NCBI GenBank assembly: GCA_016709335.1
Contig: JADJNC010000009.1
Coordinates: forward strand, 66,712-130,711
Length of the DNA stretch: 64,000 nt
Direction: 5' to 3'
Origin: Candidatus Propionivibrio dominans
Lineage (GTDB): Bacteria > Pseudomonadota > Gammaproteobacteria > Burkholderiales > Rhodocyclaceae
Shown in pieces: positions 1-64,000 of this stretch (position 1 is the first letter of the stretch; every line of letters starts with the position of its first letter). Below the pieces are notes generated by a model, which was given only the letters and a program-made list of their open reading frames with translations, had not been told where the DNA came from and did not search any database. A program made the translations under genes and the position numbers.

Positions 1-1
1 C

Positions 2-157
2 CTCGTGGACAATCCCCTCCAGTCCGGCGCGTTCGGCCATTATCGACCCGCGAGGTATTTTGCGGAGAATGCGGCCACGCTCGGGCCCAAGGTATCAGAC
101 GCCACGAAGGATCGTTTCGAGGCTGCATTCAGGCATCTCAACGCATTGCTGAAATAG
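2..157 (+). CDS. C-terminal end of an unidentified protein (partial at window edge)
   Basis: An open frame enters from the left edge and ends at TAG 155-157, giving 51 residues that finish in RFEAAFRHLNALLK. The tail looks like an amphipathic helix. It runs towards the broken hsdS on the opposite strand. I do not recognise the family and the start lies outside the window, so no function is proposed. Confidence 0.4.
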   Translation, partial: LVDNPLQSGAFGHYRPARYFAENAATLGPKVSDATKDRFEAAFRHLNALLK

Positions 158-270
158 CGCGAAAATGAACAGTTGCTCTAGCCGTATGCGCCATGCCGGG
201 TGCCTAATCGGGTATCCGGCTATGCGGCTACGGATCACCTTCTTTCCACGGTCGGTCATGGCGTCCTCAC

Positions 271-1681
271 TCACGCCACCGTAACCTGGCCGTTCATCAA
301 CATGGGCAGCAGCCAGTCGCGGAGTTGGGCGAGTTGCTGATTTTCCAGCTCATGTAACAGATGCATCTTGAATATGGGCTCTACCTGTTCGTGCAAGGGG
401 GGTGGGGGATCGTCGGCACGGGTATCGGGTGCGGAGAACACCTTGAAAAAACGTCAATTGACATTGACACAGCACCAACGTGGCGGCGGCTGATTCAGTG
501 CCGGGGCCCCTTCTTCGAGAAAGCCGATAATAGCCCCCACGCAGGGAAGGTCGCCCAGTTTGACGGTTTTGCCCACCCCATCAATCAGACACTTACGAGC
601 GCGAAGCTCGTCAAAAATCGGAAAAATTGCGGCGAATAGCGGAAGTCGGGCTAAAGAGCAATTCAGTTGGCGGGATACAAATCCTGCTTTGCTTCAAGTG
701 ATCTTGCGTAATGTGGCCCATTGTTGTTTTTCTCTTTTCAGCCATCATCTTAAAATGCGCAAGGTATCCCAAAAGTTCGAAATAGTAGAAAGTTTTCGGA
801 TACTTGTCGGAAGTAACCTTGAATATATGTTGGTTGAGCGCCCCTTTACCTTGCGACCATATCTTCACATCAAGCGTTGCTGACCAAGAAAAGAGCACAT
901 CTCCGTCATTAACAATCGCCGCTCGCGGTATGTCTGGGCTGGCTTTCTCGGTGCTGTCTGAGATACCCTCTCCCATCTCCTTGATCTTAATCACAGGCAG
1001 ATATTCGCTACCAGCGGGCCTGTGTTTCTGCATCGCAAGCCCATTGAAGTAACGCGCAATCTCCCACAAAGAACCATCCATCCACCCCGCCGGAATCTCC
1101 CGCTTCAGGGTGGAGTTATAGACCATCTCGCCGCCGGTCGATTTGTAGGGTTTGCCGTTGGCGTCGGGGAAATCGAACTGTACGAACCAGTAATCGTACA
1201 GGGTCTTGGCCATCGCCTCCAGCTCGGCGTTGATGCGGTTGTTGCAGACGATTTTTGCGTCTAAGGCAGAGAGGACAGCGGCGATTTCCTTCTGCTCCTT
1301 TGGTTCCGGCTTATTCGCATCCAATTGATGAACAAAGTTCCTGTTTAGCGTTGGGTTTGATGAGCCGGAATCAAGCCTCTCCAAACGAAGGGTTTTCAGA
1401 AAGTAGTAGATGAATTTTGGATCGTTACCTTTGAAATCTTTTACCCAAAGAGTCGTATCGTGGGGCCAATAGTCGGTTTCAAGATAGAAAGCAGAACCTA
1501 AAGTCCCTTTTCGCCCAATTACGACGCCAGGGCCTATGGCCATAAACTTGTTGTGGTAACTCGCTACTCCACCAGATGAGACGACAGGGTAGATACCGTC
1601 AGTTTGTTCCTTCTTCGTAATATCGAAGCCCCTTTGAAAAGTCAAAAGGTCTCCGATTTTTCCTTTAGAAAAACTACTCAT
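271..1681 (-). pseudogene. hsdS: Type I restriction-modification specificity subunit HsdS, disrupted
   Basis: The 5' part (1681 to 611) is an open frame with two target-recognition domains: TRD1 around residues 1-130, a central conserved helix near residues 130-160 (QKEIAAVLSALDAKI), and TRD2 around residues 200-350. HsdS directs the HsdM/HsdR complex to its target sequence. The ATG at 1681 overlaps the hsdM stop, as expected in the operon. After PPTELL the frame goes wrong and stops at 611. A typical HsdS C-terminus reappears in frame at about 445-271 (ELENQQLAQLRDWLLPMLMN, then GQVTVA and stop). The roughly 200 bases between do not resemble HsdS and contain a different open stretch. I read this as an HsdS interrupted by a small insertion or rearrangement, so specificity is probably lost. 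Confidence 0.75.
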
Positions 1682-3308
1682 AGCGCAAACCCGCCAACTG
1701 CTTCCGAATCTCCTGCTCCAGCCCCGCCGATTCCTTGAATAGCTTGTCCAGATTGCCGGTAAAGCCCTGCATCTTCGTGGCGAACTGTGCCGGCGACAGG
1801 CCTGCATACTCGATCTTTACCTCGAAATACTGTCCGGCGCTCAAGGAATAGTTCTTGGTGGCAATCTCGTCATAACTCACCACCACGGAGAAATCCTCCA
1901 CCGCCACTTTTCCATTGAAGGTGGCGATGATGTGGTCTTCCTCGGCTTCGGAGAGCAGGGTTTTCTGGTTCTTGCCGTCCTTGACCTTGGTGCCGAGATT
2001 GGACGCATCAACCAGCACAACGCCTTCCTTGTTGGCATCGTCGATGAACAGGATGGTGACGTTGGTGCCCGTTGTAGCGAAGATGTTGCTCGGCATGGAG
2101 ACCACGCCGGCGAGCATCTTGTTGTTCACCAGATGCTCGCGGATTTTCCGGTCGATGCCCGATTGGGCGGTGACGAATCCGGTGGGCACTACGACCGCCG
2201 CCTTGCCGCCAGTTTTCAGCGAATGGATGATGTGTTGCAGAAAGAGCTGGTAGATGGCCATCTTGTCCATGGCCTGTTTGGGAATGTTCGGCACCCCGGC
2301 GAAGAAGCGTTCCCGGTGCTCCTTGGAATCCAGCTCATTGCGGAAATCGCTGAAATCCATCTTGAAGGGCGGATTGGAGACGATGTAGTCGAACTTCTTC
2401 AGTGCCTTGCCCTCCCGGTGATAGGGGTGCAACAGGGTGTTGCCCTGGATGATGTTGGGGATGGAATGGACCAGGTTGTTGAGAATGAGGTTCAGGCGCA
2501 GCAGACTCGATGACTTCTGCGAGATGTCCTGCGAAAAAATGGCGCAGCGCTGCTCGCCGATGGCATGGGCGAGGTTCATCAGCAAGGTGCCGGAGCCGGC
2601 CGAGGGGTCGTAGCAGCTCACGTTGCTCACCATGCCGCGCACCGCCTCGGGCACCAGGATAGCTGCCATGATCTTGGCCACGGCGTGCGGTGTGTAGTAC
2701 TCAGCGTATTTGCCGCCGCTATCCTTGTTGTAATCCTTGATCAGGTACTCGAACAACGCGGCGTAAAAGTCGTACTTCTGGGTGAAGATGCGCTCGAAGC
2801 TGAATTCCACCAGCTTGTTGATGATGGCGCGGCAGAAGTCGTCGCGCTTGGCTGTGTCGGTGATGTACTCGCTCACCCGGTCGAACAAGGTGACCTTGGC
2901 GCCGCCCTCGGTCTTGACGGCGAAGATGTCGTTGTTGCTGATGGCGATGTCGCGCAATGTGTCGTCGAACAGCTTGGCGAATTCCGGCGCGTTCTGGCGG
3001 CCGAAGAGGTAGGCGATGAAGTGCTCGGGCTTCAGGCGGGCGGTGTCCGGCCCCATCTGCAGTTGCAGCATTTCCAACTCGTCGGCGTCCAAGTTGGCGA
3101 TGGCCTGTTCCCAGCTTTCGCCCTGGGCCAGATCCGGCCTGATCTTCTTGGCTTCGAAGGCGAACTTGTCGTTGAGAAACTTGTAGAGAAAGACCTGGGT
3201 GATGATCTTGAACTCGTTGCCGTCGTTGCCGAGGCCATAGGCGGCGCAGATTCCCTTGAGGCTGTCGATCAATTGCCGGGTGCGTTTTTCGAAATCATGC
3301 GTTACCAC
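1674..3308 (-). CDS. hsdM: Type I restriction-modification system methyltransferase subunit HsdM
   Basis: N6-adenine DNA methyltransferase subunit, about 544 residues, usual for the family. An N-terminal helical HsdM domain (about 1-150) is followed by the N6_Mtase domain with the SAM-binding motif DPSAGSGTLLMN and the catalytic NPPF motif (FDYIVSNPPFKMDFS). The reading frame is intact. The start is inferred to be GTG at 3308-3306 (VVTHDFEKRT), because the frame matches the family from there and it overlaps the end of hsdR by 14 bases, indicating translational coupling. Its stop overlaps the hsdS start. With both neighbours damaged it may survive as an orphan methyltransferase subunit lacking a specificity subunit. 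Confidence 0.9.
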   Translation of the reverse strand: MVTHDFEKRTRQLIDSLKGICAAYGLGNDGNEFKIITQVFLYKFLNDKFAFEAKKIRPDLAQGESWEQAIANLDADELEMLQLQMGPDTARLKPEHFIAYLFGRQNAPEFAKLFDDTLRDIAISNNDIFAVKTEGGAKVTLFDRVSEYITDTAKRDDFCRAIINKLVEFSFERIFTQKYDFYAALFEYLIKDYNKDSGGKYAEYYTPHAVAKIMAAILVPEAVRGMVSNVSCYDPSAGSGTLLMNLAHAIGEQRCAIFSQDISQKSSSLLRLNLILNNLVHSIPNIIQGNTLLHPYHREGKALKKFDYIVSNPPFKMDFSDFRNELDSKEHRERFFAGVPNIPKQAMDKMAIYQLFLQHIIHSLKTGGKAAVVVPTGFVTAQSGIDRKIREHLVNNKMLAGVVSMPSNIFATTGTNVTILFIDDANKEGVVLVDASNLGTKVKDGKNQKTLLSEAEEDHIIATFNGKVAVEDFSVVVSYDEIATKNYSLSAGQYFEVKIEYAGLSPAQFATKMQGFTGNLDKLFKESAGLEQEIRKQLAGLRYE

Positions 3309-6300
3309 GCGCGTACTCCTGTTCTGGTGCCGCTCGGGAACCAGCCGCAAATTCATTCACGTATTCGGCCACCACCAGCTGGTTGATGATGCGGGAGGCG
3401 TCCGGGTCGAGTTTGATCTTGTGGCGAGTCTGGAACTCGCCGATCACCAGCGGCATCATCATCCGTTCGAAGTAGCTTTCGTTGGCCAGAAGCTGGGTGT
3501 TTTGCAGCACCTGCTCGTCGGCCTGCTGCTTGACGCCGGAGAGAGCGTCGAAGATGCGCCGTTCGTTTTCGGACACGGCAGTTCGCTCAAGCAGCCGTTT
3601 GTGGATGCGCGTGTATTTGGCGTCACCGTGGTATTTGGCGCGGAGCTGATTGTTCTGCCGGTTCAGTTCCTTGACCTGGTCGTGGATGGCGTTGAGCGCG
3701 CCAATATTGGCGGTCATCTCTTCCTGAGTCACTTCGTTCAGTTTCTTTTTCTTGAACAGCCGCTCCAGCTCTTCCTTGAGGGTGATGAATTTTGGGTCCT
3801 GTGGGTCGAAGTTATCGGCCAGGGCTTCCCGAGTCTGACGCAGAGTGTTTTTCAGCTTGTCGGCCAGCACCAGCTCTACTTGCCCAACCTTGGTGAACAT
3901 GAACAGTACGTCTTCCAGGGCAATGTTGAGCAGATTGCTGGTGTCGGCACTGGATTCGATGCTTTCCTTGAGGTTGAGCAGGTCGAGGTGATTGCAGGTT
4001 TCGCGGTAAAGCTGATTCAGTTTCTGGAAATCGAGCTGCTGGAGGAATCCGTAATCGCCCTGCAGGCGGATCAGGTTGTAAAGGCTGCGGGCATCGGCCA
4101 GTGCTTTTTTCAGGGCCAGCACCGTCGCGCGGACCTGGATCTGGCTGATCTGCTGTGAGAAGATCTCGGCGTTTTCGGTGTTAAAGCGGAACATGATGTC
4201 CTTGATCGCCTCGATCTCCTGGGCAATCTCCTCAGTGGACTTGAACAGATTCGAGTAGTGCTCCAATTCATCGCCTAGCTCAGCCTGCAGCTCGTCGAAA
4301 TAGGCCTTGTTGGTGGCGTCGAACTCCTTGCGGATGTCGGCGAAATCGACGACATAGCCGTAGCGAAAATCCTTGTAGGGGCGATTAACGCGGGTGAGTG
4401 CCTGGAGCAGGTTGTGCTTGCGAATCACCCGGCCGACGTAGAGCTTCTTCAGCCGACGGGCATCAAAGCCGGTGAGTAGCATGTTGTAGACGAACAGCAG
4501 GTCGATCTTGCCTGCCTTGAAATCCTCTACCCAATCTTTGCGCTCTTCCTTGCTGCCAACATCGTGCAGGATCAGCTCGCCGCCTTTGACTTTGTTTTCA
4601 AGCATCGTTTTGGCGGCGTAACTGTCAGGCAGGCGGGCTGCGATTAAATCTTGTGCAGAGTCTTTCAATGCGTAATGGGGCCGAGCTTGATCCGCATAGA
4701 CCGTATTGAAAATCTCGAACATCTGCTTCGCCTGCTCGGAGCTGTCACAGATCACCATGCCACCGATAGTGGCGTCGTTCAGCGCGCTCCGGCTTTTTTC
4801 AAAGTCGCGGATGATGTAGTCGAGCATCGGCTCGACAAAGCGCGGATGCGCGTAGAGGAGCTTGCGGTCGATATCGCCCTGCTGAAGTTCCACTGCGGCG
4901 AGAGCCTCTTGCAGCGATAGTTTGTAGTTGGTGGCAATCTCCTCGCGGATCAGGCGCAGGGTGTAGCCGTCGGCGATGGAGGCGTTGTAGTAGTACTTGT
5001 GAATGTAGTCCCCGAACAGGGCGCGGGAGTTGTAGTCGATGCCAAGCAGCGGCGTGCCGGTGAGGCCGATCTTGATGGCATTCCGGTCTGACTGACTGAG
5101 GTTGGCGAGAAAGCTGCCCTTTGGGTTGTAGCTGCGGTGCACCTCATCGAGAAAGTAGATCCGCTGAATGCTGACATCGTAATCTTCGGTGCGCACCACA
5201 TCCGGGTCATCCTCGAACTTCTGAATATTGACCACGGTGATCTCCGGCCTACCGGAGTGGTTGTGCAGGGCCTGGGTAGCTTTGATGTCGCGGGCAAAGG
5301 CTTCGCGAGTGTCGATGGTATGCACCGTCAGCCCCCGGCTGGAAAATTCCCGCTGTGCCTGGATAAGCAGGTCGATCCTGTCGACGATGAAGTAGAACTT
5401 GGGGATGATTCCCTGGCGCTGAAAATAGTCGGTCAGAAAGCGGGTGTTGTAATAGGCCAGCGCAGTTTTGCCGCTGCCCTGGGTGTGCCAGATGATCCCC
5501 TTGCGTACACCGGCATCGAGCTTTCTTTCTATCGCCTTGGTGGCGAAGATCTGGGGGTAACGCATGACGTGCTTGTGCATACCGTCGGTATCGTTCACAT
5601 AGACCAGGGCGTATTGCAGAAGGAATGACAGGCGGTCGCGGCTGTACAGGGAAGTGCAGATCCGGTTGGTTGGCGTGTCGGGCGATTTATTGCCGATGAA
5701 TTCCGGACTGTGTTTGATGACGTTCAAGTTGTTGTCGCGTAGAACTGCGTTTTCGACGGCGTCGTCCACGTCGGCCAGCAGGTCTGCCAGATTTAGATCC
5801 TCCTCTTCGCGGAAATAGTTGAAGGTCGGCGCATCGTATGACGGGCTGGCATAGAACGCACCCTCGATGGGTTGTGGCGAGCCGTCGTCGTACTCCATGT
5901 TGTTGGAGAAAACCATCAACTGGGTGATGTTGATGAAGCGGCGGAAACGGTGGTTACGGCAACGCGTGATAATGCGGTTGCGCTCAGCGAGTACGCCTTC
6001 GCGGTTGTTGGGTTTTTGACCTCGATGAAGGTCAGCGGCATGCCGTTGATGACCAGAGTGATGTCGGGCCGAAACTCGTCGTCGCCATTCTTGCAGGTCA
6101 ACTCGGTGACGACATGGGAGCTGTTGTTGTCAAAGTCAGCAAAGTCGATCAGCCGGGTGCCGGAGCGTTCTGTGAGCTTTTCGTAGAAGGCTTTACCAAG
6201 ATCTTCGTTTTCCAGCGAGAGTTTGACATCGGCCAACAGCCGATCGATATTGGCGCTCTCAATGCCGGGATTGATACGGGCGATGGCGGCATGGAACAGT

Positions 6301-6440
6301 TTCGGGAAGATATTGGTCTCTTCGTCCCATACGGCATTCTTGAGCGAGAGGTAGCTGTAGCCCAGCCTCACCAGATGCAGAATGCAGGGGATTTTGACTC
6401 TTGAGTCTTCACTGAAAATCATCAGACCAAATCTCTCCAT
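3295..6440 (-). CDS. hsdR: Type I restriction endonuclease subunit HsdR (one frameshift)
   Basis: ATP-dependent translocase and nuclease subunit. The N-terminal nuclease domain contains the PD-(D/E)XK signature (FRPDITLV...FIEVKNP). The motor domains contain Walker A (HTQGSGKTAL) and a DEVH box (YFLDEVHRSYN), followed by helicase motifs and a long helical C-terminus. The gene is split into two frames: 6440-5916 encodes the nuclease domain and 5919-3295 the motor. The family's usual continuation after FIEVKNP (NNREGVLAERNRI) is present one frame away, so one C is missing in the run at 6010-6012. This is either a sequencing error or a real inactivating deletion. The two pieces together give a normal length of about 1,045 residues. 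Confidence 0.85.
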
Positions 6441-6472
6441 TCATGTTCTGCGAGTGCAGGCCTGCCGCTCAC

Positions 6473-6958
6473 CTACTCAACGACTTTTGCCGAGAGGAAC
6501 AACAGCAGCAGGTTATCCGGCGATGCCGCAAAGCCGAAGTTCCGGTAATACCCTGCCGCCTGCTCATCCAGCGCATCGACGAACAAGCCAATCCCGCCTG
6601 CCTCGGCGTAGATGCGCTGCGCCCGTGTCAGGGCATCGACCAGCAGCAGTTCGCCCAGCCCCTTGCCCTGATACTGCCTATCGACAGCCAAGCGGCCCAG
6701 CCGCACACCGGGGATGCGACGCGGCAACTTCTTGCGCCAGGCTTCCGGTAGATGCCGGTTCTCGAGTTCTGCCAGCGTCAGCGCGTAATAGCCGCAGATG
6801 CAGGTTGGCGCTTCCTCGCGAACGGCGACAAAGGTTTTCGACAGCCCCTTTTCCTGATGCTGGCGGGCGACCTGCCGTAGCCAGTCGTTCAGTTCCTGGC
6901 GGCCGCAGTCAAAACCCTGCCGGTCATGATCCCCAGCTAAAGCTCGTACCTGCATCAT
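6473..6958 (-). CDS. GNAT-family acetyltransferase toxin (TacT-like) of a type II TA pair
   Basis: Protein of 161 residues with a GNAT fold. The acetyl-CoA-binding motif appears as the conserved pattern LAVDRQYQGKGLGELLL, followed by the GNAT C-terminal part (AAGYYRNFGFAASPD). The N-terminus (FDCGRQELNDWLR) is typical of TacT-type toxins, which acetylate the amino group of charged aminoacyl-tRNAs and block translation. The start codon lies inside the end of the upstream DUF1778 gene (35-base overlap), the usual antitoxin-toxin arrangement. Either of two adjacent ATGs could be the start. Toxin function is inferred from family and context. Located just upstream of hsdR. Confidence 0.85.
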   Translation of the reverse strand: MMQVRALAGDHDRQGFDCGRQELNDWLRQVARQHQEKGLSKTFVAVREEAPTCICGYYALTLAELENRHLPEAWRKKLPRRIPGVRLGRLAVDRQYQGKGLGELLLVDALTRAQRIYAEAGGIGLFVDALDEQAAGYYRNFGFAASPDNLLLLFLSAKVVE

Positions 6959-7235
6959 CTCGCCTGGCCTTCTGGTAACGCTTCAGGGCGGCCTTCAGCC
7001 TGGCATTCGGCTTGGGCGGGTTTTCCATCAGGTCGAGCAACCAGTTCCAGTCGCGCGGCGAGAGGCGGATGACTTCTTGCCGCTCGATGACTTCCTGTGC
7101 CTCTTTAAGCGCAGCTTGAACCAGAAACTGATTGACCGTAGCACCGGTCAGTTCGGCGGCACGGCACAAGGTTTCATAAACCTCGTGGGGCACGCGAGCA
7201 CCGATGCGATCTTGCTTGGCAATAGCGGTTCCCAT
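6924..7235 (-). CDS. DUF1778 antitoxin (TacA-like ribbon-helix-helix)
   Basis: Protein of 103 residues. The N-terminal ribbon-helix-helix DNA-binding region is RIGARVPHEVYETLCRAAEL; the central helix contains the family pattern VNQFLVQAALKEAQEVIE, and the C-terminal tail would wrap the toxin. Antitoxins of this family neutralise the GNAT toxin and repress their own operon. A strong ribosome-binding site (GGAGGTG) sits 5 bases before the ATG. It overlaps the toxin gene by 35 bases. Two adjacent palindromes upstream (7266-7292) are good candidates for its operator. Confidence 0.85.
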   Translation of the reverse strand: MGTAIAKQDRIGARVPHEVYETLCRAAELTGATVNQFLVQAALKEAQEVIERQEVIRLSPRDWNWLLDLMENPPKPNARLKAALKRYQKARRDDAGTSFSWGS

Positions 7236-7265
7236 TTTTCACCTCCATTAATTGCTTGAGATGCT

Positions 7266-7292
7266 CAGTGTATCACTGTCGCCATTATGGCG
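7266..7292 (-). promoter_or_regulatory. Tandem palindromes upstream of the TA operon (candidate operator)
   Basis: Two adjacent inverted repeats: CAGTG-TAT-CACTG at 7266-7278 and CGCCAT-T-ATGGCG at 7280-7292. They lie 31-57 bases upstream of the antitoxin ATG, where an autoregulatory operator is expected. The symmetry is seen directly; binding by the ribbon-helix-helix antitoxin is inference. Confidence 0.45.
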
Positions 7293-7520
7293 CCAGATTG
7301 CCGGACGACATGTAAAAGCAGCGTCGTGTGATTGTTTCTCTGGACCTTTGCTTTGATCGTCAACGTGCATTTCGAATTCCGGCCACCAGGCGATATGTGG
7401 AGCAGACCAGGGGCTGGACGCCATAGCGACGGTCTCGCAGCTTTTCCGGCAAAAATCCTATTGGCTCTCATCTTGTTGTGAATCACGACACGCCATAAGC
7501 ATATCAAGCACAGAATCTTG
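7293..7520. other. Intergenic stretch with no supported gene
   Basis: The only open frame (minus strand, 80 codons) lacks a ribosome-binding site and recognisable domains, and contains a tract of the kind often seen near insertion-sequence relics. I see nothing supportable here. Confidence 0.4.
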
Positions 7521-7637
7521 TTAGGGAGCCGCCGAGCAAGTGTCTATACGTCATTCCAGCGAACGCCGGAATCCAGAAAATTCAAGGTACTGGACACCGG
7601 CTTCTGCCGGTGTGACGGCTTATTCAGCGTTTCCTTA
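7521..7637 (-). repeat. Family-2 TIR element, copy 1 (about 115 bp)
   Basis: On the minus strand it starts with terminal repeat AAGGAAACGCTGAATAAG and ends with a degenerate inverse copy (CTTGCTCGGCGGCTCCCTAA). Inside are two REP-like palindromes, one around CACCGGCAGAAGCCGGTG and one around the CCGGAATCC/GGAATGACG pair. Related copies lie at 19913-20071 and 28565-28677. Confidence 0.7.
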
Positions 7638-7693
7638 GGCAATAGATGGAGCTCGTGTCGGTGGGAGCGATTGATTTCGTAACTGTTATCCTT

Positions 7694-7867
7694 GAAACCA
7701 CAGTTGAGCGCGTCAAATTGGCCGCGACACCAAGTTTGGCGAGGGTTTGGCCCTCACCCCGACCCTCTCCCGCAGGGAGAGGGGGTTTGCACCCTTCGCC
7801 CTGCGGGAGAAGGGCCGGGGATGAGGGCCTACGATATTGGCATTACGCTCAACTGCGTTTTTAGGGT
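7694..7867. repeat. MITE-like element A (about 175 bp) abutting the cobU stop codon
   Basis: Ends are inverted copies of AACC-CAGTTGAGCG / AACGCAGTTGAGCGTAAT. The interior is a long hairpin of CCCTCTCCC...GGGAGAGGG and GCCCTTCTCCC-type arms. A second copy lies in opposite orientation at 11488-11668 in the same cobalamin locus. The right terminus coincides with the TAA of cobU. Confidence 0.7.
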
Positions 7868-8412
7868 TATTTGAGCACCAGCGGCAAACCCGCCACCACC
7901 AGCGTCACCTTCTCGCAAACCGCTGCGACGCGCTGATTGAGCCGGCCCTGTTCATCGGCGAACAGGCGCGACACGGCGGCCATCGGTACCACACCCCAAC
8001 CCACTTCATTGGATACGATGACGATCTTTCCCGGCAGTTGCGGCAAGGTGTCGATCAGCGCCTGCACTTCGCGTTTGAACAACGGGCAGTCGAGCGGCTG
8101 GCCGGCCTCGGCCTGACGCGCCGCGCTTCCGGCAAATAGCAGATTCGACAGCCACAATGTCAGGCAGTCCACCAGCAGGCAGACCTCGGGCGCCGCATGC
8201 TGCTGCAAGCTCGCCGCCAGTTCGAGGGGCGATTCAACCAGCCCCCAGGTCGCCGGACGCCGTGCCCGATGATGCGCAATCCGTTGCTCCATTTCGCTAT
8301 CGAGGGCCTGCGCGGTGGCCACGTAAATGACGCGCAGGCCACTTGCTGCCGCACGATTTTCCGCGTAAGTGCTCTTACCCGAACGGGCGCCGCCGATGAT
8401 CAGTTCTCTCAT
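7867..8412 (-). CDS. cobU: Bifunctional adenosylcobinamide kinase/adenosylcobinamide-phosphate guanylyltransferase
   Basis: Makes adenosyl-GDP-cobinamide for nucleotide-loop assembly of cobalamin. The start is ATG 8412-8410, because MRELIIGGARSGKST puts the P-loop (GGARSGKS) at the very N-terminus as in the family. Also visible are HHRARRP, the stretch LLVDCLTLWLSNLL, and the family motif SNEVGWGVVP near residue 130. Length is 181 residues, normal. It is divergent from cobT-cobS-cobC, which complete the pathway. The stop codon lies in the terminus of repeat element A. I see no cobalamin riboswitch in the 436 bases upstream. Confidence 0.92.
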   Translation of the reverse strand: MRELIIGGARSGKSTYAENRAAASGLRVIYVATAQALDSEMEQRIAHHRARRPATWGLVESPLELAASLQQHAAPEVCLLVDCLTLWLSNLLFAGSAARQAEAGQPLDCPLFKREVQALIDTLPQLPGKIVIVSNEVGWGVVPMAAVSRLFADEQGRLNQRVAAVCEKVTLVVAGLPLVLK

Positions 8413-8580
8413 GCTGCAAGTGTACTTCGAAAGTCGCACCAGCGACTCAAGACGATGCAATCGGGCACCGAGCGTGTAAAGGCCATCAAGGAATGGAGCA
8501 GAGTGTGGGTTCTTGAACTCATCGAGACCTGAACCTGCGGTGGCTCGATTTAAACGAGCAGATTGTCTGATGCGCCGATG

Positions 8581-8612
8581 CTGGATCCCGGCTTGCGCCG
8601 GGATGACGGTTC
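8581..8612. repeat. Single REP-like palindrome
   Basis: CTGGATCCCGGCTTGCGCC followed by GGGATGACGG: the same imperfect palindrome used inside the longer repeats of this window, here as a solitary unit in the cobU-cobT divergent region. Confidence 0.5.
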
Positions 8613-8798
8613 ATTTGAGATTTGTGCATGGGTTGGCCCTCCAGGTTGGGGGGCGAGATTTGGAATTCGCGGAGCATGCTCCGTGCCAATCGAGCGATTC
8701 CGGCTGCAAAGCCGGAATGCGCCCTGCAAGGGAGGGAAAAGTGCAGTTCGGCATTGCTGCGGCAATGCGTCAATCCATGCCCGTTGGCATGGGAGCAC

Positions 8799-8820
8799 GA
8801 GCGTATAATCGCTCCTTTTT
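8799..8820 (+). promoter_or_regulatory. Hairpin with TATAAT loop and T-run upstream of cobT
   Basis: GAGCG-TATAAT-CGCTC followed by C and five T. It can be read either as a -10 box (no good -35 at the right spacing) or as a small intrinsic terminator 29 bases before the cobT ATG. The sequence is clear but its role is not. Confidence 0.35.
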
Positions 8821-8848
8821 GCAGGCGCTTGCAGCAAGCGATTTTCCC

Positions 8849-9889
8849 ATGCACTTATCCATTTCTCCTCCTGGCAGCGAACTCGATGCGGCCCTGCAAA
8901 ACAGGATCGACAACAAGACCAAGCCACCGGGAGCACTCGGCCAGCTTGAACAACTGGCGCTGCAAATCGGGCGGATTCAGCAGACGCTGACGCCGGTTTT
9001 TTCGCATCCGCACGTCCTTGTTTTTGCCGGCGATCACGGCGCCGCGAGGGCCGGCGTCTCGGCTTTCCCGCAGGAAGTGACCTGGCAGATGGTCGAGAAT
9101 TTTCTATCCGGCGGTGCGGCGATCAACATTTTCGCCCGCCACAACGGTCTGGCGCTGAAGGTCATTGACGCCGGCGTGGCGCATGATTTTGGCCAGCGTG
9201 CCGGGCTGATCGACGCCAAAATTGCCCCCGGTACGCGCAACTATCTGGAGCAGCCGGCGATGAGCGCCGCCGAGTGTGCTGCGGCACTGGCCAAAGGCGC
9301 GGAAATCGCCCGCACGCTGGCGGATGAGGGATGCAATGTCGTCGGCTTCGGCGAAATGGGCATCGGTAATACCGCGGCGGCCTCGCTGATCACCCATGCG
9401 CTTACCGGCACTGCGCTCGTCGATTGCATCGGGCGCGGCACCGGCCTCGATGACGCCGGGCTGGCGCGCAAGCGCGAGCTGCTGGCGCAGGCCGCCCGGC
9501 GAGCGGCGCTGCCGGCGAAGGCCGACGCACACACGGTGCTGGCCGAGTTCGGCGGCTTCGAGATGGTCATGATGACCGGCGCCATGCTTGCTGCGGCGGA
9601 ACGCGGCATGACGCTGCTCATCGACGGCTTCATCGTCACCTCGGCGCTGCTCGCCGCTGCCCGCATCGCACCGGCGATCCGCGAATACTGCATTTTCTGT
9701 CACCGCTCGGCCGAGCCGGGACACGTCGCGCAACTGGAGGATTTGCAGGCCGAACCGCTGATCGATCTCGGCCTGCGCCTCGGCGAAGGCACCGGTGCGG
9801 CGCTGGCCTGGCCGCTGGTCAACGCCGCCGTCGCCTTCCTCAACGAGATGGCCAGCTTCGAGGCGGCGGGCGTGAGCGAGAGGATTTGA
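8849..9889 (+). CDS. cobT: Nicotinate-nucleotide-dimethylbenzimidazole phosphoribosyltransferase
   Basis: Transfers phosphoribosyl from nicotinate mononucleotide to 5,6-dimethylbenzimidazole, giving alpha-ribazole phosphate for the lower ligand of cobalamin. 346 residues, as usual. Motifs seen: [12 protein letters not shown] near the N-terminus, VFAGDHGA, the glycine-rich [13 protein letters not shown] near residue 170, and [17 protein letters not shown] with the candidate catalytic Glu. The start MHLSISPPG fits the family; longer in-frame extensions lack similarity. First gene of the cobT-cobS-cobC group, with a repeat block before cobS. Confidence 0.93.
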
Positions 9890-9900
9890 AGTCAAATGCT

Positions 9901-10187
9901 TCACCACCAAGACACCAAGGACACAAAGATTCACCAGGAAAAGCTTGGGGTCAAGCTGGTTTTCCTCGGTGCTGGTGGGTCGCGGTTTATTCATTTCCAC
10001 GCTCGTCACCCCGGCGCACCCCAGGGGTATTTCCTTCGGGGCAAAAGCCGGGGTCCAGCTCGTTTATCCGATTGTTTTTATGGCTATCGGAGGACGGTAC
10101 TGGATTCCGGCTTTTGCCGGAATGAGCGCGAAGCCTGGCCTCGGGCCACGGCTTGGGTGGGGTTTATCCATTGATTCGCAGCCTCTG
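9901..10187. repeat. Repeat block between cobT and cobS, including family-1 composite REP element copy A
   Basis: The left part (9902-9985) is an imperfect inverted repeat of the CACCAAGACACCAAGG type. From about 9995 the block matches family 1 in reverse orientation: CTCGTCACCCCGGCG, AGCTCGTTTATCCGATTGTT, two REP palindromes, and the end TTGATTCGCAGCCTCTGA. Related copies lie at 13275-13470 and 19635-19833. No gene is supported. Confidence 0.6.
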
Positions 10188-10198
10188 ACGACCTGCCC

Positions 10199-10954
10199 AT
10201 GTTTATTCGTACTGAACTCGAATACTTCTTCGGCGCTATCCGCTTCTTTACGCGCTTGCCGGTACCTGCCTGGGTAGGGCACAGCAGCGAGGCGCTGGAG
10301 CGTTCTTCGCGTTATTTTCCGGCGGTCGGGCTGATCGTCGGCGGTATCGCGGCGCTGGTTTTTTTCCTGACCTCGTTCGTGTGGCCAAAAACGCTGGCGG
10401 TGCTGGCTTCGATGGCGATTACGCTCTACGTCACCGGTGCATTTCACGAAGATGGCTGGAGCGACATGGTCGATGGCTTTGGCGGCGGCTGGGGAAAGTC
10501 GCAGATCCTGGCGATCATGAAGGACTCGCGCATCGGCAGTTTTGGCGCGGTGGCGCTGGTCATGCTGATGCTCGCCAAGTTTTGCGCGCTGGTCGAGATC
10601 GATCTGCTGCTGATCCCGGCGGCGCTGATTGCCGGGCATGCCTTCTCCCGCCTGTGTGCTACCACCCTGCTGCGCGCGCTCGACTATGTGCGCGACGAAG
10701 GCAAGTCGAAGCCACTGGCCACCCGCATCGGACGCGGCGAACTGGCTTTCGCGGCACTCACCGCGCTGCTACCTCTGCTCCTGTTGCCGCTGCGGCAGGC
10801 CGTCATCGGCGTACTTTTTGCCGTGCTCGCCACGCTCTGGCTGGCACGCCTGTTCAAGCGGCAAATCGGCGGCTATACCGGTGATTGCCTGGGCGCCACG
10901 CAGCAGCTCTCCGAAGTCGCCTTCTACTGCGGAATGCTGTGCAGATTTTCCTGA
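10199..10954 (+). CDS. cobS: Adenosylcobinamide-GDP ribazoletransferase (cobalamin synthase)
   Basis: Integral membrane enzyme joining adenosylcobinamide-GDP and alpha-ribazole(-phosphate). 251 residues with several hydrophobic segments (about residues 40-60, 65-80, 120-150, 185-215). The acidic family motif TGAFHEDGWSDMVDGFGGG is near residue 80 and GYTGDCLGA near the C-terminus. The 3' end overlaps cobC by 16 bases, so the two are translationally coupled. Confidence 0.93.
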   Translation: MFIRTELEYFFGAIRFFTRLPVPAWVGHSSEALERSSRYFPAVGLIVGGIAALVFFLTSFVWPKTLAVLASMAITLYVTGAFHEDGWSDMVDGFGGGWGKSQILAIMKDSRIGSFGAVALVMLMLAKFCALVEIDLLLIPAALIAGHAFSRLCATTLLRALDYVRDEGKSKPLATRIGRGELAFAALTALLPLLLLPLRQAVIGVLFAVLATLWLARLFKRQIGGYTGDCLGATQQLSEVAFYCGMLCRFS

Positions 10955-11445
10955 TCCGTCATCCGCGCCCGCTGATCGACGCCGGCGTCTGTTACGGCCG
11001 GCTCGATATCGACTGTGCCGACGCGCAGCACGTTGCCGCTCGCCTGCGAGCCTTGCTGCCGGAAGGCACGCCCGTCATCTCCAGCCCACTGCGCCGCGCC
11101 AGGCAACTGGCCGAGGCGCTTGACCCGCAGGCGAGCATCGACGCACGACTGACCGAGGTCGACTTCGGCGAGTGGGAGGGCCAGACGTGGAACGATATCG
11201 GTCGCGACGCGCTCGATGCCTGGGCCGCCGACGTTTTCAACTTCTGCCCGCCCGGCGGCGAATCGCCAGCCCGCCTGCAACAGCGTGCCATCGACTTTGC
11301 CGCCTCGCTGGCTGGCTCGCGTGTCGCTTTGGTCACCCACGCCGGGGTCATGCGCGCCCTGGTGGGTCACTGGCGGCAGCTCCCGCTTGCCGAATGGACG
11401 CAACTGAAATTCGAGTTCGGCAGCATCACGGAGATCGAAATTTGA
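10939..11445 (+). CDS. cobC: Alpha-ribazole phosphatase (histidine phosphatase family)
   Basis: Dephosphorylates alpha-ribazole phosphate or adenosylcobalamin phosphate in nucleotide-loop assembly. The start is inferred as GTG 10939-10941, because it places the catalytic IFLIRHPRP motif at the N-terminus and gives 168 residues; an upstream ATG is possible but adds non-family sequence. Other motifs: SSPLRRARQLAE, DFGEWEGQTW, and the second catalytic histidine in LVTHAGVMRAL. Overlaps the end of cobS. Confidence 0.88.
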   Translation: MQIFLIRHPRPLIDAGVCYGRLDIDCADAQHVAARLRALLPEGTPVISSPLRRARQLAEALDPQASIDARLTEVDFGEWEGQTWNDIGRDALDAWAADVFNFCPPGGESPARLQQRAIDFAASLAGSRVALVTHAGVMRALVGHWRQLPLAEWTQLKFEFGSITEIEI

Positions 11446-11452
11446 ATCTGGA

Positions 11453-11728
11453 ATCCACCGCGAAGGCGCAAAGGGAACGCAAAGCTATGACCCTAAAATA
11501 CGCAGTTGAGCGTAATGCCAATATCGTAGGCCCTCATCCCCGGCCCTTCTCCCGCAGGGAGAAGGGTGCAAACCCCCTCTCCCTGCGGGAGGGTCGGGGT
11601 GAGGGCCGACCCCTCGCCAAACATGGTGTTGCAGTCAATTTGTCGCGCTCAAATGCGGTTTCTAGGATGACTTCGCGTTTCCAGCACTTCTCTGCGATTC
11701 CTTGCTTCTTTGCGCCTTTGCGGTGGAT
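11453..11728. repeat. Nested inverted-repeat element filling the cobC-methyltransferase gap, with MITE-like copy B inside
   Basis: Outer ends are 21-base inverted repeats (11453-11473 and 11708-11728; starting ATCCACCGC, ending GGCGCAAAG) matching at 20 of 21 positions. Inside, 11488-11668 is a copy of element A (7694-7867) in opposite orientation, with its own CGCAGTTGAGCG-type ends. The outer repeats occupy almost exactly the whole intergenic region, and the right arm provides the only ribosome-binding-like sequence before the next gene. Confidence 0.7.
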
Positions 11729-11731
11729 GTT

Positions 11732-12925
11732 TTGAGAACATTGAAACTACCCAAACCCGATCCCGACGCACTGGCCTACAGCGCGGCGCTGAAACGCCGC
11801 ATCGGCGATGAAATCGTAACCTCCGGCGGCTGGATCGGCTTCGATCGTTTCATGGAGCTGGCGCTTTATGCACCGGGGATGGGCTACTACTCGGGCGGGC
11901 GCAAGTTTGGCGCGGCCGGGGATTTGGTCACCGCGCCGGAGATTTCATCGGCCTTCAGCCGGACGCTGGCGGCGCAGGCGGCGCAGATCATGGCGCTCAG
12001 CGCGCCGCATATGATCGAGGTCGGCGCCGGTTCCGGGCGTCTTGCCGCCGACCTGCTGCTCGAACTTGAAGGGCGCGCAGCGCTCCCGGAACGCTACGGC
12101 ATCCTCGATCTCTCCGGCGAATTACGCGAACGCCAGCGGGCGACGATTGGCCAGCGCGCACCGCATCTGCTTGAGCGCGTCGTCTGGCTCGACCGCCTGC
12201 CCGAACGTTTCGACGGGCTGGTGCTGGCCAACGAACTACTCGACGCGATGCCGGTGCATCTGGTGCGCTGGGGTAACGAGGGCGACGAGATTGAAGAATT
12301 GGAAAACCCGGAGATATTTGAACGCGGCGTCGGCTGGGAGAATGATGAATTCGTCTGGTCCGATCGTCCCGCTGCAGGGCGCGTTCTTGAACGGGCGCAG
12401 TCACTGAGTATCGAGTACCCGCGAGCGCCCGGTTATCTGAGCGAGATCAGCCTGGCCTCCACCGACTGGACGGCAGCCTGGGCCAGTATCCTCGGCAAGG
12501 GCGCCCTGCTGCTCATCGATTATGGTTTCCCGCGGCACGAGTATTACCACTGGCAGCGGGATGCCGGTACGCTGATGTGCCACTACCGCCACCATGCGCA
12601 CGGCGAGCCCTTTTTTCTTCCAGGCTTGCAGGACATCACCGCGCACGTCGATTTCACGGCGATTGTCGAGTCGGGCTTCGCGGCCGGTCTGGATTTGCTC
12701 GGCTATACGACGCAAGCCGCTTTCCTGCTCAATTGCGGATTGACCGAGATCCTTGCCCGCACTCCGGCTGAAGATTATCTAAACTACCTGCCGCAAGCGC
12801 AAGCCGCGCAGAAACTGATTTCGCCCGCCGAGATGGGCGAGCTGTTCAAGGTCATCGCGCTGGGCAAAGGCATCGACGAGAAGCTGATCGGCTTTGCCCA
12901 GGGCGATCGCAGCGCGACGCTATAA
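11732..12925 (+). CDS. SAM-dependent methyltransferase, MidA/NDUFAF7 family
   Basis: About 398 residues of the COG1565 family, whose mitochondrial member methylates a complex I subunit; the bacterial substrate is not established. Visible features: FMELALYAPGMGYYSGG and FGAAGDLVTAPEIS near the N-terminus, the SAM-binding motif MIEVGAGSGRLAADLL (about residue 90), and LLLIDYGFPRHEYYH in the second half. The likely start is TTG 11732 (LRTLKLPKPDP); a GTG nine bases upstream is the alternative. The start follows directly after the inverted repeat of the preceding element. An NDUFA9-like gene 3 kb away is also complex-I-related, which may be coincidence. Confidence 0.85.
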   Translation: MRTLKLPKPDPDALAYSAALKRRIGDEIVTSGGWIGFDRFMELALYAPGMGYYSGGRKFGAAGDLVTAPEISSAFSRTLAAQAAQIMALSAPHMIEVGAGSGRLAADLLLELEGRAALPERYGILDLSGELRERQRATIGQRAPHLLERVVWLDRLPERFDGLVLANELLDAMPVHLVRWGNEGDEIEELENPEIFERGVGWENDEFVWSDRPAAGRVLERAQSLSIEYPRAPGYLSEISLASTDWTAAWASILGKGALLLIDYGFPRHEYYHWQRDAGTLMCHYRHHAHGEPFFLPGLQDITAHVDFTAIVESGFAAGLDLLGYTTQAAFLLNCGLTEILARTPAEDYLNYLPQAQAAQKLISPAEMGELFKVIALGKGIDEKLIGFAQGDRSATL

Positions 12926-12944
12926 GCGCAGCTCGCGGTGCTGC

Positions 12945-13160
12945 TCAACCCTTGCCCGCAAAAAGGTAGGCCTTGAAACCTTGGCCGTCGGCGCTTGACG
13001 GCTTGCCGGCTGCCATGGTGTCGAATTCAGCCAGACGGGCTTCAACCCCGGGCCGCTCGGCCCAAGCTGCGTACAAGGCCTCGTCGCTGTAAACGTCGTT
13101 ATTATGGTTGCACGCTTCATCCAGGACTTTTCCTGCGCTCATTTCGGTAACGATCAACAT
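12945..13160 (-). CDS. Small hypothetical protein (71 aa)
   Basis: Begins MLIVTEMSAGKVLDEACNHN with a good ribosome-binding site (GAGG, 8 bases before ATG) and ends KAYLFAGKG. It has an acidic middle, no signal peptide and no membrane segment. I do not recognise it. It lies between the methyltransferase gene and a repeat block. Confidence 0.55.
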   Translation of the reverse strand: MLIVTEMSAGKVLDEACNHNNDVYSDEALYAAWAERPGVEARLAEFDTMAAGKPSSADGQGFKAYLFAGKG

Positions 13161-13274
13161 TTTGTCTGCCTCTGCTCTTTTGAATGGATGGCAAGTCAAG
13201 TAACGGTCGGGAAATGAAAAGGTTGAATACCTGCGATAACTATTTGGTAACAGTTTGTCCGGACCGCAGAAACT

Positions 13275-13470
13275 CAGAGGCTGTGAATTAATGGATAAAC
13301 ACCTCCCAGGCCGTGGCCCGAGGCCAGGCTTCGCGCTCATTCCGGCGAAAGCCGGAATCCAGTACCTTCCTCCGATAGCCATTAAAACAATCGGATAAAC
13401 GAGCTGGACCCCGGCTTACGCCGGGGTGACGAGCGTGAAATCAGACAGTACTGATTTTTCACAGACTCTT
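13275..13470 (+). repeat. Family-1 composite REP element, copy B (about 196 bp)
   Basis: Starts CAGAGGCTGTGAATTAATGG and ends TTTTTCACAGACTCTT, giving short terminal inverted repeats (AGAGGCTGTGAA / AAGAGTCTGTGAA). Inside are two REP palindromes: CATTCCGGCG-AAA-GCCGGAATCC and GACCCCGGCTTACGCCGGGG. Same layout as 19635-19833. Confidence 0.7.
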
Positions 13471-13499
13471 GATTGTCGTCAGCTCGGGTCTTCAGGAAT

Positions 13500-14117
13500 T
13501 CAGCCGGGAACCGCCATGCCGCGCTGCACGGCTGGGCGTGCGCCAATCGCTGCATGCCAGCGCTGCACGTTGGGATAGTCAGCCAGATCGATCTTCTGCC
13601 ACTCATGCCGCGCCACCCAGGGGTAGGTGGCCATGTCGGCAATCGAGTACTCGACTGCCAGATACGGAGCCTCGGACAGACGCCGGTCGAGAACGCCGTA
13701 AAGCCTGGCCGTTTCTGTGCTGTAGCGCTTGATTGCGTAGGGTAGCGGTTCAGGAGCAAAACGCAGGAAGTGGTGAGTCTGACCGAACATCGGCCCGACG
13801 CCGCCCATCTGGAACATCAGCCACTGCAGGGCTTCGTACTTGCCGCGATCGGACGTCGGCAAAAACCGGCCGGTCTTGCCCGCAAGGTAGAGAAGAATCG
13901 CGCCCGACTCGAACAGCGTGATCGGTTTGCCGTCCGGCCCGTCGGGATCGACGATGGCCGGGATTTTTGAATTCGGGTTGATGGCCACAAATTTCGGGGC
14001 CAACTGCTCGCCCTGTGTGATGTCGATGGTTTTAACGCGGTAAGGTAGCGCGCACTCCTCAAGCATGATCGAAACCTTGCGGCCGTTGGGAGTACCCCAG
14101 GTGTATAGCGTGATCAT
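13500..14117 (-). CDS. Glutathione S-transferase family protein (YfcG/Ure2p-like)
   Basis: 205 residues. The N-terminal thioredoxin-fold domain is [21 protein letters not shown], with the cis-proline segment [16 protein letters not shown] and the glutathione-binding [11 protein letters not shown]. The C-terminal helical domain contains the conserved ADMATYPW. Asn rather than Tyr/Ser/Cys near position 11 matches the disulfide-bond-reductase GSTs such as YfcG. Substrate unknown. In a minus-strand run before cca. Confidence 0.85.
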
Positions 14118-14138
14118 GACGTCAAGACCTCCACAAAA

Positions 14139-15359
14139 TCAGTCCGTAAGTGCCAGAACCTGTTTGACGGCGGCAACCCGTGCGGCATGAAGTTGCGCTG
14201 CAATCTGCACCGCATCGCTGCAACGGCTGGCAATCGCTGCCGCATCGACGGAACGTACGGCATCCAGCGCGCTCAGGAAAAGTTGCGCATCGGGGTTCGG
14301 TTTTTCTTCCCAGCCAAGACGTCCATGAAAATCGCAGGCACAGGCTTCGAGGAGTTGTTCGAAGCGCTGCGGGCGACGCAGTGCATCGGCACTTTCCAGG
14401 AGACGGGTAATGGTTGCCGCGCGCAGTTCAGGTCCGCGGCGAATATCGCCGTGATAGCGGGCCACCAGAAGCGCCAGATCGCGGCACTCGGCCGGCGTCT
14501 TGAGGCGAGCGCACACTTCGCTGACCAGCTCGACACTGCGTGCCTCGTGCCCCGGATGTCGCGGCAGATCGGCGGCTGGCGTCAGCCCCTTGCCGAGATC
14601 GTGCATGAGTACGGCAAAGCGCACTGCCAGGGCATAACCCTGCCGTGCCGAATGATCGAGCGCCATCATGACGTGCACGCCGGTATCGATTTCCGGATGG
14701 TAATCGGCACGCTGCGGCACGCCGAACAGTCGATCCAGCTCGGGCAACAGGCGCGCCAGTGCGCCGCATTCGCGCAGCACTTCAATCATGCGCGAGGGTC
14801 TGGCTTCCATCAGTCCTCTGGCCAGCTCCTGCCAGACGCGCTCGGCAACCAGATGATCGACCTCTCCGCCGCTGACCATCCGGCGCATCAGGTCGACGGT
14901 TTCCGGCGCGACGGAAAATCCGCTGAAGCGTGCGGCAAAACGGGCCACGCGCAGAATGCGTACTGGATCCTCGACGAACGCCGGCCCGACATGGCGCAAT
15001 ACCCGCGCCTGAATATCGGCCACGCCGTGAAACGGGTCGGTCAGCGCGCCATCATCGGCGCGGGCAATGGCATTGATGGTCAGGTCGCGACGGGCGAGAT
15101 CCTCTTCGAGGCCGACCTCGGGCGCCGCATGAAAGGAGAAACCGGTGTACCCGTGCCCGGCCTTGCGTTCGGTACGGGCCAGTGCGTACTCTTCGTGCGT
15201 TGTCGGGTGCAGGAAAACCGGGAAGTCCCGGCCGACCGGTTTGAAGCCGCGCTCGAGCATTTCTTCAGGCGAAGCACCAACGACCACATAGTCACGATCC
15301 TGCACCGGCAAGCCAAGCAACTCGTCGCGCACCGCGCCACCAACCGTGAATATTTGCAT
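14139..15359 (-). CDS. cca: CCA tRNA nucleotidyltransferase (multifunctional)
   Basis: Adds or repairs the 3' CCA of tRNAs. 406 residues. The N-terminal class II nucleotidyltransferase domain has GGAVRDELLG and the metal-binding DRDYVVVG; RRDLTINAIA and VEDPVRILRVARFAARF follow. The C-terminal HD domain (HVMMALDHSA...FAVLMHDLGKG...HPGHE) predicts the extra phosphatase/phosphodiesterase activities of gammaproteobacterial-type Cca. The start at 15359 puts MQIFTVGGAVRDE at the N-terminus, as in the family. Confidence 0.94.
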   Translation of the reverse strand: MQIFTVGGAVRDELLGLPVQDRDYVVVGASPEEMLERGFKPVGRDFPVFLHPTTHEEYALARTERKAGHGYTGFSFHAAPEVGLEEDLARRDLTINAIARADDGALTDPFHGVADIQARVLRHVGPAFVEDPVRILRVARFAARFSGFSVAPETVDLMRRMVSGGEVDHLVAERVWQELARGLMEARPSRMIEVLRECGALARLLPELDRLFGVPQRADYHPEIDTGVHVMMALDHSARQGYALAVRFAVLMHDLGKGLTPAADLPRHPGHEARSVELVSEVCARLKTPAECRDLALLVARYHGDIRRGPELRAATITRLLESADALRRPQRFEQLLEACACDFHGRLGWEEKPNPDAQLFLSALDAVRSVDAAAIASRCSDAVQIAAQLHAARVAAVKQVLALTD

Positions 15360-15379
15360 GGGGTGAGGAAAGTGAACGC

Positions 15380-16003
15380 TTACCTGGCCATTTCAGCCAG
15401 AGCCGCATCGCGCCATTCCTGCATGGCCGGCAACAGGCGCATTGTTTCAATCCACGCGCGCGAGGCCGGAGGAAGTTCTACCGCGTAGGTCAGAAAACGC
15501 CAGACGACGGGAGAAAACATCGCGTCAGCAATCGAGAAATTTCCGTACAGAAAGGGGCCGTCCTGAGCGTAGCGAAGGCGGCAGCTTTCCCAGATCGAAA
15601 CGATGCGGGCAATATCGGCTTCCACTTCGGCAGTGCGGGCGTCATAAGGCCTTGAGGAAACAATTTCCATCGGCATGCTGGAACGTAGCGCGCCGAAACC
15701 GGAGTGCATCTCGCAACTGATAGCGCGCGCCTCGGCGCGCGCCTTGCGGTCGGAGGGCCACAAAGTCGGTGATTGCTCGGCAACATACTCGCAGATGGCC
15801 AGCGAATCCCAGACCACGGTGGTACCGTCGATCAAGCAAGGCACTTTGCCCGAAGGCGAGTACTTCAAGATCTCTTCCCTGGTCCTTGATTCACGCAGGC
15901 GAAGGCAGATTTCCTCAAAGGGTATTCCGGTCTGCTTCAAGGCCAGCCAGGGTCGCAAGCTCCATGATGAGTAATTGTGGTCACCGATGACGATTTTCAT
16001 CAT
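15380..16003 (-). CDS. Glutathione S-transferase family protein
   Basis: 207 residues. N-terminus MMKIVIGDHNYSSWSLRPWL with the putative catalytic Ser in SSWSLRPW, the cis-Pro segment GKVPCLIDG and DSLAICEYVAE. The C-terminal helical domain carries FSIADAMFSPVVWRF. This resembles the Ser-type beta-proteobacterial GSTs. It precedes cca by 20 bases and follows the NDUFA9-like gene, probably co-transcribed. Substrate unknown. Confidence 0.85.
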   Translation of the reverse strand: MMKIVIGDHNYSSWSLRPWLALKQTGIPFEEICLRLRESRTREEILKYSPSGKVPCLIDGTTVVWDSLAICEYVAEQSPTLWPSDRKARAEARAISCEMHSGFGALRSSMPMEIVSSRPYDARTAEVEADIARIVSIWESCRLRYAQDGPFLYGNFSIADAMFSPVVWRFLTYAVELPPASRAWIETMRLLPAMQEWRDAALAEMAR

Positions 16004-16024
16004 GATAAAAAATTCCCTGAACGT

Positions 16025-16984
16025 TCAACGCCCGGCACGGCAGCGGTACTTATCCAGTCGCAGATTCGGTCTGAGCGCAGAAAGATAGCCGGGCGCGACG
16101 GCTTCGAGCGACTGCGGTTGCCAGCCTGGGTAGTTGTGACTCCCATCGGTCAGGTTATCGAGCTGCATCGAGCGCAGGTTATCCGGCGACATCGGCGGAT
16201 TGGGCAGCAGGCTCAGAAACCCCGCCTGCAGATAGGCGAGGGAATCGGGCAAGCCGATCACCGGACGGCGCCGACCGATAAGCTCGCCGGTGTACTCGAC
16301 CAGTTCGCGCAAGGTGTAAACCGTCGGGCCGCACAATTCGTAAGTCTGTCCAAAGGTAGCTCGATCCGTCAGAGACGCGCAAAAGGCGTCGGCCACATCG
16401 CCGATATAAACCGGCTGAAAGCGCGCGTCAGCGCCACCCAGCGGCATCACGGGAAAAACCCGGAGCAAGCTGGCAAAGGTATTCAGGAAGGCGTCACCGG
16501 GGCCAAAAATGACCGAGGGGCGAAACACAGTGACATCCAGTTCGCTCGCTGCACCGAGCACGGCGGCTTCACCCGCGGCCTTTGAACGCAAATAGGCCGA
16601 TGGTGCATCTTCAGAAGCCCTGAGCGCGCTCATATGCACCAGGCGGCGCACTCCGGTCTGCATCATGGCCGCCAGGATTTTCTTCGGCAACTCGACGTGT
16701 GCGGCAGCAAAACGCTTGCCGTAAGGCTTTCTGGAATCGCCGTCGTGCAAAATGCCGACCAGATTGATGACGGCATCGACGCCAGTCATCAGCGAAACCA
16801 GCACTTGCGGGTCGTGGACATCGGCGTCCACCATATAGACGGTCGGCAGCAGAATGAGCTGCTTGGTATTGTCACGACGGCGCGTCGGGATGTTAACGCG
16901 AATGCCGCGTTCGGAAAGCCGGTTGGCGATCCAGCCCCCGACGAACCCGCTCCCGCCAATCAATAGTACTTTCTTGAGTTCCAT
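16025..16984 (-). CDS. NDUFA9-like NAD(P)-binding protein (atypical SDR)
   Basis: 319 residues of the atypical short-chain dehydrogenase group related to mitochondrial complex I subunit NDUFA9. The Rossmann motif is VLLIGGSGFVGGWIANRL near residue 6, with GVDAVINLVGIL and FRPSVIFGPGDAFLN in the family order. The active-site Tyr of classical SDRs appears as YLRSKAAGE. Function in bacteria is not established; electron transport or quinone-linked roles have been suggested for homologues. Located just upstream of the GST-cca group and downstream of slt. Confidence 0.85.
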   Translation of the reverse strand: MELKKVLLIGGSGFVGGWIANRLSERGIRVNIPTRRRDNTKQLILLPTVYMVDADVHDPQVLVSLMTGVDAVINLVGILHDGDSRKPYGKRFAAAHVELPKKILAAMMQTGVRRLVHMSALRASEDAPSAYLRSKAAGEAAVLGAASELDVTVFRPSVIFGPGDAFLNTFASLLRVFPVMPLGGADARFQPVYIGDVADAFCASLTDRATFGQTYELCGPTVYTLRELVEYTGELIGRRRPVIGLPDSLAYLQAGFLSLLPNPPMSPDNLRSMQLDNLTDGSHNYPGWQPQSLEAVAPGYLSALRPNLRLDKYRCRAGR

Positions 16985-17022
16985 GGCTCCCTGCCGATCA
17001 AATATGTTTTGAAGAGCCGATT

Positions 17023-18966
17023 TTACGGCAATTCTTCGGCCTTTGGATCAACACTCGAGCGAGGCCCGATCACGCCAAGACGGCTCTTGATCGATTGCGG
17101 TTTGCCGTCAAACAGAGCCGAATAATAGACCGAGTTGCTCATCACCTTCTTCACGTAGTCGCGCGTTTCGTTGAATGGAATCGTTTCGGCGTAGATCGCG
17201 CCCTCCAGCGGACGATCGGCGCGCCATTTGCGGGCGCGACCGGGGCCGGCGTTGTAGGCCGCCGAAGCCAGCACCGGGTGATTGTCGAGGCTCTCCATCA
17301 CCAGTCGCATGTACGTCGTACCGAGCAGCAGGTTGGTATCGGTGTCGTTCACCTGACCCTGATGAAAGTCCTTGAGGCCGATTTTTCGGGCCACCCACTT
17401 GGCCGTCGCCGGCATCAACTGCATCAGGCCGGAAGCCCCCGCCGACGACTTGGCATTGGTCACGAAGCGGCTTTCCTGACGCATCAGGCCATAGACCCAG
17501 GCGTCGTCGAGCGCTTGACTCTTCGCCGCCGGACGCACCTGATCGCTGAAAGGCGACAGGTAGCGCAGCGAATAGTCGTGTTCTTCCTTGGTGCGATCAG
17601 CCGCGGCAATGGCCCGGTCATAAATACCGGCGCGATGGGCGATATCCGAAGCCGCCAGCAGCTCACGATCGCTCATGCCGCGCAGCGTCCAGTTCCATTC
17701 CTTGACGCCTTCAGTGCGCAGATTGACGCGATACAGCGCCAGCGCCCGCTGCACGCCCGGATTTGCAGCCACCTGCGACATCTCCTCACGCGTCAGTGCC
17801 GTCGCCCTGGGTGGGGTCATGATCGCCCGACCCAGCTCTTCATCGGCCAGATTGCCGTAGAAGTTTGGTTGCCCGGCAATTTTTGCGAACAGCGTGTTGG
17901 CCTCCTCGATGCGCCCGCCGGCACGGTAGGCGCGCCCCAGCCAGTACACCCAGGCCGGTTGTGCGGCGAGTGCGGGCGGCATCCTTTCGATGGTTGAGCG
18001 CACCGTTCCCCAATCCTTTTCGCGCAGGGCGGCGCGCACCTTCCATTGCGCCACCTCTTCGGAAAGCGCGACATCGCCGGCTTTTCGATACCACTCCAGC
18101 GCTTCGGGCATATGCCGCTGCGCCGCCTGCCAGCCGATCTGGCTCCACGCCCAGCCCTTTTCGCCGGCCTGTAACTGGCTCTCGATGCGCATCAACTGCT
18201 CCGCCGCCATGCGCGGATCGTTGCGCGCAATGCGGCTGATCGCCAGCGCCGCCAGTTCGCGGTTCATGCGGCTGCCAGCCAGGCTGGTCGGCAGTTTGAC
18301 CAGCCACGGTATCGGAGTATCGATGACCGCCGCAACGACCCGTGCATCGGGCGTCTGGCTGGGCGGCAGGTAGTTCATGCTGTAGCGCGCGGCGGCCGTC
18401 TTGTTCGCTTCCATCTGGCGACGGACACGTGCCCAGACCTGGTCGGCGAGTACGCGCTTTTCCAGAATCAGCGCTTCGAGTATCGGGTAGCAGGATTCGG
18501 GAGGCTCAATCAGCGTCAGCCACAGCGACATCGCCTCATCGAGCACGCTCGCATCGCCGCGTGCCTGGCGACTCTGCAGGGCAAAACAGGACAGCTCCTG
18601 ATCGGGCTGACCCAGCAAGGGGAATTCGGCATCAAACTGCGCCCACTGCTGCTTCCTGCCCAACTGCTTGAGCCAGTCGCTGCGCAGCTTCTCGGCGACA
18701 TAGCTTTTCTCGTAACGCGACAGGAAGGCCTTGATCGTCGCCGGATCGGAGTTATTCAGATCGAGCAGAAGCTGCCAGTATTCGACATAAGCTTGCAGTT
18801 CATGCCCCTGCAACTCGGAAGCAATGCGCTCTAGTTTGGCGCGGTCGCCAGCGCGAACCGCGTCACGCGCCGCAAGAAATCGATCATCGCCCGTCACGGC
18901 CCCGATTGCGGCATGTACCATCAAGCAGGGAAGCGTGAGGAGAAAAACAGTAAGACGAAACTTCAT
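17023..18966 (-). CDS. slt: Soluble lytic murein transglycosylase
   Basis: Periplasmic enzyme cleaving peptidoglycan to 1,6-anhydromuropeptides. 647 residues. The start MKFRLTVFLLTLPCLMVHA gives a clear signal peptide; upstream in-frame extension is not family-like. A long alpha-superhelical U-domain (about 40-470) is followed by the SLT domain with the catalytic Glu in MRQESRFVTNAKSSAGASG, then LMQLMPATA and AYNAGPGRARKW. Divergent from the cyclo-ligase gene, with 43 bases between starts. Confidence 0.93.
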   Translation of the reverse strand: MKFRLTVFLLTLPCLMVHAAIGAVTGDDRFLAARDAVRAGDRAKLERIASELQGHELQAYVEYWQLLLDLNNSDPATIKAFLSRYEKSYVAEKLRSDWLKQLGRKQQWAQFDAEFPLLGQPDQELSCFALQSRQARGDASVLDEAMSLWLTLIEPPESCYPILEALILEKRVLADQVWARVRRQMEANKTAAARYSMNYLPPSQTPDARVVAAVIDTPIPWLVKLPTSLAGSRMNRELAALAISRIARNDPRMAAEQLMRIESQLQAGEKGWAWSQIGWQAAQRHMPEALEWYRKAGDVALSEEVAQWKVRAALREKDWGTVRSTIERMPPALAAQPAWVYWLGRAYRAGGRIEEANTLFAKIAGQPNFYGNLADEELGRAIMTPPRATALTREEMSQVAANPGVQRALALYRVNLRTEGVKEWNWTLRGMSDRELLAASDIAHRAGIYDRAIAAADRTKEEHDYSLRYLSPFSDQVRPAAKSQALDDAWVYGLMRQESRFVTNAKSSAGASGLMQLMPATAKWVARKIGLKDFHQGQVNDTDTNLLLGTTYMRLVMESLDNHPVLASAAYNAGPGRARKWRADRPLEGAIYAETIPFNETRDYVKKVMSNSVYYSALFDGKPQSIKSRLGVIGPRSSVDPKAEELP

Positions 18967-19009
18967 GATAAGCTGGATTCCCCGTAAACACTGACTTTCA
19001 GCATACCAC

Positions 19010-19630
19010 ATGAGCGCCGCAATGACGCCGGATACAAGGCCTGAAAATCGTGACGAAACGTACGACACGTTTCGGCGCTCATTGCGTCAGCAGCGCATTG
19101 AGCGTCGTCTGGCACTGTCGGCAGACGAGTGCGCTCTTCTTTCAGCGAAAATTTGCGAGCACATACAGGATAACTTTCCGCAACTGGCAGGACTGCGCGT
19201 CGGATTCTGCTGGCCGGTAAAAAACGAGCCCGATCTGCGGCCACTGATCATGTCGTGGATTGAATCCGGCCAGGCCGGGTTTGCGGCGCTGTTGCCGGTT
19301 GTCCGCGAAGTCAACGCCGCACTCGTCTTCCGCAAGTGGACTCCAGGCCAACGGCTGATTGCCGACCGTTACGGCATCCCGACGCCGGCCGCAGGAGAAT
19401 TTCTGCTGCCGCAAGCACTGTTGCTGCCGGTCAATGCATTCGATGCCGCCGGCTACCGCATCGGTTATGGCGGCGGCTTCTTTGACCGCACGCTGGCCGC
19501 GCTCAAACCGGCTCCGCTAAGCATCGGCGTCGGTTTTGAACTGGCTCGCGTCGACTCGATCCGCCCCGAAGCACACGATGTCCGGCTCGATGCCATGGTC
19601 AGCGAAGCCGGAGTTTTCAGACACATTTGA
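19010..19630 (+). CDS. 5-formyltetrahydrofolate cyclo-ligase
   Basis: Converts 5-formyl-THF to 5,10-methenyl-THF with ATP. 206 residues, start ATG 19010. The basic N-terminal part contains FRRSLRQQRIERR; the ATP/substrate-binding motif GYRIGYGGGFFDRTLA lies near residue 150, and SIGVGFELARVD near the C-terminus. Divergent with slt. Followed immediately by a repeat element. I see no 6S RNA, although ssrS sits beside this gene in some proteobacteria. Confidence 0.9.
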   Translation: MSAAMTPDTRPENRDETYDTFRRSLRQQRIERRLALSADECALLSAKICEHIQDNFPQLAGLRVGFCWPVKNEPDLRPLIMSWIESGQAGFAALLPVVREVNAALVFRKWTPGQRLIADRYGIPTPAAGEFLLPQALLLPVNAFDAAGYRIGYGGGFFDRTLAALKPAPLSIGVGFELARVDSIRPEAHDVRLDAMVSEAGVFRHI

Positions 19631-19634
19631 CCTC

Positions 19635-19833
19635 AGAGGCTGTGAATTAATGGAGAATCACCTCCCAAACCGTCATTCCGGCGCACCCCAAGGGTATTTC
19701 CTACGGGGCACAAGCCGGAATCCAGTACCTTCTCTGATATCCATTAAAACAATCAGATAAACGAGCTGGACCCCGGCTTCCGCCGGGGTGACGAGCATGG
19801 AAATCAGGCAGTAATGATTTTTTCACAACCTCT
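19635..19833 (+). repeat. Family-1 composite REP element, copy C
   Basis: Starts AGAGGCTGTGAATTAATGGA five bases after the cyclo-ligase stop and ends TTTTTTCACAACCTCT. Contains a CATTCCGGCGCACCCCAAGG variant of the first palindrome and GACCCCGGCTTCCGCCGGGG. Nearly collinear with copy B at 13275-13470. Confidence 0.7.
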
Positions 19834-19912
19834 CAGCCGGCAGACCCCGGCAACAATACGCTTCAGGCCTTTAATTACCGGGTTTTTACCAGCTCCGGGG
19901 GATCACCATTCA

Positions 19913-20071
19913 GGGAAACGTTGAATAAGCCGTCACACCGGCGGAAGCCGGTGTCCAGTGCCTTGACTTATCTGGATGCCGGCTTTTGCCCCGAAGGTGA
20001 AAGGTCATATGGTTCAAATACCGCTAGGGTGCGCCGGAATGACGTTTTGATACTTGTTCAGCGGTTCCTTA
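19913..20071 (+). repeat. Family-2 TIR element, copy 2, overlapping the stop of the gamma-subunit gene
   Basis: Left end GGGAAACGTTGAATAAG, right end CTTGTTCAGCGGTTCCTTA (inverted). Internal palindromes are CACCGGCGGAAGCCGGTG and a CCGGCTTTTGCC/GCCGGAATGACG pair separated by a unique stretch. The right terminus contains, on the minus strand, the TAA that ends the gamma-subunit reading frame (CGC TAA GGAACC). Confidence 0.65.
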
Positions 20072-20439
20072 GCGCACAGTATGCGAGCCGTGCTGGGCAA
20101 TTCGCCCTTCCGCGGTCCACGCGGCACTGCGCTGCGAGGGCTGGATGTTGATAATCCGATGCGGTGCGCCATCCATGACGACGAATACCGCTGCGGCGAT
20201 GGCTGCGATGTTGTCCAGTGCTTCGACGTCGGCTCTGTTGTCGGGCACGGCTTTTGGCGTGGCCACCTTTTTCCGTGTGCGGTCTTGGGTGCGGCCTTGA
20301 AGAAAAGCGCCGCGCGATTCAACAGCGGAAAACACGACAGCACGACGCCAATGCCGCTGATGATGATGAAGCTGAGAAAGAAGTCGATAACGCTGACAAT
20401 TATCGCCCCCTGGAGCGTATCCGGAACAAGAGCGGTCAT
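20069..20439 (-). CDS. Sodium-pump decarboxylase gamma-like subunit (one frameshift)
   Basis: Begins MTALVPDTLQGAIIVSVIDF with one long membrane segment (about residues 12-45), as in OadG-type subunits, then a basic linker. After AHGK the frame is lost. One extra A in the five-base run at 20268-20272 would restore KKVATPKAVPDN followed by the family's C-terminal domain (ALDNIAAIAAAVFVVMDG, PHRIINIQPS) ending SHTVR. Together the two pieces make about 123 residues. The gamma subunit anchors the Na+-translocating decarboxylase complex. It follows the beta subunit and a 30-codon ORF. Sequencing error or true frameshift cannot be separated here. Confidence 0.7.
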
Positions 20440-20528
20440 GACGGCCTCGCCTCTATGGTAATAACAAAAGAATGAGCACCAGGTGGCAGCATCGACGCTG
20501 CAATGAAACAGGGGATCACGTGTTTCAT
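20436..20528 (-). CDS. Possible 30-codon ORF between decarboxylase beta and gamma subunits
   Basis: ATG 20528-20526 lies 2 bases after the beta-subunit TGA. The frame encodes MKHVIPCFIAASMLPPGAHS plus 10 residues and ends in TGA 20438-20436, overlapping the gamma-subunit ATG (TCATGA). This gapless coupling suggests translation, but its ribosome-binding site is weak and the peptide is not recognised. It may only serve translational coupling. Confidence 0.35.
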   Translation of the reverse strand: MKHVIPCFIAASMLPPGAHSFVITIEARPS

Positions 20529-20530
20529 GC

Positions 20531-21700
20531 TCAGTTCGCTCCCAGCAGGGCGAGCAGAATACCGCCCGAGATGGCCGTTCCGAAAACACCGGCAAGGTTG
20601 GGTCCCATGGCATGGTAAATCAGGAGATTTTTCGGATTCGCCTTGTACGCCTCGATATGCGCGACGCGCGCCGCGATGGGGACGGAGGCGATACCGGCCG
20701 CCCCGATCAGCGGATTGATCTTCGTCTTGAGGAACAGATTCATGATCTTTGCGGTCACCACCCCGGAACCCGTACCGAAGAGGAATGCAATCAGTCCCAG
20801 TACGACGATTTCGAGGGTCTGGAAGGTGAGAAATTTCTCGGCCGCCATGGTCGATCCGATGGCCACGGTCAAAATGATGATGATGACGTTCATCAGCCCG
20901 CCGGTGGCCGTCTTCGACAGTCGATCCGTCACACCGACCTCTCTGAGCAGGTTGCCGAGCATGAGCATGGAGATCAGCGGGGCGACCGGCGGAAAGAACA
21001 GGTTGACGATAATGGCGATGACGAGGGGGAAGGCGATTTTTTCCAGCTTGGTCACTTTGCGTGATTCCGCCATGCCTATTTCACGTTCCGCCTTGGTGGT
21101 CAACAGACGCATCACCGGCGGCTGGATCATCGGCATCAGCGCCATGTAAGAGTAGGCGGCGACGGAAATCGGGCCGAGCAGATGCGGTGCCAGTTTGACC
21201 GCGACGAAAATCGCCATCGGCCCGTCAGCGCCGCCGATGAGCCCGATGGCTCCTGCTTCGCTGAGTGTGAAACCGAGCATCTTGGCAAGAATCAGCGCCA
21301 CGAAAATGCCCAGATGCGCTCCCGCCCCGAGGAGGACCAGCTTGGGATTGGCGATCATCGGCCCGAAGTTGGTCATCGCTCCGACACCGAGGAAAATCAG
21401 CGGAGGGATGATGAGCTTTTCAACGCCCATGTAGGCATAGTGGAACAACCCGCCATCCTTCACTGCGTAGAGCAGCGCCGAGATGGCTGGTCCACCCGGG
21501 ATGTCCGGTGGGCCGGGCACGTTGGCCACGATGCACGAAAACCCGATACCGACGAGCAGCAAGGGCTCGTAGTGCTTGGCGATCGCCAGGTAGATCATGA
21601 TCACGCCAATGATGATCATGAACAGGTTACCTATGGAAAAGTTAACCGCACCAGTCTGGTCGAGGAGTGCCTGCAAAAAGATCGGTATCTGGTCCAGCAA
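20531..21700 (-). CDS. Na+-translocating decarboxylase beta subunit (OadB/GcdB/MadB family)
   Basis: 389-residue integral membrane protein that couples decarboxylation of a biotin-bound carboxyl group to sodium export. About nine or more hydrophobic segments are visible. Family signatures: GVGAMTNFGPMI, the conserved GAIGLIGGADGPMAIFVA with the Na+-linked Asp, and NPLIGAAGIASVPIAARVAH near the C-terminus. The substrate (oxaloacetate, methylmalonyl-CoA, glutaconyl-CoA or malonate) cannot be decided, because no alpha subunit is in the window. Divergent from a two-component system that may control it. Confidence 0.88.
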   Translation of the reverse strand: MLDQIPIFLQALLDQTGAVNFSIGNLFMIIIGVIMIYLAIAKHYEPLLLVGIGFSCIVANVPGPPDIPGGPAISALLYAVKDGGLFHYAYMGVEKLIIPPLIFLGVGAMTNFGPMIANPKLVLLGAGAHLGIFVALILAKMLGFTLSEAGAIGLIGGADGPMAIFVAVKLAPHLLGPISVAAYSYMALMPMIQPPVMRLLTTKAEREIGMAESRKVTKLEKIAFPLVIAIIVNLFFPPVAPLISMLMLGNLLREVGVTDRLSKTATGGLMNVIIIILTVAIGSTMAAEKFLTFQTLEIVVLGLIAFLFGTGSGVVTAKIMNLFLKTKINPLIGAAGIASVPIAARVAHIEAYKANPKNLLIYHAMGPNLAGVFGTAISGGILLALLGAN

Positions 21701-21828
21701 GTTACACCTTCTTTCGACGACGCCTGCGTCAGCAGGCTATCGATTCTGATTTAAAGTCGTTAATGACAAATACTTGCCATCTGGTTTTTTCGAGTCGATG
21801 CATCATACGCGGCCAAGGCGCAGCAGGA

Positions 21829-21846
21829 ACTAGGGTTGCCCCTAGT
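21829..21846. promoter_or_regulatory. Perfect inverted repeat in the oadB-like/kinase divergent region (candidate operator)
   Basis: ACTAGGG-TTGC-CCCTAGT: 7-base perfect arms around 4 bases, 129 bases upstream of the beta-subunit start and 117 bases before the histidine kinase. Size and position fit a dimeric activator such as the FixJ-type regulator encoded next door; binding is inference. Confidence 0.4.
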
Positions 21847-21962
21847 CTTCATACGCGCCATCGGGTCATGCTAAGGTGCTGGCTGGTCTTCAGATTCGAC
21901 AGGAATTAAGTGTTGAAAGCTTCAGTTGTTTCGCGTAACGGGTACGCTCGGAGGCGTACGCT

Positions 21963-23426
21963 GTGAAGCCGTGGACAGCGCCACAGCAAGCTCAGCCATG
22001 GGTTTCCGCCTTGACTCGCTGGGCCACCAACAGCCCTGTCGCCGCAACGGGTTTGGCCCTGGTGCTGGTGGCTCTGGTCGCAACACTCGACCATGCCACC
22101 GGCTACGAGTTGCGCTTCGCCATGCTCTATCTGATACCGATCGCCCTGGCGACGTGGGCCGGTGGCTTGCGCGCGGGCGTAGCGATTGTTGTGCTATCCA
22201 GCTTTTTCTGGCTGGTGAGTTTTGGCTCTTCCCACCCGTATTCAGGCGACTTTTTCTTCTACTGGGAAGGCGTTGTGATGGTCGTCGTATATATTGCCTT
22301 CGTTTTATTGCTGGCACGCCTGCGGGTCGCGTTGACCCGGGCCGACGAGCGCTTCGTGCGGGTGCTCGAGGAATTGCACGCCGCAGTTTATGTTGCTGAC
22401 CAGGATAGCGGCAGAATCCTTTATGCCAATCGCAGCCTCGCGCGCATGATCGACGCCGAACCTGGCGCACTGAGCGCAGATGAACTGGGCAAACGCTTTG
22501 GCCTCGGCGAGGCCAACGCCGGGAGTACGCCCGGCGAAGACAAAGAATCGAGCACGGCGCAAATCGTCGCGCGCGAAGTGCGCGACCCTATAAGCGGCCG
22601 TTGGTACCTGGTACAGGTCGTTCCGATCCCGTGGAAATCCAGCCGGCGCGTCAGCGTCCAGGTGATCACCGATATCTCCGAAAAGAAGCGTGCAAAAGCT
22701 TTGAAACAGCAACATCAGGACATGTTGCACCAGACCGCCCGCCTGGCGGCGCTGGCGGAGATTGCCTCCTCTCTGGCCCACGAAGTCAACCAGCCCTTGA
22801 TGGCCATCGCCAGCTATAACGACGCTTGCCTGCGCATGCTGGCCGCGCCCGGTATCGAAAAGAAGGAACTCGTCACCGCCCTGAAGCGCAGCCGCGAGCA
22901 AGCTCTGCGGGCAGGAAAAATCATCAGCCGTGTGCGTGACTTCATTCGCAGCAGACGTCCGAGTCCAACTCATTTTGATATCAATGCACTGATACGTGAA
23001 TCGCTGGAACTCCTGGAGACCCAACTGGAAGACAATGCGGTGACAGCCGAGTTGTCCTTGTCCGAAGCCCCACTGATGACCCATGCCGACCGTACCCTGC
23101 TACTCCAGGTTATCGTGAATCTGCTGCAGAACGCCATCGATGCCATGGAAGAAACAGAGCCATCCTGTCGGCAACTCGAGGTGTCGAGCACCGAGGCAGC
23201 GGATGGTGCCATCGTTGTCTCTGTTTCCGATCAGGGCGTGGGTATTCCCGAAGAGATCGCCGTTCGGCTTTACACACCTTTATTTACCACCAAGTCCCAT
23301 GGCCTGGGCCTCGGGCTGTCGATCTGCCGCTCGGTTGTCGAGGCGCACGGTGGTCGCATATGGCATAGCGCAGACCCGGTCAGCGGGTGCACCTTTCACT
23401 TCACCTTGCCCCCGGAGATCGATTGA
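21963..23426 (+). CDS. PAS-domain sensor histidine kinase
   Basis: 487 residues. An N-terminal membrane region with about four hydrophobic segments (residues 28-120) is followed by a PAS domain (about 135-240, FVRVLEELHAAVYVADQDSG), HisKA with the phospho-acceptor His in SSLAHEVNQPLMAIASY, and HATPase_c with the N-box NLLQNAIDAM, DQGVGIPEEI and GLGLGLSICRSVVEAHGG. This layout is that of FixL/DctS-type kinases. The stop overlaps the regulator's ATG (ATGA). Its neighbour is a decarboxylase Na+ pump, so the stimulus may be a dicarboxylate or malonate; this is inference. Confidence 0.9.
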   Translation: MKPWTAPQQAQPWVSALTRWATNSPVAATGLALVLVALVATLDHATGYELRFAMLYLIPIALATWAGGLRAGVAIVVLSSFFWLVSFGSSHPYSGDFFFYWEGVVMVVVYIAFVLLLARLRVALTRADERFVRVLEELHAAVYVADQDSGRILYANRSLARMIDAEPGALSADELGKRFGLGEANAGSTPGEDKESSTAQIVAREVRDPISGRWYLVQVVPIPWKSSRRVSVQVITDISEKKRAKALKQQHQDMLHQTARLAALAEIASSLAHEVNQPLMAIASYNDACLRMLAAPGIEKKELVTALKRSREQALRAGKIISRVRDFIRSRRPSPTHFDINALIRESLELLETQLEDNAVTAELSLSEAPLMTHADRTLLLQVIVNLLQNAIDAMEETEPSCRQLEVSSTEAADGAIVVSVSDQGVGIPEEIAVRLYTPLFTTKSHGLGLGLSICRSVVEAHGGRIWHSADPVSGCTFHFTLPPEID

Positions 23427-24061
23427 TGAAATTGCACGATAACGGGAACACAGTATTTGTCGTGGACGACGATGCGGCCGTTTGCGATGCGCTCGGGATG
23501 CTGCTGCGGACAGCCGGGATGGAAGTCGAGACTTTCCGCTCAGCCGCTTCTTTCCTGAAAGAGCTACGCCCTGGGCAGACGGGCTGCCTGGTGCTGGACA
23601 TCCGCATGCCCGGAATGAGCGGACTTGATCTGCAGGACGAATTGCACAGGCGCAAAATTTACATCCCTATCGTTTTTCTTACCGGACACGGCGATGTTCC
23701 AATGGCGGTGCGTGCGCTGAAGAAAGGTGCCGTCGATTTCATCGAGAAGCCCCATGAAGCGGAGCGGTTGGTTCTGGCGGTACTCAACGCCTTGCGCATG
23801 GACGATGAACGGCGCAAACAGACTAACCGGCATGGCGATTTATCTCTTGATCTGGCGACCCGTCTGGCAACGCTTTCCGAGCGCGAACGGGAAGTTCTGA
23901 ACCGAATTCTTGAGGGCAAGCAGACCCGTCAGATCACCGACGAGTTGTGCATCAGTGTCAAGACCGTTGAATTTCACCGTGCCCGCATCAGGGAAAAGCT
24001 TGGCGTCACAACGCAAGCCCAGTTGTTCAGCCTTTTCATAGCGTCGGAGGGCGATGCTTGA
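23426..24061 (+). CDS. FixJ/NarL-type response regulator
   Basis: 211 residues. Receiver domain with acidic pocket VFVVDDDAAV, phospho-accepting Asp in CLVLDIRMPGMSGLDL and conserved Lys in DFIEKP. The C-terminal LuxR-type HTH is LSEREREVLNRILEGK, ending VKTVEFHRARIREKLG. Start ATG 23426 overlaps the kinase stop. Probably the cognate partner of that kinase. The DNA immediately downstream is the abnormal T-free segment. Confidence 0.92.
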   Translation: MKLHDNGNTVFVVDDDAAVCDALGMLLRTAGMEVETFRSAASFLKELRPGQTGCLVLDIRMPGMSGLDLQDELHRRKIYIPIVFLTGHGDVPMAVRALKKGAVDFIEKPHEAERLVLAVLNALRMDDERRKQTNRHGDLSLDLATRLATLSEREREVLNRILEGKQTRQITDELCISVKTVEFHRARIREKLGVTTQAQLFSLFIASEGDA

Positions 24062-24105
24062 AGCGTGCAGTTTGCCGGTGTGCGCTTGCCGACTTTGCGA
24101 TGGAT

Positions 24106-25008
24106 AAAACGGCCCCCCGCCGCCGCGCCGCGGCGCACCGAAGGAGCGCCGCCGCGCGGCACGCCCGGGGGCGCGGGACGACGCGGGGCGGCGCCACGCC
24201 GGCGGGGGAGGGCAACAGAGGCCGCCGGCACCGCGGAGGCAGACACAGCGGGAAACAGGGGGCCCCCCGGGGCGCGGGCCGGCCGCGCGCGACCGGCGAC
24301 GCCGCCAGGCAGGCCGGGCGGGGGGGGGGCGCGGGCGAGCACGGGGCGCGCCGGCGCGGCCCGCCGGCCGCCGACCCGGGCCCGCGCGCGGGGGCAGCGG
24401 CCGACGCGCCCCAGCGCGGGCAGCCCCGGCGGGGCCGGACCGCCGGCGCCGCCGCCGCGGCCCCCAGCGCGGGCCCCCCGGCGCGGGGCCGGGGGCGGCC
24501 GGAGGCACGTCGAGCCGCCGAGCCGCCGGGGGGCCGCGGCGGGCGCGAGGGCGGGCCCGGCGCCCGGCCGGCGGCGGCCGGCGCGCCGCGAAGGGCAGGC
24601 CCGCGGGCGCCGCCGGGAAGAACCCCACCCGGCCGGGGCCCGCCCCGCAGACGGGCCGGGCCGGGGCGCGCCGCGGCGCACAGCGCGCGGCCGGCGCCCC
24701 GGCCGCGAGCGGCGGCCCGGCCGCACGCAGCGCGCGGGCCGGGCCCGGAACCGAGGCCGCCGCCGGGAGGCCGCCCCGGAGCGCGACAGCGGAGAGCCCC
24801 CGCGCGGCGAACAGGCGGCCCGGGCGCGCCGCGGGGCGCGGGCGCCCGGCCGGCGCGGCCGCCCGGGGGGGCGCGGGGGGGGGGGCGCGGGGGGGCGGGG
24901 GGGGGGGGGGGAGGGGGGCCGGGGCGCGGGGCAGGGGCCGGGGGGGGGGGGGGGGGGGGGAAAGGGGCAAAAAAAAAAAAAAAACCGGGGACCCAAACCC
25001 ACAAACCC
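24106..25008. other. Abnormal T-depleted, G+C-saturated segment, probable sequencing/assembly artefact
   Basis: From 24106 to 25008 the plus strand contains exactly one T (24510). The segment is almost pure G and C with scattered A. Its right end degenerates through runs of G (24898-24911 and 24941-24960) into A16 (24969-24984). Flanking DNA is ordinary. Long open frames appear in all directions only because stop codons need T or A; their products are Ala/Arg/Gly/Pro repeats and are not genes. The gradual loss of complexity from right to left looks like the failing tail of a read built into the consensus. Confidence 0.8.
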
Positions 25009-25109
25009 TCCACTAGGCATCCTGCGCCAACAGGCAGCAGGGGACGTTAAAATTGCCTTGTTTCTCGCCGTTCCGACGCGCTGGACAGAGTATGCTTTGA
25101 TAGCTGCGG

Positions 25110-26237
25110 CTAACAAACCGAAGCCATTCGTTCCAGAGCACAATCCAGCGTTGTACGCGGGCAGCCGAAATTGAGTCGCACCCAGCCCGGCAAACCGAAA
25201 TCTCCGCCACTCGACAAGCCGACGCCGGCGGCTTCAAAGAATGTCGCCGGATCGGCCACACCGAGACCGCGCGCGTCAATCCAGGCCAGATAGGTGGCTT
25301 CGACGTGCGTCATGGACAATCCGGGAATGGCCGCAACGGCCGACTCGACGCGATCCCGGTTGGCGCGCAGTGTGCCGATCAGCGCCGCGTGCCACTCGTC
25401 GCAGTCACGATAGGCGGCTTCGCAGGCCGCCAGTCCGAGGGTATTCACGTGCGGAACGATGCCGCGCATCGCCCCGGTAAAACGGCGCCGCAGCGTTGCA
25501 TCGGATATCACCGCCAGGGCACAGCCGAGGCCGGGAATGTTGTAGGTCTTGGATGGCGCTATCAGGGTGATGCAGCGGCGGGCAATTTCGGCATCGATCA
25601 TCGCCAGCGGGATATGCCGGCGTTCGGCATCGAGGATCAGACCGCAATGAATTTCGTCGGAACAGACCGTCAGATCGTGGCGCTGGCAAAAGTCGGCGAG
25701 CGCGGCCAGCTCGTGCAGATGCCAGGCTCGGCCGACCGGATTATGCGGGTGGCAAAGCAGCAACAGGCCGCTTTCGGGCGTCAGCGCGGCTTCCAGCGCG
25801 GCGAAATCCCAGACCCACTGGCCATCCTGCAAACGCAAGCTCGCCTTTACCAGCTTGCGCCCGGACAGATGCGGCGCCGAGAGGAAAGGCGGATAGACCG
25901 GCGTCGCCGTCAGCACACTCCCCTCCACCGCGCGACAGGCGACGTTGATTCCGGTGACCAGCCCGGGCAACCAGACCAGCCATTCCGGCTCGACGTGCCA
26001 GTGGTACTCGCGCTGCAAGTGCCCGAGCACGGCGTCGATCAACGACGGCCAGGCTTCCGAGTAACCGAAATGTTGCTGCGCAACGCGTTGCTGTAACGCT
26101 GAGACGACGGCCGGCGGCGCTGCGAAATCCATATCGGCGACCCACAGCGGCACTACGTCGCGACCGGCGTATTTGTTCCACTTCAGCGAGTCGCCCCCGC
26201 GACGCTCGATCAGGCGGCCAAAGTCGAAGTCACTCAA
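25110..26237 (-). CDS. patB: MalY/PatB family PLP aminotransferase (cystathionine beta-lyase-like)
   Basis: About 375 residues, fold-type I PLP enzyme of the MalY/PatB group. The N-terminal signature RRGGDSLKWNKY then VVPLWVADMDF is typical; HPHNPVGRAW and the PLP-lysine segment LIAPSKTYNIPGLGCA are clear. It would cleave cystathionine or related C-S substrates. The start is taken as TTG 26237, because family similarity begins at FDFGRLIERR and the upstream cysK gene ends at 26249; it is not certain. Pairing with cysK and sbp suggests sulfur amino-acid metabolism. Confidence 0.85.
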   Translation of the reverse strand: MSDFDFGRLIERRGGDSLKWNKYAGRDVVPLWVADMDFAAPPAVVSALQQRVAQQHFGYSEAWPSLIDAVLGHLQREYHWHVEPEWLVWLPGLVTGINVACRAVEGSVLTATPVYPPFLSAPHLSGRKLVKASLRLQDGQWVWDFAALEAALTPESGLLLLCHPHNPVGRAWHLHELAALADFCQRHDLTVCSDEIHCGLILDAERRHIPLAMIDAEIARRCITLIAPSKTYNIPGLGCALAVISDATLRRRFTGAMRGIVPHVNTLGLAACEAAYRDCDEWHAALIGTLRANRDRVESAVAAIPGLSMTHVEATYLAWIDARGLGVADPATFFEAAGVGLSSGGDFGLPGWVRLNFGCPRTTLDCALERMASVC

Positions 26238-26248
26238 TCGCTTGCCCG

Positions 26249-27187
26249 TCAGACTTCGAGGTGGGCGTAGAGCTGGGTTGACAGGTAACGCTCGCCGAAC
26301 GAGGGGATGATCACCACCGTCAGCTTGCCGGCATTCTCCGGACGTCTGGCCACCATGAAGGCCGCCCACACGGCGGCGCCCGAGGAAATGCCGACCAGCA
26401 GCCCTTCATCGGTCGCCATGCGGCGTGCGGTGGCGAAGGCATCGTCCGCCGTGACGCGCACGACTTCATCATAAACGGCGGTATTCAATATTTTCGGGAC
26501 GAAACCGGCGCCGATGCCCTGAAGCGGGTGTGGTCCCTTGGCCCCGCCGGAGAGCACCGGCGACGCATCGGGTTCAACGGCGACGATCTGTACACCCGGC
26601 TTGCGCTCCTTGAGCACTTCGCCAACGCCGGTAATGGTGCCGCCGGTGCCGATGCCGGAAACGAAAATATCCACCTGCCCGTCGGTATCGCGCCAGATCT
26701 CCTCGGCCGTGGTAGCGCGATGAATCGCCGGATTGGCCGGATTTTCAAACTGTTGCGGAATGAAATAGCGCGCGTCGCCCGCCGCCATCTCCTCGGCACG
26801 CCGGATGGCGCCGCCCATGCCGTCCGGACCCGGCGTCAGCACCAGGTCGGCGCCGTAGGCCTTGAGCAGCAGGCGACGCTCACGGCTCATCGTTTCCGGC
26901 ATGACAAAGCAGCACTTGATGCCGTGTGCCGCGCAGACCATGGCCAGGCCAATTCCGGTATTACCCGACGTCGGCTCCAGAACGATGGTCTCCGCACCAA
27001 TCCGGCCCGCCGCCTGCGCGGCATCGATCATGGCGGAGGCGATTCGATCCTTGACGCTATGCGCCGGATTGAAGAACTCCAGCTTGACCGCCACGGTACC
27101 GTTGATGCCGGTAGCGAGGCGATTGAGACGGAGCAGCGGCGTATTGCCGATCAGGTCGGTCACAGAATTGGCGATTTTCAGGGGCAT
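26249..27187 (-). CDS. cysK: Cysteine synthase A (O-acetylserine sulfhydrylase)
   Basis: Forms cysteine from O-acetylserine and sulfide. 312 residues. PLP-binding Lys in [11 protein letters not shown] (residue about 43), [13 protein letters not shown], the phosphate-binding loop [14 protein letters not shown], and the substrate-side SSGAAVWAA. The C-terminus [15 protein letters not shown] is the usual CysK end. Directly followed by patB, probably in one transcript. Confidence 0.92.
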
Positions 27188-27303
27188 TTTGAGTTTTCCT
27201 CCGGGATGAAGTCAGGTGTGTAGTCTAGTCGGGAATCGCTGCGCGGGGAATGTCTTAGGAACGACTACGAAATAACCTTCTGAATTCTGGAACTGACAAT
27301 CCA

Positions 27304-27416
27304 GTAGGTCGGGTTAGCGTAGCGTCCCCCAGGAGGATTTGCTTCGCAGCATAACCCGACGGCAGTGTATGCCGTAACCAACGATTGTCGGGTTACGCTG
27401 CGCTAACCCGACCTAC
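27304..27416. repeat. Family-3 palindromic repeat between cysK and sbp
   Basis: Arms GTAGGTCGGGTTAGCG and CGCTAACCCGACCTAC face each other, with an inner GGAGGATTTGCTTCGCAGCA tract and ATAACCCGAC. A single-arm copy with the same TCCCCCAGGAGGATTTGC core is at 53172-53226. May act as a hairpin between convergently or serially read sulfur genes. Confidence 0.65.
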
Positions 27417-27455
27417 GAAGGGTCTCTAGTCCCGAATCGCGGCGTGGGGAATGTC

Positions 27456-28456
27456 TTATCGACGAAGAAAAATCTGGTCGAAACTTCCGCCTTCGCTGAA
27501 GTGTGCCTTCTGCGCGTTACGCCAGCCGCCGAACATTTCGTCGATGGTGAATAAACGGATGTTTGCCAACTGCTTTGAGTAACGCTCTGCAATCCGGGCA
27601 TCGCGCGGCCGAAAGTAGTGCCTGGCAACAATTTCCTGCCCCTCGGCCGAGTAGAGATAGTCAAGATAGGCTTCCGCCAGCTTGCGCGTCCCGTGCTTGT
27701 CGACGTTCTTGTCGACCACCGTGACCGGCGGTTCGGCAAGAATCGAAATCGACGGGGTAATGATATCGAACCGGTCCGGTCCGAGCTCCTTGACCGCCAG
27801 CCAGGCTTCGTTCTCCCAGGCAATCAGCACGTCGCCGATTTTGCGTTCAACAAACGTTGTTGTTGCGCCGCGTGCGCCGGAATCAAGCACCGGCACATTC
27901 TTGTACAGGCGGGCGACAAATTCCCGCGCCTTCTGCTCGTCACCCCCCGGCTGCTTGAGTGCGTATCCCCACGCCGCAAGATAGTTCCAGCGTGCACCGC
28001 CGGACGTTTTCGGGTTCGGGGTGATGACCGCTATTCCGGGCCGGGCCAGGTCGGGCCAGTCCTTGATCTGCTTCGGGTTGCCCTTGCGCACAAGGAAAAC
28101 GATGGTCGAGGTATAGGGCGCCGAGTTGTGCGGCAGGCGTTTTTGCCAGTTGGCCGGGATCAGTCCGCTATCGGCCAGAGCGTCGATATCCCAGGCCAGA
28201 GCCAGCGTTGCCACGTCGGCTTCGAGGCCGTCGCGGATCGCCAGCGCCTGTTTGCCTGAACCGCCATGTGACTGTCTGAAATTGATGGTTTCACCCGTTT
28301 TCGCCTTGTACTGGCGGGCAAAAGCGGCGTTGAAATCCTGGTACAGCTCGCGCGTCGGATCGTAGGAGACGTTAAGCAGCGAGTTCTGGGCCAGGGCGAG
28401 AGACGCCCCACCCAGAGGATGACGCCAACAAGGGCTGAAAATAGTGGCTGGGTCAT
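27456..28456 (-). CDS. sbp: Sulfate-binding periplasmic protein (signal peptide frameshifted)
   Basis: Mature part about 310 residues: [32 protein letters not shown] (sulfate loop), [14 protein letters not shown] and [15 protein letters not shown] are typical of Sbp/CysP of sulfate ABC importers. The natural start is ATG 28456 ([15 protein letters not shown]), which gives a signal peptide, but one G is missing in the run at 28406-28409 so it runs out of frame with ASLALAQ. Without that base the only in-frame start is further upstream and gives no good signal sequence. No permease or ATPase genes follow. The leader contains a hairpin over the ribosome-binding site. Confidence 0.82.
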
Positions 28457-28459
28457 GAC

Positions 28460-28501
28460 AGACTCCGTTCAATGCGCTTTTTCAAGCAATGATCGGAGTC
28501 T
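28460..28501 (-). promoter_or_regulatory. Leader hairpin sequestering the sbp ribosome-binding site
   Basis: 16-base arms (28486-28501 and 28460-28475) pair at 14 of 16 positions around a 10-base loop. On the mRNA the 3' arm contains CGGAG, the only Shine-Dalgarno sequence, 6 bases before ATG 28456. Folding would hide it. AT-rich promoter-like DNA (28502-28560) lies just upstream. Confidence 0.55.
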
Positions 28502-28560
28502 ATTGGATTTTATTTATTCAATATAATACATAAAAATTAGTAATTTATAATTATCGGATA
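28502..28560 (-). promoter_or_regulatory. AT-rich promoter region of sbp
   Basis: Strongly AT-rich stretch in an otherwise GC-rich window, with TATAAT-like and TATATT hexamers on the minus strand. Sulfate-uptake genes are usually activated by CysB, whose sites are degenerate AT-rich repeats, so a CysB-dependent promoter is plausible but not demonstrated. Confidence 0.4.
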
Positions 28561-28564
28561 TATA

Positions 28565-28677
28565 GAGTAACACTGAATAAGTCGTCACACCGGCGGAAGC
28601 CGGTGTCCATTGCCTTGAATTTCCTGGATTCCGGTTTCCGCCGGAATGACGTTTTAGACTTGAGCAGCGGCTCCTCA
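28565..28677 (+). repeat. Family-2 TIR element, copy 3, overlapping the ilvA stop
   Basis: Left end AACACTGAATAAG, right end CTTGAGCAGCGGCTCCTCA. Inside are CACCGGCGGAAGCCGGTG and CCGGTTTCCGCCGGAATGACG. On the minus strand the terminus reads GAC TGA GGAGCCGCTG, where TGA is the ilvA stop codon. Confidence 0.7.
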
Positions 28678-30186
28678 GTCCAGAAAGAGCTTGTAGGCCG
28701 GGTTGCTGGTTTCGTTCCAGTGCGGGTATCCCAAATTTTTAAGAAATTTCTTGAACTCGCCCATCTCGCCCGGCGGCACCTGCATGCCGACCAGAACGCG
28801 ACCGTAGTCAGCACCGTGGTTGCGATAATGGAAAAGGCTGATGTTCCAGCCTGCGCTCATCCGGTTCAGGAAGTTCATCAGCGCACCGGGACGTTCGGGG
28901 AATTCGAAGCGGTAGACAATCTCGTGCTCAAGCTGCGGCGAGTGGCCGCCGACCAGATGGCGGATGTGCGACTTGGCCATTTCGTCGTCGGTCAGATCGA
29001 GGGTCTGGTAACCGTGCCTGCGCAGTTGCTCGATGAGTTTGAGCGATTCGGCGCGCGAGGCGACCTGAACACCGACAAAAACGTGGGCGTCCTTGCGGTC
29101 ATTGAAGCGGTAGTTGAATTCGGTGATGTTGCGCGTGCCGATCAGCGCAAGGAATTTCCGGTAGGCACCCGGTTGCTCGGGTAGCGTGACGGCAATGACG
29201 GCCTCGCGCTGTTCGCCGATTTCGGCACGCTCGGCGATGAAACGCAAACGATCGAAGTTCATGTTCGCACCGGAGGCGGTGGCGATCAGCGTCTTGCCTT
29301 TCAGCTTGTGGCGTCTGGCGTATTCCTTGGCGCCGGCCACCGCCAGTGCACCGGCAGGCTCAAGTATGGCGCGCGTATCCTCGAATACGTCCTTGATCGC
29401 CGCGCAAATGGCGTCGGTATCGACCAGCACCATTTCATCGACGTACTGCTGACAAAGCCGGAAGGTCTCCTCGCCGACGTATTTGACTGCCGCACCGTCG
29501 GCGAACAGCCCGACGCGATCCAGACGCACGCGCTTTCCCGCTTGCAGTGAGCGCGTCATGGCATCGGCATCGACAGCCTCGACGCCGATGATTTTCGTTT
29601 CCGGACGCAAGCGCTTGATGTACGCCGCTATCCCCGAAATCAGCCCGCCGCCGCCGACGCAACAGAACACGGCATGGATCGCCTGCGGATGCTGACGCAG
29701 AATTTCCATGCCGATGGTGCCCTGGCCTGCGATCACATCGGGATCGTCGAAGGGATGAACGAAAGTCAGCTTCCGGGCTTTCTCCAGTTCCAGGGCGTGC
29801 GCATAGGAATCGTCGTAGGAGTCGCCGAAGAGAACCACCTCGGCACCGCGCGCCTTGACCGCCTGCACCTTGATCTGTGGGGTGGTCGTGGGCATGACGA
29901 TCAGCGCCCGGCAGCCGATTTTTGCCGCCGACAGGGCAACGCCCTGGGCGTGGTTACCGGCCGAAGCACAGATGACACCGCGCCTGAGCTTCTCGGGTGA
30001 AAGCCGGACGATCTTGTTGTAAGCGCCCCGCAGCTTGAAGGAAAACACCGGCTGCAAGTCTTCGCGCTTGAGCAGCAGGCGGTTGCCGATGCGTTCCGAA
30101 AGGGTCGGTGCATCGTCCAGCGGCGATTCAATGGCAACGTCGTAAACCTGTGCGTTGAGAATCTTTTCGAGGTAATCCGGGTGCAT
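28675..30186 (-). CDS. ilvA: Threonine ammonia-lyase, biosynthetic
   Basis: Deaminates threonine to 2-oxobutanoate, first step of isoleucine synthesis. 503 residues. PLP Lys in FSFKLRGAYNK, SAGNHAQGVA, and the glycine loop CVGGGGLISG in the catalytic domain. Two C-terminal ACT-like regulatory repeats begin at AVTLPEQPGAYRKF (about residue 335) and RFEFPERPGALMNF (about residue 430), so allosteric control by isoleucine/valine is expected. Full length distinguishes it from catabolic TdcB. Confidence 0.94.
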   Translation of the reverse strand: MHPDYLEKILNAQVYDVAIESPLDDAPTLSERIGNRLLLKREDLQPVFSFKLRGAYNKIVRLSPEKLRRGVICASAGNHAQGVALSAAKIGCRALIVMPTTTPQIKVQAVKARGAEVVLFGDSYDDSYAHALELEKARKLTFVHPFDDPDVIAGQGTIGMEILRQHPQAIHAVFCCVGGGGLISGIAAYIKRLRPETKIIGVEAVDADAMTRSLQAGKRVRLDRVGLFADGAAVKYVGEETFRLCQQYVDEMVLVDTDAICAAIKDVFEDTRAILEPAGALAVAGAKEYARRHKLKGKTLIATASGANMNFDRLRFIAERAEIGEQREAVIAVTLPEQPGAYRKFLALIGTRNITEFNYRFNDRKDAHVFVGVQVASRAESLKLIEQLRRHGYQTLDLTDDEMAKSHIRHLVGGHSPQLEHEIVYRFEFPERPGALMNFLNRMSAGWNISLFHYRNHGADYGRVLVGMQVPPGEMGEFKKFLKNLGYPHWNETSNPAYKLFLD

Positions 30187-30384
30187 TGCGACTCACACTC
30201 TGCTTGTAAAGCAAGGATTCTAGCAGCCAGTGGGTTTTGTTTGCTCGCAGCGTGATCTTTCACTGAGTGGAATCTACGCTACAAGGCTGTAATTAAGTAC
30301 GGCAGCCTTGACATGTCACACAAGCCGCACATTGGCTGTCCGCCGATACGATAGAATCCTTACTTTGGAAGCTGCCGAATCGTC

Positions 30385-33300
30385 ATGAACGCCCGCCTGC
30401 GCGAAATCCCGTACAACTATACCTCCTTCTCCGACCGCGAAATCGTCATTCGCCTGCTCGGTGCGGAGAACTGGGCGATCCTCGACGAACTGCGCAGCCA
30501 GCGTGTTACCGGGCGCTCGGCGCGGATGCTTTATGAGGTTCTGGGTGATATCTGGGTTGTTCAGCGCAACCCTTACCTGGAAGACGACCTGCTCGCCAAC
30601 CGCCATCGACGCGAAGCTCTGGTGCAGGCGCTGCGCCATCGCCTGCGGGAAATCGACAAGCGACGGCAGGGGAACGACAAGGTACTCGGCCCGTACGAAG
30701 CGGCACAAGCAGCGGTCAATGCCTTTGAGCGGCATTTTCACGATACTGCGGCGTTACGCAGCCGGGTACTGAAAACGCTGATCCGGCATACCCGCCGCGA
30801 CAACATTGCCTTCGATGGACTGGCGCGCGTAGCGCACGTGACCGACGCCACCGACTGGCGTGTCGAATATCCCTTTGTCGTCGTCTCATCCCGACAGCGA
30901 GGAGGAAATCGCCCCCCTGGTGCGCGGCTGCATCAAGCTGGGTCTGACCATCATCCCGCGTGGCGGCGGTACCGGTTATACCGGCAGCGCCGTCCCGCTT
31001 ACGCCGCTCTCGGTAGTCATCAATACCGAAAAGCTGATCGATATCGGCCCGGTCGAAGAACTTGTCTTGCCCGGCTGTCAGCAGCCCTGCGCGACCATAC
31101 GCACAGGTGCCGGCGTTGTCACGGCGCGTGTTTCCGAAGCCGCAACCGCCGCCGACCGGGTGTTTGCCGTCGACCCGACCTCGGCCGAAGCCTCGTGCAT
31201 TGGTGGCAACATCGCGATGAATGCCGGTGGCAAGAAAGCCGTACTGTGGGGAACGGCACTCGACAATCTTGCATGGTGGAAAATGGTCGATCCAGGTGGT
31301 CACTGCATGGAAGTGACGCGGATCAATCACAACTTCGGCAAGATTCACGAACAGGCTAGCGCACGTTTTGAAATCCGGCGTTTCCGCAAGGACGGTACGA
31401 CGCCGTTCGGAGAACCTGAAGTGCTTGAAATTCCCGGGCACGCCTTCCGCAAGGCGGGGCTGGGCAAGGATGTCACCGACAAGTTTCTGTGCGGCCTGCC
31501 GGGGATCCAGAAGGAAGGCACCGACGGTCTGATCGTTGCCGCGCGCTGGGTGCTGCACGAGATGCCGGCGCACACCCGTACCGTCTGTCTCGAATTTTTT
31601 GGCCAGGTGCGCGAAGCCGTTCCGGCCATCGTTGAGATCACCGATTATTTCAAACCGGGTGGGGCCGGCCATCAAGCCGGCGTCCTGCTGGCCGGTCTGG
31701 AACATCTGGATGAACGCTACGTGCGCGCTGTCGGCTATGCGACCAAGGCCAAACGCAAGGGAGAAAACTCGGGGCGTCCGAAAATGGTATTGATCGGTGA
31801 CCTCGTCGGCGACGACGAAAGAGCCGTCATGGCGGCCGCTTCGGAAGTGGTGCGCAAGTGCAATCTGCGCGCGGCCGAGGGCTTCATCGCCGTCGATGCC
31901 GATACGCGCCGCAAATTCTGGCTCGACCGTTCGCGCACAGCGGCCATTTCACGCCACACCAACGCCTTCAAACTCAATGAAGATGTGGTGATTCCGCTGC
32001 CGCGCATGGGCGATTACTGCGACGGTATCGAACGTATCAATATCGAGTTGTCGATACAGAACAAACTGGCCTTGTGCGACAAGCTCAATGAATTTCTGGC
32101 AGGTGCACTGCCGTTAAATCGTGGTGACGCCAACCTCGACAATGAGGTATTGCTCGGCGACCGTCGCCATGCGGCTGTCGATGCCATTGCTGTCGTTCGG
32201 GCGCGCTGGCAGTGGCTTCTCGATCACCTCGACCTGCCACTGGCGCAGGCCGAGGCACAGTTTGCCCGCTTCGGAATTGCCGCCGGCGTCCTCTCCAACC
32301 GGGCCAACGAGCCGACGCTTTTCCACCGCCTGCAGGATTACTCGCTACGCGTCTCGTGGAAAGCGGAATTAAAGCCGCAGCTCGAAGCCATTTTTGACGG
32401 CAATCTTTTCCGTACGGTGCGCGAACGTTTCGTGGCGATTCACCAGGAAGTACTGCGCGGCCGTGTGTTTGTCGCCCTGCACATGCACGCCGGCGATGGC
32501 AACGTGCACACCAACATCCCGGTCAACTCGGACAACTACGCGATGCTGCAAACCGCCTATGCGGCGGTAAAGCGCATCATGGCCCTGGCCCGATCACTGG
32601 ACGGCGTAATCTCCGGCGAGCACGGCATCGGCATCACCAAGCTGGAGTTCCTGAGCGAAGCCGAGATTCAGCCGTTCCGCGATTACAAGGCCAGGATTGA
32701 CCCCGAAGGCCACTTCAACAAGGGAAAGCTGCTGCCCGGTGGCGATCTGCGGCAGTCCTACACCCCTTCTTTCTCGCTGCTCGGCGCAGAGTCGCTGATC
32801 ATGGAGCAATCCGAGGTCGGCGACATCTCGACACTGGTCAAGGATTGTCTGCGTTGCGGCAAATGCAAACCGGTCTGTTCGACCCACGTGCCGCGCGCCA
32901 ATCTGCTTTACTCGCCGCGCAACAAGATTTTCGCGACCTCGCTGCTGATCGAGGCTTTTTTCTATGAAGAGCAGACCCGGCGCGGAATTTCACTGAAGCA
33001 TTTCGACGAATTCAACGATGTGGCCGACCACTGCACAATCTGCCACAAGTGCGCCAGCCCTTGCCCGGTGGATATTGATTTCGGCGATGTCAGCATCCGC
33101 ATGCGCAACTTCCTGCGCGAGCAGGGCAAGAAGAAATTCGTTCCGGCCAAGGCGGCGGCGATGGCCTTCCTGACCATGAAGGACGCGGCAACGATCCGGC
33201 TGGTCCGCAAGCTGATGATTGACTGGGGTTATGCCGGGCAACGCCTGGCTTACCGGGCGGCCAGATTCTTCGGCCTGATCCAGCGCCAGACCCGACAGCC

Positions 33301-34285
33301 GCCGGCTACGCTCGGCCAGCCGCCGGTCTTTTTCCCGACGTCTCGCTCACAGATCATCCACTTCATCAACAAACCGATGCCCGGCGGTCTGCCAAAGCGT
33401 ACATCGCGCGCACTGCTCGACATCGAGGATGAAAAGATGGTCGCGGTCATCCGCGACCCGCACAAGGTCAGTGCCACCGATTACGCTGGCGACGCCGTTT
33501 TCTATTTCCCCGGCTGTGGTTCGGAGCGCCTCTTTTCACAGGTCGGTCTGGCCACGCAGGCGATGCTCTACGAAATCGGTGCGCAAACCGTTCTGCCGCC
33601 CGGTTATCTGTGCTGCGGCTACCCGCAAATTGCCGCCGGCGAGGCGGATCAGGGACAAAAGATCACTACCGACAACCGGGTGCTCTTCCACCGCGTCGCC
33701 AATACGCTGAACTATCTCGACATCAATACGGTGATCGTCTCCTGCGGTACCTGCATGGATCAGTTACTGAAGTACCAGTTCGAGAAGATATTCCCAGGTT
33801 GTCGCCTGCTCGACATCCACGAATACCTGCTGGAGAAGGGCGTCAGTCTCGCAGGCGGAGAAGAAGAACGCGCTACCCGCTATATCTATCATGAACCATG
33901 CCACGTGCCGATGCAGACAATGCCGGGGATCAAGGCGGTCAACGCACTGATCGGGCAGAAGGTCGATCTCTCCGATCGCTGTTGCGGCGAATCGGGAACG
34001 CTGGCCATGACGCGCCCTGACATATCAACCCAGGTTCGCTTCCGCAAGCAGCAAGAAATCGAAAAAGGCGCCGACAGGCTGCGAGCCGATGGATTCACCG
34101 GCAAGCTGAAGATTCTGACCTCGTGCCCCTCGTGCCTGCAGGGTCTGTCGCGTTACAACGACGATGGCGGAACACAGGCTGACTACATCGTTGTCGAACT
34201 GGCCAGACACCTGCTTGGTGAGGACTGGATGGAGAACTATGTGAAAAAAATCAACAATGGCGGCATTGAGCGCATTCTGCTTTAA
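30385..34285 (+). CDS. FAD/FMN-binding oxidoreductase with DUF3683 and 4Fe-4S domains (one frameshift)
   Basis: Large D-lactate-dehydrogenase-like oxidoreductase, about 1,299 residues over both frames. N-terminal DUF3683 ([19 protein letters not shown]), then an FAD-binding PCMH domain ([12 protein letters not shown]), FAD-oxidase C domain ([24 protein letters not shown]), two iron-sulfur motifs ([11 protein letters not shown] and [14 protein letters not shown]), and Cys-rich CCG domains ([35 protein letters not shown]). One extra base near 30886-30891 shifts the frame between YPFVVVS and [10 protein letters not shown]. The substrate is not known; it may feed electrons from a hydroxy acid to the respiratory chain. 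Confidence 0.85.
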
Positions 34286-34302
34286 TGCATCACTTAGCGA
34301 TC

Positions 34303-34328
34303 CAGGCGAACCATTGCCTGTTTTTCTG
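34303..34328 (+). terminator. Likely intrinsic terminator after the DUF3683 gene
   Basis: CAGGC-GAACCATT-GCCTG followed by TTTTTC, 18 bases after the stop codon. Short stem, so moderate support. Confidence 0.5.
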
Positions 34329-34443
34329 TGCAAAAACCCAAATTGTGTGACATATTTCCTTGTAATCCGGCCTTAATCCAATTAATTATGGCGACGATAG
34401 GCGTTTATGTGCCGTTTAAGCCAAACCTGAATGGAGCTGAACG

Positions 34444-34908
34444 ATGGCCAAACCCTCCGTACTTTGCCAAAGCTGTGAACTGTGCTCGTCAGTTGGCGGC
34501 GAACTTGTCTGGGAAAACACGCTTTGTCGCGTCGTCAATATTGACGATCCGGATTACCCTGGTTTTTGCCGCGTCATCCTTAATCGTCACGAGCGTGAAA
34601 TGACCGATCTGTCCGAGGATGCACAGCAAGAGATGATGCGGGTTGTCTTCGCCGTTGAAGCCTCCCTTCGCCGATTACTCAACCCGCACAAAATCAACCT
34701 CGCCAGCCTTGGCAACATGACCCCTCATGTACACTGGCACGTCATCCCGCGCTGGCGTGATGATCGCTGCTACCCCAATCCGATATGGGCTTCAGCGCTA
34801 AGAACAGACTCTTCAATTGACGCGATCATCGACACCTGCCGACTGAGGGAAGAATTGACCGTTCTGCTGGGGGAACCGGCGGCAGCATCAAGCGAATGCC
34901 GGTCATGA
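34444..34908 (+). CDS. HIT family protein
   Basis: 154 residues, histidine-triad nucleotide hydrolase/transferase family. The active-site motif HVHWHVIPR lies near residue 96, preceded by LASLGNMTPH. An N-terminal Cys-x2-Cys pair (CQSCELC) and DDPDYPGFCRVILNRH are typical of the betaproteobacterial branch. Substrate unknown. The 3' end overlaps the next gene by 13 bases. Confidence 0.88.
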   Translation: MAKPSVLCQSCELCSSVGGELVWENTLCRVVNIDDPDYPGFCRVILNRHEREMTDLSEDAQQEMMRVVFAVEASLRRLLNPHKINLASLGNMTPHVHWHVIPRWRDDRCYPNPIWASALRTDSSIDAIIDTCRLREELTVLLGEPAAASSECRS

Positions 34909-36503
34909 ATGCCTCGTCTTCAATCACCTTTGTGATTCGCGACCTGCAGACCGGCTTCGCGATCATCTCCCGCCTTCCTTTGGCCAACCCCAAGCAGGCC
35001 GAAATCGACATCAACCGCTTTCTCGACTGTCTTCTGGCCGCGCCACCCGACGGAGAAACCTATTTCCGTCTACTTGAACACGTTCGTCTCCCGGTCGCCT
35101 TTGTTGCAGAAGAACTGGCCAAGCGTTACCTGAACAAGCCCCTGCCACTCGCAGACCTCGAAGAGGAAATCTTTCAGCAGGTCGTCGCCCTCTGGCTGAA
35201 AACAGCCCGAGCCTACGCGCATTGCGCCGAGAAGGATTCAACGGAAGAAGACGCCGCCCATGCCCAGCGGGTGGCCATGATCCTGCAACGTTGTATCCAT
35301 CACACCGGCATGGCCATCGTTGAGCACCAGCGTGCGCGACGCGAATTTCCATGGGGTTTGTGGCTTGACCTGCATGGCTACTACGCCAGCGCCGAAGAGT
35401 GGGGTATCGCCACCCTGCCCATTCCCGACGCCCTTGAATGCCTGGGTCGCAGCACACACTGCGCGGCAAGCTATATCAGTTTCCTGCTTTGTGAAATGGC
35501 TGGCTGTTACAGTCTCTCGGTCCATGAACAGACTCTGGTTCGCCGCTGGGCCATTTACTGGTCGCCTCTGGTCAGCCTGCACAAGGCAGAACCCGGGGAT
35601 TCATTGCCCAGCTACCTTGTTGATCTGATGCAGGACGTGGCCCTGCGTCCCGTCGCCGATTGCCTGCAAACCGACCATCTGCGGCGTCTGGACACCTCCA
35701 GTCTGGCCATGCAGATCAGCCAGATCAGGCAACAGTTGCGGCAGAAAATACCACCATCGCAGCTCGCCTTGGGCGATGGTTGCACAGCCGGTCAATGCAA
35801 CCGTTTGCTCGAACATCTTTCCCGCACGTGGTCGCAGGCGCGCGCGGCGAGAAAATACCGGCGCCATGCCACTTCCGGAATCACCAGGTTATGTACGGGT
35901 TTTGAGGAAATGCACTTTTTCATCTCCGGCAAGGAGTTTGAGCAGCCTGAGAACGTCCGCGCTTATTCAAGACGGGAGTTTGAAAGCCTGTTTGCCTTCC
36001 GCCACCAGGCAGACCCTATGCAGGTCCTTCAGGTACGCCAGGAACAACTCGCCTACAGTCTTGATTCCTGGGAAGTCGTAAACCAGTCGGCCAACGGGTT
36101 CCGTCTCGTACGTAGCACTTCCGGCAAGAAAGTAGCGCACGGTCAGCTACTCGCTCTCTGCCCGCAGGATAGCGATCGTTTTCTGCTGGCGAAAACGACG
36201 TGGCTGATGCAGGAGAAAGGTGGCGGCCTGATTGCCGGAATCTTGGTGTTACCGGGAATACCGTCGGCGATTGCGGCGCGGCCGCTCGCGCAAACGGGCG
36301 AACGCATTGGCAAATACGATCGCGCATTCCTGCTGCCTTCCGTGCCGTCGGTGGACGCCGAACAGTCACTGGTATTGCCCAAGAGCTGGTTTCGACCCGA
36401 ACGGACAATCGAGCTACATACCGACGGCACCTGGCAGGTCAGGCTCGTGCATTTGCTTGACGATGGCCCGGACTTCGAGCGGGTCAGCTTCACGATCTGC
36501 TGA
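34896..36503 (+). CDS. Conserved hypothetical protein (535 aa)
   Basis: Cytoplasmic, no signal peptide or membrane segment. Begins MPVMNASSSITFVIRDLQTG; an internal ATG three codons later is also possible. The central segment ARKYRRHATSGITRLCTGF followed by EEMHFFI resembles the start of a family often described as PilZ-associated/cyclic-di-GMP related in beta- and gammaproteobacteria, and the C-terminus (residues about 390-535) is beta-rich, which would suit a PilZ-like barrel. I cannot confirm that assignment. It is coupled to the HIT gene and its last 90 bases overlap phoR on the opposite strand. Confidence 0.75.
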   Translation: MPVMNASSSITFVIRDLQTGFAIISRLPLANPKQAEIDINRFLDCLLAAPPDGETYFRLLEHVRLPVAFVAEELAKRYLNKPLPLADLEEEIFQQVVALWLKTARAYAHCAEKDSTEEDAAHAQRVAMILQRCIHHTGMAIVEHQRARREFPWGLWLDLHGYYASAEEWGIATLPIPDALECLGRSTHCAASYISFLLCEMAGCYSLSVHEQTLVRRWAIYWSPLVSLHKAEPGDSLPSYLVDLMQDVALRPVADCLQTDHLRRLDTSSLAMQISQIRQQLRQKIPPSQLALGDGCTAGQCNRLLEHLSRTWSQARAARKYRRHATSGITRLCTGFEEMHFFISGKEFEQPENVRAYSRREFESLFAFRHQADPMQVLQVRQEQLAYSLDSWEVVNQSANGFRLVRSTSGKKVAHGQLLALCPQDSDRFLLAKTTWLMQEKGGGLIAGILVLPGIPSAIAARPLAQTGERIGKYDRAFLLPSVPSVDAEQSLVLPKSWFRPERTIELHTDGTWQVRLVHLLDDGPDFERVSFTIC

Positions 36504-37808
36504 CCCCGTGTCTCGAAAACAGCGCTTGGGAAAACGCGCAGTAAAGCGGCTGCCTTTGCCTGGAGCACTTTCAATCTCCAGTGTGGCGTGATGGCGTGTC
36601 AAAACGTGTTTGACGATGGCCAGTCCCAGGCCGGTGCCTCCGGTTTCTCGCGAACGGCTTCGATCAACCCGGTAAAAACGTTCGGTCAGGCGTAGCAGGT
36701 GTTGTGCGGCGATACCGATACCGGTATCGGCCACGACAAACTCTCCGCATCCCTGATGCATACGCCAGATCAGATCGATCCTGCCGCCCGCTGGCGTGTA
36801 GCGCACGGCGTTACCCGCCAGATTGCTGAAAGCACTGCGCAGTTCATTGGCGCACCCCACCAGCACCGATGGTGTTTCGATCGTCAAGGCAATCTCGTGC
36901 TGACCACCAGAAAGCGCTTGTGCATCGTTCAAGATGCTGCGCAGCATCGGCTCGAGTTCAACCCGCTCTTCGTTTGGCGGCGATCCTCCGGATTCCAGCG
37001 CTGAAAGCGTCAACAGGTCTTCGATCAGATGCTGCATGCGAGCGTTTTGCTCGCAAATCAGCGTCAGATACTGCCTGATCTCATTATCTCCATAGGTCTC
37101 GAAATCATCGGCCAGCATTTCCGAGAACCCCGCGACCACCGTCAAAGGCGTCTTCAGCTCATGAGAAACATTGGCGATAAAGTCGCGGCGCATGGTCTCC
37201 ATGCGCTCCATCTGACTGATGTCACGCGAGACCAGAAGATTCTGCTCTGCGCCATAGGGAATGATCTGCAACATCAGGGTCAGACCGTCGACACGCCCAC
37301 CGCGATAAATCAGCGGCTCAGCGAAGCGCTCGCCGGCAAGATAAGCGACAAAATCCGGATGGCGAATCAGGTTGGTCAGCGCCTGCCCGCAGTCGGTTGC
37401 CGCCGACAGCGCGAAGTGCGTTTCTGCACGCTCGTTCAGCCACTCGATGTGATGGTGACGATCAAAGGCGATGACACCGTCCGGCAAGGCCTGAAATGCC
37501 TGCATGAAGCGCTCGAGGGTTTCGGAAAGCACCTGCTGCTGACTCAGACGTATACGCACCCGGCGGTGCAGGTCGGCAAAAGCTATTTCCCAGACGCCAC
37601 GACCCCTTGGTAATGGACTATTCAGCGGGCCTTCCAGCCAGCCCATCAACTGTCTTAAATGATACAGATGCAAGGACAGCAGGAGAAACAGGCCAGCGAT
37701 CCCCGCCGTCAGCCCCCAGTTGAGCCCATACAAAATAGCCACCGGCGCAAAGACCAGGCCGGCGATGGCGAGCAGCAGCCACAGCGTACGTGCCCAGATG
37801 GCATTCAA
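36414..37808 (-). CDS. phoR: Phosphate regulon sensor histidine kinase PhoR
   Basis: 464 residues. Two N-terminal membrane segments (about 7-45), a PAS region (VIAFDRHHHIEWLNERAE), HisKA with FIANVSHELKTPLTVVAGF (phospho-His), and HATPase_c with NLAGNAVRYTP, ADTGIGIAAQHL and GGTGLGLAIVKHVLTRHHA. Pairs with phoB 28 bases upstream and would sense phosphate through PstSCAB-PhoU. The C-terminal tail is longer than usual and overlaps the convergent hypothetical gene by 90 bases. Confidence 0.92.
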   Translation of the reverse strand: MNAIWARTLWLLLAIAGLVFAPVAILYGLNWGLTAGIAGLFLLLSLHLYHLRQLMGWLEGPLNSPLPRGRGVWEIAFADLHRRVRIRLSQQQVLSETLERFMQAFQALPDGVIAFDRHHHIEWLNERAETHFALSAATDCGQALTNLIRHPDFVAYLAGERFAEPLIYRGGRVDGLTLMLQIIPYGAEQNLLVSRDISQMERMETMRRDFIANVSHELKTPLTVVAGFSEMLADDFETYGDNEIRQYLTLICEQNARMQHLIEDLLTLSALESGGSPPNEERVELEPMLRSILNDAQALSGGQHEIALTIETPSVLVGCANELRSAFSNLAGNAVRYTPAGGRIDLIWRMHQGCGEFVVADTGIGIAAQHLLRLTERFYRVDRSRSRETGGTGLGLAIVKHVLTRHHATLEIESAPGKGSRFTARFPKRCFRDTGSADREADPLEVRAIVKQMHEPDLPGAVGM

Positions 37809-37836
37809 GACCCGTCCTCCGCGATTGCGGAAAGTT

Positions 37837-38529
37837 TCATTCGGGCAGTGCCGAAAAACGGTAACCGCTGCCGCGAACCGTCTGGATCAGACGGTCATGC
37901 CCGGTCAACTCCAGCGATGCGCGCAAACGGCGGATATGAACGTCCACCGTCCTCTCCTCGACAAAGACATGATCACCCCAAACCTGGTCAAGCAACTGGG
38001 TTCGACTATGAACGCGCTCGGCGTGCGTCATGAAGAAATGCAACAGACGAAATTCGGTCGGTCCAAGGTCAAGCGTCTGGCCATTGCCGGAAACCCGATG
38101 TGTAACCGGATCAACGCGCAAGCCTTCGACTTCGACACAATCCTCAGTCATTTGCGGCGCTCTGCGGCGCAAAACCGCCTTGATCCGGGCCAGCAATTCG
38201 CGGGGTGAAAACGGTTTGGTCAGATAATCGTCAGCCCCCGCCTCCAGGCCGGCAATCTTGTCATGTTCCTCGCTGCGTGCCGTGAGCATGATGATCGGCA
38301 GATCGTGGGTGCGCTCCGCACTGCGCAAACTGCGTGCATATTGAATACCACTCATTCCGGGCAACATCCAGTCGAGCAAAACCACATCGGGCAGTGTTTC
38401 GGTGACCAGCAGCGCTGCATCCTCGGCGGTATCTGCGCGTAACACCCTGTGTCCGGCATGCTGCAGGCTGGCGGCAATCAGTTCCTGAATCGACGGCTCA
38501 TCTTCAACGACAAGGATAGTGGCAGACAT
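37837..38529 (-). CDS. phoB: Phosphate regulon response regulator PhoB
   Basis: 230 residues, start ATG 38529 (MSATILVVEDEPSIQELI). Receiver domain with phospho-Asp in VVLLDWMLPGMSG, Thr in IIMLTARSEE and Lys in LTKPFSPREL. The winged-helix DNA-binding domain has GPTEFRLLHFFMTHAERVHS and TVDVHIRRLRASL. It activates phosphate-starvation genes by binding Pho boxes; a candidate box lies 49 bases upstream. Confidence 0.94.
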   Translation of the reverse strand: MSATILVVEDEPSIQELIAASLQHAGHRVLRADTAEDAALLVTETLPDVVLLDWMLPGMSGIQYARSLRSAERTHDLPIIMLTARSEEHDKIAGLEAGADDYLTKPFSPRELLARIKAVLRRRAPQMTEDCVEVEGLRVDPVTHRVSGNGQTLDLGPTEFRLLHFFMTHAERVHSRTQLLDQVWGDHVFVEERTVDVHIRRLRASLELTGHDRLIQTVRGSGYRFSALPE

Positions 38530-38577
38530 GAAATTGGGAATCTCCAAAGTTTCCAGCTCCCAGTTTATTAAGACAGG

Positions 38578-38595
38578 ATTACAAATTGATGACAA
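38578..38595 (-). promoter_or_regulatory. Candidate Pho box upstream of phoB
   Basis: On the minus strand TTGTCAT-CAAT-TTGTAAT: two 7-base direct repeats separated by 4 bases, the spacing of PhoB half-sites (consensus CTGTCAT). A third partial half-site (TGTCTTA) follows. Autoregulation of phoBR is known in other proteobacteria; here it is inferred. Confidence 0.5.
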
Positions 38596-38826
38596 TTGGT
38601 CAATATGGCAGACGAAACCGTCAGGAGACAGCGTATTGAAGCAAAATTCCGCGACTGAGAAAGGGTTATAAGAAGAGGGAAGGCGGCTTGCGCGGTTTCA
38701 TCCGACTTCTTTGCTGCACGCTGACTGTGCTGTCGATTCCCGGTTTTCAATGGAACGCCCTATCCATGAAGTCGCCGGCTCGACTTTGCGTTATGATAGC
38801 GCGTCCGCTTACACACGAAGGTAGTC

Positions 38827-39252
38827 ATGGCAGGCCTTAAACCCGACACGCCGATTCCGACCGAGATCAAACTGCACCAGAAATCCCGTATCCTCGAACT
38901 GGCGTTCGACAATGGTGAGCGTTTTGAGCTGACTTACGAATTCCTGCGCGTTTTTACACCTTCAGCCGAAGCGCGCGGCCACGGCCAGGGGCAGGAGACG
39001 CTGCAGGTCGGCAAACGTGATGTGGATATTGTCAGCCTCGAACCGGTCGGCAATTATGCGCTCAAGCCGGTATTTTCCGATGGTCACGAAAGCGGCCTCT
39101 ATTCCTGGGATATTCTGCATACGCTTTGCGTACACCGTGACGAGTTGTGGCAGGCCTACCTCGACAAGCTGGAAGCGGGAGGTGGCAGTCGCGACCCGGC
39201 TGATTGCCCTGCTCCTGCCGTCAAAGCGCCCTCCTGCGGCAGTGCGCGTTGA
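38827..39252 (+). CDS. DUF971 (gamma-butyrobetaine hydroxylase-like N-terminal) protein
   Basis: 141 residues with the compact DUF971 fold: PTEIKLHQKSRILELAFDNG, VSLEPVGNYALKPVFSDGH and LYSWDILHTLC. The domain is found alone in proteobacteria, commonly just before ubiE, as here (33-base gap). Its molecular role is not established; some members are linked to Fe-S or ubiquinone metabolism. A Cys-containing tail (PADCPAPAVKAPSCGSAR) is present. Confidence 0.85.
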   Translation: MAGLKPDTPIPTEIKLHQKSRILELAFDNGERFELTYEFLRVFTPSAEARGHGQGQETLQVGKRDVDIVSLEPVGNYALKPVFSDGHESGLYSWDILHTLCVHRDELWQAYLDKLEAGGGSRDPADCPAPAVKAPSCGSAR

Positions 39253-39285
39253 TTTTTCGCTGATTGACTCCATGTTCTGCGCAAG

Positions 39286-40020
39286 ATGAACAGCAAAACC
39301 CATTTCGGCTTCGAGCAAGTCGCCGAGGCCGAAAAAGCCCGGCGCGTTGCTGAGGTCTTCGATTCCGTGGCGCAGAAATACGACCTGATGAACGACGTCA
39401 TGTCGGTTGGCATGCACCGACTGTGGAAATTATTCACCCTTGCCCGAAGCGGCGTCCGCGAAGGTTCGCGTGTGCTTGATGTTGCCGGCGGCACCGGGGA
39501 CCTCGCGCTGGCGTTCGCCGGCAAGGTCGGAAAAACGGGCGAAGTCTGGCTCACCGACATCAACAATGCCATGCTGACCAATGGCCGTGACCGACTGTGC
39601 GACAAAGGGTTCCTGATCCCGGTCGCGCAGTGTGATGCAGAGAAACTACCTTTCCCGGATGACTATTTTGATTGCGTGACAGTGGCATTCGGACTGCGCA
39701 ACATGACCCACAAGGGCTCCGCGCTGGCCGAGATGCGGCGCGTGCTGCGCCCCGGCGGATGCTTGCTGGTTCTGGAGTTCTCCCAGGTATGGAAGCCGCT
39801 GGCGCCGGCCTATGATTTCTACTCTTTCAAGGTCATTCCGCGCATCGGTCAAATCATCACCGGGGATGAGGCCAGTTATCGTTATCTGGCCGAATCAATT
39901 CGCGTCCATCCGGATCAGGAAAAGCTGAAAGAAATGATGGAACAGGCCGGTCTTGAGAAGGTCGACTATTTCAATCTGACGCTCGGAGTTGTCGCTCTGC
40001 ATCGTGGTTTCAAATTCTGA
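39286..40020 (+). CDS. ubiE: Ubiquinone/menaquinone biosynthesis C-methyltransferase
   Basis: SAM-dependent C-methylation in ubiquinone and menaquinone synthesis. 244 residues. N-terminal [23 protein letters not shown] motif [34 protein letters not shown], and the C-terminal [20 protein letters not shown], all family signatures. Followed by the Tim44 gene and ubiJ, a conserved ubiquinone-linked order. Confidence 0.95.
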
Positions 40021-40031
40021 AGGATAAACAA

Positions 40032-40914
40032 TTGAAAAATACATTATTGGCTTTTTTGGCTTTATTCATGGCGCTTGGCCTGAGCGTCGGCAACGCCGAA
40101 GCCGCACGCCTGGGCGGTGGCAAGTCTTTCGGCATGCAACGCCAGGCGGTGCCGCCCAAACCCGCGACACCTGCCCAGCAGGCCACCCCCGCCGCGCCCG
40201 CTTCGCCTGCCGCCGCACCCGCCGCCGCACCCAAACGCAACTGGATGGGTCCGCTGGCCGGTCTCGCTGCCGGCCTCGGCATAGCCGCCCTGCTCTCGCA
40301 CTTCGGCATGGGCGAAGGACTGGCCAACATCCTGATGATCGCCTTGCTGGTGATGGCAGCGTTTTTCGTCTTCAAATTGCTGTTCCGCCGCAAGACGGCT
40401 GCGGCGCCCCCCGCAGCCCATGAGCCCTTGCAATACGCCGGTGCCGGTGCCGGTGGCCCGGCCATGGCCCCGCCACCTGTCACTCCCCAGTTGCCCGGCT
40501 CGCTGGCGCCTGCTGCCGTCGCCACCTCGGCGGGGCGTATTCCCGAAGGCTTTGACAGCGAGGGTTTCCTGCGAGTCGCCAAGCTCAACTTCATTCGCCT
40601 GCAGGCCGCCAATGACGCCGGGAACCTTGACGACATTCGCGAATTTGTCAGTCCGGAGCTGTTTGCCGAAATCAGGATGCAAATCGACGAGCGCGGCAAG
40701 GCAGCGCAGCAGACCGACATTGTGACCCCTGAATGCGGAACTCCTTGAGGTCAGTACCGAGGGCAGCCGCCACATTGCCAGCGTACATTTCAGCGGCATG
40801 ATTCGCGAGGAGGCGGACGCCGCTGCCGCGCCTTTCGATGAGGTCTGGAATCTGAGCAAGCCGAGCGAAGGCGGCCAGGGCTGGGTAATCGCCGGAATCC
40901 AGCAACTCGGTTGA
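40032..40914 (+). CDS. Tim44 domain-containing protein (one frameshift near the 3' end)
   Basis: Start TTG 40032, with AAGGA 7 bases before it. Signal peptide MKNTLLAFLALFMALGLSVG, a Gly/Pro/Ala-rich linker, one membrane segment (about residues 74-115), then a C-terminal Tim44-like domain (FDSEGFLRVAKLNFIRLQAA). One extra C in the run 40726-40729 ends the frame at 40748. Removing it gives the family C-terminus (LLEVSTEGSRHIASVHFSGM ... WVIAGIQQLG) and a stop at 40914, about 293 residues. Role unknown; it regularly sits between ubiE and ubiJ. Confidence 0.82.
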
Positions 40915-40921
40915 GTCTGTG

Positions 40922-41491
40922 ATGCTGGTCGATGCGGCACTCGGATGCGTCAATCATCTTCTCGCGGGCGAAGATTGGGCACGCCAGCGCCTCATGGCTT
41001 TTGTCGGGCAGACAGCACGCCTTGAACTCGGCGCGCTGAGCCTGCCGCTTGAAATCACCACCTCCGGATACTTCGCTGCGGGCGACAGGAGTACTGCAGC
41101 GAACGTTACACTGAAGCTGCCTGCCGATGCACCATTACTTGTGCTGACTGATCGCCCCGCGTTGCGTGCCGCAACGCAGATCAGCGGCGCAGCCGAACTG
41201 GCGGAGAGCCTCGGATTTGTTTTCCGCAATCTGCGCTGGGATGCCGAAAGTGATCTGGCGTTGCTGACGGGTGACATCGCCGCCCGACGACTGCTTGACG
41301 GCGGCAAGCAACTGGTCAATTGGCATCAGCAGCAGGCCAGAAATCTGGCACTGGGTCTGGCCGAGTATTTCACCGAGGAAAATCCGACTATCGCCCGCCA
41401 TCAGGACGTTTCCACTTTCTGCCGGGAAATCAGCAACCTGCAGGAGGACCTGGCTGAACTCGAAAAACGGGTGACAAGCCTCGAAGGCTGA
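40922..41491 (+). CDS. ubiJ: Ubiquinone biosynthesis accessory protein UbiJ (SCP2 domain)
   Basis: 189 residues. The N-terminal SCP2-like lipid-binding domain (LGCVNHLLAGEDWARQRLMA to about 110) is followed by a helical C-terminus ending in the coiled-coil-like ISNLQEDLAELEKRVTSLEG. UbiJ is an accessory of the aerobic ubiquinone-synthesis complex. GTG 40919 directly precedes ATG 40922; ATG is preferred. UbiB, usually next, is absent here because a terminator and the convergent atp operon follow. Confidence 0.88.
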   Translation: MLVDAALGCVNHLLAGEDWARQRLMAFVGQTARLELGALSLPLEITTSGYFAAGDRSTAANVTLKLPADAPLLVLTDRPALRAATQISGAAELAESLGFVFRNLRWDAESDLALLTGDIAARRLLDGGKQLVNWHQQQARNLALGLAEYFTEENPTIARHQDVSTFCREISNLQEDLAELEKRVTSLEG

Positions 41492-41543
41492 GCGAATAAT
41501 TCGAAGGCAGGTGTCGCCCTGCCTGATGCGCAGGCCGGATGTG

Positions 41544-41576
41544 AAGAAGGCAGGCGTTGCCACCTGCCTTCTTTAA
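41544..41576. terminator. Bidirectional intrinsic terminator between ubiJ and atpC
   Basis: Perfect 11-base stem AAGAAGGCAGG / CCTGCCTTCTT with an 8-base loop (41544-41573), T-rich on both strands. It lies between convergent ubiJ and atp operons and can serve both. Confidence 0.85.
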
Positions 41577-41587
41577 GTGTCCTGAGT

Positions 41588-42016
41588 TCAGGATCCAGGG
41601 CGTTTGCGTAATTTCTTGATTGCGTGCAACTGAGCGACTGCCTGCGCCAGTTCCGCTTCTGCCGAAGCGTAGTTGGTATCCGAAGCGCGATTCTTCAGTG
41701 CTTCTTCGGCATGCTGCTTGGCCGCGATGGACTTGGCCTCATCCAGATCGTGGGCACGAATCGCCGTGTCGGAGAGCAGAGTAATCAGCGTCGGCTGCAC
41801 TTCTAGCACACCGCCGGAGACATAGATCAGCTCAAAATCTTCGTGATCGGGTATCTTCAGACGAACGGTACCCGGTTTGATACGAGTCAGCAGCGGGGTA
41901 TGACGCGGGTAGATGCCCAACTCACCGGCTTCTCCAGGAAATACCGCGAACTCGGTCTCGCCGGAATAAATCAGTTCCTCGGCACTAACTACGTCAACAT
42001 GAACTCTGAGTGGCAT
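41588..42016 (-). CDS. atpC: F1Fo ATP synthase epsilon subunit
   Basis: 142 residues. N-terminal beta-sandwich ([49 protein letters not shown]) and a C-terminal two-helix hairpin ([20 protein letters not shown]) that can inhibit F1. Last gene of the atp operon, ending just before the shared terminator. Confidence 0.93.
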
Positions 42017-42088
42017 GGTTTTCCCCTGCGCGGGTCGTGTCGGATGCGTACGGCCTGTACGCCATCACGACGCCCCGATGGATTGAGC

Positions 42089-43525
<1,437 letters not shown>

Positions 43526-44392
43526 TCAGACAGCCGCTGCGCCGCTGACAATTTCCGAAAGCTCTTTGGTGATCGATGCCTGGCGAGCCTTGTTATAAAC
43601 CAGCTTGAGCTCACCTATGACGTCTTTGGCGTTGTCCGAGGCAGCCTTCATGGCTACCATGCGCGCGCTCTGCTCGGAAGCCATATTTTCGGCCACCGCC
43701 TGATACAGGCTTGCTTCAACGTAACGCACCAGCAGATCGTCGATCACCGACTTGGCATCGGGCTCGTAGAGGTAATCCCAACTGTTGCGGCTACTGCTTC
43801 CCACCAGCTCACCGGACAGCGGCAGCAATTGTTCAATGACCGGTTCCTGCTTCATGGTGTTGATGAAACGGGTGTAGGCAATGTACAGAACGTCGATCTC
43901 ACCCTTGATGTAGGCGTCGAGCTGAACCTTGGCGGGACCGATCAGCTTTTCAAGATGCGGCGTATCGCCCATACCCACAACATGCGACACAATATCTGCT
44001 CCGGCGCGCATCATGAAACTGAAGCCCCGGTTGCCAATGGCGGTCACCTGAAGTTTTTTTCCTTCAGCGTCCCACTCCTTCATCCGGCTCAGAGCAAGAC
44101 GCAGGACATTGGTATTCAGGCCACCGCACAGCCCCTTGTCGGATGTTACCGCGATCAGACCGACCGACTTTATCTGCTCGCGTGTGACGAGGAAAGGGTG
44201 ACTGTAGTCCGTCAGTGCATGCGACAGGTTCCCGGCCACACGCCTGATTTTTTCGCCGTAGGGTCGGGCCGCGCGCATCCGATCCTGCGCCTTGCGCATT
44301 TTCGAAGCGGCCACCATCTCCATGGCCTTGGTGATCTTGCGCGTACTTTCTACGCTCTTGATCTTGTTACGTATTTCCTTGCCGCTTGCCAT
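43526..44392 (-). CDS. atpG: F1Fo ATP synthase gamma subunit
   Basis: Central rotor shaft, 288 residues. N-terminal helix [20 protein letters not shown] and [15 protein letters not shown], the conserved [14 protein letters not shown], and a C-terminal helix [35 protein letters not shown]. These coiled N- and C-terminal helices are the hallmark of gamma. Correct operon position between atpA and atpD. Confidence 0.96.
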
Positions 44393-44410
44393 GGCAATCT
44401 CCTTGATCGA

Positions 44411-45949
44411 TCAGGCCAGCGTGGCCTTGAACTCCTCGATCGCCTTGGTGAGTTCTTTCTCAGCGTCAGCATCAAGATCTTTGCTCGTCTCGATCTTGCT
44501 GACGAGGGCGGCGTACTTCTGCTTGACGAAGCTCTGCATCTGCTTTTCGATATCAAGCGCATTCTTCACTTCGACATCATCGAAAAAGCCCTTGTTAACA
44601 GCGTGCAAGGTAATCGCCATCTCGGAAATTGCCATCGGTGAGTATTGTGGTTGCTTCATCAATTCGGTAACCAAGCGACCACGGTCAAGCTGCTTGCGCG
44701 TCGCTTCGTCCAGATCGGAAGCAAATTGCGCGAAGGCGGCCAGTTCGCGGTACTGGGCGAGCGCCAGACGCACGCCGCCACCGAGCTTTTTGATGACCTT
44801 GGTCTGCGCCGCACCACCCACACGCGACACCGAAATACCGGCATCAATGGCCGGCCGGACCCCGGAGTTGAAGAGGTCGGTATCGAGGAAGATCTGACCG
44901 TCGGTAATCGAAATGACGTTGGTCGGAACAAAAGCCGACACGTCGCCGGCCTGCGTTTCGATCACCGGCAATGCGGTCAACGAACCCGTCTTTCCCTTGA
45001 CTTCGCCGTTGGTGAACTTTTCGACCCATTCTTCCGAAACACGAGCGGCACGCTCAAGCAGGCGGGAGTGCAGGTAAAAGACGTCGCCCGGGTAAGCTTC
45101 ACGACCCGGAGGACGACGCAACAGCAGGGAAACCTGACGGTAGGCCCAGGCTTGTTTGGTCAGATCGTCGTAAATGATCAGCGCATCCTGACCACGGTCA
45201 CGGAAATATTCGCCCATCGTACAGCCCGAGTAGGGCGCAATGTACTGCAAGGCTGCAGATTCGGCTGCTGTGGCGGCAACGATGATGGTGTATTCCATCG
45301 CGCCATGTTCTTCCAGCTTGCGCAATACGTTGGCGACCGTCGAAGCTTTCTGGCCGATCGCAACGTAGATACAAATCAGATCCTTGCCCTTCTGATTGAT
45401 GATGGTATCAATTGCCACTGCAGTCTTGCCGGTCTGACGGTCACCGATGATCAGTTCACGCTGGCCACGACCGATCGGAACCATCGCGTCGATTGATTTC
45501 AGACCCGTCTGCACCGGCTGCGAAACCGACTTGCGCCAGATGACTCCAGGCGCCACTTTTTCAATCTTGTCGGTCAGCTTGGCATTGACCGGGCCCTTGC
45601 CGTCAATCGGCTGGCCTAGGGAGTTAACCACGCGGCCGAGCAGTTCCGGACCAACCGGAACTTCAAGGATGCGTCCGGTCGTCTTGACCGTATCACCTTC
45701 GGTAATCTGCTCGTATTCGCCGAGTACCACGGCACCGACCGAGTCGCGCTCGAGATTTAGCGCCATGCCGAAGGCACCGCCAGGAAATTCAAGCATTTCA
45801 CCCTGCATCACGTCGGCCAGACCGTGCACACGACAAATGCCGTCAGTTACCGAGACAACCGTACCCTGCGTACGTGTTTCGGCACCTACGTCCAGATTCA
45901 GAATCTTGCTCTTGATCAGTTCACTGATCTCGGAAGGATTCAATTGCAT
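44411..45949 (-). CDS. atpA: F1Fo ATP synthase alpha subunit
   Basis: 512 residues, start [16 protein letters not shown]. Nucleotide-binding motif [33 protein letters not shown], and the conserved [28 protein letters not shown] segment (noncatalytic site contact). [10 protein letters not shown] and the C-terminal helical domain are complete. Intact frame, third from the stator genes in the standard order. Confidence 0.97.
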
Positions 45950-45958
45950 GAATTTCTC

Positions 45959-46495
45959 CTAGTTCTTAAGCGCCGTGGCCATCGCATCAAGCTTGCCGCG
46001 AACGGAAGCATCGAGTACCTGGTCACCTACAGCCACCTTGATCCCACCAATCAGCGTTGCATCCACCTCAACGCGAGGCTGGAGCTTGCTGGAAAAATGG
46101 GATTCAAGCTGGCTCATCAGATTTTTCAGTTGTGCATCGGTGAGAGAATAGGCACTGCTGATAACAGCTTCCTTGACCCCCTCGTCTTTGCTCTTGAGCT
46201 GCTCGTAGATTTCCTGGATTTGCGTCAGCACGTCGAGCCGTTCGTTTTCGGCCAGAATGCCAATAAAGGAAGTCAGCTCCTTGTTGCCCGGTTCACCGGA
46301 AAGTGAAACAAACAGATCCGCGACCTGCCTGGCGGAAAACTTCGGATTACCTACAACCTTGGTCATTTCGGCATCTTGCGCGATCGCAGCAAGCCGCTGC
46401 AATCGATCTGACCAGGCCTTCAGCGACTTGCTTTCCCGCGCCAGACGGAAAACAGCCTGTGCATAGGGGCGAGCGATGGTGACAGATTCAGCCAT
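45959..46495 (-). CDS. atpH: F1Fo ATP synthase delta subunit
   Basis: Peripheral stalk subunit connecting F1 to the b dimer, 178 residues. N-terminal MAESVTIARPYAQAVFRLAR and the C-terminal signature LIGGIKVAVGDQVLDASVRG match the OSCP/delta family. It lies between atpF and atpA. Confidence 0.94.
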   Translation of the reverse strand: MAESVTIARPYAQAVFRLARESKSLKAWSDRLQRLAAIAQDAEMTKVVGNPKFSARQVADLFVSLSGEPGNKELTSFIGILAENERLDVLTQIQEIYEQLKSKDEGVKEAVISSAYSLTDAQLKNLMSQLESHFSSKLQPRVEVDATLIGGIKVAVGDQVLDASVRGKLDAMATALKN

Positions 46496-46500
46496 GAGCG

Positions 46501-46971
46501 TTACAGATCCTGTTTGATCGCAGCCAGCATGCTGGCATGCACCTTGGCATCGATTTCTCGGCGCAGAATCTTCTCGGCACCGGCAACGGCCAGTTCGGCA
46601 ACACGTTCACGCAGGGATTCCTTGACGCGTGCAGCTTCCTGATCGATTTCCGCCTTGGCACCGGCAACGACCTTGTCGGCTTCGACCTTGGCCTGCGTCT
46701 TGGCATCCTCAATGATTTGTTGCGCGCGTTTCTCGGCTTGAGCAAGGATTTCAGCTACCTTTACCTTGCCTTCGCGTACGGTTTCAGCCGAATTCTTCGA
46801 TGCCAGTTCCAGACTATGCCGGCCGCGTTCTGCGGAGGCGAGGCCATCGGCGATCTTTGTCGCACGTTCGTCAAGCGCCTTCATGATGGGCGGCCACACG
46901 AACTTCATCGTGAACCACGCCAGAATGAAGAACACAACGATCTGGGCGAACAGAGTTGCGTTCAGATTCAC
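46501..46971 (-). CDS. atpF: F1Fo ATP synthase b subunit
   Basis: 156 residues: one N-terminal membrane helix ([20 protein letters not shown]), [20 protein letters not shown], then a long charged coiled-coil helix (Ala/Glu/Lys/Arg-rich) to the end. Forms the peripheral stator dimer. Between atpE and atpH. Confidence 0.95.
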
Positions 46972-47010
46972 GGTTATCTTCCCTCTTAAAGGTTGATGGG
47001 AGATGTCCGA

Positions 47011-47283
<273 letters not shown>

Positions 47284-47318
47284 TCAGTTAACAATCAGAA
47301 CTACAACAAACTTTGTAC

Positions 47319-48188
47319 TTAATGACTTTCGTGTGCCTGACCGATATACACCAGCGCCAGCATCATGAAGATGAAGGCCTGTAGCAGGACAATCAGGATG
47401 TGGAAGATAGCCCAGGCCGAACCGGCCAGTATGTGGCCGATCCATAGTAGCGGTCCGGTCATGCCTGTGGATACACCGTAGGTAGCGCCCATCAGCGCGA
47501 TCAGCATGAACAGCAACTCACCGGCATACATGTTGCCGAACAGTCGCATGCCGTGAGAAACGGTTTTGGACAGAAATTCAATCATCTGCATCAGGAAATT
47601 GGGCAGATAGAGCAAGGGGTGGTTACCAAACGGCGCTGTAAAGAGCTCGTGGACCCAGCCGCCCAGTCCCTTGATCTTGATGTTGTACCAGATGCAGATA
47701 AGAAGCACGCCGATTGACATGCCGAGTGTCACGTTAAGATCTGCGGTAGGCACCACACGCAGGTAGGCGTGATGATCACCGGAAGCGTACTGCCAGAATT
47801 TGGGGAGCAAATCGACCGGCAGGAAGTCCATCGAATTCATCAGGAAAATCCAGACAAACACGGTCAATGCAAGTGGTGCGACAAAGTGGCGAGATTCCTT
47901 GTTGTGAATAATCCCTTTGGCCTGGCTGTCCACCATTTCAACAAGTATTTCCAGCGCGGCCTGTGCTCGGCCGGGAACGCCGGAAGTCACTTTCTTTGCC
48001 AGCCGCCACATGACAAACAGCCCGAGCACACCCATCAGGATCGAGAAGAAAACGCTATCCAGATTGATGATGGAGAAGTCGATTATCGACGTCTGCGCAT
48101 GCCCCGAGGTATTCAACTGGGTCAGGTGGTGGACGACGTATTCGCCAGCGTTCGGAGCGTTTGCAGCAGCTTCGTGACCAGTAGCCAT
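47319..48188 (-). CDS. atpB: F1Fo ATP synthase a subunit
   Basis: 289-residue stator channel protein. Several membrane segments. The essential Arg region appears as LPNFLMQMIEFLSKTVSHGM followed by RLFGNMYAGELLFMLIA, and the C-terminal helix ends FIFMMLALVYIGQAHES. It lies between atpI and atpE. Confidence 0.95.
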   Translation of the reverse strand: MATGHEAAANAPNAGEYVVHHLTQLNTSGHAQTSIIDFSIINLDSVFFSILMGVLGLFVMWRLAKKVTSGVPGRAQAALEILVEMVDSQAKGIIHNKESRHFVAPLALTVFVWIFLMNSMDFLPVDLLPKFWQYASGDHHAYLRVVPTADLNVTLGMSIGVLLICIWYNIKIKGLGGWVHELFTAPFGNHPLLYLPNFLMQMIEFLSKTVSHGMRLFGNMYAGELLFMLIALMGATYGVSTGMTGPLLWIGHILAGSAWAIFHILIVLLQAFIFMMLALVYIGQAHESH

Positions 48189-48190
48189 GA

Positions 48191-48532
48191 TCAGGACTTT
48201 TTCCAGAAAGCCAAAAAACCCGCTTGCAAAGCAAGCCCCAGGCCGATCAGCATGGAAGGCCCGTGCAAATCGGAGTATTTCGTAACAACGAGAACCAGTA
48301 ACCCTACCGTTGCTGCAATCTTGACGAATTCGCCAACAAAGAAATTGGCAGAGTATGAAGCTCCGGGCCGACCAGCCACGAACTTCAGGCGCAAGGCAAA
48401 CAAAAAGTTAGGCAGGATACACGCCGCCCCGCCCAATGTTGCCGACACCGCTCCCTGCGTTCCTGCGAACAAACCAGCTATTAACGCCGTAATTATTGTT
48501 ACCCCTGCTTGCAGAATGATAGCTCTGAACAT
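48191..48532 (-). CDS. atpI: ATP synthase accessory protein AtpI
   Basis: Small membrane protein encoded first in the atp operon, implicated in c-ring assembly and Mg2+/Ca2+ handling. About 113 residues with four hydrophobic segments (MFRAIILQAGVTIITALIAG, then GGAACILPNFLFALRL). ATG 48532 is chosen over an upstream TTG at 48562, because a consensus-like promoter ends at 48575 and would leave almost no leader for the TTG. Confidence 0.8.
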   Translation of the reverse strand: MFRAIILQAGVTIITALIAGLFAGTQGAVSATLGGAACILPNFLFALRLKFVAGRPGASYSANFFVGEFVKIAATVGLLVLVVTKYSDLHGPSMLIGLGLALQAGFLAFWKKS

Positions 48533-48574
48533 TAGCTGATACAAAAAGGCTACTTGCTGCAAGTCGTCTAGTTA

Positions 48575-48603
48575 ACTATAAGACTATTCGAAATTTGCGT
48601 CAA
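48575..48603 (-). promoter_or_regulatory. Sigma-70-type promoter of the atp operon
   Basis: On the minus strand TTGACG (48603-48598), exactly 17 bases, then TATAGT (48580-48575). Only one mismatch from consensus in each box. Transcription would start near 48568, about 36 bases before the atpI ATG. Confidence 0.65.
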
Positions 48604-48761
48604 TACTTATTCGTGCAAGAGTTGAATATAGCACTTTGCCAGTCATAAAACAGCATGAAAAATTGATCAAACATCCCGAAAGTCTGAAATCTCCAGAACA
48701 AGCCCTTCGCAGCAGTCATCCAGACGCGAGAACCGATTGATTTATAAACCTATTTGATTCG
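48604..48761. other. parB-atpI intergenic region
   Basis: AT-richer spacer between the parB stop and the atp promoter. Apart from the promoter I see no strong hairpin, gene or repeat here, so parB may read through towards atp. Confidence 0.4.
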
Positions 48762-49610
48762 CTAGCGCATCCGCTGCAGGATGCCTTCAAGCTGATCGAG
48801 ATCGCCGAATTCAATCCTGATTTTACCGGCACCCTTCTTGTTGGTAATGATTTCAACCTGCGCACCGAGAAAATCCGACAGCTCTTCCTGAAGACGCAGC
48901 ACATCCCGATCCGGCTTGATTGCGGCAACCGGTTTTGGTGGCTTGAGGGCATGTTGTACCATACGCTCGGCATCACGTACCGACAGGCCCTTCTGAACTA
49001 CGCGCTGGGCAAGTTGAATCTGTAGCGCACCGGATAAAGGCAGCAGGGCGCGGGCATGCCCCATATCAATCTCCCCGCGCATCAGCAACTCCTGCACCGG
49101 CGCCACCAACTGCAGCAGACGCAGAAGATTGGATGCGGCCGATCGCGAACGGCCCACCGCATCGGCGGCCTGTTGATGGGTCATTGAAAACTCGTCGATC
49201 AGCCGTTGCAATCCCTGCGCTTCTTCCAGAGGATTGAGGTTTTCGCGCTGGATATTCTCGATCAGTGCCATGGCCAGCGCTGATTCGTCCGGGATTTCAC
49301 GGATCAGGGTCGCCACCTCGGTCAGGCCAGCCATCTGGGCGGCACGCCAGCGGCGCTCACCGGCGACAATCTCGAAACGGTCTTCGCCCGATTTATCGCC
49401 CAGCGGACGTACCAGAATCGGCTGCATCAAGCCCTGTACCCGGATCGAGGCAGCCAGTTCCTCCAGCGAGGTGCTGTCCATCCGGGTGCGCGGCTGATAC
49501 TTTCCTGGCTGCAGATTGCCGACCGGCAGCGAGCGCTGCTGCTCCCTGCCCTGCGTTTCGCTGTCGGCCAGCAGGGCATCAAGACCGCGACCAAGCCCTT
49601 TCAGTTTCAT
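48762..49610 (-). CDS. parB: Chromosome-partitioning protein ParB
   Basis: 282 residues. N-terminal KGLGRGLDALLAD, the CTP-binding ParB/Srx domain with the arginine patch GERRWRAAQMAGL, ALIENIQRENLNPLEEAQ, a helix-turn-helix (MTHQQAADAVGRSRSAASNL), and a C-terminal dimerisation domain ending EGILQRM. It loads at parS sites and spreads; I found no parS in this window. Overlaps parA by 4 bases. Confidence 0.96.
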   Translation of the reverse strand: MKLKGLGRGLDALLADSETQGREQQRSLPVGNLQPGKYQPRTRMDSTSLEELAASIRVQGLMQPILVRPLGDKSGEDRFEIVAGERRWRAAQMAGLTEVATLIREIPDESALAMALIENIQRENLNPLEEAQGLQRLIDEFSMTHQQAADAVGRSRSAASNLLRLLQLVAPVQELLMRGEIDMGHARALLPLSGALQIQLAQRVVQKGLSVRDAERMVQHALKPPKPVAAIKPDRDVLRLQEELSDFLGAQVEIITNKKGAGKIRIEFGDLDQLEGILQRMR

Positions 49611-50407
49611 GCTTCAGCTCCTTGTGCGACGCCGGGGCGTACCAGCCCAGCGCGCCGATCCAGCATTTCCTGCGCCAGCGCCATGTAAGCCTGCGCGCCC
49701 TTTGAGGCTCGATCAAAGGCAATCACCGGTTTGCCGTAGGATGGCGCCTCGGCCAGACGGACGTTACGCGGAATGATGGTGCGATAGACCTTACTGCCGA
49801 AATGATCTACCAACTCGCCGGAGACCTGCTGGGTCAGTGTCGAGCGCGGATCGAACAGGGTGCGCAGCAAGCCTTCGATTTCGAGTCTGGAATTGAGATT
49901 GGCGCGCACTTTCTTGAGTGTGGCGACAAGATCGGTCAGCCCTTCCAGCGCGTAATACTCGCACTGCATCGGGATCATCACCGATTCTGCCGCGACCAGC
50001 CCGTTGACGGTCAACATGTTAAGCGCCGGAGGACAGTCCATCAGGATGAAATCGTACTCATCCCGTGCCAAGGAAAGCGCGTCGCGCAACCGGTATTCAC
50101 GAGCGTCCATCTCGATCAGCTCGACCTCGGCACCAGCCAGTTCACGGTTAGCCGGCAGGATATCAAAACCGAAATCGGTGCGGATGCGCGCTTCGCTGAA
50201 GGTCGAGCGACCAATCAGAATCTGGTAAACAGTAGGCAGCGCAACACGCTTGACAACACCGCAGCCGGTGGTGGCATTACCCTGCGGATCGAGATCGATC
50301 ATCAGCACGCGCTGTCCAAGGATAGCCAGACAGGCAGACAGATTGACTGCGGTCGTGGTCTTGCCGACGCCGCCCTTCTGGTTGGTCACTGCCAGTATTT
50401 TTGCCAA
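49607..50407 (-). CDS. parA: Chromosome-partitioning ATPase ParA
   Basis: 266 residues. Deviant Walker A KGGVGKTTTAVNLSACLA, ALVMIDLDPQGNATTG-type Walker A' (MIDLDPQGNATTG), and FILMDCPPALNML. Start TTG 50407 (LAKILAVTNQKGG), because it directly follows the rsmG stop with GGGGAGAG as ribosome-binding site; the longer in-frame extension is the antisense-like end of rsmG. Confidence 0.94.
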   Translation of the reverse strand: MAKILAVTNQKGGVGKTTTAVNLSACLAILGQRVLMIDLDPQGNATTGCGVVKRVALPTVYQILIGRSTFSEARIRTDFGFDILPANRELAGAEVELIEMDAREYRLRDALSLARDEYDFILMDCPPALNMLTVNGLVAAESVMIPMQCEYYALEGLTDLVATLKKVRANLNSRLEIEGLLRTLFDPRSTLTQQVSGELVDHFGSKVYRTIIPRNVRLAEAPSYGKPVIAFDRASKGAQAYMALAQEMLDRRAGLVRPGVAQGAEA

Positions 50408-50408
50408 C

Positions 50409-51056
50409 TCAACTCTCCCCTCGACGCTGGGCGTCGGTACAACGCAAAACCACCAGATGCCGCTCCCCGTCCAAACCCGGCACCGCCAGCCGATGTACGG
50501 CATCGACCGCTATAGATGCAGGCAATCGCCCGATTTCATCCTCCGGCCAGATACCTTTCATGGCCAGCCAGCGCCCGTCATCAGCAAGAAGGTGTCGTGA
50601 ACAAGCAACAAAATCAGCCAGATCCGAAAAGGCACGCGATGTAATCAAAGCAAAGCCGGACGCTGGATGATACTGTTCGACTCGCCCGCAGTGAACGGAA
50701 ATATTGGGCAGACCCAACTCGATCGCCGCCTGTTGCAGAAAAGCCGCCTTCTTCGAATTGCTGTCGAGCAAGGTTACACGCAAATCCGGACGGGCAATGG
50801 CCAGGGGAATCCCGGGCATTCCGCCACCACTACCCACATCGAGCAAACTACCTGCCGCTACAAAAGGCAGAATCGCCAGCGAATCAAGCACGTGGTAACT
50901 GATCGCCTTCTCCTGCTCGCGCAGCGCGGTCAAGCTGAAGGTTTTGTTCCACTTGTAAAGCAAGGCCACATATTGAAGCAGCTTGTGCTTCGCGGCAACC
51001 GGCAGTTCAATGCCCAGCGCGTCCAGGCCCTGCTCAAGTTGCACCGCCTGACTCAT
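50409..51056 (-). CDS. rsmG: 16S rRNA (guanine(527)-N7)-methyltransferase
   Basis: 215 residues, start [40 protein letters not shown] motif [34 protein letters not shown] and the catalytic-region [13 protein letters not shown] are GidB/RsmG signatures. Methylates G527 of 16S rRNA; loss gives low-level streptomycin resistance. Between mnmG and parA in the classical origin-proximal order. Confidence 0.95.
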
Positions 51057-51069
51057 GGACTCGACTTCT

Positions 51070-52989
51070 TCAGGCCAGCTTGCGTGCCGCATCCTGAGTG
51101 CCGCGCCTGAGATGGACCAGCAATATCGAAATAGCCGCCGGCGTCATCCCCTGAATACGCGAAGCCTGGCCGATGGTCTCCGGCCTGTGCCGGATCAGCT
51201 TTTGCTGAATCTCGTTCGACAAGCCGCCAATTCGTGTGTAATCCATCTCATCCGGCAAACACGTTTCTTCATTGGACAGGTTCCTGGCCACCTCATCGAC
51301 CTGACGGTCAATGTAACCCTGGTATTTGGCCTGAATCTCGACCTGCTCGACGACCAAAGCGTCGGTAACGCCGCCATCGACGCTCGTTTCTCCCGCCGGG
51401 TCGCTCACTCGCAAGGTCATCAAGGACGAATAACTCACGTCCGGTCGCCGCAACAGATCGTGCAGCGAATATTCGCGCTCAATCGGTTGGCCAAGCACAC
51501 GCGTCGCCTCGTCCACCGACACTCTGGACGGATGCACCCACGTCGATCTGAGTCTTTCCTGCTCGCGGGCAATCGCTTCGCGTTTTTCGCAGAAGGCTGC
51601 CCAGCGTGCATCACCCACCAGTCCAAGGCGGCGACCGTGCTCGGTAAGGCGGATGTCGGCGTTGTCCTCGCGCAGGGATAGGCGATACTCGGCACGACTG
51701 GTAAACATGCGGTAAGGCTCGGACACGCCGCGCGTAATCAGGTCATCGACCAGAACGCCAAGATAGGCTTCGTCGCGACGCGGCGTCCAGGCCGCCTTGC
51801 CCTGCACTTGCAGCGCCGCGTTGGCACCGGCCAGCAGTCCCTGTGCTGCCGCTTCCTCATAGCCGGTCGTGCCATTGATCTGCCCGGCGAAAAATAGGCC
51901 ATGAATGGCTTTGGTTTCAAGCGAGGCGTGCAGGCCGCAGGGATCAAAGTAATCGTATTCGATGGCGTAACCAGGGCGCAGGATGTGGCAATTCTCGAGG
52001 CCGCGCATCGAGCGCACCAGCGCCAGTTGCACGTCGAAGGGCAGACTGGTCGAAATCCCGTTCGGGTAGATTTCATGCGTCGTAAGCCCTTCCGGCTCAA
52101 GGAAGATGTTGTGGCTGTTCTTGCTGGCAAAGCGGTGGATCTTGTCTTCAATTGACGGACAGTAGCGCGGACCAACGCCCTCGATCACGCCGGTGTACAT
52201 CGGCGAACGATCAAGATTGGCGCGGATGATGTCATGCGTCCGCTCATTGGTACTGGTAATCCAGCACGGCAACTGCCGCGGATGCTGGCTGGCGTGGCCG
52301 AGGAGGGAAAACACCGGTAGCGGATCGTCCGAGTGCTGCTCCTGCATCACCGAGAAATCGATGGTCTTGCCGTCGAGGCGCGGTGGCGTTCCCGTTTTCA
52401 GACGCCCGGCAGGCAGTTGCAGCTCGCGCAGACGTGCGGCGAGCGAAACCGAGGGCATATCGCCCATGCGTCCACCGGTAGTGTTCGACAGCCCGACGTG
52501 AATCAGGCCATTGAGAAAGGTTCCGGCGGTCAGTACCACGCAAGGCGCCGCAAAGCGCACCCCGAGTTGCGTTACGGCACCGACCACGCGATCACCCTCG
52601 ACCAGGAGATCGTCGCAGGCCTGAGCGAACAGCGTCAGGTTTGGCTGGTTCTCCAGCCGGCTACGTATCGCCTGCCGATAAAGCACGCGATCGGCCTGTG
52701 CACGCGTCGCGCGGACGGCAGGCCCCTTGCTTGAGTTGAGGATGCGAAACTGGATACCGGCTTCGTCGGTCGCCGCCGCCATGGCCCCATCGAGTGCATC
52801 GACCTCCTTGACCAGATGCCCCTTGCCGATCCCGCCGATCGAGGGGTTGCAACTCATGGCCCCCAGCGTATCGAGGTTGTGCGTGAGCAGCAGCGTCCTG
52901 GCACCCATGCGCGCGCTGGCCAGCGCGGCCTCGGTGCCGGCGTGGCCACCACCGACCACGATCACGTCAAAACGGTCAGGAAACTGCAT
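51070..52989 (-). CDS. mnmG: tRNA uridine-5-carboxymethylaminomethyl modification enzyme MnmG
   Basis: FAD enzyme acting with MnmE on wobble U34. 639 residues. FAD-binding [39 protein letters not shown], the second conserved block [43 protein letters not shown], and the C-terminal MnmE-binding helical domain ([15 protein letters not shown], [13 protein letters not shown]). Head of the mnmG-rsmG-parA-parB group. Confidence 0.96.
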
Positions 52990-53171
52990 GAGGAGTCGGC
53001 CAGGTCCGGGAACGCTGAAGGGATGCGGATTCTACGCCAATTCGCTGAAAAATAACAGGTTTCGACACTTTTCCTGGCCATTCCCCAACACCCGCCGCAA
53101 AGTTGCAAGACACGGATAAACATTGAAATCCGGCTGTGCTCGAATTGTCTCCGGGAGTGCGGAGAACGAGC

Positions 53172-53226
53172 AGGTCGGGTTGGCGAAGCGTCCCCCAGGA
53201 GGATTTGCTTCGCAGCATAACCCGAC
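53172..53226 (+). repeat. Family-3 repeat, half copy
   Basis: AGGTCGGGTTGGCGAAGCGT, CCCCCAGGAGGATTTGC and TTCGCAGCATAACCCGAC match the left half of 27304-27416. The right arm is missing. TCGGGTT/AACCCGA can still form a hairpin. Confidence 0.6.
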
Positions 53227-53398
53227 AAGTTATTGACATCATCCGTCTGGCACGGCGAGCAAACGCAACCAGCGGTGCAAGAACCATTTATTGTCTTCCT
53301 TGCGCGCTTTGCGGAAAACTCGGGCCTGGAAACAGCTTTCATTCTCTTGCCCACCGTCGCGCTTGCTCGCTGACCCGCACTCGCGTAATGTTCATTGC

Positions 53399-55152
53399 AT
53401 GGCCGCTCCCGATTCCGACCACACCGCCGATCTGATGCATAAGATGGGGAAAGAACTCGCTCGCATGCGGGTACTTCTCGTCGATCAGCACGCCAGCGCG
53501 CGCAACTCCATGCGCATCATCCTCAACAACCTCGGGATCAGCGGCGTGCATAACGCCGGATCTTCCGCCGAGGTTCTGCGGCAGGTCAAGGCTTATTCGT
53601 TCGACATCATTTTTCTGACTATCAGCTTGAGGACGGGCGTGATGGTCAGCAACTGCTTGAAGAACTGCGACAGAAGCATTTGATTTCGCTGTCAACGGTA
53701 TTCATGGTGATCACCGCCGAACGCGCCTATCACAACGTGGTGTCGCTAGCCGAGCTGGCACCGGACGATTACCTGATCAAGCCGTTCACGGCCGATCAAC
53801 TGCATGCCCGTCTGGTCAGGGCAATCTACAAGAAGCAGTTCTTTGCAAAGGTATTCGGGCATCTGGATAACGGGGCATTTGCCGATGCGCTGGTGGCCTG
53901 TGAGCTGCTGATTGGCAGGACGCGGCCTTTCTTTACGACACGCTACGCTTCAAGGGCGAAATTCTGAACACACTTGGCCGTTTCCAGGAGGCGCAGACGG
54001 TCTATCAACAGGTCCTCGACAACGCCATGGTTCCCTGGGCGCGCATGGGTCTGGCCAGCGCACTGCGTGGAATGGATGAACTGGCTGCGGCCGAAAGCAT
54101 GGGGGCCTCGGTTATCGACGACTTTCCCGAGTATCTTGCCGCATATGACTCCGTTGCCAGCGTGCGCGAAGAAATGGGGAAACTTGCTGAAGCGCAGGAA
54201 GTTCTGGCAGAAGGCCAGCGAAAAATCGCCGAATAATTCGCTGCGACACGCATGGTCGGCGATGTCGCCGTACGCAATGATGATCTTGATGCCGCTGAAC
54301 GCGCCCTGCGGCAAAGGCTCGAACGTCATCGCGGATCGTCGCTAAGAATCATCGATGACCTTACACCAACCTGACACGCGTCATGCTCGACAAGGGGGGC
54401 CATACGGATGGCGCCAAAAAGATTACCCGGGAACTCCGTCGGGACTGGCGCGGCAACAAGCAGGGCGAGCTTGCTGCGCTGATCATGGACAGCCTCTGCG
54501 CCGAGCAGGAAGGCGAGCCGGCCAAAGCAAAACAGGCACTGGAGAAGGCACTCGAGATGCACAACAGCCTGCAAAGTGATGCCGGCAAAAGGATTTTCCG
54601 CAAAAAATTGCCGTCGATCTGGCTCGGCGCCTGCCTGGCAGCGGGCAATGAAACCATGGCGCAGGAGATTCTGGGCAAAGTCGCTGCCGAAAACCACGAA
54701 GACCGCAGCATGATCGCCCACATCCAGGGAGTCTTCTCCAGAACAGGCCACGAGGAGGGGGTCAGTCCTTGCTCGCCAGGGTCGGCAAGGAAATCGTTGA
54801 ACTCAACAACCGCGGCGTTGCTGCTCGCTCGCAGCGGCGATATCGAGAACTCTCGGTGCAGATGCTGATCGAAGCCGAACGCGTTCCCAACCTGCAATCC
54901 CGGTCAACGCTGCCAAGGCGATCTTCACCCCGCTTGAGCGCAAAGGCTGAACGAAGAAATGGGGCAACGTGGAGGACGTTACCTGCAGATGGCACAAAGC
55001 AAGGAAATGCGTAACGCCAAAGTCATTTCAGCGCGCGAACCTACCATCAGGTCGCGCGGAAATACGGGATCGAAGTCAAAGTCGATCAGCGCAGCAGAGC
55101 GGAGAGGCGAGAAGAGAGCCAGCCCGGATTTCGAAGGAGCAGAGTTGGCTAA
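53399..55152 (+). pseudogene. Response regulator with TPR repeats, multiple frameshifts
   Basis: Reading successive frames reconstructs one protein of about 584 residues. The N-terminal receiver begins RVLLVDQHASARNSMRIILN; its Asp region is damaged near 53608-53616. LAPDDYLIKPFTADQLHARL follows, and from about residue 180 helical TPR-like repeats: LRFKGEILNTLGRFQEAQTV, QGELAALIMDSLCAEQ and IVELNNRGVAAA. It ends ARKYGIEVKVDQ and TAA 55150-55152. At least six shifts are needed (for example one G lost near 53918-53922, another near 54205-54250, others near 54600, 54760, 54830 and 54960). No intact product is possible as written. Confidence 0.7.
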
Positions 55153-55237
55153 CGCGGTTCGGTGCGCAGGCTGGCTCCGCGCACCGGAAATGAGTGGGTG
55201 CGGTTCTACTTGCGTTAGCTAAAACTGCACCGACACT
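55144..55237. repeat. Nested inverted repeats between the pseudogene and the transposase
   Basis: GGCTAACGC faces GCGTTAGCT across about 60 bases; inside are CGGTGCGC/GCGCACCG arms, and GGTGCGGTT faces AACTGCACC. The stop codon of the preceding pseudogene lies in the left arm. May be a target or end region of the neighbouring element. Confidence 0.4.
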
Positions 55238-55382
55238 CCCATATTTCAACCTACATACCGCTACCGTCATATCTCAAGCATTTCTATGCTGGGGATAGCG
55301 ACTGCTTGCATTTCTTTTAACCACAAGGCTTACAGCTTACTACCTCTTGTGGGTTAAAAAGCCCTTGACAAGAGGGAATGAC

Positions 55383-57140
55383 ATGTGCAACTATGTGTAT
55401 ATGGCTATAGGCGCACCTAAAGACATAACGCAATGCCGCAGTTTCTTCGCGGAGCCTTCCCAGCCGCGCCAGCGTATGTACGAGGCCCTGCGCGCCTACT
55501 TCCTCGAAGATCAGCCCTCCCAAACAGTCGCCCGCAACTTCGGCTATAGCCCCGGCGCGTTTCGGGTGCTTTGCCATCAGTTCCGCCGGGATCCGGATCC
55601 GCAGTTCTTCGTTACCCCATCGCACGGTCCCCGCTCCCAACCGAAGAAGTCCTCGGCGCGGGAACTCGCCGTGATGCTGCGCAAACAGAACCATTCGGTC
55701 TACGAGATCGCCCAAGCGCTGAAGGAAAGGCAGATGGCCTTAAGCCCGACGGCGGTGCGGGAGCTGCTGCGCGCTGAAGGCTTCGCCCCCTTGCCGCGAC
55801 GCCTGGACGAGGAACGGCCAACGTGCATCGCGCCCACCGTGGAACCGGTGGCCGATGCGCGGGCCTTCTCACTCATTCCCGGCACCCAGTTCGTGACCCG
55901 CTGCGGCGGACTCTTCCTGTTCTTGCCGGAGCTTGTACGCCTTCAGGTGGACACCTTGGCCAACGCGGCTCGCCTGCCGGGCTCGGTCATGATTCCGTCG
56001 GGACACGCGCTGCGCGCCGCTTTGGCACTGAAGTTGTGGTCTATCGAGCGCAAGAGCCATGTGATGGCACTCGTCGCCGATCCCGGTCTGGCGCTGTTCT
56101 GTGGTCTTAACGCGATCCCGAAGAAGAGCTACCTGTGCGAGTATTCCTCGCGCCTGGATCACGTTCGCACCACCGCCCTGCTGGCGGCCTGGCATCGCAC
56201 GGTGGCGCAGGACAATCTCTTCGCCGGTGAATCGTTCAATCTCGATTTCCATTCGGTTCCTTACTACGGCGAGGATCCGCAGCTCGAACGTCACTATGTT
56301 TCGATGCGCAGCCGTGCCCAGCCCAGCGTCCTGGCCTTCCTCGCCCAGGACGCGGCGGGTCGGGCGTTCTGCTACTCCAACGCCGATCTGCGTAAGGGGG
56401 AAGAAGCGGAGGAAATCTTCCACTTCATCGCTTTCTGGAAGAAGCACCACGGCGAGAATCCCCGGCATCTCGTCTTCGATTCGCGCCTGACCACCTACGG
56501 GCATTTGGCGCGACTGGAGGCCTTGGATATCACTTTCATCACGCTGCGTCGGCGCTCCGCCAAGCTGCTCGCCGAAATCAAGGGACTACCGGCTTCCAGT
56601 TGGCGTCGCGTGAAGCTGGATGTGCCAGCGCGCAAGTACAAGACGCCGCAGGTGTTCGAGCAGCCGGTCACCTTGGCCGGAGCCACATTCCGGCAACTGT
56701 TCGTGCTCGATCTGGGTCACGAGGAGCCGACCATCCTGCTCACCAACGATCGCCACAGCACTCCCGCCAAGCTGCTGACCCGCTATGCTCAGCGGATGCT
56801 CATCGAGAACGCCCTGTCGGACGCCGTGCGCTTCTTCCATATGGATGCACTCTCCTCGGCCGTCGGCCTCAAGGTCGATTTTGATATGGCCCTGCTGGTC
56901 ATTGCCAGCGGTCTGTACCGGCTGCTCGCTCAGCGCATGCGTGGCTACGCCGACGCCCAGGCACGCCACATCTTCCGCGACCTCATCGATACCCCCGCCG
57001 ATGTCACTGTTACCGAGCGCGAGGTCCATGTGCGCTTCCATCGTCGCGCTCACCTGCCGATTATCATCGCCTCAGGTATACTCGATTCACCAGTTCAGGT
57101 GCCCTGGTGGCAGGATTACACCCTGAGCATGAGTTCGTAG
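55383..57140 (+). mobile_element. DDE transposase (IS4/IS1634-like superfamily), full length
   Basis: 585 residues, start ATG 55383 with GAGGG 6 bases upstream; frame intact. N-terminal HTH-like segment (QTVARNFGYSPGAFRVLCHQF), a second helical segment (YEIAQALKERQMALSPTAVR), then a catalytic core with candidate acidic residues in FNLDFHSVPYYGED, HLVFDSRLTTYGHL and the helix YAQRMLIENALSDAVRFFHMD. This pattern is that of a large, often unclassified DDE family. Imperfect candidate ends: CACTCCCATATTTCAACCTA (55231-55250) and, inverted, CACGCCCCAAAATTGACCTA (57166-57185), 13 of 20 matching. No clear target duplication. Confidence 0.75.
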
Positions 57141-57310
57141 CTCCAAGATAAACAGGCCGTCTGTTAGGTCAATTTTGGGGCGTGGAAATCCAGGCTAGGC
57201 TTAAAACACCCCATGGAATCTTGATGAGACATTAGCTCACTCGTCATAACACTGTTGAAATTCAGACTTGAATCTGCCCCACCTCAAGTCATTGAAGAAA
57301 GCGTGTTGCA
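57141..57310. other. Short intergenic tail of the mobile element
   Basis: Holds the candidate right terminal repeat of the transposase element (57166-57185) and no gene that I can support. Confidence 0.35.
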
Positions 57311-58592
57311 CTATCCAGATCGCTGCTGAGTCGTGCTCTGATACAGTGCCGAAACGAATTTTTCCCAGACGTTATCAGACTCGCCGAGACGAAAGCCGTA
57401 ATAGCCCGAAGCCATTATTATTCTCGCGTAGCGCCAGGCTCGGAATTGCGAAATATCGGACTTCCCCAGTTGAACGCTCGTTTCGCACCAGGTATTGAGC
57501 GGCAGCGGGTCGTGCGAACGTGCCGAAACCGCGGCGCGATACTTCAACAACTTCGATAGTAATTTCCTGTTTGCCATCGGCATTTAGAACTGTAATTTGT
57601 GCCGGGCACTTCACTGAGAAACGCTGGTGCCGACGGATCGGAATATCATCCTGATTGTTTGAAAGGGCGGGGAGAACCGACCAATATTCAGGCAGATCGT
57701 AAATCGAATGGAGCAGCACTTTCTGGCGCTCACTCAGATTTTCGAAGGTTTTTGTCCGCACATTGAAAAAGTGATTGATAAGCTCGGGCGTCAGCACTGG
57801 ATCGTTGGTCGTGAAAAAACGGCGGTGCGGAAAATGGATGTTGGGTAATTTGACCTGCAGAAAATAGGCGTAGAGATTGCGGTGCGGCGGCTTGGATGAA
57901 TATTGCTCCCGGAAAACCTCCGGCGCTTCCTTGAGATCAAGAGTGGCGCCAATCGCCGGTGCGCCATTCACAAAATCGTAACTCTCGACCATGGTTGCCG
58001 TCAGTCGCTGGAAAAAAAGCAGCGACTCATACATCTCGATATGGCTGGGATTGACGGCAATGACCAGATGCCGGGTATCGAAAAAAGTCGTGCAGTACTC
58101 GTACATGAACTTCATCAATGGAAACAGGATGCTGCCGCCTGTTTTCCTGAATTTTCGATGGATGGCAAGCGCCGACACTTCGGCGACATTGCCTTCCTTC
58201 ACACGCAAGGGGCTTAGATCGAAGATGGTTTGCAGCGGGACACCCAGCGCGCTTTCACGAATCAGCGAGAGGGTTCCAACCACCTGGCCATCGTACTTGG
58301 CGCACAGCGTGGTCGTGGTCGGCAGGGCGTGATAGATGGTCACACGCATTCCCGACGGATCGGGCTTCATGAAGCCGCTATCGACGTAGGCATCGTGCAG
58401 AACTGCGAAACAGGCTTCGAGCTCCTCTTTCGTTTCGGCAATTTTCAGTTGCAGCCGCTGACTCGGTGCAGGATTGCAATCGGCAAATGAACGAAAAACC
58501 TCAAAGCGTTGCTTGCGCGGCAACCAGGAGATCAGCTTTCTGATGATTTGGTGCACATATTTTCGTGCAAGCGAACGTGCCCTTTTCAGCAT
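57311..58592 (-). CDS. N-acyl amino acid synthase-like (FeeM/GNAT) protein fused to a PilZ domain (one frameshift)
   Basis: About 427 residues over two frames. The N-terminal acyltransferase domain resembles the FeeM/PEP-CTERM-associated group: ELEACFAVLHDAYVDSGFM, GTLSLIRESALGVPL, EVSALAIHRKFRKTGGSILF and IAVNPSHIEMYESLLFF. A C-terminal PilZ domain starts at RRHQRFSVKCPAQI (RxxxR present); its second motif reads EVSRRG instead of D/NxSxxG. Near 57520 the frame shifts: the PilZ remainder (PLPLNTWCETSVQLG ... GFRLGESDNVWEKFVSALYQ) is one frame away and ends at 57311. It would link N-acylation to c-di-GMP; this is inference. Confidence 0.65.
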
Positions 58593-58839
58593 GCTTCACC
58601 CCCTTGGCTCGCTTTGTCATACTACGCTCAAAAAAAAGAGAGGTCAGATTGGCAGTAGATTCTGACAGAGTACCGAGTAGCCCATTCAAGCTGATAATGG
58701 CGAGGAAAGTAGGGTTAAAGAAGATTGACGGACTAATCTATCCCGGGTCGACAGAGTCGATAACCCCATCTGTTGACGAACTACGGCCATGCACAAGGAG
58801 CGAAAATTTTCGCGGTCTTATGCGGCACATGGAAATCCT
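58593..58839. other. Gap between the acyltransferase gene and the nucleotidyltransferase remnant
   Basis: No supported gene. It probably contains the promoter of the acyltransferase gene, but no clear -35/-10 pair is visible. Confidence 0.3.
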
Positions 58840-59933
58840 CCTGTAGCAAAAGAGTTTCACTGGCTGCGGTTTGGCCCGCAGTAGCCTTTCGACCAGGTGA
58901 TAAACCGCAGAGAAACGGCATGCGATCAGTATGGTTGACGAACGAAAAAGCTGATCGGGCGAGTGCGGTTCCAGGAAGATCGCAACTGGCATGTACAGGT
59001 CTGAGCGCGCTGATAACAATAGTCCATCAAACTCGCAATGACTAAAGGGGGCTTACCAATTTGGGAGGCGCTCACCACGTCCAAAGGAATCGGTGTCTCC
59101 AGCATCAAGATGGTAAATCTGATTGCATAGTACAAGGGGCGAGTCAGGCCTAATTCAATCGCGCGAGGCACAAGTGCATCCCAGAACTTGGCATCTACCC
59201 CAAAGGCTGCTTCGAAACGAGGCTGTCAAGATCAAAGAGATCACGCAATCCATTTTCAAGCCCGCCTTCGTGAAACAGATGTGTCGCACTGTGGAGCAGC
59301 ATGTCTACCGGTTCGAGAACATAAAGGTTGTCATAGCCTGGCATTGCGACAACAGCGTCAAGCAAAGCCAACGTATTAACCTTGATCCGGGCCGACTCGG
59401 GCAGGATAGTATGGTTTTGCACATCGATCGTAGTTCCACGCCCACATGACGCATCGGTGGCTTTCATGCATCCAGCGGCGGCGAGCGCTGGTCATAGCGT
59501 CGTGATGAAACCACTTAGCAACCATTAAGCATCAACTCGCTTTCAACTTCAGCAATGAAGCTCTTCGGCACGATGATATCACATCAGAAAAGGTCCGTCC
59601 AAATGCTGTCGGGAGTCCTGCCATGACGTAGGCAGCACCTTTCAAGAGAGTTATTTGCATGCCAACGTTGGCAAGGGATTTCAGGATGCAAGCGACTTCC
59701 CAACGCATGGCGACATCCTGCCGTTCGACCATGCGTAGCGCCGAGGTGAGATGGAAACGCGGAGCACTTGGCACTGCATCAATATCATCATTTTGAATCA
59801 GTAGGTGCGCGAGGCGTGCCAGGAGATTGGCGCGTCGCCCCTGACGGATCAGTACATCCCAATCCATCAAGGTAAGCTGTGACAGCGATTTCGGAGCGAG
59901 AAGTGCGCTGACTATGAGAACTCGCTTGATCAT
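58840..59933 (-). pseudogene. Nucleotidyltransferase family protein (NTP_transf_5) of an HPr-rel-A locus, frameshifted
   Basis: Start ATG 59933 overlaps the kinase stop (ATGA). Successive frames give family blocks: LLARLAHLLIQNDDID, ITLLKGAAYVMAGLP, TFSDVDIIVPKSFIAEVESE (metal-binding DxD), a WMHE block, GRGTTIDVQNHTILPESARI, YVLEPVDMLLHSATHLFHEG followed by LRDLFDLDSLV, and AIELGLTRPLYYAIRFTILM. At least four shifts are needed (near 59560, 59480, 59210 and 58990). The 3' end is approximate. No intact product as written. Confidence 0.65.
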
Positions 59934-60833
59934 TCAATACGCCCTGCAAGTAAATCATCAAAGACTCGCTCGGCGTCGTCAAGAATTGATAGCACTGGCT
60001 TTGGTCGATTGGCCGACCAACCGCCTTAAAGCCTTGAGAACCCTGGATATCGTAGTTGAATGATTGCTCGGCGACAAGCATGAAGGTACGTGCCCGGTTA
60101 TGGCGTTCTAGCGTCGGAGGAGCCCCGGCAGAATACTTCGGTAACACGATCCATGTGGGGCGTGCTGGCTCGTCTACTCGCTGAACACTTTCCGATGGCG
60201 GGCGCATCAATGCAACCGTACCTTTGCTTGTATCGGGTACAGGCTCTGTCATCACCGACTCGGGAGCAAACTGCTTGATCACATTGACCGAGACATTTTT
60301 CAGATTCACTGGACGACACATCCCGTAAAGCAGATTGCACTATCCATGTCAAGAGTGCGAGTTCATCGGAGTAGTCGCCAACCGCGATTGACCAGTGCAG
60401 CACAGAGCTTTTTTTTTCCCGACCCTGGCGGAGCAGGCAGAACAGCTGCCTTCCGTCCCGCTCGATTACGGCGGCGTGGATAATAAGGTACTGGTGACTA
60501 TGTGCCACAACACACCAGTTAAGCCCCCACTCGAGCATTGCAAAAGCCTGATCGGCGGGCAGAGGAATAAAGGAGGGGCGGCCATCAAAATAGAAACGCG
60601 CTTGAGGTTTAAGCCAGCGTCGCAGTCCGGATTCTAGGGAAACCTCGACATGGAAGTCTGCGAATGTATTAACCGAGCTGGTACAAAAGTCGGCATACAT
60701 CAGTGCGATATCCCGAGAAACCGTAGGGATATCGGAGCGCAAACGAACAACAAAGGGGGGTGAGATTCAACAGAAGTTCACCGCATCTCAGACTACTGGT
60801 AAGGTCAGCCTCAGTAATATCTGATATCTTCAA
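59930..60833 (-). pseudogene. HprK-related kinase A (HPr-rel-A system), frameshifted
   Basis: A TTG start at 60833 overlaps the chaperone stop. Blocks in order: ISDITEADLTSSLRCGELLL; RLRSDIPTVSRDIALMYADF; YLIIHAAVIERDG; a damaged P-loop (a PGSGKS-type motif in the family) around the T9 run at 60409-60417; ALVNRGWRLL; VVRPVNLKNVSVNVIKQF; RPTWIVLPKYSAG; and a C-terminus LDDAERVFDDLLAGRIE. Shifts occur near 60755 (G6 run), 60410, 60360-60370 and 59985. HPr-kinase-like fold; no substrate is known for the HPr-rel-A system. Confidence 0.7.
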
Positions 60834-61128
60834 TTCGGAGTGCTGAAAATGAGGCCGACGTCATGCAGCTGTTTCAAAGTGTCTTTGATGACTTGCTGAG
60901 CGTTGTTTTTATCCTCGTCCGAAAGAACATCAGCAAAACCGATCAAAAAAGTTCTTTTGTTGAGCATGGCCCCGTCTCAATTGTTTGAAGCAGCATCCCG
61001 GCCAGTGGCTCAAGCAAATGGGTATCTCCATTTAAGCTATTATAGATGACTAGAAGATCATCATCGGCCCATGAAAGAACCCAAGGATTCCCGACCAACA
61101 CCGGGAACCATTGAGATGATGAATTCAT
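60830..61128 (-). CDS. PqqD-family peptide chaperone of an HPr-rel-A system (two one-base shifts)
   Basis: Begins MNSSSQWFPVLVGNPWVLSW. The PqqD-like core LLVIYNSLNGDTHLLEPLAG is followed by MLLQTIET, and after the shift by FADVLSDEDKNNAQQVIKDT and the usual end LKQLHDVGLIFSTPN. The T6 (60945-60950 on the plus strand as A) and T4 (60935-60938) runs each carry one base too many. About 98 residues when restored. PqqD-type domains bind leader peptides; the leadered protein upstream is the natural partner. Confidence 0.7.
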
Positions 61129-61168
61129 GAAAACCATCAAAAACGCAGCTAGCAAAGAAAGGCATAAT

Positions 61169-61840
61169 CTAATTAGGACGAACAATATAATTTTCTTTGA
61201 GATACTTGATAATGTCCGGAGAGAGCCAAGTTTTCCCTAAGTTTGGGGGGGTATAAGTACCACTAACCATTTTTTGCAACTCAGTAAGTGTTATGCACAT
61301 ATCCATGTCATTTGGAGGAGCGAGTGGTGCGAGCAAAAAATAGTTAAGCTGAGCGACAATCATGACTTTCTGGAATTCAGTACCATTCGACAATACCCAC
61401 ACCACTGTTGATGTTTTTTGCACGCCGGCCGGTTTTACAAATCCTGAAACCTTTGTTTTTAAATCACTGATTTTGACATTTTTAAAATCAAATCCAACTG
61501 GGGGGGTGCTGTAGAGTTTATCCCAAGGCGTACCAAGATAAGAACGCGCTGTGTTGTTTTTCCAGTTTGTGATCGTCCATGTCTCATCGGCCCATGACGC
61601 GTGACCGGCGTTTGTCTTGAGGCTGGTGGTTTGATCAATTTGCTCTGATCCCCAAGCGGACGGGCTTTTACAATGCCAAGCAAGTACCGGCCGGCTGGCC
61701 AAGGTCAGCACGACCGGCGCAACGGAAATACCCCTTTTCAGCAAGCGTCGCCTCGCAGAAGCAACTGTAGGCTCCGATGGGGTAACAGCAGTTTCCGCCT
61801 CAACCTTATCCTGGGTCATTTCGTTATCGTTATCGTTCAT
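61169..61840 (-). CDS. Hypothetical leadered protein of an HPr-rel-A locus
   Basis: 223 residues. The acidic N-terminus (MNDNDNEMTQDKVEAETAV) is followed by RRRLLKRGISVAPVVLTLAS, a twin-arginine-like or leader segment ending before RPVLAWHCKSP. The C-terminal part is Trp- and Thr-rich with no recognised domain. Such RR-x-PVVLTL leaders occur in the small proteins that precede PqqD/HprK-related pairs. It is the first gene of the cluster, 40 bases before the chaperone. Candidate substrate of the system (inference). Confidence 0.65.
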   Translation of the reverse strand: MNDNDNEMTQDKVEAETAVTPSEPTVASARRRLLKRGISVAPVVLTLASRPVLAWHCKSPSAWGSEQIDQTTSLKTNAGHASWADETWTITNWKNNTARSYLGTPWDKLYSTPPVGFDFKNVKISDLKTKVSGFVKPAGVQKTSTVVWVLSNGTEFQKVMIVAQLNYFLLAPLAPPNDMDMCITLTELQKMVSGTYTPPNLGKTWLSPDIIKYLKENYIVRPN

Positions 61841-62186
61841 AATCAGTCCTTTACCTTACTGTGCCGGCTGCTATGAGTTCAATATAGCAATTTTCAATCA
61901 TCAAATACGTGAACTATTTAACGAACCTCATAAAATAATGATGGCTCCAGCATTCTTTGAGTATTCTTAGCAAGATTCATACCCTAGTCTAGTTTTAATT
62001 TATTGACCGTTGTTTAATAAGCATTTTTCGTCAGTCATCGATGAGCAAAGCGACTTCCGTATCGATTGGGTGTAAAGTATTCCGACACTTAATCAGGAGC
62101 CAATCTTTTGCCAAATCCTCGGATCTCTAATTTCCAAAGACCTACCGCATTTGAATCGCGCAGGCTCTTGTTTTTGCGGTAAAAAC
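61841..62186. other. AT-rich intergenic region upstream of the HPr-rel-A cluster
   Basis: Distinctly AT-rich compared with flanking DNA, with tracts such as TTTAATTTATTGACC. No coding frame is supported. It probably holds the cluster promoter on the minus strand; no confident -35/-10 pair. Confidence 0.35.
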
Positions 62187-62970
62187 TCAGCGCAAATCCC
62201 GCAACAACTCCTGCAGATACAGCACTGGCACGGCAAAGCTGATCCCCGAGGGCTGCGATAGCACGGATTCCTTGGTGCTTTTGACAAACACCATATTGAT
62301 GATTCCGATCACCTCAGCCCTTTCCATCTCGAAAAGAGGCCCTCCGCTATTACCCGGATAAGCGGTTCCGTCGAGCTGGTAGACTTCAAAGGTGCCACTT
62401 TTCAGGCGCTTGATCACCTGTTCGTTGAGTTGATTTGCTGTCGCTCCAGGCAAGGCAATCGCCGTGATGGCCGAAATGATTCCGCGATGCGTTACAGGTG
62501 AAAGCCCAAGTACGCCGCCAATCGGAAAGCCGGTAAACGCCACGCTTTGCCCTTCGCGCACCGGCCCGCTGGTGTGCAGGGTCATCGCCGGCAAGGGCGC
62601 ACCGTCAATGCGCAGCAGGCCAGATCATGGGATTTATCTTTCGCCGCGGTTTTTGCCAGACGCCGCAGCGACCCGGCAGTGCCGGAAACAGCTTGCACCA
62701 GCAGGGTTTCACCGCTGGCTGCATCGAGAACATCGGGCACCACATGGGCATTGGTGGCTACCAGCGAGCCATTGCCGACGACAAAGCCGGTCCCGCGCAT
62801 GACGGATGCCGGGCTGCGGTTTTGGCATAGTGCCGATGACGACGATCGAGGGTTTTATCTGCTCGATCAATTCCGGGCAAAGCGGCGTTGAAACGCTTGC
62901 GAACGGCAGTAGTATGAAGAGAACAAGCAGGTGTGCGGGCCACCGGGGGATCCGATCCCATGAAAAGCAT
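62187..62970 (-). CDS. Secreted trypsin-like (S1C) serine protease, two frameshifts
   Basis: Restored product about 255 residues. A hydrophobic signal-like segment (LLVLFILLPFASVSTPLCPE) is followed by IKPSIVVIGTMPKPQP, RGTGFVVGNGSLVATNAHVV (catalytic His), KDKSHDLALLRID (catalytic Asp), and YPGNSGGPLFEMERAEVIGI (catalytic Ser). All three catalytic residues are present. One extra C near 62811-62813 and one missing C near 62618-62621 split it into three frames. The start is uncertain. Just downstream of a lytic transglycosylase. Confidence 0.7.
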
Positions 62971-62989
62971 CACGGCCTCCCTGAAACTG

Positions 62990-63882
62990 CTACAGCTCTT
63001 TGGCAAGCCGGATACGCGGCAATTCCGGAGACAGGTGGTCACGCCCGGATCGAAGGGATGGTCGTCCTTCTTGACGATACTCATGATCCGCTTGACGTAA
63101 CCACGGGTTTCCGCATAGGGAGGAATCCCTTTGTAACGATTGACCGCGCCCTCTCCTGCATTGTAGGCGGCGACGACCAACTCGACATTGCCCTCGAAGT
63201 AGGCCAGTAGCCAACGCAGATACGACAAGCCGCCGCGGATGTTCTGTTCGGGATCGAAGGGTTTCTTGACGTTGAAGCGTGCCGAGGTTTCCGGGATAAG
63301 CTGCATCAACCCCTGGGCATTCTTGGGTGAAACCGCCGAGGGTTCAAAATTGGATTCGTTGCGGATCACCGCCATCACCAGTCGCGGGCTGACGCCATAC
63401 TCCGGAGCCAGCTTGCGTACCAAACCCAATACGGCCTGCTGTGAAGGATTGGTCCCTTTAAAAACATCTTCAAAGTCGAAGTCAGCAAATGAATTACGCA
63501 TGCATTCAGGCATCGGTGCTAGCTTATCTCCGACAAATCGCAGCATTTTTTGTGCTTGCACATGCCCTTTGTCAGCCGCCAGCTTGAAGAAATAAGCAGC
63601 CATTTCGTCGCTGCGCGGGATGCCCCGACCGTTGGCGTACATCCAGCCGAGGCTGAACTGGGCTTCTGCATCCCCATTTCGCGCCCCATCACAGTGAGGC
63701 TGGCCGCACGCACCGGGTCTTTGGGAACTCCTTCACCGTGCTCGTGGAGCGGGCTTCGCTTCGCAGGATGACAAGCTTATCTGGGAGAGATCATCAATTG
63801 CCGCAATAACAGGCAGCGGAGCAAAGATAAAAAATGCCATAATCAGCGCCACGCATGTTGACGCTGCGAAGAATCTTCTCAC
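62990..63882 (-). CDS. Lytic transglycosylase with SEL1 repeats, frameshifted
   Basis: Inferred start GTG 63882 gives the signal sequence RRFFAASTCVALIMAFFIFA. Sel1-like repeats follow (GVPKDPVRAASL, NGDAEAQFSLGWMYANGRGI, AAYFFKLAADKGHVQAQ), then an SLT domain with catalytic Glu in VMAVIRNESNFEPSAVSPKN, AQGLMQLIPETSARF, and AAYNAGEGAVNRY. One-base losses near 63700 and 63735 break the N-terminal part, and one near 63038 replaces the true end (LSPELPRIRLAKEL, stop at 62990). The SLT core is in one intact frame from 63642. Confidence 0.72.
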
Positions 63883-64000
63883 AAGTAGAACGCATGATCA
63901 GGCTCCACAAGGTGACGGTGGTGTGAAGTGACACGTACCACGGCATGGCAACGCGAATACCTCCTCCAGCCGGTGCGTCGGGGCGTAATTCAGAAAACGT
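63883..64000. other. Right window edge, unassigned
   Basis: An open minus-strand frame crosses the edge (ending near 63907 in one frame) but shows no recognisable motif, so it is left unassigned. Confidence 0.3.

Follow-up and report, generated by a model that had tools for sequence, protein, structure and literature searches.

A largely T-free segment of 941 bases between a response regulator gene and a patB-like gene of Candidatus Propionivibrio dominans is probably long-read base-calling noise kept in the assembly

We analyzed a window of 64 kb from a contig of Candidatus Propionivibrio dominans, in which a T-poor segment lies between two convergent genes. The genes to its left encode a histidine kinase (21963-23426) and a FixJ-type response regulator (23387..24061, plus strand). 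The regulator gene is intact, with nearly full Response_reg and GerE profiles, and the 211-residue form of the protein probably starts at 23426. The protein was 98% identical over 94% to protein P0001, and the FixJ label was also found in the source names of its protein matches. To the right lies an intact patB/malY-like gene of the aminotransferase fold on the minus strand (25110..26369; Aminotran_1_2, profile positions 2-360 of 361), followed by a PLP-dependent, cysK-like gene and a solute-binding protein gene. The names patB and cysK follow the preliminary description of this DNA or general usage. All flanking genes looked intact. A frameshift check of 20 open reading frames showed Pfam matches in 12, none of which looked broken, and the remaining eight were three frames from the T-poor segment and five overlapping frames. 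The 12 genes with Pfam matches look intact, so that outside the segment the window is accurate, which counts against the long-read origin proposed below. Searches of the window for tRNAs and Rfam families found nothing. Intergenic repeats were also observed: a palindromic repeat of the GTCGGGTTA...TAACCCGAC type at 27290-27420, with a partial second copy of 55 bases (96%) at 53172-53226, and a repeat with CCGGCGGAA/TTCCGCCGG arms at 28565-28660, with further copies near 7548-7627 and 19922-19966. The repeats at 27290-27420 and 28565-28660 are absent from the matching places of L001, the contig of a relative described below.

Direct counting of positions 24106-25008 (903 bases) gave 451 G, 350 C, 101 A and 1 T, corresponding to 88.7% G+C. 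The preliminary description had reported a single T at 24510, near-saturating G+C, long G runs and an A16 tract, and the counts agree with it exactly. The sole T splits the block into T-free runs of 404 and 498 bases, and the longest T-free run elsewhere in the window is 42 bases. With independent bases assumed at the window T content of 20.9%, a 498-base T-free run has a probability of roughly 1e-51 per start position. The homopolymers of at least 7 bases in the block were G10 (24320), G7 (24865), G11 (24875), G7 (24889), G15 (24897), G21 (24940) and A16 (24969), and those elsewhere in the window reach 9 at most. The neighboring DNA is normal, as had also been stated, with 44-65% G+C per kilobase in the rest of the window. 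The signature belongs to one strand (101 A versus 1 T) and extends over 903 bases, exceeding the length of a short read.

Read along the plus strand, the segment begins with a plateau of ~750 bases (24110..24860) of random-looking G and C with ~9% A and the single T, in which no 3-periodicity was found and in which repeats and folding were at the level of shuffled sequences. The plateau is followed by a zone of G runs of 7, 11, 7, 15 and 21 (24861..24967), by the A16 run (24969..24984) and by an A/C stutter (24985..25008) leading back to normal sequence, the next T being at 25009. The motif TAAAA stands at the left edge (24105..24109) and again at 25048-25052. These five A/T bases are a candidate target-site duplication and may be due to chance, or may reflect a short re-read of the junction.

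Relatives were collected by patB, and the best 80 of 116 were headed by Propionivibrio and Accumulibacter MAGs. The closest relative found among these 80 was a 5.4-kb contig (L001) of Propionivibrio MAG-195 (G001), which aligned at 95% nucleotide identity over 25037-27257, including patB (96% identical), and at 90% with the regulator end. The match in the gapped alignment ended at 24105 and resumed at 25047. Nothing of the relative remained unaligned at this point and no flank base was lost, indicating that the foreign stretch is 24106-25046 (plus strand), a clean net insertion of 941 bases compared to MAG-195. The extent of 24106-25008 given in the preliminary description thus holds for the composition but not for the right end, since the foreign stretch includes 38 further bases (25009..25046) that look normal and are also absent from L001. 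These bases may represent noise during the recovery of the read, or else the border of a small genuine insertion. A search with 24996-25047 against the window and 97 loci gave no convincing match, the best other match among the best 14 being 14 bases long (E 0.17).

The same gapless junction in L001 implies that the regulator and patB genes are neighbors in MAG-195. Their adjacency had earlier been called not secure, a doubt that the direct joining in L001 does not support. One caution comes from a second MAG-195 contig (L096, contig 68 of G001), which carries a second copy of the regulator end followed by other sequence, so that the adjacency is shown by one of two MAG-195 contigs. The ends of this 9.1-kb contig (1-348 and 8947-9111) matched the regulator end and middle at ~90-92%, and other genes lie between the two regulator-like ends. 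A second copy of the regulator, a mixture of strains or an assembly error could account for this pattern. A second Propionivibrio assembly (G002, locus L008) has the convergent regulator/patB pair with one gene of 926 residues between, which appeared GGDEF/EAL-like by eye. The regulator-patB order is supported, and the arrangement of a FixJ-type regulator convergent with patB is usable as it stands.

The segment looks like untemplated noise, with random order, no codon rhythm and no relatives. The period-3 power of 24110-24850 was 0.09, compared to a shuffle mean of 0.57 and to values of 6.47 for the regulator gene and 4.48 for part of patB, and thus no 3-periodicity was found there. Repeats of 8- to 14-mers in the same interval were about as common as in shuffles, and alternation between G and C was slightly above them (0.548 versus 0.500, sd 0.019). 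Folding of 24106-24860 was the same as that of 20 shuffles (z 0.09). Inverted repeats amounted to a raw count of 34 pairs in the segment. Of the 25 pairs listed, several had arms near both plateau ends, such as 24110-24139 paired with 24823-24852 (77% complementary), but none had its arms at 24106 and 25046. We also asked whether 24106-24860 has a template in the window, on either side of the segment, or in 80 loci. Eight models were applied (unchanged; T lost; A and T lost; T>G,A>C; T>C,A>G; T>G; T>C; T>A), and every model was run alongside one reversed and five shuffled controls. In no case did the segment rise clearly above these controls; the T>G model came nearest to a lead with 102 bits, when its reversed control scored 100 and the shuffles 92.4 or less.

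Searches of phages and plasmids with the segment gave no match. With 1.7 kb around the segment none was found in phages, and with 9 kb around it the plasmid matches listed (8 records) covered the solute-binding gene region only. The MAG-195 genome gave no match to the segment. Among the 45 genomes from which the loci came, 13 showed matches, each of them short (25-85 bases). The four best were read by eye, and three were natural GC-rich sequence, while the top one was a T-free block in G002. The block yields open frames of 330 and 369 residues on the plus strand and of 376, 389 and 325 on the minus strand, in accordance with the earlier statement that spurious frames of over 300 codons arise on both strands (five, of 325-389 codons). 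A Pfam scan of three of these five frames found no match, and hence no transposase or other recognizable gene of an insertion sequence or other mobile element in them. Two of the five frames were compared with proteins. Among the 7,978 and 7,972 candidates scored, no relative of either frame reached E≤0.001, and the pollution of databases that had been predicted was thus not seen for these two. Because five false open frames arise from it, the block is unfit for annotation, and no biological feature should be annotated at 24106-25046.

G002 is the Propionivibrio MAG EsbE_18-Q3-R3-47_MAXAC.131, and its contig 1 (1,088,421 bases) contains three T-free blocks of 67-281 bases with G runs of 9-17. 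T is missing from the plus strand in two of them, apart from a single T in the longest, and from the minus strand in the third. Block 1 (41328-41608; L116 1328-1608) is a mid-contig stretch of 281 bases with one T, a G17 and an A9. In the relative Ca. P. aalborgensis (G004), 32 bases correspond to 375 of G002, whereas MAG-195, the second relative in which both flanks were present, has 282 other bases versus 389 in G002, so that a net insertion is clear only against G004. The left flank of block 1, ATTGACGACGATTC, recurs just past the block by eye, as if the junction had been read twice, and the TAAAA edges of the window segment may be a weaker case of the same. Block 3 (219455-219521; L124 19455-19521) is also a net insertion compared to G004 (126 bases versus 46), the other relatives matching one flank only. 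At block 2 (102776-102860; L119 2776-2860), four of five relatives aligned across and were 26-37 bases longer than G002, and parts of the block resemble a degraded reading of conserved sequence, which it overwrites. Since blocks 1 and 3 insert and block 2 overwrites, the same kind of failure can apparently either add or replace letters. The whole of contig 1 contains 11 runs of at least 55 bases lacking one base, four of which form the three blocks, and the other seven appeared natural by eye. Its only two homopolymers of at least 11 bases each lie in a T-free block. When the window block was included, the A fraction rose after the longest G run in all four blocks, though by little in block 2 (0.29 to 0.32), and the longest A run followed the longest G run in only three of the four. 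The resemblance of the G002 blocks to the window block is strong: T is missing from one strand (with one T in the longest), G runs of 9-17 are present, the blocks lie mid-contig and return to ordinary sequence, and two of the three are net insertions versus G004. They differ from the window block in being 67-281 rather than 903 bases long, in being richer in A in two of three cases and in that one of them overwrites.

We scored T-poor, G-rich segments by log odds, with a threshold of at least 15 plus a homopolymer run of at least 8. The scan of 1.49 Mb of G002 recovered the three blocks (scores 20-54, runs 9-17) and none in contig 2 (400 kb). A control scan of 2.42 Mb of other, mixed DNA (79 loci, 800 kb of G026 and 400 kb of G006) gave no segment with a run of at least 8, and without the run filter it gave six, with runs all ≤5. 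The probability that all three blocks fell in G002 by chance was p 0.055, so the higher rate in G002 than in the mixed controls is only suggestive. With block 1 of G002 as the query, the sole match among 28 genomes of the genus was G002 itself, and the two matches among 399 genomes of the order were G002 itself and a poly-G contig end. The G-run end of the window segment matched two of the 399 genomes, at the same poly-G end and at a natural C-rich repeat, in a search that was insensitive because at most two candidates were scored per genome, and that missed G002. In IMG/VR, five stretches had a G14 with 112 T-free bases after it; two of these lie mid-contig and the other three at the ends of contigs. 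Mid-contig blocks of G/C runs were observed in two IMG/VR contigs (L081 1741-1873 and L082 3107-3278), and five loci (L083-L085, L111/L112) carry poly-G or poly-C blocks at contig ends. These tails share with the window block the G/C-only runs with no obvious biological counterpart, but they are nearly pure homopolymer and terminate contigs.

We consider it virtually certain that 24106-25046 is an assembly artifact of some kind. The preliminary description had proposed a failed read, and the artifact part of that proposal is borne out by the empty site in L001, the random structure and the three similar blocks in G002, as well as by the searches of phages, plasmids and 45 genomes, which gave nothing beyond short matches. 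The failed read can be specified further: most likely, part of a long read consists of mis-called signal that came in a burst. Such a base-calling failure, kept in the consensus, is the probable explanation of the segment; we infer that the window belongs to an assembly of long reads, probably nanopore reads, and likewise the physical cause of the failure. A long single-molecule read crossing the regulator-patB junction would have met an abnormal signal (a stall, a partial block or a baseline shift), at which the base-caller would have emitted random G, C and A with almost no T, then G runs and then an A run, before the calls returned to real sequence at the same point of the molecule. Thin coverage, or polishing reads that could not be mapped to nonsense, may then have led the assembler to keep the letters of that read. 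That one strand lacks T over 903 bases speaks against an origin from short reads of both strands and for a single long molecule that was read once, and the clean insertion without loss fits a stalled molecule while the base-caller kept emitting. The MAG name format of G002 matches that of a study of sludge MAGs (Singleton et al. 2021, PMC8012365) and, together with the methods of that study, fits a long-read origin of G002. The methods comprise PromethION reads called with Guppy 2.2.3 flip-flop, assembly by Canu with corMinCoverage=0, and polishing by Racon with --include-unpolished, medaka and Racon with Illumina reads; such Canu and Racon settings could let single-read noise through. T-free noise was not found described in the literature, as represented mostly by titles and abstract openings, which is weak evidence of absence.

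Other origins of the letters are less consistent with these data. A capillary (Sanger) read with a failed T channel or failed resolution, used to close a gap between contigs, is unlikely. A full capillary trace is ~900 letters long, and a failing one starts as good sequence, develops long runs and ends in noise; the block has the length of one such trace and, read on the minus strand, follows the same course. However, the real sequences flanking the block abut without overlap or loss, as would hardly be expected of a patched gap, and similar blocks lie in the middle of a contig in a MAG that appears to derive from nanopore reads. Assembly into the contig of two-color Illumina noise, in which dark cycles turn T into G and A into C, is highly improbable. 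Loss of the shared channel in two-color chemistry would remove T and thin out A, as observed here, and poly-G or poly-C blocks do occur at the contig ends of L083-L085 and L111/L112. Short reads of both strands, however, could hardly produce a one-strand lack of T over 903 bases, and the T>G,A>C image matched 24106-24860 no better than the controls (389 versus 378-391 bits) in the window and 80 loci, the scope of that test.

The segment could also derive from real DNA. A strain-specific insertion, such as a palindromic intergenic repeat, across which the read failed and of which 25009-25046 is the edge, is very unlikely. The intergenic repeats at 27290-27420 and 28565-28660 are absent from L001, the 38 bases are normal in composition yet missing there, and TAAAA stands at both edges; against this, the matches listed for 24996-25047 in the window and loci were short words only (best E 0.17). 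We regard a true T-free chromosomal insertion as scarcely credible. Although the insertion is clean and may carry a direct repeat of 5 bases, neither a gene family nor relatives nor any periodicity were found, the 25 of 34 inverted-repeat pairs listed include none with arms at the edges (24106/25046), and similar blocks occur at unrelated places in G002, one of them overwriting conserved sequence. Untemplated synthesis would account for the random order of the letters, their bias toward G and C and the single-base streaks, but real DNA made by a polymerase with almost no dTTP and inserted between the regulator and patB genes is equally hard to credit.

Because the score marked the three G002 blocks and nothing in 2.42 Mb of controls, a T-poor stretch (A-poor on the other strand) scoring at least 15 with a run of at least 8 is usable as a simple quality test. 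If raw data confirm long-read base-calling noise, a screen of public long-read MAGs could look for further blocks of this kind. A related defect appears in an assembler benchmark (PMC6966772), in which "glitches", local breaks in the continuity of long reads, were simulated with Badread. The glitches described there were simulated at 0-100 bases, as opposed to 941 here, and the window block differs from them in its strong composition signature, with no T on one strand and with G runs. Like the noise proposed for the window segment, they are junk inside an otherwise good long read and are able to disturb an assembly.
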